40,755 nt of DNA from an uncultured cyanobacterium. GTDB lineage: Bacteria; Cyanobacteriota; Cyanobacteriia; Cyanobacteriales; FACHB-T130. How positions within the stretch are numbered: position 1 is the stretch's first letter; each line of letters starts with the position of its first letter. The notes beneath the pieces are model-generated. The model worked only from the letters and a program-made list of their open reading frames with translations, searched no databases and was not told where the DNA came from. This document shows positions 1-40,755 of this stretch, one piece after another. Both the position numbers and the translations under genes were made by a program. Where the stretch lies: NCBI GenBank assembly GCA_936920195.1, contig CAKZHE010000026.1:1-40755 (forward strand), read 5' to 3'.

Positions 1-118
1 ACCGATCTTTCAAACACCAGTTATAGCTTGCCCTCAACATATCTAACCAGTCCGATAATTTTTTGAACTGTTGATTATTGGGGCGCAACTTGTACTTGTA
101 ACTTAAAATCAATTTCAT
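1..118 (-). CDS. tnpB: TnpB (IS605 OrfB) transposon protein, N-terminus only, runs off left edge
   Basis: The complement of 118-1 reads from ATG into MKLILSYKYKLRPNNQQF and continues LSDWLDMLRASYNWCL, which is the typical TnpB/OrfB N-terminus of IS200/IS605-family elements. TnpB is an RNA-guided nuclease of the Cas12 ancestor group. The catalytic RuvC region would lie outside the window, so activity cannot be judged. An AGGAGG sequence (complement of 121-126) precedes the ATG by only about 2 bases. The gene is divergent from the tnpA remnant that starts about 30 bases away, the arrangement seen in IS605-type elements. Confidence 0.8.
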   Translation of the reverse strand, partial: MKLILSYKYKLRPNNQQFKKLSDWLDMLRASYNWCLKDR

Positions 119-149
119 CACCTCCTGAAGTTATCTTATCGTATCATTT

Positions 150-383
150 GTGGCAATGGAGATTATGCCAGACCACGTACATTTACTGGTTGATGCGCCA
201 CCCAATTTGGCTCCAGACCAGATCATGTTTAGGCTCAAGGGGTTTACCTCGTTCCAACTTCGGAAGGAATATCCGCATCTAAAAAAAATTCCTTCTCTCT
301 GGACTAGAAGCTATTTTTGCGGTACGGTTGGCAATGCCTCTGAGGAAACCGTAAAAAAATATATTGAGAATCAAAATACCTGA
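150..383 (+). pseudogene. tnpA: IS200/IS605 TnpA (Y1 transposase), N-terminally truncated
   Basis: The 77-residue reading frame holds the C-terminal half of a Y1 HUH transposase: MPDHVHLLVDAPP carries the HxH metal-binding pair, and VKKYIENQ near the end carries the catalytic tyrosine. Family members are about 130-140 residues, so roughly the first 60 residues are missing. Sequence upstream of the GTG at 150 stays open but does not resemble TnpA. This remnant therefore cannot be a normal transposase, although it keeps both active-site motifs. The lost N-terminus was probably removed by a deletion joining the divergent tnpB promoter region to the middle of tnpA. Confidence 0.75.
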
Positions 384-417
384 CTGCGGAAGACAGCCGC
401 AGCGCCTATCCCAACCC

Positions 418-804
418 CTAAAGGGGTGGGCTTGCGGCGCGGCTAAATACTGTCAATTGCCAAAGTTGAATTTGATAGCAAAGATGGTTTTCAAAAACCG
501 TTCGAGCCGCTAAACCCTCAACACTGAAACCGCGATCGCACAAATATGCCGCATTACCACCAATACCACAACCTACGTCCAGGATAGTATTTGTTCCCTG
601 GGGAATAAAACTCAACAGCTTGGCGGCATAGGCTTCCTGCGCCACCCGTAGGCGAGTCACAGTCAATTCTTCACCACTTTGGGGTACTGGCTCCCAATAT
701 CCATAATGGAGATAGCGGGATTCTGTAAGTCCCATGTAATAATCTATCGCGGCATTTTGGTAACGAGTTGGTTTGGGAGTGTTGATTAATTTTTGGTTCA
801 GCAT
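418..804 (-). pseudogene. Class I SAM-dependent methyltransferase, truncated by the IS605 element
   Basis: Residues 1-98 look like a small-molecule methyltransferase of the tocopherol/sterol type: SRYLHYGYWEP followed by the SAM-binding motif I ILDVGCGIGGNAAYL (about residues 74-88) and FSVEGL. After residue 98 (about base 511) similarity stops. A different frame over the next bases reads LERFLKTIFAIKFNFGN, which could be displaced methyltransferase sequence, suggesting a small deletion or frameshift before the transposon end. Family members are about 280 residues, so about two thirds are lost, including the substrate-binding half. It is the last gene of the riboswitch-headed operon, 12 bases after the preceding stop. 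Confidence 0.75.
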
Positions 805-816
805 TGAGAAATAAAG

Positions 817-1251
817 TCAATTTTGGGACATTAAGTTGGGCTGGAATTCTTCCCAACGGTTGCAAACTTGTTCGTAGCAATCGGGGGGAGTAATTTTTAG
901 TTTCTGCAAGAAATTGATCTCAATCTGGCGATGTGCCTTCAGCACCAACAAAATGTCTTGGTGCGGATGGTAGGTGGCAACGGCGGGAAGAATGGATAAA
1001 TCAATTGACTGGGATTGCAAGTAATATCCCACTAAATCGGCAGGCAAAAATTGCAGAGCAAAAGAAACTCGATCTAAGTTGGTTATAGTAGCGGGAGTAA
1101 TCTGATTATCCACTTCACAAATCACTATGCCTCGCCCAAAAGACTGAAATCCCTTCCAGGCAGTGTAACCAATTACCAATAGATTTGTGTGGATAAAGCT
1201 GTTTTGCCAGTAGCCGAAATTTCCTTGCCAGATGCTATTTTCCGGGCGCAT
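817..1251 (-). CDS. Hypothetical protein in cobalamin-riboswitch operon
   Basis: This 144-residue protein has no motif I recognise. It is mixed hydrophobic/polar with no signal peptide or membrane segment (opening MRPENSIWQGNFGYWQNSF; later an HPHQD segment near residue 95). Its ATG lies inside the end of the upstream DUF1636 gene (17-base overlap), so translation is probably coupled and the two are likely to work together. It ends 12 bases before the truncated methyltransferase start. The cobalamin riboswitch upstream of the operon suggests B12- or cobalt-related expression, but the biochemical role is unknown. Confidence 0.7.
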   Translation of the reverse strand: MRPENSIWQGNFGYWQNSFIHTNLLVIGYTAWKGFQSFGRGIVICEVDNQITPATITNLDRVSFALQFLPADLVGYYLQSQSIDLSILPAVATYHPHQDILLVLKAHRQIEINFLQKLKITPPDCYEQVCNRWEEFQPNLMSQN

Positions 1252-1666
1252 TTGCTTCCTCTTGCCGAATTTCTGTAGTTGTCACTATTTTTTTTAAAGC
1301 CGGAATTTTGGCTAAAATCCCTTTTTTCAAAGGTTCAGGGCGTTCTGCCCAAGGCAATAATCCATCAGATTTGCGGTAATATTGACTGGCACATTCCAGA
1401 ACCGCCGATGCACTATCTACTGGTAAGTTCCCAAACAGATAGGTTAATTTGGCTTCAGCGGCAAAAGCAATCACGCAAGAATGACTGCAAGCACTCATAC
1501 ATTCCACGCCTTGAATAGAGAATTGATGCTGCAATTCCCAATCTTGGGCAAGTTGTTGTAGTTCTTGCAGTAATTTTTGTCCGCTGCTTTCTCCAACTCG
1601 TTTACCGTCTTGCCATTGGCTGCCGCAAGTGGTGCAGACAAAGAGATTATGTTGTTTTTCAGTCAT
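1235..1666 (-). CDS. DUF1636 ferredoxin-like metal-binding protein
   Basis: The protein is 143 residues and carries a cysteine pattern typical of DUF1636: CTTCGSQW near the N-terminus (about residues 11-18) and CMSACSHSC in the middle (about 56-64). This layout resembles thioredoxin-like 2Fe-2S ferredoxins, so it may bind an iron-sulfur cluster or another metal. DUF1636 genes are often found near cobalamin or metal-homeostasis genes, and here a cobalamin riboswitch lies upstream on the same strand, supporting a link to B12 or cobalt. No Shine-Dalgarno sequence precedes the ATG; the bases directly before it are the STRR array. Function beyond metal binding is inference. Confidence 0.8.
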   Translation of the reverse strand: MTEKQHNLFVCTTCGSQWQDGKRVGESSGQKLLQELQQLAQDWELQHQFSIQGVECMSACSHSCVIAFAAEAKLTYLFGNLPVDSASAVLECASQYYRKSDGLLPWAERPEPLKKGILAKIPALKKIVTTTEIRQEEANAPGK

Positions 1667-1668
1667 TA

Positions 1669-1737
1669 ACAGGGAACAGGGAATAGGGAATAGGGAACAG
1701 GGAACAGGGAACAGGGAATAGGGAATAGGGAACAGGG
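1669..1737. repeat. STRR heptamer array (GGGAACA/GGGAATA)
   Basis: About nine tandem copies of a 7-base unit alternate between GGGAACA and GGGAATA. This is a classic cyanobacterial short tandemly repeated repetitive sequence. It ends 2-3 bases from the ATG of the DUF1636 gene and therefore occupies the place where its ribosome-binding site would be. The same unit occurs inside the scpA 3' end near 27964-28017. Confidence 0.95.
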
Positions 1738-1761
1738 GATTGGAAAAATACTCAAATTGGT

Positions 1762-1791
1762 ACTAGAGAGAGTTTGCAGCGGCTCTCTAGT
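1762..1791 (-). terminator. Stem-loop between cobalamin aptamer and gene, possible expression platform
   Basis: ACTAGAGAG at 1762-1770 pairs perfectly with CTCTCTAGT at 1783-1791, a 9-bp stem with a 12-base loop. On the transcribed (minus) strand a T5 run follows about 12 bases later (1744-1750). It lies between the aptamer and the STRR array, so it may be the terminator or part of the expression platform of the riboswitch. The gap between stem and T run makes a canonical intrinsic terminator uncertain. Confidence 0.4.
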
Positions 1792-1841
1792 GCTATCAAA
1801 ATGAGCGATTTAATGATGGGGGAAATATTCATGGCATTGTT

Positions 1842-2003
1842 CATCTGTACCTCGCAGATGGATGGGAGTTTTCTATTTACCGTCGGCGGGCATTCTGACT
1901 TAGAGAAATCAATCTCTTTACAGTTGCGGGACAGCGCCGGATTTGCACCGAACTTTCCCCGTTACCTCTGGTGGGTGACTACCACCAGAACCGATTTGAT
2001 ATT
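1842..2003 (-). promoter_or_regulatory. Cobalamin (adenosylcobalamin) riboswitch
   Basis: The minus strand contains the conserved aptamer core in order: GGTGCAAATCC (1949-1939), GCTGTCCCGCAACTGTAA (1935-1918), and the B12 box AGTCAGAATGCCCGCC (1900-1885). A hairpin CATCTG..CAGATG (1842-1860), which could be the kissing-loop partner P13, closes the 3' side. The 5' side has the paired GGTGGTAG..CCACC region near 1967-1990. A TATAGT at 2015-2010 is a possible -10 box. It faces the DUF1636 operon. In this class ligand binding usually lowers expression, so the operon is probably on when B12 is scarce. Confidence 0.9.
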
Positions 2004-2046
2004 CTGCTAACTATAGCACCATTATTCCCACTGACTAGAATCGACA

Positions 2047-2078
2047 ATGTAGAGAAGTTACTGGTAACTTCTCTACAT
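2047..2078. repeat. Perfect 15-bp-arm palindrome
   Basis: ATGTAGAGAAGTTAC and GTAACTTCTCTACAT are exact inverse complements separated by TG. This resembles the dispersed GTAGAGA...TCTCTAC palindromes known in filamentous cyanobacterial intergenic regions. It lies just upstream of the cobalamin-riboswitch promoter region. No T run follows on either strand, so it is not an obvious terminator. Confidence 0.85.
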
Positions 2079-2142
2079 GATGGGTTGGGGCTGAAATTAA
2101 AAAATTGTTAAGAAATCTTTTGCGGACAGACTCAGAACCCAC

Positions 2143-2295
2143 CTATTTAGTTTGGGGCAACTGGCTGATAGTTAAAACCGGGGCTTCTTGCGAGTTGCTG
2201 CCAGTGTAAATTGAAGATCCATAGGGTTTGCTGGCTCCCAGAAAGAGACTGAGCGAGAATGTCAAGCCGATTGCTACCAATAATTTTTCTAACAT
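2143..2295 (-). CDS. Small secreted or membrane-anchored peptide, 50 residues
   Basis: From ATG at 2295 the frame reads MLEKLLVAIGLTFSLSLFLG, then a polar tail ending ISQLPQTK before TAG. The hydrophobic run with one N-terminal lysine looks like a signal peptide or a signal anchor. AGGAG at 2304-2308 lies 8 bases upstream, a good ribosome-binding site, which supports a real gene below the usual size cut-off. No family is recognised. It sits alone between the riboswitch region and the pentapeptide-repeat gene, transcribed on the minus strand. Confidence 0.6.
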   Translation of the reverse strand: MLEKLLVAIGLTFSLSLFLGASKPYGSSIYTGSNSQEAPVLTISQLPQTK

Positions 2296-2458
2296 CTCAC
2301 ACACTCCTCTACTCGCAAGATCTACCGTTTAGCGGTTGATATCACTACTATGCTTCTTTTATTGAAGACCTGGAGCGATCGCGATCGCAATCAAAGTGTG
2401 ACGCTATTTTTTTCGGCTGGGTAGAATCGACCTCAATTTAGAGCTTTTTCTTGGCTGT

Positions 2459-3223
2459 CTAGAACATGAATTGCATCAGCAGTGTGGCAATTCCCCCCAG
2501 GGTACTTAAGAAGTCGCCGCCGCCATCTTGGGGCTTTTCGCGAGCCATTTGCATTCCCTTAATAAATTTTTGGGAGAATTCATAACCTTGAAGTTGCCCT
2601 TGGCTCTTAAATAGTTCTCCGGCAATATTGGCATCTTGGGCGGCTCCTCTTTCATCTCCCAGACGATACCGCGCTACTCCTCTTCCTAGAACTGCTGGTG
2701 CAAAAGTAGGATTAATTCTCAGCGCCATATTGTAGTGGTCAATAGCACCCTGATAATTATCGTTTCTGGCTTCCATTACTGCCCAATTATAAAAATTATC
2801 TTGGTTGCCTGCATATTGGGGAATACCTAGCGTCCCTTGCAAGTAAGCCACGGTAAGATTAGTCCCGATTAAATTAGCATTAAACAGGTACGCATCCCTT
2901 AAATCAGTCCCGCTGAGGTTTGCGCCTCTGAGATCTGCGCCATTGAGTTCAGCGCCATAAAGGATAGCTCCGCTGAGGTTGGCTCCGCTGAGATTTGCTC
3001 CGTTAAGTTTGGCGCGGCTGAGATTTGCTCCTACCAAATTAGCCCCACTGAGATCAGCTCCCGATAAATCAGCCGAAAATAAACCGATGCCGCTCAATTC
3101 GCACTTGGGGCATTGTTTGGTAGATAGCAGTTGTCTGGTATGTTGCAGATTTTCGGCTTTGGCGGGAGTGGCTAGGCCAATGGCAGTAATTAAGGCGGCG
3201 AGACTAAAGATTCTGAGTTTCAT
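2459..3223 (-). CDS. Secreted pentapeptide-repeat protein with TPR-like C-terminus
   Basis: The ATG at 3223 is chosen over the TTG at 3241 because AGAGG lies about 8 bases before it and the protein then begins with a clean signal peptide (MKLRIFSLAALITAIGLATPAKA). A CPKCELSG motif follows, then about 15 pentapeptide repeats of A(D/N)LSG type (roughly residues 50-130), which fold as a right-handed quadrilateral beta helix. Residues about 145-210 resemble a TPR pair (NWAVMEARNDNYQGAIDHYNMALRINP). This combination of exported pentapeptide plus TPR is common in cyanobacteria, and its role is unknown. Confidence 0.85.
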   Translation of the reverse strand: MKLRIFSLAALITAIGLATPAKAENLQHTRQLLSTKQCPKCELSGIGLFSADLSGADLSGANLVGANLSRAKLNGANLSGANLSGAILYGAELNGADLRGANLSGTDLRDAYLFNANLIGTNLTVAYLQGTLGIPQYAGNQDNFYNWAVMEARNDNYQGAIDHYNMALRINPTFAPAVLGRGVARYRLGDERGAAQDANIAGELFKSQGQLQGYEFSQKFIKGMQMAREKPQDGGGDFLSTLGGIATLLMQFMF

Positions 3224-3429
3224 TGTGGTTGCCTCTGTCAAGCGATCGCTATTCCGTTATTCTAAATACAATTACCAGCCTGATTTTTTGGCATTGTACC
3301 ATCTCTCTGACCGAAATTGCTTATCTACATATAGGAGGAGAGGTATAGAAAGCAAATTTATTCAATTTCATTTATATTGCAGTTATGTCAAGCGAGATTG
3401 GCATTGCCCTCAATTTTAACAAAATCAGT

Positions 3430-3999
3430 ATGGCATCTCAAAAAGTTTTAATTATCGACGACGGCAAAACCATCCGGATGCAAGTTCGGGATATGTTGCC
3501 CAAGGGTGCTTTTGAGGTTTTGGAAGCGAAGGATGGCGTAGAAGGACTAACTCTGATTCGGCAAGAACGACCAAATTTAATTTTGTTAGATTTCTTTATG
3601 CCCCGGATGAATGGTTGGGAAGTGCTGGAACAAATGCAAGCCCAACCAGAATTAAAAACCATTCCCTTGGTGGTGATGTCGGGGCGCAAACAGGAAGTGA
3701 CAGAAAGAATTCCGCACCTGATGGAGCAGTTGGAGTTTATTGAAAAACCCTTTGAACAAAAAGCTTTAATTGATGCCGTTAAGTCGGCAATGGCAAAGGC
3801 GAGAGTGAAGCATTCGGCGGCGGCTCAACCGCAACCAATAGCACCAGTAGCAAAAGCCCCAGTCGGGGATGAAGTGGCAGCATTGAAGGCAGAAATTCGG
3901 GCTTTAAATGAAAAAACTGCCAAAATGCAAGCCGAATTTGACAACTTGAAAAAGCAAATGAATCAGATTATGGCGTTTGTGAAGCAACGGTTGAATTAG
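3430..3999 (+). CDS. CheY-like response regulator with C-terminal coiled coil
   Basis: Starting at ATG 3430 (MASQKVLIIDDGK) gives the usual receiver N-terminus; the upstream ATG at 3385 would add 15 unrelated residues. The receiver has the acid pair D10/D11, phospho-acceptor D54 in LILLDFFMP, the switch serine in VVMSGR and the conserved lysine in IEKPF. After residue 120 comes an Ala/Pro/Gln linker and then a coiled coil (EVAALKAEIRALNEKTAKMQ onward) to the end. There is no DNA-binding domain, so it probably signals by protein contact. No kinase gene adjoins it. Confidence 0.9.
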   Translation: MASQKVLIIDDGKTIRMQVRDMLPKGAFEVLEAKDGVEGLTLIRQERPNLILLDFFMPRMNGWEVLEQMQAQPELKTIPLVVMSGRKQEVTERIPHLMEQLEFIEKPFEQKALIDAVKSAMAKARVKHSAAAQPQPIAPVAKAPVGDEVAALKAEIRALNEKTAKMQAEFDNLKKQMNQIMAFVKQRLN

Positions 4000-4046
4000 G
4001 GCATAGAGATTAGTCAATTATCATCAAATTATTGATTTTTCATCCC

Positions 4047-6455
4047 TTAAGGCACAAGACAAGTATTTGCCCCTACAGATGTAATAGTTCCTGTGGGGGT
4101 AAAATTATTACCGTTAGTGTTCCCAGTAAGCGGTTCGTACTGGAATGTGGAAGTACCATTTCTGGTGAAAATGAAATTGGTGGGGATGGTGTTGTTTAGC
4201 GATCGCAAACAAATAGTGCTATTAGAATATGATAGGGCATTAAAATTATTGCTCAGATTACCATTGAAGGTATTCATCTGAATACTAGCATCGATTCGAG
4301 AAGTTCCAGGAACGAAAATATTACTAGCCAGTTCAATCCCATTTTGCGTGTTATTCAGAATATTGTTGTTAGTAATCGTGACTTTAACTGTGCCGCTACT
4401 GGCAGATATTGTCCCAGTCCGAATGTCAATTCCTTCGTCACCATTGCTTTTAATCGTATTGCCAGAAATGGTAATATTTGCAGTGACAGTATTTTCAATT
4501 CCAATTGCAATTCCATCCCCGCGAGTAGGCGCAGCACCGCCATTATTTTCAATGGTATTTCCAGAAAGGATAATATTTGCGGTGGCATTTCCCGGCGATT
4601 GAGTTCCCAAACCAATCAGAATACCATCGTTGTAATTGTTTCTGATTTGATTGTCAGAAATTGTCAGATCTACGGCTCCAGTATTATTGGAGAATGCTAT
4701 CCCTTGACCGCTAGGAACTGCGGCAAAAAAACCATTTGTCCCAGAAATAATATTCCCTGTAATATTAACTTTGTCAGTAATTTCGCTCAATGCTATACCT
4801 TGCCCAGTGGGGGTAGCTAAATTAACTCCAATGGTATTAGCGATCGCATTGTTGGTAATATTCACTGTACCGTTCGCAGTTTGCAAAAATATGCCTTGAT
4901 TGGTGGCGCTATTAATATTGTTATTCTTGAGAGTAATTGTCCCGGTCAGATTTTGCAGCAATATCCCAGAATTGGTAGAGTTGGTGATGGTATTATCTCT
5001 AATTTCCACGGTATTGATGCCGTTGCCTGCAATCCCCGCCCCAGTTGCTCCAGTAATATTAAATCCTGACAGCACCGTATTATTTCCCATCGTCACCGTA
5101 TTGGTAACATTAGGCAAAGTGCCACTGCCAGAAAGCGGTAACTGTAAAGAGGCAATTTGAACTGTGGAAATTTGCTGTACTGGGCTAGTTGACAAAACCT
5201 GCACTCGATTGGGAATAGTAAAAGTGGGAATTCCCGGATTAGTCCCCGCTTGGACATACACAATATCATTGCCATCGGACAGAGTAGCATTTAGGGCATT
5301 TTGGACTGTACCAAAAGGATTTTCAAACGTGCCATTTCCCCCAGTATTTCCTAACTTGACGTGCTGAAACAACCAAGGCTGATTAGTCGCCGGATTGGTG
5401 GCAAAAACAGTGGAACTGCTAGTATTCACCACATCGGTTAGCACTTGTTTGGTAATGGCAATATGATCTTGCCGAGTCACAGATTCTCCCATCCGCGCCA
5501 GTAGGGTATCTTCGGGATGGGAAGTGTCAGAAAAAGTGATGCCAAAACTAACTATAGCGGTTGTGCCAAACTCGCGATCGCCCTGGACGGACAAACCCAA
5601 GCGAAAATTCTCATCTAGACGCGCTTCTAGTCGCCCTCTTACGCCCATAAATCCTGCCGTACCCAGAGCATTATAATAATAAGTTCCCCCATAAACTCTT
5701 AGCATACCCGTGGGACTCCATTGGGCAATTTTTACCCCAGCTTCGGCATCAAATCCTGCCAGCGCCGATTCCACAGTTCGGTTAATTTGGCGCTGTTGGT
5801 TGAGAGAACCAATTACTAAATAGTTGCCCTGAAAAGCTTGGGTAGTAGAGGTGACAGAAGAGAAGGAAGTGATATCAGTAATACTTTCAGAAATTTGGCG
5901 GCGGGAGTTACCTAGGGGAATATAACCATTAGCACGAATTTCCAGATCTTCCCCCATATTTTCCAACCCCAATCCTAACTGACTGAAAGTGGCATTGCCA
6001 GTATTGCGAATATCGTAGGCGAGATAGCCCCCTAAAACTGAGTTACTGTCAGAGTCGTAGGCACGATATCCCAAAATTAAGTTCCCCCCAACTTGCCCTC
6101 GGTCTACAGACAGTAGCAGTTTTCCTTGGAGAAAACTTAAGTCTAATCCAGGAGTTTGGGCTAGCGGAATAAAACCTTCAATTGTCCCAAAAGAGCTACT
6201 ATAACCGACTCCTGGACCAGTAGTAAATTGACCGCCGATGCGCGGGCTAAATGTTATCGGAGAGATGATTGTTGGGGGTGTAGTTTCGGTCAAAAAACCT
6301 GCTTCTTTGAGCGTGCGTGGAGCAGTTAGATCAATGGCAGAAATACCAGTTACAGTTGGTTGGGATACAGGTTCAGCGGCTAGACTAACTTCCACTAATG
6401 CCAGAGAAGTACCTATCAACAAACCCACCGTTAACGATGCCCTAGAGATGTTCAT
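4047..6455 (-). CDS. Outer-membrane beta-barrel (inverse-autotransporter-like) with parallel beta-helix passenger
   Basis: The 802-residue protein starts with a signal peptide (to about residue 27, ending SLAAEP). Residues about 65-310 look like a transmembrane barrel of the inverse autotransporter/intimin type: GYRAYDSDSNSVLGGYLAYDIRN and repeating aromatic-girdled strands with AGVKIAQWSPTG and RLGLSVQGDREFG. From about residue 360 (GNTGGNGTFENPFGTVQNAL) a DUF1565-like parallel beta-helix begins, with many NTI..N, ITNN and ISGNTI repeats to about residue 740. The barrel would export and hold the helix on the cell surface, perhaps for adhesion or polysaccharide binding. Convergent with the response regulator; no partner gene seen. 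Confidence 0.75.
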   Translation of the reverse strand: MNISRASLTVGLLIGTSLALVEVSLAAEPVSQPTVTGISAIDLTAPRTLKEAGFLTETTPPTIISPITFSPRIGGQFTTGPGVGYSSSFGTIEGFIPLAQTPGLDLSFLQGKLLLSVDRGQVGGNLILGYRAYDSDSNSVLGGYLAYDIRNTGNATFSQLGLGLENMGEDLEIRANGYIPLGNSRRQISESITDITSFSSVTSTTQAFQGNYLVIGSLNQQRQINRTVESALAGFDAEAGVKIAQWSPTGMLRVYGGTYYYNALGTAGFMGVRGRLEARLDENFRLGLSVQGDREFGTTAIVSFGITFSDTSHPEDTLLARMGESVTRQDHIAITKQVLTDVVNTSSSTVFATNPATNQPWLFQHVKLGNTGGNGTFENPFGTVQNALNATLSDGNDIVYVQAGTNPGIPTFTIPNRVQVLSTSPVQQISTVQIASLQLPLSGSGTLPNVTNTVTMGNNTVLSGFNITGATGAGIAGNGINTVEIRDNTITNSTNSGILLQNLTGTITLKNNNINSATNQGIFLQTANGTVNITNNAIANTIGVNLATPTGQGIALSEITDKVNITGNIISGTNGFFAAVPSGQGIAFSNNTGAVDLTISDNQIRNNYNDGILIGLGTQSPGNATANIILSGNTIENNGGAAPTRGDGIAIGIENTVTANITISGNTIKSNGDEGIDIRTGTISASSGTVKVTITNNNILNNTQNGIELASNIFVPGTSRIDASIQMNTFNGNLSNNFNALSYSNSTICLRSLNNTIPTNFIFTRNGTSTFQYEPLTGNTNGNNFTPTGTITSVGANTCLVP

Positions 6456-6589
6456 AAGTTTTTCAATGCCAGGTAAAACGGTTAATCCCCGATCTCAATT
6501 CACCATTAGCTGTGTGAAAGTGGGGTTTAATCTGGGGGATTTTCATACTTAGCTTAAAATAGGCTTAGGCGGTTATAGGAGATTGAGTC

Positions 6590-7234
6590 ATGTTTGCTCT
6601 GGTATCACCTGAGAAAATTCAGTTACCTGTAGGAGCTGTTGTGCGGTTGCCTGCTACCTGGCAGAATTACCAGAAGTTGTGTCAACAACGGGGCGATCGC
6701 TCGATTCCTCGAATCAAGTATCGTTCTGGAGAAGTTCTGTTAATGTCGCCAATGCCAAAACACGGACGGGATGCTCATGTGATCGCTAATGCGATTACAA
6801 CACTACTTGACCATACGGAACGTGAGTATGATGCCTTTACGCCAGTAACGATGGAACTGCCCGATGAAAGTGGCATTGAACCTGACTACTGCTTTTACAT
6901 TGACCATTGGCAAGCGGTTTCCGGTAAAGAGCGGATTGATTGGGAGACTGATCCGCCGCCGGATCTAGTGCTAGAAATTGATGTGACGAGTTATTCGGAT
7001 GTGAATGATTACCTGCCCTATCGAGTGCCAGAGGTTTGGCTATTTCGCAAAAACCAATTGTTAGTTTACCAGTTGCAGGACACAGAATATTTGCTGCGGA
7101 CACAAAGTAGGTATTTTCCAGATATCAACCTCCAGGATGTAATTGCCCGTTGTCTGCAAGTTGCCTACGATCGCAATACAAGTGCTGCGATTCGAGACTT
7201 GAAACAGCGATTGGAAAAGGGAGCGCTCCAGTAA
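6590..7234 (+). CDS. Uma2 family (DUF820) putative endonuclease
   Basis: This 214-residue protein belongs to the Uma2/DUF820 family, whose fold is PD-(D/E)xK nuclease-like. Visible family landmarks are GEVLLMSPMPKHG, the first acidic site in IEPDYCFYI, and DLVLEIDVTSYSDVNDYLPY with the E of LEI and the region before GVPEVW-type sequence (here RVPEVW). The ATG has AGGAG about 9 bases upstream. Cyanobacteria carry dozens of these genes, and their biological role is not settled. It is monocistronic, divergent from the barrel gene. It is diverged from the Uma2 array at 18-20 kb. Confidence 0.85.
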   Translation: MFALVSPEKIQLPVGAVVRLPATWQNYQKLCQQRGDRSIPRIKYRSGEVLLMSPMPKHGRDAHVIANAITTLLDHTEREYDAFTPVTMELPDESGIEPDYCFYIDHWQAVSGKERIDWETDPPPDLVLEIDVTSYSDVNDYLPYRVPEVWLFRKNQLLVYQLQDTEYLLRTQSRYFPDINLQDVIARCLQVAYDRNTSAAIRDLKQRLEKGALQ

Positions 7235-7359
7235 TCAACAGCCTGGAAGACTGGGGGACTGGGAGAGATTTTGCACCTGAATTTATCGAGAAGGGCGATT
7301 GCTTTCATAGGTATCTAAAAGCGATCGCGTAACGCCCTACTATCGTTGGCAGTGGTTAT

Positions 7360-7606
7360 CAGAGAAATGGGTTTAAAACCCCGTCCTTCTAGGACTGCTT
7401 TATATTTCTTGATTTTTTGCCCCAATTATATGCTAGAATAGTCGCGATAAAATTCAGCCCAACCATGTTAGTTCTCGAAGCCAAACTCAAAGGTAAAACA
7501 GAGCAGTACGGACTCATAGATGACGCGATTCGTATAGATGTTTGTCTGGCTGGTAAGCTGTCTCGCTGAATCAGGAATCCCCGTGCCTTTTCTCAGGGGA
7601 GTGTCA
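7360..7606 (+). mobile_element. Internally deleted IS605/IS1341-type element (MITE-like)
   Basis: ATG at 7465 opens MLVLEAKLKGKTEQYGLIDD, a standard TnpB N-terminus of the IS1341 group, but after 22 residues the frame jumps to VCLAGKLSR and stops at 7569. Directly after the stop is the GAATCCCCGT...GGGGAGTGTCAA hairpin typical of the right end of such elements. Upstream, near 7370-7396, GTTTAAAACCCCGTCCTTCTAGGAC resembles the left-end hairpin. So both ends and both gene termini remain, with the core deleted. It could only move with TnpA supplied in trans. Confidence 0.65.
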
Positions 7607-7709
7607 ACCCAATCAAATTTCCCAAGCAGAACGCCATCCAGATTGTACGATTAACCTAAGTGGAAGCGATCCCTAAAGGGCGCATACGTTGCAAGAGGTA
7701 TTTGAGATT

Positions 7710-9908
7710 ATGACCGCTGTCACGCAGGCTCCGGCATTTTGTGAAGGGATTCAATATTTTGGCGAAAATTGGCCTGATTGGGCAACATGGGGGGCAATCC
7801 CCGCCGTAGCGGAGGGGACAGGCGCGATCGCCGATCCAACCGATACCGCTGCGGTATTTCAAACTATACTGCTGGCAGATGCTCTGCGCTACCTCACCCT
7901 ACAGATTACTGGAGCGAAGGCTTCTGGACATCCCGGCGGTTTTGCGAGTCAAGCGGAAGCATTCGCCGCCTTGGTGATGTTGGGACACAAAAACATTCTG
8001 ACGGAAGTGGGGCATCACGCCCCAGGTTTTTATAGTGCCATGTTCCTAGATCGCTCTTTGGAGGATATGGGGATTAAAAATGTGCAAGAATTGCGCGATC
8101 GCTTTCGGGAACGGCACGGACTGTTAGGACATCTTTCGGGTTATATTCCTGGTATTCTCGCTCCAGCGGGTCCCCTAGGACAAGGGCAGCACTTTGCGAT
8201 GGCGGCGGCTTTGTTGCATCGGGATAAACTCTTTCCCTTCACGATTGGGGATGGGGGGTTGGGAGAACCTTATCCGATGAGCAGTATGGCGCACTTCCAC
8301 ACCGCCTATCCCCAGGTAACGAATTTCTTGCCTGTGTTGGTGTGGAATGGTTACAGCCAAGAACATCACAGTATGGTATCGACGAAATCCAATGGGGAGA
8401 TGATTGCTTATTGGCAGGGGAATGGTTTTGCCGAAGTGATTTTAGTTGATGCCAAGGACTTTGACGATCGCAATCAACCAGGGGATTATGTGGACAGTAC
8501 CGCCTTTTCCCTGGAAAAACGGGGGGAATTTGGCAAAGCGGTTTTAACGGGGATGGATAAAGCCGCTAAATTGGCTTTAAATGGTACGCTCACCGTCTTT
8601 ATCATCAAGCAGTTGAAAGGTGCAGGGGTTCATGCCAGGGGTGCAAAATCCCACAACCTATATCCCAAAGATACCCTCGACAGTCCCCATATCATTGAGG
8701 CATTGCAAGGGCGAGCATTGTCGCCTTCAGCTTGGCAATTGGTGCGGACAAATTGCGATCGCGCTGGTGGCGGTCCCGCTGCCAAAACTGCTGTAACTGA
8801 GTTTGAATTACCTTTAGCAGATTTGGGGACGCTCCCCCTAGAAGAATATCCCGTCGGCGGCGATCCGAAAGTGGCAACGACGGCGATGGGGGTATTAGTC
8901 GGAAAAGTTGGACAAAGCGATCGCACTTTCCTCGTCACCAACGCCGATGGCAATGAAGCGTCAGGCATTGCCAACATTAACCAAGCCCTGAAAATCATTC
9001 ACCCGACAACCGATCCTTTGTACAATCAAGCACCGGGAGGACAAGTTTACGAACCTCTCAGTGAGGACGCTTGTGCTGGATTAGCCGTCGGTTTATCCTT
9101 GATGGGAGCGCGATCGCTCTGGTGTTCCTACGAATCCTTCGCCATCAACGGTTTACCCATCTGGCAAACCGTTACGCAAGCGATGGCAGAATTGCGCCGC
9201 TCCACTCCTGCCACCGTTACCCTCTTTACTGCCGGAGCCTTGGAGCAAGGGCGCAACGGGTGGACGCACCAACGCCCGGAAATTGAAGCTTATTTCGCTG
9301 CTATGATGCGAAATGGCAACGTTTTTCCCCTGTTTCCCCCCGATGCTAACAGCATTCAAGTTTGCTATGAATGGGCGATCGCTGCCAAAAATAAAGGCAT
9401 TGTGATTACTGCCAGCAAATCCCCCCTCGCAATTCGCACCACCTTTGAGCAAACCCGCCAAGGCTTGGCAGAGGGAGCCGTATTACTGCAAGAACTTCCC
9501 GGCAGTAAAATAGTTGTCCTTGCCGTCATCGGTGACATGACCTTGATTCCTGCCTTTGCCGCCGCCGCCAGTTTAGCCGCCGCTGGCATTGGCTCCCGAA
9601 TCGTCTCAGTCATCAATCCTCGCCGTTTATATCGTCCCCAGGATGTGGCTTGGGATACCTGCTCGCAACCAGACAGCGGCTTTTTAGAAAATGCCAAATT
9701 TGCCCAATTGTTTGATGGGGATGCCCTAATCGCCATTACCGGAGGTGCTGCTGCCATGCTCGAACCAATCTTGCTCCGCAGTTCTTGCCCCCGCGATACC
9801 TTTGCCTGGAAGCGGGGTGAAACCACTGCCACGGCGGGAGAGTTGATGGCTTTTAATGGGATTACAGCCGAGGCGATCGCTCAACGAGCTACGGATTTAC
9901 TTCGCTAA
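7710..9908 (+). CDS. Transketolase/phosphoketolase-like thiamine-diphosphate enzyme
   Basis: The ATG at 7710 (MTAVTQAPAFCEG) is preferred to the TTG at 7689. The protein is about 732 residues. The N-terminal TPP-binding half has ASGHPGGFASQ, GHHAPGFYSAMF, GPLGQGQHFAMAAA and the TPP/Mg motif beginning GDGGLGEPYP and closing at VLVWNGYSQEHHS. The middle carries a pyrimidine-type domain (LAVGLSLMGARSLWCSYE) and the C-terminal third looks like the transketolase C domain (VSVINPRRLYRPQ). Overall it is closer to transketolases and phosphoketolases than to dehydrogenase E1, but it is not the standard tkt. Substrate is not predictable by eye. Flanked by a transposon remnant and a repeat; no operon partner. 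Confidence 0.7.
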   Translation: MTAVTQAPAFCEGIQYFGENWPDWATWGAIPAVAEGTGAIADPTDTAAVFQTILLADALRYLTLQITGAKASGHPGGFASQAEAFAALVMLGHKNILTEVGHHAPGFYSAMFLDRSLEDMGIKNVQELRDRFRERHGLLGHLSGYIPGILAPAGPLGQGQHFAMAAALLHRDKLFPFTIGDGGLGEPYPMSSMAHFHTAYPQVTNFLPVLVWNGYSQEHHSMVSTKSNGEMIAYWQGNGFAEVILVDAKDFDDRNQPGDYVDSTAFSLEKRGEFGKAVLTGMDKAAKLALNGTLTVFIIKQLKGAGVHARGAKSHNLYPKDTLDSPHIIEALQGRALSPSAWQLVRTNCDRAGGGPAAKTAVTEFELPLADLGTLPLEEYPVGGDPKVATTAMGVLVGKVGQSDRTFLVTNADGNEASGIANINQALKIIHPTTDPLYNQAPGGQVYEPLSEDACAGLAVGLSLMGARSLWCSYESFAINGLPIWQTVTQAMAELRRSTPATVTLFTAGALEQGRNGWTHQRPEIEAYFAAMMRNGNVFPLFPPDANSIQVCYEWAIAAKNKGIVITASKSPLAIRTTFEQTRQGLAEGAVLLQELPGSKIVVLAVIGDMTLIPAFAAAASLAAAGIGSRIVSVINPRRLYRPQDVAWDTCSQPDSGFLENAKFAQLFDGDALIAITGGAAAMLEPILLRSSCPRDTFAWKRGETTATAGELMAFNGITAEAIAQRATDLLR

Positions 9909-9923
9909 ATTTCAGTTTCTACT

Positions 9924-10030
9924 CGTTCCCAGGCTCTGCCTGGGAATGCCTACGAGAGGCTCTGCCTCGGATGATCGCCACGCGAGGCAGAGCCTCTCGA
10001 TATCGGTTCCCAGGCAGAGCCTAGGAACCA
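9924..10030. repeat. Compound inverted-repeat element (GTTCCCAGGCTCTGCC type)
   Basis: The segment contains GTTCCCAGGCTCTGCCTGGG, then GAGAGGCTCTGCCTCG, then the inverse GCGAGGCAGAGCCTCTCG and GGTTCCCAGGCAGAGCC..AGGAACC. The outer and inner arms are inverted complements of each other, giving a long hairpin. This repeat type is widespread between genes in filamentous cyanobacteria. It starts 16 bases after the stop of the transketolase-like gene and may act as its transcript end. Confidence 0.85.
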
Positions 10031-10034
10031 GTTT

Positions 10035-10221
10035 AGTATTCTGACACCACCAAGACACAAAGAATGAAACCGCCCTAGATCAAATACCTGTAATTCTTGC
10101 CATTTCGTCAATAGTCCGCAAGTCATAAAAAAGATTAAAGGGATAAAAAAGGCTTTAAAAGCTCAAATTTGCTCAATTTTGACCAAATATTATTAGATAG
10201 AAGCAAATTAATTTATTAATT
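10035..10221. other. AT-rich intergenic region, no gene seen
   Basis: Between the compound inverted repeat and the EVE-like promoter the DNA is AT-rich, with a run AAAAAAGATTAAAGGGATAA and no reading frame of note. I see no RNA gene or terminator in it. Confidence 0.5.
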
Positions 10222-10250
10222 TTGATTTCTTATGCCGTACAATGATAATT
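10222..10250 (+). promoter_or_regulatory. Possible sigma-70 promoter for the EVE-like gene
   Basis: TTGATT (10222-10227) and ATAATT (10245-10250) are separated by 17 bases, about 26 bases upstream of the ATG at 10276. The region from 10035 is AT-rich with no other gene. The match is moderate and not verified. Confidence 0.3.
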
Positions 10251-10275
10251 AAGTACAGCGGATAGCGACAACAGT

Positions 10276-11034
10276 ATGTTAACAATCATCTTTTTGTGTA
10301 ATGAACTTGATTGGTCTAAAACTAAAAAAGTCATTGAAGAGGTTAAAAGTAACTTAATAGTTGGTAAAGTCTACCACGGATTTTGGAATTGTGCGGATAT
10401 CCAAAATATCCAAGTCGGAGATAAAGCATATTTTAAAAAAGTCGGTAAAAAACCCTTGGGCTTCTTTGCCAGCGGACGGATAATTTCCGCCGTCAGTCAA
10501 CTGAAATCAGAAAACCCCAATTACCGCACCGTTAGTTCTGCCTACGATAACAATCTAACTAACAATCAGTTTTCAGTTGCCGTGGAATGGTCATCGGTTG
10601 TCGATACGGATCAACTATTAGATATTAAAAAGCTTCAGGAAAAACCAGAATTTAAAGGGGCTAATTTCAAATATCAGAAATCTGGTTGCACCTTTGATAG
10701 TAATTACGTCAAATGGCTAGATCATTATTGGGGCGAACACTGCTACAATTTGACCCAAGTTCAGAAAGCTGCCTTTGACCGCGATCCTCGTTCTGCCGCT
10801 CCAGTAAATAATGCCATCAATCGTCCCAGAAACGAAACCAAGATTCCTGTACCAGAAGAAGTTTATCAAGGTTTAGCCCAAATTAAAAGTCATAAAGCCA
10901 TCAATAATATGTCGGATAGTATTGCGGTAATTCGCCATGCTCGCCAAATTGGTTTAAATCAAGTAGCTTCTTGGATTGAATCAAATCCCAGAAACTATTT
11001 AATTGGTACTGTCAATGGTTTTGAGTTACCATAG
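10276..11034 (+). CDS. EVE/PUA-like domain protein, possible modified-DNA reader
   Basis: The N-terminal 160 residues resemble the EVE-like (PUA superfamily) domain found at the N-terminus of HNH- and McrBC-type restriction proteins: FWNCADIQNIQVGDKAYFKK, then KPLGFFASGRI, then FSVAVEWSSV and QKSGCTFDSNYVKWLDHYW. Those domains read 5-methyl- or otherwise modified cytosine. Here no HNH or GTPase follows. The remaining 80 residues (EVYQGLAQIKSHKAINNMSD..) look helical and end FEPL-like without known motif. It may be a stand-alone reader or a protein that lost its nuclease. It is convergent with the ATPase/TOPRIM operon. Confidence 0.6.
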   Translation: MLTIIFLCNELDWSKTKKVIEEVKSNLIVGKVYHGFWNCADIQNIQVGDKAYFKKVGKKPLGFFASGRIISAVSQLKSENPNYRTVSSAYDNNLTNNQFSVAVEWSSVVDTDQLLDIKKLQEKPEFKGANFKYQKSGCTFDSNYVKWLDHYWGEHCYNLTQVQKAAFDRDPRSAAPVNNAINRPRNETKIPVPEEVYQGLAQIKSHKAINNMSDSIAVIRHARQIGLNQVASWIESNPRNYLIGTVNGFELP

Positions 11035-11052
11035 CTTTTGAGATTGAGCAAT

Positions 11053-11077
11053 GGCGAACGATCGCCAATCGTTCGCC
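11053..11077 (+). terminator. Stem-loop after the EVE-like gene
   Basis: GGCGAACGA (11053-11061) pairs with TCGTTCGCC (11069-11077) across a 7-base loop, and AGGTTTTT follows within 10 bases. It begins about 19 bases after the stop codon. A second small palindrome AGGTTTTTAAAAACCT follows at 11081-11096. The layout fits an intrinsic terminator, possibly two-sided because a convergent gene ends at 11145. Confidence 0.5.
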
Positions 11078-11144
11078 TAGAGGTTTTTAAAAACCTTTGG
11101 ACAAAGTTTCCCGATCAAATATCAGTGGTCAGAAGGCGATCGCG

Positions 11145-11765
11145 TTAATTTTCTTGCCCTTCCCAGGTTGGCTGAAAAGTTATTAGTGCGCTCATTGCTC
11201 GTTGCAGACTGGGAGAATTGAGTTGTGCTGTAGCAACTTGCCAATGGGTGCGAACAAACGGGATCAGTTGACCATTATAGTCCTTGCCTATTTTAGCAGT
11301 GCTGTTCTGTTCGGGAACGATCCCCTTCCGCAAATCTCGCTTGTTCGACTTTCGAGCTAGATTGATTAAACATTGTTTGGGGTCGGGAATTCCGTCAATA
11401 TCAACTGGAATTAAATTAATCGCAATACCCAAGAATTTGGCAAAGGCTTCTCTATCCGCCAGTAACCAAGCTTCTACTTCTTTAACTGCTATTCTAAAAA
11501 TTAAATTTGGATGCCTAGGTTGAGTTAGCCAGGTAGAAATTATCGCTAGAGGACATTCGGCTTTATCTAAATCAGTCAAGACTAAGTAGGGCATTCCTGA
11601 AGCAGCTTGATTTAATCCAGGGATAAGGTTTTTGAGATGGCCATATCCTCCCCGACAAAAACATTTTCCAATGGAAAATGGACGTTTGGTTTGTTTCAGC
11701 ATTTCTCTAAGAATTGCTTCACTCAGAGGATCTTCAACTGCTATACTTATCGGGATATCAGTCAT
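11145..11765 (-). CDS. TOPRIM-like (DUF4276-type) protein paired with ABC ATPase
   Basis: The 206-residue protein shows a TOPRIM-like acidic layout: E11 in ISIAVEDP near the N-terminus, D65 and D67 in YLVLTDLDKAE, and E98 in VKEVEAWLLAD. This is the pattern of DUF4276/TOPRIM proteins that accompany ABC ATPases in abortive-infection-type systems. TOPRIM centres bind Mg and can cleave nucleic acid. Its ATG overlaps the ATPase stop by 4 bases (ATGA), so the two are translationally coupled. Family assignment is by motif only. Confidence 0.65.
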   Translation of the reverse strand: MTDIPISIAVEDPLSEAILREMLKQTKRPFSIGKCFCRGGYGHLKNLIPGLNQAASGMPYLVLTDLDKAECPLAIISTWLTQPRHPNLIFRIAVKEVEAWLLADREAFAKFLGIAINLIPVDIDGIPDPKQCLINLARKSNKRDLRKGIVPEQNSTAKIGKDYNGQLIPFVRTHWQVATAQLNSPSLQRAMSALITFQPTWEGQEN

Positions 11766-12913
11766 TTAAATGAAATTAGTTGATCGATATGAGGTGGAAC
11801 TGTACAAGGCAATGCCGCATCAGCAATACTTAAGCCAACTTCTAATAGTTGTTTAATTTCTCTGATTGAAGAAGCTAATTCTACTTTTGTACCTTCGGCA
11901 CTAGGAGTCATTAATAAAACTTCTTCCCCACCAATCCCTTTATCTGATAATAGGTCGGCACTATGGCTACTGATGATTATCTGGCGTTTTTTTTTGCGTT
12001 GCAGGCGATAGACGATCGCAGGTAGTTTACTGATAATAGCTGAGTTTAAAGAAAGTTCTGGTTCTTCTAATAATAATAATAATGAATCTGTTTCCAACAG
12101 CGACCAAAGCAAGCCAATTAGCCGTAAAGTTCCATCGGAAAATTGGTCTTCCCGTTGCTTTCCGGCTCCCGGTCGCCAATGTTCATAAATAGCTTCTAAA
12201 TGAGGAACCCCCATTTGATCTTTGGTATCGGTGAGATTTTTTAATTGCGGGACGGCAAATTTTAAAGCTTCTTCGATTTTCTTGAGTCGTGCTTTCCTAA
12301 TTTTTTCTGGAGTTTTAGCAACACGTTCTAAAAAAGTGCGCCCAAAAGGGTCTTCTGAAAGTCCAGGAGCAGCAAAAGCTTCGGGATGGCGCACTAACTG
12401 CGGAATTAAGTGTAGATATAAAATTGGCGCTAAGAATTTAGTAATATCTCTAAATTTGGCATTAGCATTAATTTGTTCTAGATAAGTTTGAGTGAGTCTT
12501 AGCTTATCTTTTTTATCCTCTTCATTGGGACGGTCGATAATTTTTTGCTCGTTTTGCCAAACTCGTTCGTAAGCGACTATCGGCTCATTTCTTCCACCTT
12601 TTCTCTGCTTAAATCCTAGTTCATATTTCCATAATGGCTGTTTAGTATTAGGTTCTGAAAGATGAATTTCTATTGCAACATTTGGATATCGACGAGCATA
12701 AAGACTGCGAATTTTTGAAACCCCTCCGCGATCGCTAACAGCTTTTTGTAAACCGCCACCGGGTTTGGCAAGATCTCGCAGAAATCTTAAGGCATCAAGA
12801 AAGTTAGATTTACCGCAAGCATTGGGACCAATTAAAAAGACGCGATCGCGCAAATCAACTTCTACGGAAGGAAAGTTTCGCCAATTTCTGAGAATAATAT
12901 GAGAAATAATCAT
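11762..12913 (-). CDS. RecF/OLD-like ABC-type AAA ATPase (AAA_21)
   Basis: The 383-residue protein begins ISHIILRNWRNF, typical of RecF/SMC-like ATPases. Walker A is GPNACGKSN (29-37), an ABC-type signature lies in FSDGTLRLIGLLW (about 258-270), Walker B is LLLLEEPELSL (about 277-287) and the H-loop is IISSHSADLLS (about 318-328). Compared with OLD proteins it has no C-terminal TOPRIM; that function seems to be supplied by the next gene, which overlaps by ATGA. Upstream, the Uma2 gene ends 42 bases before its ATG on the same strand. The pair resembles AriA/AriB- or AbiL-like anti-phage modules; the exact class is not fixed. Confidence 0.8.
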   Translation of the reverse strand: MIISHIILRNWRNFPSVEVDLRDRVFLIGPNACGKSNFLDALRFLRDLAKPGGGLQKAVSDRGGVSKIRSLYARRYPNVAIEIHLSEPNTKQPLWKYELGFKQRKGGRNEPIVAYERVWQNEQKIIDRPNEEDKKDKLRLTQTYLEQINANAKFRDITKFLAPILYLHLIPQLVRHPEAFAAPGLSEDPFGRTFLERVAKTPEKIRKARLKKIEEALKFAVPQLKNLTDTKDQMGVPHLEAIYEHWRPGAGKQREDQFSDGTLRLIGLLWSLLETDSLLLLLEEPELSLNSAIISKLPAIVYRLQRKKKRQIIISSHSADLLSDKGIGGEEVLLMTPSAEGTKVELASSIREIKQLLEVGLSIADAALPCTVPPHIDQLISFK

Positions 12914-12955
12914 TGCACTAATGAACCTAATAAATCTTTGAGGATAAATTTGCTT

Positions 12956-13564
12956 TTATCCACCATTGAAAATTTGTTGGGCGGTCAATTTCAATTCTGG
13001 GAAAACTGCCGATTCAACTCTTTCATTGCTCCGAAACAGCTTGATTTGATACTCGCCATCTACCAGTTGACAAACAGATAAAGTTGGTCTTTTAGGAGAA
13101 CCAATATAACGTTTTCCTCCTAACCCCAAATAATCTACAATCCAGTATTCAGAAATTCCTAAAGCTTCATAATCAATCATCTTGTAGCCGTAATCATCGC
13201 GCCAATTGGTGCTGACAACTTCAACCACTAATTTGACGGAATTTCCTTGATTAATCACTGATTCCCGTTCCCAACGAGGTTCATTAACTGCTACAGCTTG
13301 TTGGTCTAAGATAATCACGTCGGGGTCGTAACCAGAGCGATCGCTAAATTTAATTGTACATTCTTTGGGAATAAAATAAGGAAGTTGTAGTCGCCGGATT
13401 TCTATGCCAAATTCAATGGTTTGAAATCCGGCGATCGCGGAATGTTTACCAGTGGGATTTGGCATTTCAACTATAACTCCGTTATGCAGTTCATAATGTC
13501 CTATTTCTGGTTTTACTGCCAGAAATTCATCAAAGCTGATTAATTTAGATATGGCTTGAATCAT
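12956..13564 (-). CDS. Uma2 family putative endonuclease upstream of ATPase/TOPRIM pair
   Basis: The 202-residue protein has Uma2 landmarks: GHYELHNGVIVEMPNPTGKHS, the acidic site in GYDPDVIILDQ, VKLVVEVVSTNWRDDYGYKMIDYEALGI and EYWIVDYLG. The nuclease-fold D (YDPDV), E (VVEVVS) and K (YKMIDY) are present, so it may be catalytically competent. It is on the same strand as, and 42 bases before, the ABC ATPase, suggesting a three-gene operon, though Uma2 genes are so common here that adjacency may be accidental. Confidence 0.85.
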   Translation of the reverse strand: MIQAISKLISFDEFLAVKPEIGHYELHNGVIVEMPNPTGKHSAIAGFQTIEFGIEIRRLQLPYFIPKECTIKFSDRSGYDPDVIILDQQAVAVNEPRWERESVINQGNSVKLVVEVVSTNWRDDYGYKMIDYEALGISEYWIVDYLGLGGKRYIGSPKRPTLSVCQLVDGEYQIKLFRSNERVESAVFPELKLTAQQIFNGG

Positions 13565-13625
13565 GGGAAAAATTAAAAACCAAAGCTATTCTAACAAAAT
13601 GTATCTGTTCGCTAGTTAAGCGCAT

Positions 13626-13697
13626 CTAGCCAATGGTGGTTTTCACCCCGTGTTGATTGGCGAGGATGTGGTTCAGCAGAGTGTTTTTGGCACTCCC
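13626..13697 (-). pseudogene. Relic of a CobW/G3E GTPase Walker A region
   Basis: The minus-strand frame reads GSAKNTLLNHILANQHGVKT before a stop. This nearly matches the GxGKTTLLNHILxNQHG stretch at the start of CobW-family metallochaperone GTPases, with the Walker A altered (GSAKN instead of GSGKT). Only about 23 residues remain; sequence on either side is unrelated. It is a gene fossil or a shared short segment; it cannot work as a GTPase. Confidence 0.45.
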
Positions 13698-13917
13698 TAG
13701 TCTCAAGATTGGGGGTTCTGAAGAACAAACTTTTTGTATGTAACGCGATTGTATCAAATTTTTCATAATTTGGGAATAACTTTGGTCTGAATTTTGGCTG
13801 CCAGTTACCAACTGTTGTTAACTTTCATCCTCGTTTTGAAGAGGCAGGGGGATTTGAGTAATTCTTTTGATAGCATTAATAAAGTGAAAAAAACTCCGCG
13901 ATCGCGTATTTTCGATA

Positions 13918-13972
13918 GTTCGTAGTTGGGCTTTAGCCCTCTCCGGATTAGGGCTAAAGCCCAACTACGAAC
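13918..13972. repeat. Palindromic repeat family A, copy 1
   Basis: Two perfect 23-bp arms (left starting GTTCGTAGTTGGGCTTTAGC, right its inverse complement) flank the loop CTCCGGATT. To the right the repeat continues as TTAGTTAACTGAACTGTATT, which is shared with copy 2. That extension contains the stop codon and last codons of the M16 peptidase gene. Confidence 0.95.
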
Positions 13973-13976
13973 TTAG

Positions 13977-15281
13977 TTAACTGAACTGTATTGAACTTGG
14001 CTTGACAATGGTGCAGCCATAGGCATCGGGAGAAAGATATTTTAAGGCGGCTTGACGAAGATCGATGGCATCTAAAGCTTGGATGCGAGCCGGATAATTC
14101 AAGGCTGGGGCTAAGTCTCCTGCCATGGATTGATAGTAGCCGTAAATGTTGGCGCGATCGCCGGGGGTTTCGTTACTAAAAATAAACCGATTGGCGACTT
14201 GGTGGCGAATCCGCCCTAATTCAGCTTCGCTGACTAATTCAGTTTGGATGGTGCGGATATGTTGGGCGATCGCGGCTTCTACTTCCGGCACATTTTCCAC
14301 TGGCAATTGGGCAGAAATATAAAAGAGTCCCTGCAACTTTTGCGCCATATTACTAGCAGAAATATGATTAACTAAATGCCGTTCTTCCCGCAAATCCTGC
14401 ACTAATCGCGATGTCCGTCCTTGACCTAAAATTGCTGACAGTACATCCAAACCATAGGTTTGATTTAACTGCCCCATTCCCGGCACTCGCCACACCATTA
14501 CTAACCGCGCCTGTTGAATGCTGTTGTCCACGGATTCTTGCCGGACAATTTCTTCAAAAGCTGGTTCTTCCCAATTAATATTTTCCCCAAAAGGTAAATA
14601 AGTTGCTCCTGACTGATAACTTCCCTGCCGCTCAAATCCCTCTTCTACTGTGGCAATCAATTCCTCCACAGGTAAATTGCCTACTACGGAAACGGTAATT
14701 GATGGCGGTTGATAGTAATGGTGATGAAAATCGCGCATTTGTTGGGCAGTTAATTGCTCAACTACTGCCGCAGGGCCGAGTACCGAACGACGATAGGGTA
14801 AACGTTCGTAGGCTAACTCAATGGTACGCTGAAAAATCCGCCGTCGGGGATTATCTTCCGAACGGCGGATTTCTTCTAAAACTACTAAACGTTCCCGCTC
14901 AAAGGCATCTTCGGGAATGCTGGGATTGAGGGCAATATCTAGTTGCAGGGGAGCTAATTGGGCAAAATCTTTTGGGGCGCAAGTGATATAAAAGTGAGTG
15001 TAATCTTGGCTAGTGGAGGCATTGGCGATCGCGCCTCTTTCCTCAATCAATCGTTCAAATTCTCCGCTTTGCAGTCGCTTGGTTCCTTTAAAAACCATGT
15101 GTTCCAAAAAGTGCGCCATGCCGTTAATATGGTCAGATTCCACGGCAGAGCCAACATTTACCCACAAACTCAGATTAACCGCTTCTACTGGCATCCGCTC
15201 TGCCACAATCGTCAATCCATTCGTCATTTGGCGAATTGTCGGAGCATTGAGAGGCCGAGATTTAACAAGAGTTGAAGTCAT
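13977..15281 (-). CDS. M16 family zinc peptidase (processing-protease-like)
   Basis: The ATG at 15281 (MTSTLVKSRPLNAP) is preferred to the TTG at 15323. The protein has the inverted zinc motif HFLEHMVFKG (H57, E60, H61), and the distal glutamate in VVLEEIRRSEDNP. The C-terminal domain carries LDVLSAILGQGRTSRLVQDLRE, typical of the inactive partner-like half of M16 enzymes. At about 434 residues it is one full M16B subunit of the PqqL/mitochondrial-processing-peptidase group. The last residues SSIQFS and the TAA come from the neighbouring palindromic repeat. It is divergent from crtD. Confidence 0.9.
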   Translation of the reverse strand: MTSTLVKSRPLNAPTIRQMTNGLTIVAERMPVEAVNLSLWVNVGSAVESDHINGMAHFLEHMVFKGTKRLQSGEFERLIEERGAIANASTSQDYTHFYITCAPKDFAQLAPLQLDIALNPSIPEDAFERERLVVLEEIRRSEDNPRRRIFQRTIELAYERLPYRRSVLGPAAVVEQLTAQQMRDFHHHYYQPPSITVSVVGNLPVEELIATVEEGFERQGSYQSGATYLPFGENINWEEPAFEEIVRQESVDNSIQQARLVMVWRVPGMGQLNQTYGLDVLSAILGQGRTSRLVQDLREERHLVNHISASNMAQKLQGLFYISAQLPVENVPEVEAAIAQHIRTIQTELVSEAELGRIRHQVANRFIFSNETPGDRANIYGYYQSMAGDLAPALNYPARIQALDAIDLRQAALKYLSPDAYGCTIVKPSSIQFS

Positions 15282-15403
15282 AAAAGTGAGGAGGAGAAGG
15301 GGGGCAGGAGCAACGGAGGCCAAGAAAGGTTTTTTCTTAATTGTTGCGTAACTTTTGAGAGTATTGTATGAATTAAGTGTAACGAAATATTAAGTAAAAG
15401 TGG

Positions 15404-16942
15404 ATGCCCAGTAGTTTGAGCGGGGGAAAAAAGCCTTTGAAAGTGGCAGTTATCGGCGCTGGCATCGGTGGTTTAACCGCTGGAGCGTTGTTAGCCCATC
15501 GGGGATGCCAAGTGACAGTATTTGAACAAGGGGCGATCGCTGGGGGTTGTGCTTCTACTTTCAAACGCCGGGGATTTACCTTTGATGTTGGCGCTACTCA
15601 GGTAGCTGGGTTGGAGCCGGGAGGCATTCACCACCGAATTTTTAGCGAATTAGGCATCGATTTGCCTGCCGCCACCCCTTGCGATCCCGCTTGCGCCGTC
15701 TATCTACCAGGGGAAACTACTCCCATCCAGGTTTGGCGCAATCCCCAAAAATGGGCAGCGGAGCGTCAGCAACAATTTCCTGGCAGCGAACCTTTTTGGC
15801 AACTTTTAACCACTTTATTTCGGGCTAGTTGGGGGTTTCAATCCCGCGATCCCATTTTACCCGCCCAAGATCCTAGGGATTGGTGGCAATTAATTCAGGC
15901 AATTCGCCCTGATACGTTGGTGACAGTGCCATTTACCTTGTTAACCGTGGGGGATGCCTTGCGGTTATTGGGTTTGGGCAACGAGCGCCGATTGCGAACA
16001 TTTTTGGACTTACAATTAAAGCTTTATTCTCAAGTTAATGCTGAAGAAACCGCATTACTCTATGCTGCAACCGCGTTGAGCCTTTCCCAAGAACCGCAAG
16101 GATTATTTCATCTTCAGGGTAGTATGCAGGTATTAAGCGATCGCCTGATTGCTACCCTAGAGCGGGATGGGGGCAAGTTATACTTGCGCTCGACGGTGGA
16201 GGGGATTGTTACTGAACATGGGCGGGTGACAGGGGTAAAAGTGCGCCAGCCATCCACGGGGAAAGTTTGGACAGAAACCGCAGACTGTGTAATTGCTAAT
16301 TTGACTGTGCAGAATTTAGCCCAACTTTTAGGCGATGCCAGTCAAAATCCCCCATTCAAAATTACCAGTTTTATCCATCAAGTTGAGAAATTACCGCCTG
16401 CATCCGGGGCATTTATAGTTTATCTGGGAGTAGATCAAAGTGCCATCCCAGCTAATTGTCCTCCCCATCTGCAATTCTTGTATAATTATGATGGCGTGAT
16501 TGGGGAAAATAACTCTTTATTTGTTTCCGTCAGCCATCCAGGAGATGGGCGATCGCCTGCTGGTAAAGCGACAATTATCGCCTCTTCCTTTGTTGATGTT
16601 CAACCCTGGTGGCAAACCGCTGATTATCCCAGCTTAAAACAACAATATACCGAACAAGCGATCGCTCGTCTCAGCGAATTTTTCCACCTTACGCCAAACA
16701 CGATCGTTCATCAAGAAGCTGCCACTCCCCGCACCTTTGCCCGCTATACAGCCAGAGAACAAGGCATTGTGGGCGGCATTGGACAAAGAGTGGCTAATTT
16801 TGGACTCTTTGGCATCAGCAATCGCACTCCCATTCAAGGTTTGTGGTTAGTGGGAGATTCCACCCATCCCGGAGAAGGTACAGCCGGAGTCAGTTATTCT
16901 GCCTTAACAGTTGTGCGGCAAATTTTTAATAATTTGGATTAA
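15404..16942 (+). CDS. crtD: CrtD-like carotenoid C-3',4' desaturase (FAD, CrtI family)
   Basis: The 512-residue protein starts with a dinucleotide-binding motif VAVIGAGIGGLTAGALLAHRG, followed by the CrtI-type FEQGAIAGGCASTFKRRGFTFDVGAT. The C-terminal FAD motif is GLWLVGDSTHPGEGTAGVSYSA. This pattern and length fit the cyanobacterial CrtD that introduces the 3',4' double bond during myxol glycoside (myxoxanthophyll) synthesis; paralogues such as CrtO/CrtH or retinol-reductase-like enzymes share the fold, so the exact step is a family-level inference. It is membrane-associated in the family. Divergent from the M16 peptidase with about 120 bases between starts. Confidence 0.75.
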   Translation: MPSSLSGGKKPLKVAVIGAGIGGLTAGALLAHRGCQVTVFEQGAIAGGCASTFKRRGFTFDVGATQVAGLEPGGIHHRIFSELGIDLPAATPCDPACAVYLPGETTPIQVWRNPQKWAAERQQQFPGSEPFWQLLTTLFRASWGFQSRDPILPAQDPRDWWQLIQAIRPDTLVTVPFTLLTVGDALRLLGLGNERRLRTFLDLQLKLYSQVNAEETALLYAATALSLSQEPQGLFHLQGSMQVLSDRLIATLERDGGKLYLRSTVEGIVTEHGRVTGVKVRQPSTGKVWTETADCVIANLTVQNLAQLLGDASQNPPFKITSFIHQVEKLPPASGAFIVYLGVDQSAIPANCPPHLQFLYNYDGVIGENNSLFVSVSHPGDGRSPAGKATIIASSFVDVQPWWQTADYPSLKQQYTEQAIARLSEFFHLTPNTIVHQEAATPRTFARYTAREQGIVGGIGQRVANFGLFGISNRTPIQGLWLVGDSTHPGEGTAGVSYSALTVVRQIFNNLD

Positions 16943-16947
16943 ATTTA

Positions 16948-17193
16948 CTATGCAACTTCCTGACTGAGATTGAGATCGATACCGTTAATTGTGGGTAAGG
17001 GAAGATTCATAGTAAGACTAAGTAAAATCCAATCTTCCAAAACCTCTTGTAATTCCTCTCGGCAAACTTCTAGGGTAGCAGCATTGGCATAAACACCCTC
17101 GCATACAGGAATTTCTCCATAGAAGGTACTATCTTCAGAGAAGATTTCATACCGAGCTTGCTGCATGGCTGCTTGGATATATTTGGTTAACAT
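16948..17193 (-). CDS. HicB-family antitoxin-like protein, orphan
   Basis: Starting at ATG 17193 (MLTKYIQAAMQQARYEIF) gives 81 residues of HicB type: DSTFYGEIPVCEGVYANAAT followed by LEVCREELQEVLEDWILLSL. The HicB half forms a degraded RNase-H-like fold and normally neutralises the HicA ribonuclease. No HicA (short dsRBD-like protein) is visible on either side, so it is orphan. There is no recognisable C-terminal ribbon-helix-helix. It is convergent with crtD (5 bases apart). Confidence 0.7.
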   Translation of the reverse strand: MLTKYIQAAMQQARYEIFSEDSTFYGEIPVCEGVYANAATLEVCREELQEVLEDWILLSLTMNLPLPTINGIDLNLSQEVA

Positions 17194-17267
17194 ATTTGCG
17201 TCTCGCGATGTCTCTGTACCCAATTTTAGCAGAACAGATGAAAAAGGCGATCGCCCACTATAAAATA

Positions 17268-17387
17268 ATACAGTTCAGTTAACTAAGTTCGTAGTTGGGC
17301 TTCAGCCCTCTCCGGATTAGGGCTGAAGCCCAACTACGAACTTTTGCATTCTTTTATTTGCGACCATCTACTAACTGAACCGTATTG
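17268..17387. repeat. Palindromic repeat family A, copy 2, with terminal inverted repeats
   Basis: The core is two perfect 23-bp arms (17287-17309, 17319-17341) around CTCCGGATT, the same loop as copy 1. The left end is AATACAGTTCAGTTAACTAA and the right end, read inversely, is CAATACGGTTCAGTTAGTAG, so the unit has imperfect terminal inverted repeats. It is flanked by 13-bp direct repeats CACTATAAAATAA at 17256-17268 and 17388-17400, as expected of an inserted element. The right TIR gives the last codons and stop of the Eco57I-type gene. Confidence 0.85.
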
Positions 17388-18105
17388 CACTATAAAATAA
17401 ATCCTTTCCTCTTTGTTGACTTGCTTGCAGTTTTTCTTGCAAATATAGCGTTTTGCCCCTGTCAATGAAACCTTTTCGTTGCAGAAAATAAACAAACATC
17501 AGGCGGTTCAACAACACTGAAGTGTACCAACGCCTATCTGCTTCATTATCAATCCCATTGATAACCGTCAAAAACTCCCAGTGTTGCTGCTTAAATTCTT
17601 CATAAAACTTCTTCGTCACTCGCTCAATATCTAAACCAGTTTGCAGGCGTTGAGCCACATCAATTACTGACAAAGAATCTAGTTCATCAATATCAACTTT
17701 TAAAGCAATAACTTTGCTTAAAAGTAAATCGCAAGGTTCCTGTTTACTATAAACGTGGTTGCGAGGATATAATTTATTGCCATCCCGTTTTACCCAATAC
17801 CAAACGCATTGAGTTCGATTACCATCGATAAAAATCAAGACATTTTCCCGCACCAATTCCGCAATCTCTTGATAAACTGCTTCTCGCTTGGCGGCGTTGG
17901 GAATCTTGCCATCTGCTGCGGTAACTTCAAAAACCACTACCCCTGACATTTCCGCAACTTGGCGGCGATGGTAAATTTCTCCATCTACCTCCATAATTAT
18001 AGCTTTATCTGTAGGTGGAAATGACCAACCTAACTGTTGAATAAACAACTCGTTAAACTTAAACTCTTGCAGAAATTGGCGGGATTTTTCAAAATCAATA
18101 GTCAT
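17371..18105 (-). pseudogene. Eco57I/type IIG restriction-methyltransferase, N-terminal fragment
   Basis: The 244 residues match the N-terminal part of large Eco57I-type restriction-modification proteins: an N-terminal nuclease-like region (KAIIMEVDGEIYHRRQVAEMSG..VFEVTAADGK), then the helical segment RWYTSVLLNRLMFVYFLQRKGF and LYLQEKLQASQQRGKDLFYS. Full proteins exceed 1000 residues and carry the methyltransferase motif NPPY, which is absent here. The frame leaves homologous sequence at LFYS, runs into the repeat TIR as AIRFS and stops. So the methylase and target-recognition parts are gone. It is the last gene after the helicase/Uma2 row. Confidence 0.7.
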
Positions 18106-18140
18106 AGGATTAGAGAAAATATAGGTGAAATTGACAAAAT

Positions 18141-18707
18141 TTATTTGAAACTCAACCAGGCAAATATATCGGCGGCTGAAATCTCCCAGTTTTCTAATAC
18201 TGTTAGCACAGGCAATCTTTCAGTATTGTATTTAATCTCTGGTAACTGATTAGGTTGAAAAATCATCACTGATTTATCATCAGAATCAATCAACCAACCT
18301 AACTTCGTACCGTGTTTAATAGAGAAAAGGATTTTGTTAATTACCTTGGTAGTAGATTGATCTGGTGATAAAATCTCAATTATCCAATCTGGCGCAATTT
18401 CGACTTTATTTAAAGGATCTCCGTTGGCATCAATGGGAAGGTGCGCCCATTCAAAAACAGCAATATCTGGAACAATTGAACGGTTTGCAAAGGTACAACG
18501 CAATTCAGTAAAAGCAAAAGCTAATTTTTGAGGTCTGGCAATTTGATTTATAGCAGGTACTAAATCAGTTTGAATCATGCTATGTTTTACTTGTGGCATG
18601 GGTTTTTGATAAATCTCTCCGTCAATGTACTCGCTGGCGGGTTCGGTTTCTGGCAATGCCAAAAACTCATTTAAAGACAATTGTGATTTAGTTATTGATG
18701 CTACCAT
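18141..18707 (-). CDS. Uma2 family putative endonuclease (array copy 1)
   Basis: The 188-residue protein belongs to a close paralogue group with the next two genes: LALPETEPASEYIDGEIYQK near the start, SIVPDIAVFEW, and APDWIIEILSPDQSTTKVINKI with the catalytic-type D, E and K. It ends AADIFAWLSFK. Spacing of 35 bases to the downstream Eco57I-type gene and same strand suggest one operon. It is the most diverged of the three intact copies. Confidence 0.85.
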   Translation of the reverse strand: MVASITKSQLSLNEFLALPETEPASEYIDGEIYQKPMPQVKHSMIQTDLVPAINQIARPQKLAFAFTELRCTFANRSIVPDIAVFEWAHLPIDANGDPLNKVEIAPDWIIEILSPDQSTTKVINKILFSIKHGTKLGWLIDSDDKSVMIFQPNQLPEIKYNTERLPVLTVLENWEISAADIFAWLSFK

Positions 18708-18722
18708 GTTTTTTACCTCTGA

Positions 18723-18841
18723 TTAATCCAAAACCAAACATTGAAACAAATCATTAACTGAAAGTTGCCAATCGCCTAACACATCTAAAACTGTTAAAAT
18801 TTCATTCCCATATTTTACAACAGGAGTGCAATTAGCCGTTC
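18723..18841 (-). pseudogene. C-terminal fragment of a fourth Uma2 gene
   Basis: The minus-strand frame ending TAA at 18723-18725 reads TANCTPVVKYGNEILTVLDV then LGDWQLSVNDLFQCLVLD. This matches the last 38 residues of the Uma2 gene at 19430-19999 (CHPVVKSGDEILTTLDVLGD..FSVNDLFQCL) almost residue for residue. The N-terminal part is missing; sequence to the right is the end of the intact copy 2. It is a leftover of a tandem duplication followed by deletion or recombination. Confidence 0.85.
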
Positions 18842-18843
18842 AA

Positions 18844-19413
18844 TCATTTCTTAAACTTTAAACAACTAAATAACTGTGTGGCAGAAAATTGCCAATCAGC
18901 CAAACAAGGCAAAACTGGTAAAATCTCATCATCCGATAGGACAATAGGAGTGCAATCGCGTGCTAAAATCATCACTGATTTATCATTAGGATCGATAAAC
19001 CAACCTAATTTAGTCCCATGTTGCAGACAAAAAATAATTTTTTTAATTACTAAATTAGGTGACTGGTCAGGAGAAAGTATTTCAATTACCCAATCTGGAT
19101 GTATTTCAATTTTATTGGTAATCTCTCCATCTGCATCAACAGGAATACGCGACCATTCAAAAACCGCAATGTCGGGAACAATTGAACGTCCCCCAAATGT
19201 ACAGCGTAATTCAGGAAAAGCGCAAACTAACTCTTGGGGTTCTCCTGCTTGGGAAATTACCTCTAAGGAATATTTTTGCAACCGACTGTGTTTTGCTTGA
19301 GGCATAGATTTTTGGTAAATTTCTCCATCAATGTACTCGCTAGCGGGTTTAGTTTCTGGTAATTGCAAAAACTCAGCTAAAGACATCTGCGATTTAGTTG
19401 TTAATGGCACCAT
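18844..19413 (-). CDS. Uma2 family putative endonuclease (array copy 2)
   Basis: The protein is 189 residues: LQLPETKPASEYIDGEIYQK, RSIVPDIAVFEWSRIPVDAD, HPDWVIEILSPDQSPNLVIK and GTKLGWFIDPNDKSVMIL. All three nuclease-fold acidic/basic positions appear conserved. It lies 16 bases after the stop of copy 3 on the same strand. Compared with copy 3 its C-terminus ends FSCLKFKK rather than QCLYLT, consistent with exchange between copies. Confidence 0.85.
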   Translation of the reverse strand: MVPLTTKSQMSLAEFLQLPETKPASEYIDGEIYQKSMPQAKHSRLQKYSLEVISQAGEPQELVCAFPELRCTFGGRSIVPDIAVFEWSRIPVDADGEITNKIEIHPDWVIEILSPDQSPNLVIKKIIFCLQHGTKLGWFIDPNDKSVMILARDCTPIVLSDDEILPVLPCLADWQFSATQLFSCLKFKK

Positions 19414-19429
19414 ATCCGATACCTCCGAA

Positions 19430-19999
19430 TTAAGTTAAATACAAACATTGAAATAAATCATTAACCGAAAATTGCCAATCTCCTAATACATCTAAAGTTG
19501 TTAAAATCTCATCACCTGATTTTACAACAGGGTGGCAATTAGGGGCAAAAATAGTTACAGATTCATTATCAGGATCGAGAAACCAACCTAATTTTGTCCC
19601 CTTATTTAAACAAAAGGTTATTTTCTTAATTACCCGACTAGCAGATTGTCCAGGAGAGAGAATCTCGATTGTCCAATCTGGGGCAATTTCAAAGCGATTA
19701 GCGATTCTGCCACTAGCTAAACGAGGAATGCGCGACCATTCAAAAACTGCAATATCGGGAACAACTGAACCACCGCCAAAACTGCAACGTAATTCAGGAA
19801 AAGCATAAGCTAATTTTTGAGGTTCACCAACTTGATTAATTTTAGTTGCTAAACGGATTTGTAAAATGCTGTGTTCTCCTTGGGGCATAGGTTTTTGGTA
19901 AATTTCTCCGTCAATGTATTCGCTAGCAGGTTCGGTTTCTGGTAATTGCAAAAACTCTTCTAATGAAACTTTCTGAGATTGAGATGATTGAACAATCAT
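19430..19999 (-). CDS. Uma2 family putative endonuclease (array copy 3)
   Basis: ATG at 19999 (MIVQSSQSQKVSLEEFLQLP) with AGGA 8 bases upstream is chosen over the 25-residue longer frame. The remaining 189 residues are Uma2: SVVPDIAVFEWSRIP, APDWTIEILSPGQSASRVIKKI and GTKLGWFLDPDNESVTIF. The ATG overlaps the TGA that would end the helicase frame if its internal TAG were read through, so originally the two genes were translationally coupled. Confidence 0.85.
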   Translation of the reverse strand: MIVQSSQSQKVSLEEFLQLPETEPASEYIDGEIYQKPMPQGEHSILQIRLATKINQVGEPQKLAYAFPELRCSFGGGSVVPDIAVFEWSRIPRLASGRIANRFEIAPDWTIEILSPGQSASRVIKKITFCLNKGTKLGWFLDPDNESVTIFAPNCHPVVKSGDEILTTLDVLGDWQFSVNDLFQCLYLT

Positions 20000-20127
20000 A
20001 AATTTTCCTGAAATAAACCTAAAGAACAAATAATCTGCGGTTCGCGCTTTTCCGCCTCTTCGCTGACAATACACAAACGCTCGTCCATCCGCAAAGCTAC
20101 AACTAATTCTGCTAATTGGCGATAGCG

Positions 20128-23100
20128 CTAGCGCGCTCGCAGAGCTTCGCTAATGCCACTTTTTAATTGACGGTTGATACTATCAACTGCTGATTGTCGT
20201 AAGGGATAGCGGTAAATTTCGTCAATTGCTTTTAATAATTCTTCAGATACAAAGATGCTCCCCTTCATTTCTTGAGCATAACATTTTAGCCGTTCGTAGG
20301 TGCGAAATCTAGCTCCAGAACGCCGCCCTAATTGCCCGCCAGCGCTCTTTTCTTCTTCTGCAATCAGGGCTGCGCCTTTTTTGACTAATTCATGGTGCTG
20401 CGCGTCTCTAGGCATGGCAGGCGTTGCTGCTTCGCACGCCGCCGCTCGTAACACTGCTAATTGGGATTGAGTGACGCTATTTCCATTCCGGTCTACCCAT
20501 ACTAGCGCATCATTGCCGACCGTAGTTTTCATATACAATAATACCCCTTCTGGTTGCAAAGGAATGGGAGTATGAGCGCGAGTAGAATAAACCACTTTTG
20601 GCATATCTTCAATGGTTTTTTTCAAGGTAGGATTGCCATCAGTAGCATTTTTCCAAATTTGAAAAGCTTCTGATGTCAAATCTACCTCTGTATCTTCGTC
20701 GCCATCTAAAATTCCCGATTTTTCGTTGTAGAGATTAAGCAACACCTGAGCAGAATCATCTTCAAAAAACCTTTCATCTGTACCGACAACTTCCGCATTT
20801 TCTTGCAATCGTTGCTGAAGGCGCGATCGCAAATTAATAATCCTTTCTACTCCCTCCGCTGGCAGGAAAGAATAGCAGAGAATTTTTTCGGCTTGCTGTC
20901 CAATTCTATCTACCCGTCCTGCCCGTTGAATTAAGCGAATAATTGCCCAAGGTAAGTCATAATTGACAATGATCGCGCAATCTTGTAAATTGTGACCTTC
21001 ACTTAAAACATCAGTCGCCACTAAAACTCGTAATTCTTCTTTAGCTGATACTTTATCTCGTTTATTATTACTAACTGGACTAAATTTCCCCGCTAGTTCC
21101 GTAGGATCTTTATCTCGACCAGTTACTCCGGCGACATTCGCAATTTTTCTGGCAGCTAAATTGTCAGCTAAATAACGGACTGTATCGGCAAACTGAGTAA
21201 AAATCAAGATCTTTTCGTCGGGATGAACTTTAGCAATTAAATTAACTAATGCTGCCAACTTTCGATCTTGCTCTGGTTGCCACTCGCCACAGTTTTGTAA
21301 GATCCTAATTAATGCTTTGGCATCAGCTAATAAATCCCGCTTAAGCGCCTTCAGATTGAATAGGGTAGCGCGCAGCCACTTAAAGCGCTTTTGATAGCGA
21401 GTTTGATACTGTTGATAAACCAACTTGGCTCGTTGGCGAAAAACATTTTCTGCCTGCAATTTTTGTTCTTCAATCTCGCCAATAGCTTCATCGCCATCTT
21501 CGACTTCAAAATCAAATAATGTCGTTGCGATCGAATCGGGGTCTTCATCATTATTACTGGGATCTAATAACTCTGCCTCTTGGGTGCCAATAGGAATATC
21601 TAGCCCATTTTCAATAGCATATAAATAAATAAAATTTCGCAAGGTATGGCGTTCAAGCGATCGCATAAAAGCTAAACCACTGCTTTCTAAACGTTTAAAG
21701 ATATTCGTGCGCGAAAATCCCATTAATCGCCGTCCGCCTCGAAACAAACTTTTTAATTGCCGTTGTTCAGCTTCAGTAGATACTGGCTTTGTAGAGATGT
21801 AATCGCCCAACCCGTAACGCGGTAAATTAAGCTGGTTAATTACTTCTACTACCGACTCAGAATAAAGCTGAGAATAGGCATCAATATTAGGACTATTCCA
21901 ACTAAATTTAACCGTTTTAGGTAGGGGTTCTGGAAAATAGGATTTGCCCCCATCTGTGAATTCTAAATATTTTCGACCAATCCCATCGCTGTCAGCATAA
22001 TTATCTTTAATAAACGAGCGAGTCCGCCGCACCATGTAGCGCTTCATCAACTCTCGCCAATCGTCGGGATGCTCGCTTTTTTCAAAAGCCGCGAGCGATC
22101 GCACCGCACATTGATATTTTCTAATAAACTCTAATTCTCCATTTCCTCCTTTTCCCAATTCATTAATTAACCCTTCTGGTCTAACACCTAAATCCTGGTC
22201 TTCTGGCACAAACAACCGCAATTGAGCCGAAAGATCGAGATAAGTTTTGTTGTAAGGAGTAGCTGATAGCAAAATACATTTACTTTCGTTAGTCGCAATA
22301 TATTCTTGAATCGCTCTATATCTTTTCCCATCTCGATTTCGCAAGTTATGACTTTCATCGATCAACACAATCCGGTAGCGGCGTAAATCTGGTAATTTAC
22401 TCTGCACTTGACTAATTGGCAACACCTTGGCATATAGACGGTAATTGTCTACATATTCTTGCCACATTTTAACTAAATTTTTAGGACAGATAATCAGAGT
22501 TTCTAATAAACAATCTTCTTGCAAAATCTTCGCTAGTGCCGTGCCAACTAGGGTTTTCCCTAATCCCACCACATCACCGACTAAAACCCCGCCTCTCCTC
22601 GTTACATGACGCGCCGCTAATTGCACTGCCGCTTTTTGAAACTCAAACAAATTGTTGAATTCGCGAGGAATGCGGAATTCTGATAAACCAGCGATCGCTT
22701 CATGGGACAAATGGTAAGCAATCTTTAAATATATATGATACGGTGGAATTAATTCTGCTCTTGCCCAACTTTCATCTATCAGTACCGCCAGTTCTTTAGA
22801 AATATCTACACAACCGTAATCTTGCCAGCGATCGTTAAACCACTTCTGCAATTTTTCACAAGCATCGTGGTCTAAAATATCCACATTCAATTCACCTTGT
22901 TTTGCTAGTCCTGGTAAGGTTAAATTACTACTGCCCAAAAACCCTACCGTAGGAATATTAGGATCTTGGCGGTGGATTAAATATAACTTGGCATGAAGAG
23001 GATGCCGCAGAAACAATTTAATTATGACTTTCTGAGTTTTTAATTGATGGCTTAACCGCCTCAATCCGGCTTCATCTTGATTCGTGGGCGCACCGATAAT

Positions 23101-23409
23101 AAGTTGTTGGCGAAATTCAGCCGCAATTCGCTTTTTCCAGCGGAGAATAGCACTGTTATCAATACCTGGTTCCCCACTACCAAGAGAGAAGGCGGCATAA
23201 ACTTCATCGCTAGGTAAACTTTGCATTCCCACCAATAAACGGCAGCAAGCACTTTCTCCCCCCACATATTGCTCAATTATGCCATCAATTTTTCGCCAAC
23301 CTCTCAGATTGAAATAACCAACGCAAAAATCAGCCCGATAAGAAACTTGCAGGGTTTCTCGTAACGTCGGGAGTAGAGATAAATCAATGTTGTCAAAAAT
23401 GCGCGGCAC
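20128..23409 (-). CDS. PLD-nuclease/SNF2-type helicase, C-terminus cut by in-frame TAG
   Basis: GTG start with AAGGA 8-9 bases upstream. The N-terminal domain is phospholipase-D-like (HPLHAKLYLIH at about residue 135, then GSSNLT about 158), a single HxK site. The helicase follows: Walker A GDVVGLGKTLVGTAL (about 278), DESHN (about 352), LSATPYNKTYLDL (about 382), then helicase C with FTQFADTVRYLADNL (about 740), ATDVLSEGHNLQ and QRAGRVDRIGQ. Such PLD-SNF2 proteins accompany Eco57I-type or DISARM-type restriction genes. The frame stops at TAG 20130-20128 but stays open for 43 more codons (to TGA 19998-19996), and those codons read RQLAELVVALRMDERLC and EPQIICSLGL, resembling a real C-terminus. 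Confidence 0.85.
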   Translation of the reverse strand: MPRIFDNIDLSLLPTLRETLQVSYRADFCVGYFNLRGWRKIDGIIEQYVGGESACCRLLVGMQSLPSDEVYAAFSLGSGEPGIDNSAILRWKKRIAAEFRQQLIIGAPTNQDEAGLRRLSHQLKTQKVIIKLFLRHPLHAKLYLIHRQDPNIPTVGFLGSSNLTLPGLAKQGELNVDILDHDACEKLQKWFNDRWQDYGCVDISKELAVLIDESWARAELIPPYHIYLKIAYHLSHEAIAGLSEFRIPREFNNLFEFQKAAVQLAARHVTRRGGVLVGDVVGLGKTLVGTALAKILQEDCLLETLIICPKNLVKMWQEYVDNYRLYAKVLPISQVQSKLPDLRRYRIVLIDESHNLRNRDGKRYRAIQEYIATNESKCILLSATPYNKTYLDLSAQLRLFVPEDQDLGVRPEGLINELGKGGNGELEFIRKYQCAVRSLAAFEKSEHPDDWRELMKRYMVRRTRSFIKDNYADSDGIGRKYLEFTDGGKSYFPEPLPKTVKFSWNSPNIDAYSQLYSESVVEVINQLNLPRYGLGDYISTKPVSTEAEQRQLKSLFRGGRRLMGFSRTNIFKRLESSGLAFMRSLERHTLRNFIYLYAIENGLDIPIGTQEAELLDPSNNDEDPDSIATTLFDFEVEDGDEAIGEIEEQKLQAENVFRQRAKLVYQQYQTRYQKRFKWLRATLFNLKALKRDLLADAKALIRILQNCGEWQPEQDRKLAALVNLIAKVHPDEKILIFTQFADTVRYLADNLAARKIANVAGVTGRDKDPTELAGKFSPVSNNKRDKVSAKEELRVLVATDVLSEGHNLQDCAIIVNYDLPWAIIRLIQRAGRVDRIGQQAEKILCYSFLPAEGVERIINLRSRLQQRLQENAEVVGTDERFFEDDSAQVLLNLYNEKSGILDGDEDTEVDLTSEAFQIWKNATDGNPTLKKTIEDMPKVVYSTRAHTPIPLQPEGVLLYMKTTVGNDALVWVDRNGNSVTQSQLAVLRAAACEAATPAMPRDAQHHELVKKGAALIAEEEKSAGGQLGRRSGARFRTYERLKCYAQEMKGSIFVSEELLKAIDEIYRYPLRQSAVDSINRQLKSGISEALRAR

Positions 23410-23569
23410 TTTTTTTATTCCTTTAATGTGACACTGTACATTAACAAATTACGGTTTCTTTTTACTGACAATCCGATCTAAACTAGATCCGGTAAACGGA
23501 TAACCCCGAAACAGCCCTGGCTTCAAAATGGGGGAACCGGAAACTTGTTCAAAGTCCCCCCTTGTAAGT

Positions 23570-24832
23570 ATGAATATTTTAATGCTCTCTTCAACTTTTC
23601 CCTACCCCCCCAGTCGCGGGGGAACCGAAATTCGTACTTTTAATTTGCTGAAATATTTGCACCAGCACCACGCCGTCACCTTAGTTACTCAAAGTTATGG
23701 GGGGATATCGGAGCGGGAAATTACCGAATTGCGCCAATGGACAAAGGAATTAATGATTTTTCCCCTGCCACCAGATCCTAAAATCCAGGGAGGCATCGGC
23801 GGTGGGTTGAGAAAAATACAACGATTTATTCAGTCCATAATTCAAGTTACACCGCCCAATGTGCAGCATCGCTATTCCTTGGAAATTCAAGAGCTAGTGG
23901 ATAACTTTGTGGCGACTGGCAAGTACGATGTCATTACCTGCGAACATAGTGTGAACGAGATTTATATTCGACCAGAATATCGTACCAAAGTGAAAACTAT
24001 AGTCAATGTTCACAGTTCCGTTTATGCTTGGACGCGCAATCATTTGGAAGCTGGAGCATCAACAAATATTTGGCGCGATCGCCTTTATTTGGGACTGCTC
24101 TATGCCTACGAAAAACGCTACTGTCAAAAGTTTACCAATATTGTCGCCACCACAGAAGATGACAGAAAGCAATTTTTGCAATTTCACCCCCCGGCAGAAA
24201 TTGCCGTGATTCCCAATGGGGTAGATTTAGATTTATTTCCCTACCGCGATCGCGACCCCAATGGACGAGAATTGATCTTTGTAGGGGCAATGGATGCTTC
24301 CCACAATATTGATGCTGCCAGCTTTTTTGCCTTAGAAGTGCTGCCTATCCTGCAAAAAAGTTATCCTGAAATGGTTTTTAAAATTGTCGGCGCTCGCCCC
24401 ACTCCAGCGGTACTGGCTCTGAATAACCACCCAGGAGTAATTGTGACTGGAGCCGTTGATTCGATGGTAGAGCAATTACACGCTGCCACTATTGCGGTAA
24501 TTCCCCTCAGAACCGGATTTGGCATTAAAAATAAAACCTTGGAAGCAATGGCAGCAGGAATCCCCGTCGTAGGTAGCGATCGCGGTTTGGAAGGTTTAGA
24601 AGTAGATGGGGAAAATACCCCCCTGAGAGCCTTGCGAGCCAATTCTGTCGCCGAATATGTCCAAGCCATTAGTAAATTATTAGTAGATGCCGAACTGCGA
24701 TCGCAACTCTCAAAAAATGCCCGGATTCATATTGAAACTACCTACACTTGGTCAAATGCTGGCAGACAGTACGAGCAAATTCTAGGCTGTTTCGACATTC
24801 CGTCAGGATTTACTCAATCACTCCACATATAG
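23570..24832 (+). CDS. Glycosyltransferase family 4
   Basis: ATG at 23570 gives the canonical opening MNILMLSSTFPYPPSRGGTE; the upstream ATG at 23528 would add 14 unrelated residues. The C-terminal Rossmann half has VIPNGVDLDLFP, LIFVGAMDASHNIDAASFF, VIPLRTGFGIKNKTLEAMAAG and PVVGSDRGLEGL, with the nucleotide-sugar-binding glutamates of GT-B enzymes. About 420 residues is standard. It likely adds a sugar to a cell-surface glycan or lipid. No sugar-pathway operon surrounds it. Divergent from the helicase. Confidence 0.9.
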   Translation: MNILMLSSTFPYPPSRGGTEIRTFNLLKYLHQHHAVTLVTQSYGGISEREITELRQWTKELMIFPLPPDPKIQGGIGGGLRKIQRFIQSIIQVTPPNVQHRYSLEIQELVDNFVATGKYDVITCEHSVNEIYIRPEYRTKVKTIVNVHSSVYAWTRNHLEAGASTNIWRDRLYLGLLYAYEKRYCQKFTNIVATTEDDRKQFLQFHPPAEIAVIPNGVDLDLFPYRDRDPNGRELIFVGAMDASHNIDAASFFALEVLPILQKSYPEMVFKIVGARPTPAVLALNNHPGVIVTGAVDSMVEQLHAATIAVIPLRTGFGIKNKTLEAMAAGIPVVGSDRGLEGLEVDGENTPLRALRANSVAEYVQAISKLLVDAELRSQLSKNARIHIETTYTWSNAGRQYEQILGCFDIPSGFTQSLHI

Positions 24833-24835
24833 CGT

Positions 24836-24872
24836 TGATGGTGCGTTACGCTGCGCTAACACACCCTACTGA
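24836..24872. repeat. Short dispersed repeat GGTGCGTTACGCTGCGCTAA
   Basis: GGTGCGTTACGCTGCGCTAA followed by CACACCCTAC lies just after the glycosyltransferase stop. GTGCGTTA/TAACACAC and GCGTTACGCTGCGC carry partial inverted symmetry. It resembles a repeat commonly dispersed in cyanobacterial intergenic DNA; only one copy is in the window. Confidence 0.5.
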
Positions 24873-24891
24873 TAGATATCCTAGCAGTAAC

Positions 24892-25425
24892 TTAAAATCC
24901 AAAGCTGGCATCGCTAACGACTATTTGACCATCAAAGGCATAGAAAGTAATCCGGTGGATATTGGGGATGCGGACAATCATCTGATAATTGGGTAGAATC
25001 GAGGAATCTGACCCAGCTAAATTGGCTCCCGGCATTTCAGTCCGTTCTAGAAGTTTATCATCGCGGTCGTAGGCAGAAAGAATTGACCGCTGGGAACTGA
25101 TGATATAGCCGCTAAAAAATGTGGCAGGATAGAGGAAGATGGCTTCTAGGAAACCGCTTTTGGGTGCGCCCATGAGGACAGTGTTGCCAGTCCGGGCAGG
25201 AAAGGCAGGATTGGAAGGTTGAAGAGCGATCGCATTTTTAAACGTAATCCCTAAATCTTGAAACTGGCGCTCTACGACTTCAAAACATCTCAAATCTTCC
25301 AAATTGAGTTGAATAGCAGGTTTTGCCCCAGGGGAATTGGGCAAAGGAGAAGCAAAGTCTGCCACTGTCTGGGTTGCTTCAACCTCTCTAATACCATCAG
25401 CCGAAAGACTGCATTGGTGGGACAT
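24892..25425 (-). CDS. Conserved-looking hypothetical protein, beta-rich
   Basis: ATG at 25425 (MSHQCSLSADGIREVEATQT) is favoured over the start at 25482 by an AAGGA just upstream and because the extra N-terminus is basic and low complexity. The 177-residue protein has no signal peptide. The segment PARTGNTVLMGAPKSGFLEA, then SAYDRDDKLLE and IHRITFYAFDGQIVVSDASF, suggests a beta-sandwich of the kind used in carbohydrate-binding or lectin-like domains. No named family recognised. Convergent with the glycosyltransferase. Confidence 0.6.
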   Translation of the reverse strand: MSHQCSLSADGIREVEATQTVADFASPLPNSPGAKPAIQLNLEDLRCFEVVERQFQDLGITFKNAIALQPSNPAFPARTGNTVLMGAPKSGFLEAIFLYPATFFSGYIISSQRSILSAYDRDDKLLERTEMPGANLAGSDSSILPNYQMIVRIPNIHRITFYAFDGQIVVSDASFGF

Positions 25426-25510
25426 GATCCTTTTTCCCCGCTCGTTGTAGCTTGATTGCCGTCGCTTGCTTTGCACCTGCACTGGTTAAACTCCCCTAGA
25501 ACTAAATCTT

Positions 25511-25770
25511 TTGGCCTCGGACAACTACCTCATCGCGGATAAACCCCTAGTAATTTACCCCAGACAACCAGTTTATTTGGATTTCAGCCTTTTTCGAGCC
25601 GTAGGTATTCTACTCTCCAATTTTCTGGGCGATAATTCCGCATCGGCTGAAAAACGCACCCTAGCAGATGGCTATCTCTAGGTTTTAGGACTGGTTAAAT
25701 CTCCACAAGGTTTTGGTTTGGTCTTCCTGGGGATTATTCGCTATGGGGGGTTAAACCCCTCGTCTTGAAT
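25511..25770 (+). pseudogene. Possible decayed ORF with one in-frame stop
   Basis: From TTG at 25511 the frame reads MASDNYLIADKPLVIYPRQP then VYLDFSLFRAVGILLSNFLG and stops at TAG 25679-25681, then continues open as VLGLVKSPQGFGLVFLGIIR to TGA near 25770. The continuity across one stop suggests decay. There is no known family. The stretch 25483-26000 holds nothing else I can support. Confidence 0.3.
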
Positions 25771-26000
25771 TATCGCCGATTTTTTCGTTTTTAGCGTCGG
25801 TAGTAAATCCCCGTTAGACTAAGTACGCCACTCAGGGGGTTTTCTGAATCAGCTTACCGAGATTGTCAGATAAAATCCCTATATTGCCGCCAATACGCGA
25901 TCGCTTTCTGGATTCACAGATGCGATAGAGTAGATATATTCTCCACCCTCGCCTTAACCAGAGGTAACAATGCAAATCATCTGGAGCCAGGTTATTTCTA

Positions 26001-27050
26001 ATGCGTAGTGCTGCTAATATCCAACTGCTCCTGATTATTGGTCTAATTTGCCCGCTGATTGCCCTCAATGTCTGGATTCTGTATCAGGCAGTTAAATATT
26101 TTGAACATCTAATTACCATCCTGACTGTGGCAGGAATTTTGGCCTTTTTATTGAATTACTTTGTGCGCTTTTTGGAACGCTTACGCCTCCAACGCACTCA
26201 ATCAGTAATTATTGTAGTTCTGCTGACTTTGGCGCTATTGGGAATTTTGGGAGTCACCTTAGTCCCGATTCTGCTCAATCAGTTAGAACAATTGTTAAGT
26301 AATATCCCCGATTGGTTTAAAAGCAGCAATTACCACCTAGAACAACTAGATATCCTGGCAAAAAATCGCGGCTTACCTTTAGATTTGCGGGGATTTAGCT
26401 ACCGGATTAGCGTCCAGATCGAAAGTCAAGTACAAACCTTTGCTAGTCAAGTATTGGGCGTGGCATTGGGGACAGTTTCCGGCTTAATTGATTTTATCTT
26501 TATCCTGGTACTATCTTTTTATATGCTGCTCTATGGCGATCGCCTTTGGGAAAGCATCCTTAATTTACTGCCACCCCAATTGGGCAAACAAATCGGCGGC
26601 TCTTTGCAAAGAAATTTTGAAAACTTCTTTCTCAGTCAGTTAATCCTAGGATTATTCATGGTAATTACCCTGACTCCCCTCTTTTTAGTGCTGCAAGTAC
26701 CCTTTGCCTTTTTGTTTGCCTTGCTGATTGGCACTGGACAATTAGTTCCCATTATTGGGGCAACTTTAGGGATTGGCTTAGTGGCAGTTTTGGTAATGCT
26801 CAAAGATTTTGGCTTGGGTTTGCAAGTGGCGATCGCTGCCACGATCATGCAGCAAATCAAAGATAACATCTTAGCTCCCAAATTAATGGGCGATTTTACT
26901 GGTTTAAATCCAGTGTGGATTTTTATCTCTTTATTGGTAGGAGGGCAAGTAGCGGGATTTTTGGGCGTAATCGTTGCCATCCCCATTGCCGCCACCCTCA
27001 AGGATACGATTGATATTATCCTGATTGAGAGCCAACCCCCGGCAAGTTAA
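26001..27050 (+). CDS. AI-2E family (UPF0118/PerM) membrane transporter
   Basis: The 349-residue protein is strongly hydrophobic with about eight membrane segments: two N-terminal helices (ANIQLLLIIGLICPLIALNV; IAFLLNYFV-type), one at about residues 70-92, a soluble domain with LLSNIPDWFKS, then helices including SGLIDFIFILVLSFYMLLYG and the family stretch GTGQLVPIIGATLGIG and QQIKDNILAPKLMGDFTGLNP. Members export small molecules or ions (AI-2, Na+) or have unknown substrates. Substrate cannot be named here. Upstream of scpA by 62 bases on the same strand. Confidence 0.9.
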   Translation: MRSAANIQLLLIIGLICPLIALNVWILYQAVKYFEHLITILTVAGILAFLLNYFVRFLERLRLQRTQSVIIVVLLTLALLGILGVTLVPILLNQLEQLLSNIPDWFKSSNYHLEQLDILAKNRGLPLDLRGFSYRISVQIESQVQTFASQVLGVALGTVSGLIDFIFILVLSFYMLLYGDRLWESILNLLPPQLGKQIGGSLQRNFENFFLSQLILGLFMVITLTPLFLVLQVPFAFLFALLIGTGQLVPIIGATLGIGLVAVLVMLKDFGLGLQVAIAATIMQQIKDNILAPKLMGDFTGLNPVWIFISLLVGGQVAGFLGVIVAIPIAATLKDTIDIILIESQPPAS

Positions 27051-27112
27051 ATAGAACTTATTTTGGCGATGTACTCAAAGAGTCAGCGTAGGTAGTTCAC
27101 TACTTCCCCATT

Positions 27113-28015
27113 ATGCAGGATGCGATCGCCGTCTTAATTGACCTCGCCCAAAGAGGAGAAATTGACCCTTGGGATGTCCAGGTAATTGAGGTGATTGACC
27201 GTTACCTGAGCAAGTTACCCCTGGATAGCAATAATGAGATCTCAGGGGATACGGATCTGTCAGAATCTGGACAGGCTTTTTTGTGGGCTTCCATGCTGGT
27301 ACTGTTGAAAGCCGATACTCTCCAGCAAGAGGCAGAAGAAGATCCGGAGTTAATCGATGAAGGGGAATTTGAGCCGGGAGGAGAAGCGCGGTTGCCCCTA
27401 CACCTAGAACGCCACCTGCGCCGCCGTCCCGCCGCTTTGCCCCTGAAAAGGCGACCAGTCACCCTCCAAGAGTTAATTGACCAACTGCAACAAATAGCAG
27501 CCCAGGTAGCGGCGCAAACCCCCAGCTATCGCCAAAAACACCCCCGCGCTACCCGCGCCCAAACGGTGAAAGCGATCGCCCAATTAGCGCACCAAGAAAA
27601 TTTGACCGAAATGGCAACAGAATTGGACTTATTTTTGCAAAAACGCTGGCAAAATCAATTATTGAGCCAAGAATCTCTGAATTTGGAAGAATTGATTAGT
27701 TTGTGGAAATCAAAGTCAATTTCTAGCGAAGCTAATGGTAGTATCAACCAGGAAGAGAGCGATTGGGCAAAGCCCAGCGCTAAGAGCGATCGCACTAGCG
27801 GAAACGCCGAGCTTCGCGCTGCCATTCACGATAAAGTAGGGATTTTTTGGGCGCTGCTACTGCTATCTGCCCAGTCTAAGGTAGAGTTAACCCAAGAGGA
27901 ATTTTACCAGGATATTCAGATCCGTGCTTTCGTTCAAGAAAACAACGGCAATTCCTCTCAAAAGAGGGAACAGGGAACAGGGAACAGGGAACAGGGAACA
28001 GGGAATAGGGAATAG
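27113..28015 (+). CDS. scpA: Segregation and condensation protein A (kleisin)
   Basis: The N-terminus AIAVLIDLAQRGEIDPWDVQ, followed by VIEVIDRYLSKL and FLWASMLVLLKADTL, is the ScpA kleisin N-terminal signature that bridges SMC. The C-terminal winged-helix part is KVGIFWALLLLSAQSKVELT followed by EEFYQDIQI. ScpA, ScpB and SMC compact the chromosome. Two oddities: a palindromic insert around residues 217-235 (WAKPSAKSDRTSGNAELR) and a C-terminal tail of heptapeptide repeats REQGTGN made from the STRR array, whose GGGAATAG unit supplies the stop codon. Confidence 0.9.
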   Translation: MQDAIAVLIDLAQRGEIDPWDVQVIEVIDRYLSKLPLDSNNEISGDTDLSESGQAFLWASMLVLLKADTLQQEAEEDPELIDEGEFEPGGEARLPLHLERHLRRRPAALPLKRRPVTLQELIDQLQQIAAQVAAQTPSYRQKHPRATRAQTVKAIAQLAHQENLTEMATELDLFLQKRWQNQLLSQESLNLEELISLWKSKSISSEANGSINQEESDWAKPSAKSDRTSGNAELRAAIHDKVGIFWALLLLSAQSKVELTQEEFYQDIQIRAFVQENNGNSSQKREQGTGNREQGTGNRE

Positions 28016-28017
28016 GG
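27964..28017. repeat. STRR heptamer array inside the scpA 3' end
   Basis: Seven GGGAACA/GGGAATA heptamers in tandem. Because three heptamers make seven codons, they encode the peptide REQGTGN repeated about twice, and TAG in GGGAATAGGG ends the gene. Same unit as the array upstream of the DUF1636 gene. Confidence 0.95.
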
Positions 28018-28208
28018 AGAGTTGCGCCTTGCCTTTTCTCGATGCCATCTCCCAAACAGAAACTCTCTATTTTTCTGTGTTTTACTGGTCAACTTCACTG
28101 TTGCCCGTTGTCTCTTCCCTCTCCTGAAGGAAGTTGAGTTAACTGCACTACCGCCCGGAAAAACTCTTAAATGACCAAGTGGCTTAGGATTGAGGAAAAA
28201 GATAATTC

Positions 28209-29375
28209 ATGAAAGCCATGATTTTGGCAGCTGGTAAAGGAACTCGCGTTCGTCCTATCACCTTTACCATTCCTAAACCGATGATCCCCATCCTGCAAAA
28301 ACCAGTGATGGAATTTTTATTAGAACTGCTACGCCAGCATGGTTTTGACCAGATTATGGTCAATGTCAGTCACCTGGCGAAAGAAATTGAAGACTACTTT
28401 CGCGATGGTCAGCGCTTTGGAGTGCAGATAGCCTATTCTTTTGAAGGCCGGATTGAAGAAAATGGCGAGTTAGTCGGCGCAGCAGTAGGTTCCGCTGGCG
28501 GGATGAAGAAAATTCAAGATTATCACGCCTTTTTTGACGATACTTTTGTGGTATTATGCGGCGATGCGCTGATTGATTTGGACTTGAGCGCAGCGGTAAA
28601 ATGGCACAGGGAAAAAGGGGCGATCGCTACAGTGGTGATGAAGTCTGTCCCCAAAGAAGAAGTTTCGAGCTATGGCGTAGTGGTGACGGACGAAACAGGT
28701 AGGATCAAAGCCTTCCAAGAAAAGCCAGCGGTGGAAGAGGCGCTGAGTACCAATATCAATACAGGGATTTATATTTTTGAGCCAGAAATCCTCGATTATA
28801 TCCCTTCTAATCAGGAATACGATATCGGCGGTCAACTATTTCCGAAGTTGGTGGAAATGAACGCCCCTTTCTATGGGATTGCGATGGATTTTGAATGGGT
28901 AGATATTGGCAAAGTGCCTGATTATTGGCAAGCAATCCGGGGGGTATTATCGGGACAGATTAAGAATGTTTCTATTCCCGGTCAGGAAGTGCATCCCGGT
29001 ATCTATACGGGGCTGAATGTGGCAGTAAACTGGGATAAAGTGGATATCACGGGACCCGTTTACATTGGCGGGATGACCCGGATTGAAGATGGCGCTAAAA
29101 TTGTTGGGCCAACGATGATTGGGCCAAACTGCTGGATTTGTAGTGGAGCCAAGGTGGAAAATAGTGTCATTTTTGAATACTCCCGCCTTGGTCCCGGTGT
29201 CCGATTAGTCGATAAATTAGTCTTTGGACGCTATTGCGTCGATAAGACTGGAGCCGCCATTGATGTCCAAGCAGCCGACTTGGGTTGGTTAATTACGGAT
29301 GTACGGCAGGTGTTGCCCAATCATCCGATCCCGGCACAGGAGGCGATCGCAGGTATTTTAGGCCATGATGATTAA
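28209..29375 (+). CDS. Sugar-1-phosphate nucleotidyltransferase (NDP-sugar synthase)
   Basis: The 388-residue protein starts MKAMILAAGKGTRVRPITFT followed by PKPMIPILQKPVMEF, the nucleotide-binding signature. VLCGDALIDLDL carries the metal-binding D, and IFEPEILDYIP and FYGIAMDFEWVDIGKVPDYW are further landmarks. Residues about 265-360 form left-handed beta-helix hexapeptides (GPVYIGGMTRIEDGAKIVGP). Length and layout fit a mannose-1-phosphate guanylyltransferase or glucose-1-phosphate thymidylyl/uridylyl-type enzyme; the sugar is not decided. A purine-rich GAGGAAAAAGATAATTC precedes the ATG. Confidence 0.9.
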   Translation: MKAMILAAGKGTRVRPITFTIPKPMIPILQKPVMEFLLELLRQHGFDQIMVNVSHLAKEIEDYFRDGQRFGVQIAYSFEGRIEENGELVGAAVGSAGGMKKIQDYHAFFDDTFVVLCGDALIDLDLSAAVKWHREKGAIATVVMKSVPKEEVSSYGVVVTDETGRIKAFQEKPAVEEALSTNINTGIYIFEPEILDYIPSNQEYDIGGQLFPKLVEMNAPFYGIAMDFEWVDIGKVPDYWQAIRGVLSGQIKNVSIPGQEVHPGIYTGLNVAVNWDKVDITGPVYIGGMTRIEDGAKIVGPTMIGPNCWICSGAKVENSVIFEYSRLGPGVRLVDKLVFGRYCVDKTGAAIDVQAADLGWLITDVRQVLPNHPIPAQEAIAGILGHDD

Positions 29376-29390
29376 TTTGACCATTTTTTG

Positions 29391-29504
29391 AATTCAAAAT
29401 TCAAAATTCAAAATTCAAAAAATAAAAAGCTGCGAAGCAATCCTTGGTTTAAACCTCCAGGCATAGGGTATTAATTTTGAATTGATAATTTTGAATTTTG
29501 AATT
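29391..29504. repeat. AT-rich inverted repeat of TTCAAAA units
   Basis: Left arm 29391-29420 is tandem AATTCAAAATTCAAAATTC; right arm 29471-29504 is AATTTTGAATTGATAATTTT followed by GAATTTTGAATT. The arms are roughly inverse complements with a loop of about 50 bases, and each is itself made of a 7-base unit. It fills the gap between the nucleotidyltransferase and the pilC-like gene and ends 3 bases before that ATG. Confidence 0.85.
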
Positions 29505-29507
29505 ATT

Positions 29508-30440
29508 ATGACACTCAAAGAAAAAGCGCGATTTTTTTACCAGTTGGCGGCTTTACTCAACTCTGGCATGGCTTTAGCCCCCAGTCTAAATTTGGCAGCG
29601 GGGGATTCTAGTGCCGGAGTCAAAAAGTATTGGCAGCAAGTGAGCGAGAAAGTGGCGGCGGGGGAAAGTTTGGCAGCGGCACTAGATCGGCGCTATTTTG
29701 ATGGTGGCACTTTAGGGTTATTGCGGCTGGCAGAATATAGTGGCTTTCTTCCCGCTGCTTGTCAGCAACTATTTGTGGCAACGGAAACTCAACAACGCCA
29801 CCAGCAGCTTTATCGGGGAATTGAACTGGCAGCGATCGCCACTCTCTGGAGTTTGCTGCTAGTATTGGTAGCAATTTTTAAACTGGAAACCCAAGCTTTT
29901 ATGAGGCCAATTTTTTGGCTGTATGCCGTGGGGTTAGGTGTCAGTTTGTGGGGGTTAAGTCGGCTGGCAGAGCGCTATTGGTTTTTGGGATGGGGAAAGG
30001 CAATTGCAGTGATTCCAGGGGTAGCCAAGGCCATGGAAGCGCGATCGCTGCTTTATTTAACAGATATGGCTTTACCCTTAAGTTGTGGCATCCCCATTTT
30101 AACCGCTTTGGATCTCACTCGCCAACACATTCCCGATCCTGAAATGACTGCCAAATTAGCTCGCGCTTCTCGCCAACTCCGCGCCGGCAAAACCCTTAGT
30201 CAAAGCTTAGAAAATCAATTACCTGCCCTCGCCCTGCAAATGATTCGGATGGGAGAAGAGACAGGACACCTAGATCGAGGCATTCAGCAGATTGCTACCT
30301 ATTATGAGGGAGAATTAGAGCGATCGCTCCAACAATTCCGAGCAATTTTACGCCCAATTAGTTTGCTGGCAATGGGGAGTGTAGTTGCCGTTGCCGGGAT
30401 TTGGTTGATCAAATTATTGCAGAATTCTTTACCCAGTTAA
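29508..30440 (+). CDS. GspF/PilC-type inner-membrane protein (type IV pilus/T2S platform)
   Basis: The protein is 310 residues with two GspF-type helical domains: KARFFYQLAALLNSGMALAP at the start and the second copy ARSLLYLTDMALPLSCGIPI followed by LTALDLTRQ and MIRMGEETGHLDRGIQQIAT. Membrane helices lie at about 110-130, 138-155 and 285-305. Standard PilC/GspF is about 400 residues; this shorter form lacks the N-terminal about 60-90 residues. No pilB/pilT or pilin gene is adjacent. It may be a diverged platform protein. Confidence 0.8.
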   Translation: MTLKEKARFFYQLAALLNSGMALAPSLNLAAGDSSAGVKKYWQQVSEKVAAGESLAAALDRRYFDGGTLGLLRLAEYSGFLPAACQQLFVATETQQRHQQLYRGIELAAIATLWSLLLVLVAIFKLETQAFMRPIFWLYAVGLGVSLWGLSRLAERYWFLGWGKAIAVIPGVAKAMEARSLLYLTDMALPLSCGIPILTALDLTRQHIPDPEMTAKLARASRQLRAGKTLSQSLENQLPALALQMIRMGEETGHLDRGIQQIATYYEGELERSLQQFRAILRPISLLAMGSVVAVAGIWLIKLLQNSLPS

Positions 30441-30490
30441 TTAACTAGGCTATACCGTCCAATTGCATTTACAAAAAGAGGCAAATGATT

Positions 30491-30742
30491 ATGCAAATCA
30501 CTTTGGAAATTCCAGACGATATTGCTCAAAATACTGTTTTAGGTGAATCAGACTGGCTGCGAGAAATTGCGATCGCTTTATTTCAAAAAGAACTGATTAC
30601 TCTAGGTCGTGGTAGTAGAATCGCTCAAATGTCGCAAATTGAATTTCAGCAACTTCTGGCTAGTCGCGGGATTTGCGTTCACTATGATGTGGAAGACTTT
30701 GAACAAGACATTCAGCATTTACGGGATCGAGGCTGGTTATGA
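30491..30742 (+). CDS. UPF0175 family antitoxin
   Basis: ATG 30491 is chosen because AAAGAGG at 30475-30481 sits 9 bases before it but only 3 before the ATG at 30485. The 83-residue protein begins MQITLEIPDDIAQNTVLG and continues LREIAIALFQKELITLGRGS, IAQMSQIEFQQLLASRGI and HYDVEDFEQDIQHL, the UPF0175 pattern with an N-terminal ribbon and helix-turn-helix-like centre. Its stop overlaps the next ATG by 4 bases. It is the antitoxin partner of the DUF3368 PIN protein. Confidence 0.85.
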   Translation: MQITLEIPDDIAQNTVLGESDWLREIAIALFQKELITLGRGSRIAQMSQIEFQQLLASRGICVHYDVEDFEQDIQHLRDRGWL

Positions 30743-31227
30743 TTGTCGTGAGCGACACCTCACCTTTATGCAATTTGGTATTAGTGAATCATCTTTGGCT
30801 GCTACGGGAGATTTACGATATCGTTATAATTCCTGTTGTTGTAGCCGAAGAACTTAGGGCGGCTAGTAATGTTGAAATTCAAAATATTTGCACTCTGGAA
30901 TGGATACAAATGCGATCGCTTGCTAACCCAAGTTTTGCGGACAGACTTTACAGCGAACGTGGACTTGATTTAGGGGAAGCTCATGCTATTGCTTTAGCGA
31001 TTGAGCTAAAAGCCGATGACTTACTAATTGATGAGCGAATAGGAAGAAGAGAAGCTTTACAACTTGGATTATCAGTTATTGGGATATTGGGTATTCTTAT
31101 CACAGCTAAACAAAGAGGTTTGATTCCCATCGTAAAACCTGTAATGAATGCTCTTATAGAGAACGCTGGATTTCGAGTCAGTATCGAGTTGTACGATCGA
31201 GTTATTGCCCTATCTAATGAAAAATAA
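30739..31227 (+). CDS. DUF3368 PIN-like toxin
   Basis: The 162-residue protein begins MIVVSDTSPLCNLVLVNHLW, placing the first PIN aspartate in SDTSPL, then VVVAEEL (glutamate), GLDLGEAHAIALAIELKADD (E and D) and LLIDERIGRREALQLGL (D). These are the acidic residues of the PIN ribonuclease fold, so it is probably an RNase. Overlap with the UPF0175 antitoxin and conserved order make a type II toxin-antitoxin module. Good codon/charge continuity, no truncation. Confidence 0.85.
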   Translation: MIVVSDTSPLCNLVLVNHLWLLREIYDIVIIPVVVAEELRAASNVEIQNICTLEWIQMRSLANPSFADRLYSERGLDLGEAHAIALAIELKADDLLIDERIGRREALQLGLSVIGILGILITAKQRGLIPIVKPVMNALIENAGFRVSIELYDRVIALSNEK

Positions 31228-31244
31228 AAGAGCGATCGCTCTTT
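31227..31244 (+). terminator. HIP1-centred palindrome after the TA operon, terminator-like
   Basis: AAAGAGCGATCGCTCTTT is an 18-bp perfect palindrome with a HIP1 octamer in the centre and TATATTTT follows. It begins at the toxin stop codon. A second GCGATCGC follows 12 bases later, and GCGATCGC occurs again at 31278. The lack of a loop makes it a cruciform-type rather than a standard terminator. Confidence 0.4.
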
Positions 31245-31357
31245 ATATTTTAAGCGATCGCGTTAGAAAAGGAAATGCGATCGCTCTTGGTTTTGCTACA
31301 GGCGATCTAATTTAGCTTTATTGAGTTACAAATATTTAGGGCTTGCTGATACACTTT

Positions 31358-31795
31358 TTATGGCATACCATCTGTACACCATGATTGATTTCCTACATTG
31401 GCACAAGCCTTCGTACCTGTTTCTTTTTGCCACATATTACCATAGTAAGTGCCATTTTTACTAGGTGAATAAACGGTAAGTTTTTTACCATCCCTGTTTT
31501 GAAGCCAAATACTTGAGTCGTTAGCTTTTAATCTTCCTGCTTTAGTCCAAACAGCTTGGCATTTAAGGGAATATCTTAATTCTATCACAATAGTTTGCGA
31601 ACCCCAGTCGAAGTAAGAGCCTGTTGTTTGTGTGAATGTATAAGCATCTTCGTTGCATCCTGTTGTCTTCGGATCGCCACCATTACATCTATTCCCACTA
31701 CATGGTTGTGCGCCTTCTGATCCAGATGCAAATAATATAGGAGCAGAACAAAACAATGTTATCAGACTGACAGTCAAGATTTTCTTTAACTGCAT
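31358..31795 (-). CDS. Secreted DUF2690 domain protein
   Basis: The 145-residue protein has a signal peptide (MQLKKILTVSLITLFCSAPI, through FASG). The mature part begins with cysteines PCSGNRCNGGDPKTTGC, followed by WGSQTIVIELRYSLKCQAVW and later GTKACANVGNQSWC. This is the pattern of DUF2690 exported proteins, with six cysteines likely in three disulfides. Its role is unknown. It faces the TA operon across an about 130-base gap. Confidence 0.8.
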   Translation of the reverse strand: MQLKKILTVSLITLFCSAPILFASGSEGAQPCSGNRCNGGDPKTTGCNEDAYTFTQTTGSYFDWGSQTIVIELRYSLKCQAVWTKAGRLKANDSSIWLQNRDGKKLTVYSPSKNGTYYGNMWQKETGTKACANVGNQSWCTDGMP

Positions 31796-32013
31796 AATTA
31801 TCCTTGTGACTTTTCATTCTCTAAGCAAGTAAACCTGCTTCTTCTTCAAGGATAGCAATTAACTTTTATTATGTTGCTCTTGAAAAATCTGGCAGCTATC
31901 GGGACTTTTTCAAGGAATAACTTGCTCAAAAGTGGGGAAATATTGGATAATATTGGAAAATACAGGCAAATGTTTGTTACAATACAACTGCCATTGAAAT
32001 CTATATCAAATAT

Positions 32014-33405
32014 ATGAACCTTAAGGAAATGTTAAAATTCGCAGACAATTTAGTATTTGCTAGCACAGGTAAACACCTTAATGATTTGCAAGAGACTATT
32101 CTGCGCGGCACATGGGAAGATAAAGACTACAAAGAAATTGCTAAAGCAGTTAACCGATCTGAAGATCGTGTTAGAGAGGTGGGAATGGAATTATGGCAGA
32201 TTCTTTCACAAGAGTTGGGAGAAAAAGTTAGTAAATCAAACTTTCGCTCGGCAATGGAGAGGGTGCAAAACTCTAATATTTTAAACTTTGCACAAAATGT
32301 CAGCGGTAGTTTTAATATTTGTGGAGAAAGTAGACAACCGCCAGATATACCAAATGGACATCCACATAATAAAGAAACGGCTAATTCAACACAAGCTAAA
32401 AGCTGCCATCAAGATTTGAGCGAGATGCCGGAGTTGGGTGCTTTTTACGCTCGCACTTCCGAATTTGAAACTCTTAAAACATGGATTTTGGAACAACGCT
32501 GTCGCTTAATTGCACTTACAGGTATCAGCGGTATTGGCAAAACCTTGTTAGCGGTACAACTGGTTCAACAAATTAAAGATGAGTTTGAATATGTAATTTG
32601 GTGCAGTCTAGACGCATCCCCTAATCCAACTGAATTTCAGGATAATTTGAATCAGTTTTTTTTTCAGTCAGAAAAGCTCGATTCATCGGCAACTAACCAA
32701 AAACCTTTATCGTTGATTAAACATTTGCAAAAACATCGCTGTTTAGTTGTTGCGGACAATCTGCACAACCTTTTCAGTAGTGGCGAATTGGCAGGCAAGT
32801 ATAAATCTGGATATGAAGAATATCGCACTCTATTCAAACAAATAGAAAAATTATCCCATCAAAGTTGTTTTCTGCTTGTTGGTTGGGAACAACCGCGAGA
32901 AATAACTCCAGTTAAAACCACAAATTCTGCAATTCAGACTTTACAATTGACTGGTTTGGATGCAGCAGCGGCAAGGGAAATACTAAGAGATTATGGCTTA
33001 GAGGAAAGCGAATATTGGGAAACACTGATTCAGCGTTATCAGGGTAATCCCTTATGGTTAAAAAGCGTGGCAACTCTGATGCAAGAGTTGGGAGAAGGCG
33101 TAAATGAGTTATTACCAGATGATATGATATTATTGCCAGAAGATTTGAAAGATGTTTTACACCAGCAGTTTAGCCGCCTCTCTGAATCGGAAAAACAAGT
33201 CCTGTCGTTGTTGGCACAAGAAAGTCCGCCTATCAACTTAGCCAAATTATTAGAAAATAGTCTCATACTGCTGGCAGATTTGCTCAATTCGCTGCACTCT
33301 TTATCTCGGCGCAGCTTGATTGAAAAACAAGATGGTTTTTACCTGATTTCACCTGTGGTTAGGCAGTATGCAACAATCGCCAATAATTATCCAAAAAGTT
33401 TGTAG
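32014..33405 (+). CDS. VMAP-HTH / NB-ARC (STAND-type) ATPase without C-terminal repeats
   Basis: Residues 1-80 (MNLKEMLKFADNLVFASTGK, DLQETILRGTWEDKDYKEIA, SKSNFRSAMERVQ) match the N-terminal helix-turn-helix of cyanobacterial vWA-MoxR-associated proteins. The NB-ARC/NACHT-type P-loop is LTGISGIGKTLLA (170-180), a Walker B-like stretch is HRCLVVADNLHNLF, and the winged-helix part holds LSESEKQVLSLLA. Larger relatives carry C-terminal WD40 or TPR sensors; this protein ends at 463 residues with a stop inside a palindromic repeat. It may be a small full-length type or one that has lost its sensor. STAND ATPases often act in signalling or anti-phage responses. Confidence 0.8.
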   Translation: MNLKEMLKFADNLVFASTGKHLNDLQETILRGTWEDKDYKEIAKAVNRSEDRVREVGMELWQILSQELGEKVSKSNFRSAMERVQNSNILNFAQNVSGSFNICGESRQPPDIPNGHPHNKETANSTQAKSCHQDLSEMPELGAFYARTSEFETLKTWILEQRCRLIALTGISGIGKTLLAVQLVQQIKDEFEYVIWCSLDASPNPTEFQDNLNQFFFQSEKLDSSATNQKPLSLIKHLQKHRCLVVADNLHNLFSSGELAGKYKSGYEEYRTLFKQIEKLSHQSCFLLVGWEQPREITPVKTTNSAIQTLQLTGLDAAAAREILRDYGLEESEYWETLIQRYQGNPLWLKSVATLMQELGEGVNELLPDDMILLPEDLKDVLHQQFSRLSESEKQVLSLLAQESPPINLAKLLENSLILLADLLNSLHSLSRRSLIEKQDGFYLISPVVRQYATIANNYPKSL

Positions 33406-33446
33406 TTGGGCTTTAGCCCTTACATTGGGGCTAAAGCCCAACTACG
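33398..33446. repeat. Palindromic repeat family A, copy 3
   Basis: TAGTTGGGCTTTAGCCC (33403-33419) pairs perfectly with GGGCTAAAGCCCAACTA (33428-33444), the same arm sequence as copies 1 and 2, with a different loop (TTACATTG). The first three bases of the arm, TAG, are the stop codon of the NB-ARC gene. It lies 8 bases from the end of the convergent VWA gene. Confidence 0.95.
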
Positions 33447-33454
33447 AAGCTGGG

Positions 33455-35932
33455 TTAAGGTAGAATTCGGAGTTTCAGACGGATTGTACCGCTTGCAGTG
33501 GCAGGGGCTTGCCAAGTGGCGATCGCTCGCTTAATTTCGTTAATAGTTGCCGATTCTTGCAGAGTCGAACTGGTATCATCAAGGATGATTCTGCCGACGC
33601 GACCATTGGATACGGGGAACTCTAGCACAATTTCGCCACTAACACCCGCAGGCAGATTAACGTATTGTAGCAGTTGAGTGAGAGAAGCGATCGCCTGCGG
33701 ATCTAACCCATCGGCACTAATTATTTGCAAGCGATTATTGGGTACTTGCAATTCCAATTTTTCCGCTTCTCTGGCAGGAACTTTGGGCTTCAACATCGGC
33801 TGAGGTTGATTTGAAGCGCTGCCTCGATTGCCTCCAGGACTACTGGGCATTACTGACTGAGGTTGGGGTGGTGCGGCGTAGCCTCGCGTGTTACTGGTAG
33901 TGGCAGGAGCGTTAACAGATTGGTCTGCTCTGTCTCCAAAAACACCCGTATAACTAACCCCTTGGGGCATTTCCACCGGGACTTCTACCTTCTGGCGAGA
34001 ACCATCGGGATTGACGCGGACTTCTTCGCTGACGGCAACAAAGGCGGTGTATTGGGAAAGCAAGCGATAGGCTAAAGCCGTAGCTGTGACGGCATCAACG
34101 CCAGATTTGGTTTCGCCGCCAAACATCCCATTCATCAAATCCTTGATTTTGGCTCGTCCCCAAAGTTGCGCGATTGGGCTTCGCCCAGGCTGCGCGATCG
34201 CCGGACTGCTATTATTACCAAAGTCAACTTTCAAAGTTTGTTCGTATTGCTTGCCCCCAGCGGCAGTGCCAGTGATTTTTAAAAACCCATTACTGCGGTC
34301 TTTTTTCTTGCCAAATAACACCAACGGCTGATTGGCAAACAAATCTGGTGCAGCTTGGGGATAAAGTTCTGGTGCGGCTCCTTCCCCTTCCCATTGGACT
34401 TGAATATTTGTCAGCACGGGATTATTTATTTGGCGGAAAAACTTTTCTGCCACAGCTTGCGTTGGTTCATCTTGGCGAATTACCTGGGATGTCCCTCTAC
34501 CCACTTCAGCTAACCTGTCCAATATAAAGCGATTGACGGAACTACCCACCCCAAAACTATATAAACGATTTCCCGGTTTCAGTTGCTTCTGGACTTCCGC
34601 AATCACTTCATTCTCGTTACCGATATAGCCATCGGTAATCAGCACCACGCTTCGCAAACGTCCTTCCGGTGCTGCCGGGAAGTTCAAGACAGTTTTGATG
34701 CCATTGAGCAACTCTGTACCGCCATTGGCATCCAATTTGTCAATATAGGCAAGGGCTTTTTGACGGTTGGCGGCAGTATTGGCTAAAGGTTTGGCAGAAA
34801 GTTGTTTGGTGCTATTGGCAAAGTCGATAATCGTAAAGGTGTCGTTGGGATTCAACCCTTTAATAAACCGCCGCATCAACTCTTGGGATTTTGCTAAAGG
34901 ATCTCCGGATTGAGAACCGGAAGTATCCATCAAGAACACTACATCTTTAGGGACAATTTCGTTACTGCGATATTCTAAAGCTGGAATCAGGTAAGAAGCA
35001 AAGTGTCCGCCTTGGTCATTGGCTTGGGTAAGTACCGTGGCTTGGGTGTTGGCAGTGGCAACCCGATAGCGCAGAATTAAGTCTTTGTTGGGAATATTAT
35101 CTTCTGGTTTCAGGACAACGCGGACATTTTCGCCACTGTTGCTCGCTTCAATTTGGTGGGAAGTCGATTCAATATTACTAACGGTTACTCCGGCAGCAAT
35201 ATCAACGGTAACGCTGATATCATGTCCCGAACGAGTACCGGGTTTAACTATAGGGGGATTGATTCTAGAACCATCGGGAACTATATTGCTATCTCCCCCC
35301 CCAATGGGTTTGCCAGGAATATAGCGATGTCCAACAACCATCGGAAAGACAAACTCGTAATTGCCGCCTTCAAACTTTAGGCTGTCGGTGTAGCGAATCG
35401 TCACTTCAATTTTTTCTCCCGGCTTGATATTTGCCAGAGATTGAGTAAATATATTATCCCGTTCTTGTTCCAATAATCCCGCCGTGCGGCCTTCTTGCCG
35501 AGCGCGTTCGTAAATTTCTTTAGCTTCTTGCCGCTTTTTGATATCGCCTTTGATGACGCGATCGCCTATCTTAATTTCCATATCGTCTACTGCCGCCTCA
35601 TCGGGCAGCGGGAAGACATAAACCGCCTCTAACGGGTTTTGAAACGGATTTTCAAAGGTTTGGGTAACTTCCACCCGCGACAAGTTGCCCGTCACCTGAG
35701 CTTTAACTTCCGTATGCTTGAGGGGAAAAACCTGTTGCTTACCATCTTTGGTAGCGGCAAACAACCCTCCTGGGGGACGATCGGGAGCCGCTGGAGAATT
35801 ATTAGCTTCTTTAGAATTAGAATTAATTTGGCGGGATGTCGGTTGGCTGTTGGATTGGGCAAGTACCAAGTGGGAAACTGCGCCCAACGCTCCCACTACT
35901 AGCAGAGTCGCTGGCAATACATAGAGTTTCAT
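33455..35932 (-). CDS. Secreted/membrane VIT-VWA domain protein
   Basis: ATG 35932 opens a signal peptide/anchor (MKLYVLPATLLVVGALGAVS). A VIT domain follows (PLKHTEVKAQVTGNLSRVEV, EAVYVFPLPDEAAV, then KEIYERARQEGRTAGLLEQE), then a VWA domain with MIDAS motif VVFLMDTSGSQSGD and a C-terminal beta domain after a long Pro/Gln-rich linker (about 690-740). This is the layout of inter-alpha-trypsin-inhibitor-like exported proteins. A HIP-like palindromic insert encodes AIAQPGRSPIAQL near residue 580. Function is unknown; probably protein interaction at the cell surface. Confidence 0.85.
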   Translation of the reverse strand: MKLYVLPATLLVVGALGAVSHLVLAQSNSQPTSRQINSNSKEANNSPAAPDRPPGGLFAATKDGKQQVFPLKHTEVKAQVTGNLSRVEVTQTFENPFQNPLEAVYVFPLPDEAAVDDMEIKIGDRVIKGDIKKRQEAKEIYERARQEGRTAGLLEQERDNIFTQSLANIKPGEKIEVTIRYTDSLKFEGGNYEFVFPMVVGHRYIPGKPIGGGDSNIVPDGSRINPPIVKPGTRSGHDISVTVDIAAGVTVSNIESTSHQIEASNSGENVRVVLKPEDNIPNKDLILRYRVATANTQATVLTQANDQGGHFASYLIPALEYRSNEIVPKDVVFLMDTSGSQSGDPLAKSQELMRRFIKGLNPNDTFTIIDFANSTKQLSAKPLANTAANRQKALAYIDKLDANGGTELLNGIKTVLNFPAAPEGRLRSVVLITDGYIGNENEVIAEVQKQLKPGNRLYSFGVGSSVNRFILDRLAEVGRGTSQVIRQDEPTQAVAEKFFRQINNPVLTNIQVQWEGEGAAPELYPQAAPDLFANQPLVLFGKKKDRSNGFLKITGTAAGGKQYEQTLKVDFGNNSSPAIAQPGRSPIAQLWGRAKIKDLMNGMFGGETKSGVDAVTATALAYRLLSQYTAFVAVSEEVRVNPDGSRQKVEVPVEMPQGVSYTGVFGDRADQSVNAPATTSNTRGYAAPPQPQSVMPSSPGGNRGSASNQPQPMLKPKVPAREAEKLELQVPNNRLQIISADGLDPQAIASLTQLLQYVNLPAGVSGEIVLEFPVSNGRVGRIILDDTSSTLQESATINEIKRAIATWQAPATASGTIRLKLRILP

Positions 35933-36077
35933 AGTTAAAATAGGGAATTTTGACAAGTTCTGCTTTAGGATGACATCAGGAAAAAGGCGATCGCCCTCCG
36001 GTTTCATTTTCGGTAACAATTTCCTGTAGCCTAGATTAAGGCAACTGCCTATTTTCGTTGATTTTATAAAAGGGGCA

Positions 36078-36605
36078 ATGGATAACTTTTTGCCGATAAT
36101 CTATCTTTTCCTGTTTGTGGCCTTGCTTTCAGGAGCCAGTTGGCTAGTTTTTCGCCAGATTTTGAAGAATCGCCAAGTGGAAAGCAGCCTCTCGCGGCTA
36201 GAATCCAAGCTGAAACAGGAGAAAGGCACAGCCCAAGAGTATTACGAACTGGGCAGCATTTATTTAGAAAAAAAACTGTTTGCTCAATCAGTCGTCCTAT
36301 TCCAAAAGGCACTGAAAGCCGATGATGAGGAAAATCCCATCCTCCCCCTCATCTACAATGCCCTGGGCTTTGGCTATTTTGCCCAAGAACAGTACGATTT
36401 AGCCATCCGGCAGTACAAAGAATCCCTCCGATTAGCGCCAGATTACGTCACCGCCTGGAATAATTTAGGCCATGTCTACGAGCGGAAAAAGCTGACTGCT
36501 CAAGCTTTAGAAGCTTATGAAGAGGCGTTAAAGTCCGAGCCAAAGAATGAGACTGCCAGCCGTCGGGCGGAGTCTTTGCGGAAACGGTTGGTTCCCTCTG
36601 GGTAG
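36078..36605 (+). CDS. ycf37: Ycf37-like TPR protein (photosystem I assembly)
   Basis: A 175-residue protein: one N-terminal membrane helix (IYLFLFVALLSGASWLVFRQ) and then about three TPRs (AQEYYELGSIYLEKKLFAQS, LIYNALGFGYFAQEQYDLAI, VTAWNNLGHVYERKKLTAQA). This matches the size and layout of cyanobacterial Ycf37, a membrane TPR protein involved in photosystem I stability. An AAGGGG lies shortly before the ATG. The stop is 4 bases before the cobH ATG, so the two may be co-transcribed. Confidence 0.75.
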   Translation: MDNFLPIIYLFLFVALLSGASWLVFRQILKNRQVESSLSRLESKLKQEKGTAQEYYELGSIYLEKKLFAQSVVLFQKALKADDEENPILPLIYNALGFGYFAQEQYDLAIRQYKESLRLAPDYVTAWNNLGHVYERKKLTAQALEAYEEALKSEPKNETASRRAESLRKRLVPSG

Positions 36606-36609
36606 AATT

Positions 36610-37263
36610 ATGGAATGGCACGTTACCGATGCTCAAAGTCTAGCAATTATTGACCGCGAAATAAGCGATAATCCTAGTGCGATCGCCGAAGTTTTGGCGT
36701 TTAGTCCAGCGGAATACGAGATTGTCCGGCGGGCTGTTTATGCCACCGCCGATTTTGAATATCAATCTTTGGTACGATTTTCGGAGCGAGCTTTACAATC
36801 TGGGGCTGCTGCCTTAGCTGCTCGCAGTACCATTGTGGTTGATGTACCGATGGTACAGGTAGCGATTACCCCCAATATTCAAAATACCTTTGCCAATCCG
36901 GTATATTGCAGTATGGATGCCCTAACTAGGCCGCAAAAAGAAAAAACCCGGGCGGCTTGGGGGATTGAAACTCTGGCTAGGCGCTATCCAGAGGGGATTT
37001 TTGTAGTTGGACAAGCACAAACCGCACTGATGGCGATCGTAGAATTAATTGAAGCTGGGGAAATTCGTCCCGCTTTAGTAATTGGAGCGCCTTCAGGATT
37101 TGTGGATGTGGATGTCGTCAAGGATAGGCTCAAAGATTCCTTAGTTGCCCATATTCGGATTGAAGGGCGCAAAGGCGGCGCAGTGGTAGCAGCAGCGATG
37201 GTGAATGGGTTAGTTGATTTGGCTTGGCAAGCTTATGGGCAAGATACCAATGGAATTGCTTGA
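36610..37263 (+). CDS. cobH: Precorrin-8X methylmutase
   Basis: Starting at ATG 36610 gives 217 residues of the CobH/CbiC family. Visible landmarks are ADFEYQSLVRFSERALQSGA, RSTIVVDVPMVQVAIT, GIETLARRYPEGIFVVGQAQ and LVIGAPSGFVDVDVVKDRL. The enzyme moves the C-11 methyl to C-12 to make hydrogenobyrinate/cobyrinate in corrin (B12) synthesis. The upstream start at 36547 would overlap ycf37 by about 59 bases and is less likely. Other cob genes are not adjacent in this window. Confidence 0.9.
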   Translation: MEWHVTDAQSLAIIDREISDNPSAIAEVLAFSPAEYEIVRRAVYATADFEYQSLVRFSERALQSGAAALAARSTIVVDVPMVQVAITPNIQNTFANPVYCSMDALTRPQKEKTRAAWGIETLARRYPEGIFVVGQAQTALMAIVELIEAGEIRPALVIGAPSGFVDVDVVKDRLKDSLVAHIRIEGRKGGAVVAAAMVNGLVDLAWQAYGQDTNGIA

Positions 37264-37284
37264 CATACTCCTAGACTTCAAACC

Positions 37285-37500
37285 TACAAAAACTGACAAT
37301 ACCCGTAGGTTGGGTTGCGCGACAGCAAAACCCAACAAAACAAACGCAAATGTTGAGTTTCCACTATCGTTTCAACCCAACCTACGATTTACTACAAAAA
37401 CTGACAATACCCGTAGGTTGGGTTGCGCGACAGCAAAACCCAACAAAACAAACGCGAATGTTGGGTTTCCACTATCGTTTCAACCCAACCTACGATTTAT
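37285..37500. repeat. Two tandem copies of a 108-bp palindromic repeat
   Basis: Copy 1 is 37285-37392 and copy 2 is 37393-37500; they differ at about three positions. Each contains CCGTAGGTTGGGTTGCGCGA near its start and CAACCCAACCTACG near its end, which pair as inverted arms around a TTCAACCC/GGGTTT-type middle. The element belongs to a common cyanobacterial CGTAGGTTGGGTT repeat group. It sits between cobH and the sensor kinase, which converge on it. Confidence 0.95.
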
Positions 37501-37504
37501 GATA

Positions 37505-40500
37505 TCAGTCTGTTTTTCTAGGTTGTTTCACCGGAATCTCAATGCTCAACTCTGTGCCTTCGCCTAATACTGAATTGCATTTTAGCAGACCTTTGTGCCG
37601 ATCGTGAATAATTTGATAGCTAGTTGCCAACCCTAAACCCGTACCTTTCCCCACATCTTTCGTCGTAAAGAATGGTTCAAAAATTCGGGGCAGAACTGTT
37701 GGGGGAATTCCTACTCCATTGTCGGCAATTTTAATTATCGCCCTATCACTGTTTAGCAGCTTGGTAGTGATAGTAATCCTAGGCTGACGAGTTGAGTCGT
37801 CACCGCGAAAACCTGCCACTGCTTCAATCGCATTCAAGAAAATATTTAGAAAAACCTGATTTAATGCACTAGGATAACATTCAATGAAGGGCAAGGAATC
37901 GCCTTCTTTGACTAGAATAATTTCAGATTGGTCATTTTGAGGATTATCTGAATCATAATTGCGATTCAGGCTGTGCTGCAAAATCAACAATGTACTATCG
38001 ATACACTCGTGAATATCAACATAATTCAACTCAGCTTTGTCTAATTGAGAAAATACCTTTAAAGACTCAACAATGCTCTTAATCCGGCTACTGCCTAATT
38101 TCATTGATGCCAGAATTTTACTAATATCTTCAATCATGTAATCTAAATCAATATCAGCTATTGTCTCTTGGATATCATTGACAGGTTGAGGATAATAATG
38201 TTGATATTTTCCCAGCAATTTTAAAATTTCTTTGGTATACTCGTCAATGTGCTTAATATTGCCGTGAACAAAATTATTGGGATTATTAATTTCGTGGGCA
38301 ATTCCCGCCACCAATTGTCCTAAACTGGTCATTTTGGCAGTTTGAATTAACTGGGTTTGACTCCGTTGGAGATCTTCTAGGGTTGCCAATAGCTGTTGAT
38401 TCTTTTCTTGCAACTCCTCAGTTCTGGATGCTACCCTTTCCTCCAAAGTCGCATAAACGCGAGCATTTTCAATCGAAATTGCCATTTGGGAAACCAAAAC
38501 TTTGATAATCTCCAATCGTTCTTGCGTAAAAGCTCCTTGGGCAAGACGATTTTCTAAATAAAGAATGCCGATGAATTTGCCTTGGTAAATAATTGGCAAG
38601 CTTAAAATTGATTTCGGTTGGTACTTTTGAATATAGGAGTCGTTGGTAAACTTGCCCTCAACAGCAGCATTATTTAGGAGCAAAGTTTCTTCCTTTCTTT
38701 GAACATAATTAATCATCCCAAATGGTAAATCCGCATATTTATCAACCGGAATAAAGCGCAGATTGGTAACTTGCTCCAATTCCACATTGCCTTCCGCTGC
38801 CAGCACCATCTGATTCTCTTCCAGTAAAAACAGCAACACCTTTTGCGCTCCGGCACTTTCCATAATAATTTGAATTAATTTAGAGAGCAGATTTTCCAGA
38901 ATTAATTCTTTAGAAATAGCTTGGGATGCTCTGGTGACAGTAACAATATCCAGCATCGCAGAACTGGTTTCATTGCTGGTGGTATTGATAGTAGTGCTGG
39001 GAACTAAATCCAGATTAGGTTCTTCGGGAGCAGCAGCTACTACAAAAATTTCTGGATATCGTTGCTCTAAGTCTTTAACTTTAGCTAAAGCGCCCCAACG
39101 TTGATAGGTATGGTAAGATTCAATCAAATAAGCTTTAGCCGTGGTTTGTCGATTGCGAGAGAAATAAAACTCTGCTGCCAATTCCCAAGCCAAAGCTTCA
39201 TCCTGAGTAAATCCTTCGGCTTTAGCTCCAGAAATTGCCCGTTCATAATATTCTATCGCTTGAGAATCTCGCCCCAAAACCCGCGCCTTTTCTGCTTCAA
39301 CTAAATCATACCCATGCTGATAATTCATTGGCGCATGATACGCCCATTTTCTTCTGCATTTTTGGTTAACAGCAACTTTTTTAAAAAATTCCTTTTTTTC
39401 TTTGGCTGAAGCTTGGGGATAAACGGCTAATAAAGAAAGGGAATGGTAGAAGTTGTGTGCAGGTATATTGATAGAGCCAAATGCACTTTTAATATATTTT
39501 TCAGCTAGACTAGCTTTTTCAACTGCTTTAGTATAATCTTGCATAAAGTAGTCGAAAATACATTGGGTAAAATTATCCCAAAATATGGTAATTTGATTAT
39601 CAGTTTTCCTGAAAATCTGAGAACGTGTAGTTAAATCTAAAGAATCTCGACTGAGAAGCCTTAAGTAGAGTTTTTTCCATACATAGTTCATTTCAAGTGA
39701 AAATTCTCTTTTCAATTGTATCATCATATTCATATGAGTTTTATTTTTATCTGCTAGTTGATTTAAATCATTTCCATTGAAAAATGCCTGATTCTCATAA
39801 GTCATCATCGCATAACAGGCATATTCTAAATCGCCATTATCTAGACAAGTTTTAATATGGTCTGACCAAGTTTCTATTAGTGTTTTAATAGGAATTTTCC
39901 AGTGTTTAATTGTGGCAAAAAACAATAAATAAACAGTTGGCTTGAGTCTTCTATAGTTAAATTCATCTACTATCTTTATTGCTAACTCACCAAATTTATA
40001 TCCAGAACTAATATTCCCCATTCCAACGCACAAAATCAAACCATAAAGAGCATATCCCACTGCTGTTTGAGGACAATTACCATATTTAATACTCAAATTA
40101 ATCATTCTTGTTGCTACTACAGGTAGTAATTCAGGATTGGTTGTTCCAGCCGCAATAAATACTGCATTTAAAAGCCGCATAACTGCTAGTTTATCAGGTT
40201 CTTTCATTGCTTTAATGACAGATAATTCCTCAAAGTGCTTATTAGCTAAGTTCAGCTTGGTTCGGAATAATTCTATAGCAATTACTAATTTATTTGCTTT
40301 TTTTGATAATGGAAAACCCAGTCTTTCTAGTAAAGGCATGACAGTATCAATCACTGCTTTCATCTGATTTTGGGATATATAAAATTGAATTTTTTGCTCA
40401 TAGACTGGGATTTTTTCTAGGAGAGTTTTAGCGCGTTCTAAAACCAATTCAGATAACTGATTTGCTCGCTCGAAGTTAATATTCAGATATTCCGCCGATA

Positions 40501-40755
40501 TCGCTTCTATATGAATATCCAAAGTCAACTGATATTGATTCTGCCAACTATCTTTATCCAGCAATTCCAAACTAATCTTTAAACACTTCGCCGCCACATC
40601 ATAGGCATTGGAGGCAATCGCTTTCTTCCCCGCCTGCAAATTCAGTTCCGCTAACTGATTTTTTTCAACTTGAGATTTAATCAGTTCTCTCCCCAAATTT
40701 AATTGATTAACGATATCAAAAATATTTTCTTCCAGTTCTACCTCTAGGGTATTTC
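37505..40755 (-). CDS. GAF/HisKA/HATPase sensor kinase, C-terminal part of a giant multidomain protein (runs off right edge)
   Basis: The minus-strand frame is open to the window edge; before the first possible start at 40696 it reads [19 protein letters not shown], typical of the middle of cyanobacterial trifunctional Ser/Thr-kinase/AAA/histidine-kinase proteins. Residues up to about 560 are TPR-like helices. GAF follows ([40 protein letters not shown]). The kinase has the H-box [16 protein letters not shown]-box [16 protein letters not shown]1 [12 protein letters not shown] and G2 [15 protein letters not shown], so it is complete and probably active. There is no receiver domain. The N-terminal kinase/AAA part is outside the window. 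Confidence 0.9.

Follow-up and report, generated by a model that had tools for sequence, protein, structure and literature searches.

The stop codon and the 24-nt element

The DNA analysed here (the window) is a stretch of 40,755 nt from an uncultured cyanobacterium. In it, a very small dispersed repeat of 24 nt has almost certainly been inserted near the 3' end of a PLD-SNF2 helicase gene, into a HIP1 octamer read in frame xGC GAT CGC, bringing a stop codon with it. The features concerned, all on the minus strand, are listed below. Genomes, contigs, loci and families are designated by G, C, L and f numbers.

20131-23409, minus strand: truncated helicase ORF of 1093 codons, with a PLD-like N-terminal domain and SNF2-type helicase domains (Pfam, PADLOC HKD+Snf2, homologues)
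20119-20150, minus strand: filled HIP1 site of 32 nt, GCG + 24-nt element + ATCGC (sequence, genome searches)
20124-20147, minus strand: 24-nt SDR5-like element AAGCTCTGCGAGCGCGCTAGCGCT, an in-frame insert of eight codons (absent from 10 tail-aligned homologues; repeated in the genome)
20128-20130, minus strand: TAG stop that comes from the element when read in this register (element forward; HIP1 as xGC GAT CGC)
19996-20127, minus strand: cut-off C-terminal tail of 43 sense codons plus TGA, with a conserved ..IICSLGL.. region (sequence, homologues, codon comparison)
19430-19999, minus strand: Uma2 gene, its ATG overlapping the original helicase stop (Pfam PF05685; sequence)

An earlier note on this DNA had reported the in-frame TAG at 20130-20128, an open frame of 43 codons past it (20127-19999), and a TGA (19998-19996) overlapping the Uma2 ATG (19999-19997) as ATGA. 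The sequence bore out all three. The note had also placed the stop in a palindromic insert. A palindromic 16-mer, GCGAGCGCGCTAGCGC, was indeed found at 20140-20125; the real inserted unit was 24 nt long, at about 20147-20124.

The element was flanked by GCG (20150-20148) and ATCGC (20123-20119). Joined together, these flanks gave ATTAGCGATCGCCAATT, a HIP1 octamer, and the element thus lay between bases 3 and 4 of this cyanobacterial octamer (GCGATCGC). The boundary was ambiguous by one base because an A is common to both ends, so that the insertion point may be 3/4 or 4/5 of HIP1. HIP1 occurred 7,813 times in the genome, against 111 for the reversed control. The consensus of the element with its half-sites was GCG-AAGC(T/C)CTGCG(A/T)GCGCGCT(A/T/G)GCGCT-ATCGC, and it was the CTAGCG within the element itself that supplied the helicase stop in this register. 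The element was likened to SDR5 by its behaviour and named SDR5-like on that account.

Copies in the same genome

The genome is a draft of 326 contigs. A search with a 22-mer (up to 2 mismatches) gave 43 matches at 40 distinct places, 3 of which were matched on both strands, and a search with the 32-base filled site (up to 3 mismatches) gave 42 copies. The reversed controls gave 0 in both cases, and the repeat is therefore far beyond chance. Fourteen of the 42 copies were identical letter for letter over all 32 bases. Exact HIP1 half-sites were present in 36 of the 42, in a search that itself favours such copies.

The 16-mer core was unspecific at up to 2 mismatches (104 matches, against 66 for the control), and only its exact places were used. 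With the flanks unconstrained, 17 such places were found. When their flanks were joined, 14 of the 17 gave GCGATCGC and the other 3 a one-base variant. The sequence outside HIP1 differed among the 17 contexts, save for a few duplicated regions.

Filled and empty sites

For genome G048, seven of its 23 element sites were taken, their flanks joined, and the joined sequences searched in five genomes of the same genus, counting only alignments that crossed the site. Among 18 such alignments, 11 showed an exact GCGATCGC at the site and 3 a one-base variant; 1 was filled in both genomes, and 3 were uninformative or had no HIP1. One of the empty sites was an exact GCGATCGC in DNA that was 97.5% identical.

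The same approach was applied to 22 joined gene stretches of the window's own genome against eight relatives. Large protein families dominated here, and four of the 22 aligned with the 30 loci fetched among the matches listed. This gave 33 site-crossing rows, in which some genes are counted twice, and all rows were ungapped at the site. HIP1 lay exactly at the site in two rows (L204 and L211); L204, from the same family, is a homologue of a different gene that carries the element, and has GCGATCGC exactly at the site.

At the helicase site itself, the G046 homologue (L033, 80%) had ATTAGCGATCGACAATT, with the core GCGATCGA, and the G007 homologue (83%, the closest among the matches listed) had ATTAGTAACCAACAA, with no HIP1. 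A perfect HIP1 was found at this site in none of the 10 tail-aligned homologues. The empty HIP1 sites at other loci in relatives and the repeated occurrence in HIP1 sites show that this is insertion rather than chance similarity.

Distribution of the element

Among 388 genomes of the order, the element (up to 2 mismatches) was restricted to families f1, f17 and f21 and present in 10 genomes: the window's own (36 copies), seven of f17, with between 1 and 43 copies each, and two of f21, with 3 and 5 copies. At the same threshold it was absent from five other genomes of its own family. When named genome contigs were scanned, a single one matched exactly, from an uncultured Aliterella MAG (f17; the same contig as in G247).

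Plasmid and viral records were also searched. Of 105 plasmid records that matched at E up to 10, only pCRI9333.03 of Crinalium epipsammum PCC 9333 (which matches G051, family f21) covered most of the element and so carried a copy; the remaining plasmid records among the matches listed were all from Agrobacterium, partial, with E of 0.2. Among phage records, 50,697 in all, none matched at E 0.1, and the exact element pattern was not found in viral contigs.

A different 15-nt module, GCGWAGCCCGCCGYAGGCATCGC, was found between GCG and ATCGC in 11 of 148 genomes, at 17 places in all (L119, L120, L121, L122), and was absent from the window's genome in the same search. It is perhaps another HIP1-inserted repeat. 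A HIP1-flanked module of this type is common in Nostoc. A search for any HIP1-inserted dispersed module in 676 kb of three genomes (276 kb from two of f33 and 400 kb from one of f2) found none. The sole cluster there, with nine members at length 27 and four at length 18, was rejected as a dispersed repeat, its motif being confined to 7 regularly spaced places in one 20-kb stretch.

The helicase and its lost tail

Homologues of the helicase were searched for in 60 genomes, its own included. Near-full-length homologues in a single alignment (56-83% identity) were found in at least 10 other genomes. In G038 and G044 the homologues were in pieces, and fragments and more distant helicases were also among the matches listed. 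Five genomes of the same family gave only weak matches (E 1e-14 to 1e-5), and the best homologues, among the matches listed, were in other families; together these suggest that the helicase gene was gained horizontally.

The C-terminal region was compared by local tblastn with 17 loci. These comprised the window, 10 loci that aligned over the whole tail, one cut by the end of the locus (L043), and five without a match (L042 and L044, in pieces, and L045-L047, distant helicases). The 10 aligned homologues were 37-82% identical, and each was without exactly eight residues, ALRAR*RY, that is, without exactly these 24 bp. The window therefore carries a 24-bp in-frame insertion, an insert being one of the options in the earlier note. 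All 10 tails in this alignment, which the note had proposed, read through the position of the stop, and none of the homologues ended there naturally.

The codons past the TAG, which had been called conserved-looking, were found to be conserved. An ICSLGL-like motif was present near the end of all 10 homologues (VCSLGLF in L037, ICSMEIF in L040). In the codon comparison, the tail differed from that of L033 by 2.5 nonsynonymous and 15.5 synonymous changes (38 codons), from L032 by 8.5 and 18.5 (39 codons), and from L034 by 17 and 20 (39 codons). The conserved tail would fit a recent insertion. The synonymous divergence from the nearest homologues was near saturation (dS about 2.4), so that the insertion cannot be dated well. 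Of the "recent inactivating insert" of the earlier note, the insert thus stands, recency is drawn from the conserved tail, and inactivation is likely from the sequence comparison.

Translation would be expected to end at the TAG, giving a protein without the conserved tail that is probably inactive or impaired; on balance we expect impairment from the loss of the tail. An alternative is a tolerated truncation, with the protein of 1093 residues remaining functional although the final 43 are missing. No Pfam helicase match extends past residue 837, well short of the stop, which would be in keeping with a dispensable tail. On the other hand, the tail is kept in the 10 tail-aligned homologues down to 37% identity, and its changes are mostly synonymous. 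We therefore consider tolerated truncation unlikely, although it retains appreciable weight beside an impaired protein.

The helicase resembled HKD+Snf2 and DrmD-like defence helicases (PADLOC), below every curated cut-off listed. Against the phospholipase D-like anti-phage protein NF042964 it scored 163.6 bits (cut-off 1100), and is thus related to that protein, not a member of it.

The Uma2 gene behind the helicase has AGGA a few bases 5' of its ATG (sequence, by eye). With this kept upstream of its start, Uma2 need not depend on translational coupling and would still be translated from its own ribosome-binding site.

Three Uma2 genes stand in tandem directly behind the helicase (18141-19999, minus strand). 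A gene with a Uma2-like start (by eye) also follows the helicase in three of the 10 homologous loci (L032, L034 and L037). An ORF of 244 residues at 17371-18105 matched positions 1-241 of a restriction-methylation profile of type IIG (length 1100). The neighbourhood looks like a decaying defence island. Elsewhere in the window, a Y1 transposase fragment (Pfam PF01797) was seen near the start (141-374) and a cobalamin riboswitch (Rfam RF00174) at 1868-2010 (minus strand).

Hairpin and mode of movement

The hairpin predicted for the element was no more stable than those of shuffled sequences (z -0.55 to 0.40, six sequences). Its two arms were paired in 92.7% of cells, against at most 56% with the partner slid, and this again was no more than in the shuffles. 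Among 50 distinct copies, no pair was altered on both sides. The hairpin as a selected structure was thus unsupported by folding z-scores or covariation, and was set aside.

In the preferred reading, the element would have moved into HIP1 as an SDR5-type mobile element, probably recently. As a guess, movement may involve HIP1-directed cutting and capture of a hairpin, from RNA or single-stranded DNA. It might instead be an element of the REP/RAYT type that depends on a Y1 (HUH) transposase for its movement, a reading that would suit the hairpin shape, the site-specific insertion and the target duplication of at most one base, as well as the 10 Y1_Tnp matches, fragments included, in the same genome. 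However, G205, with 45 copies, had one Y1 match only, short and with an internal stop, and G247 (20 copies; 65% complete) had none. This absence is weak evidence, since copies could outlive their mover. Of the 16 genomes examined for Y1, 14 had matches, among them genomes that carry the element and genomes that do not. We consider a Y1-moved element improbable beside the SDR5-type one.

Registers of the element in coding sequences

The element is eight codons long, and in 40 of the 42 copies of its own genome it had TAG at positions 21-23. Two of the six registers of this form contain a stop and the other four are open. In G048 and G205 together, 63 of 68 copies were TTG or TGG variants, in which one register of six contains a stop. 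The peptide encoded differs with the register.

With the element removed, 25 of the 42 copies lay in ORFs of at least 200 codons. In 24 of these the element added eight sense codons, and in one (the helicase) it gave a stop. Random insertion would be expected to give a stop in 27%, as estimated from 155 HIP1 sites in long ORFs (71, 56 and 28 in the three phases), and stops were fewer than this (1/25, p=0.004). A cut of 250 codons gave 1/21 (p=0.012) and one of 150 codons 4/28 (p=0.09).

Of the three extra stop cases at 150 codons, L004 and L014 were unconfirmed ORFs and L009 (G000:C141, 1186-1827) was a real gene, a Uma2 gene split by the TAG of an element in the same register as in the helicase, its halves matching profile positions 2-69 and 68-171. 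The depletion of stop registers among intragenic copies is suggestive only, because the p value depends on the ORF cut and because L009 is a real gene. In the other two genomes, stops were found in 0/11 (G048) and 0/16 (G205) of the ORFs of at least 150 codons; the variants there are rarely able to give one.

Only one other copy was in the register of the helicase within an ORF of at least 200 codons. This was L145 (G000:C290, 843-2393), a PAS histidine kinase, in which CAG replaced TAG (position 21). Only one more copy in the genome, L146, in another register, was without TAG.

These results bear on readthrough, an option of the earlier note, taken here as functional reading or recoding of the TAG that would give a full-length helicase with eight extra residues. 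The open and conserved frame downstream speaks for readthrough, but a recent insertion accounts for the conserved tail equally well. Efficient reading of TAG would not lead one to expect the depletion of stop registers, dependent as this is on the ORF cut, and L145 has CAG in its place. Readthrough appears very improbable. The remaining option of that note was a sequencing error. Such an error, or one of assembly, with the stop or insert absent from the organism, is hardly credible even in a draft genome: the insert agrees exactly with a repeat that has 14 identical copies of 32 bases, 32 bases are short for a read, and in homologues the two flanks are parts of a single gene, so that no false join of two loci is needed.

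When 20 of the 27 ORFs of at least 150 codons that carry copies were searched against Pfam, a domain was found in 17. This indicated that many copies are carried in real genes. The insert lay inside the matched stretch in at least six ORFs:

L005:1011-1937 (G000:C97): D12 adenine methyltransferase, insert inside the domain (Pfam)
L030: HATPase_c domain, insert inside the match (Pfam)
L145: PAS domain, insert inside the match (Pfam)
L015: AMP-binding enzyme, insert inside the match (Pfam)
L017: acetyltransferase, insert inside the match (Pfam)
L151: EAL domain, insert inside the match (Pfam)

The D12 class of adenine methyltransferases includes GATC methylases. GATC is the core of HIP1, the target of the element, and the D12 methyltransferase of L005 itself carries an in-frame copy. 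A gene for a chorismate-binding enzyme (L008:350-1810; G000:C121) carries two in-frame copies in opposite orientations, both upstream of the domain.

A broader interpretation, plausible though not favoured, is that the element is a coding-compatible mobile cassette. With a length of eight codons and a stop-free reading in four of the six registers (in five for the T and G variants), it would spread mostly as in-frame insertions of eight residues in ordinary genes, conserved domains included, while selection removes the stop registers. If this is true, the element would rank with the smallest of the mobile elements from which proteins are known to gain a peptide, and the helicase would show the cost of the wrong register.

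What appeared to be an oddity of a stop codon thus becomes an example of a filled site, for a kind of mobile element that is among the smallest. The element is found in frame inside genes of known domains (a DNA methyltransferase, histidine kinases, an AMP-binding enzyme and an acetyltransferase), and in the wrong register it can end a gene. Whether stop registers are depleted can be tested by counting across whole genomes. Annotators of such cyanobacterial proteins should note that a short in-frame segment resembling xDSASALAELR, xEALRARxRYR or xRSSASALALS may be a mobile element.

Comparison with known systems

SDR families of 21-27 nt were reportedly described by Elhai et al. (2008) in Nostoc punctiforme and its relatives, with a structure backed by compensatory changes. 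The element resembles these in its small size (24 nt, within that range) and in its dispersed copies. It may differ in its hairpin, where no compensatory changes were seen, and in its occurrence, in families f1, f17 and f21 among the 388 genomes of the order, SDR5 being reported from the Nostoc group.

In the literature searched, to which Elhai et al. (2008) did not belong and in which whole-word matching weakened the search, no description of in-frame carriage of HIP1 elements was found. The small mobile repeat is itself of a kind already known; its in-frame carriage in other genes is the newest part of the finding.

SDR5 is inserted precisely inside HIP1 after the third base (PMC4390886). 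Insertion between nucleotides 3 and 4 of HIP1 is common to SDR5 as so described and to the present element, in which 14 of the 17 flank-free cores had it and 3 were one base off.

REPINs and REP sequences with RAYT transposases are short hairpin repeats spread without a gene of their own (PMC3116915). The element is likewise a short hairpin repeat dispersed through the genome without its own gene. It differs from them in having HIP1 as its target and in that G205, the genome with most copies (45), was without an intact Y1 transposase match.

The Rickettsia palindromic elements (RPE) are described as mobile repeats of about 150 bp and several families that lie in frame in protein-coding genes (PMC10969869). 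In-frame insertion in protein-coding genes is a property that the 24-nt element has in common with them. On the other hand, RPE are about 150 bp long, belong to Rickettsia and encode a conserved peptide, whereas the present element is 24 bp long, is inserted at HIP1 and encodes a peptide that depends on the register.
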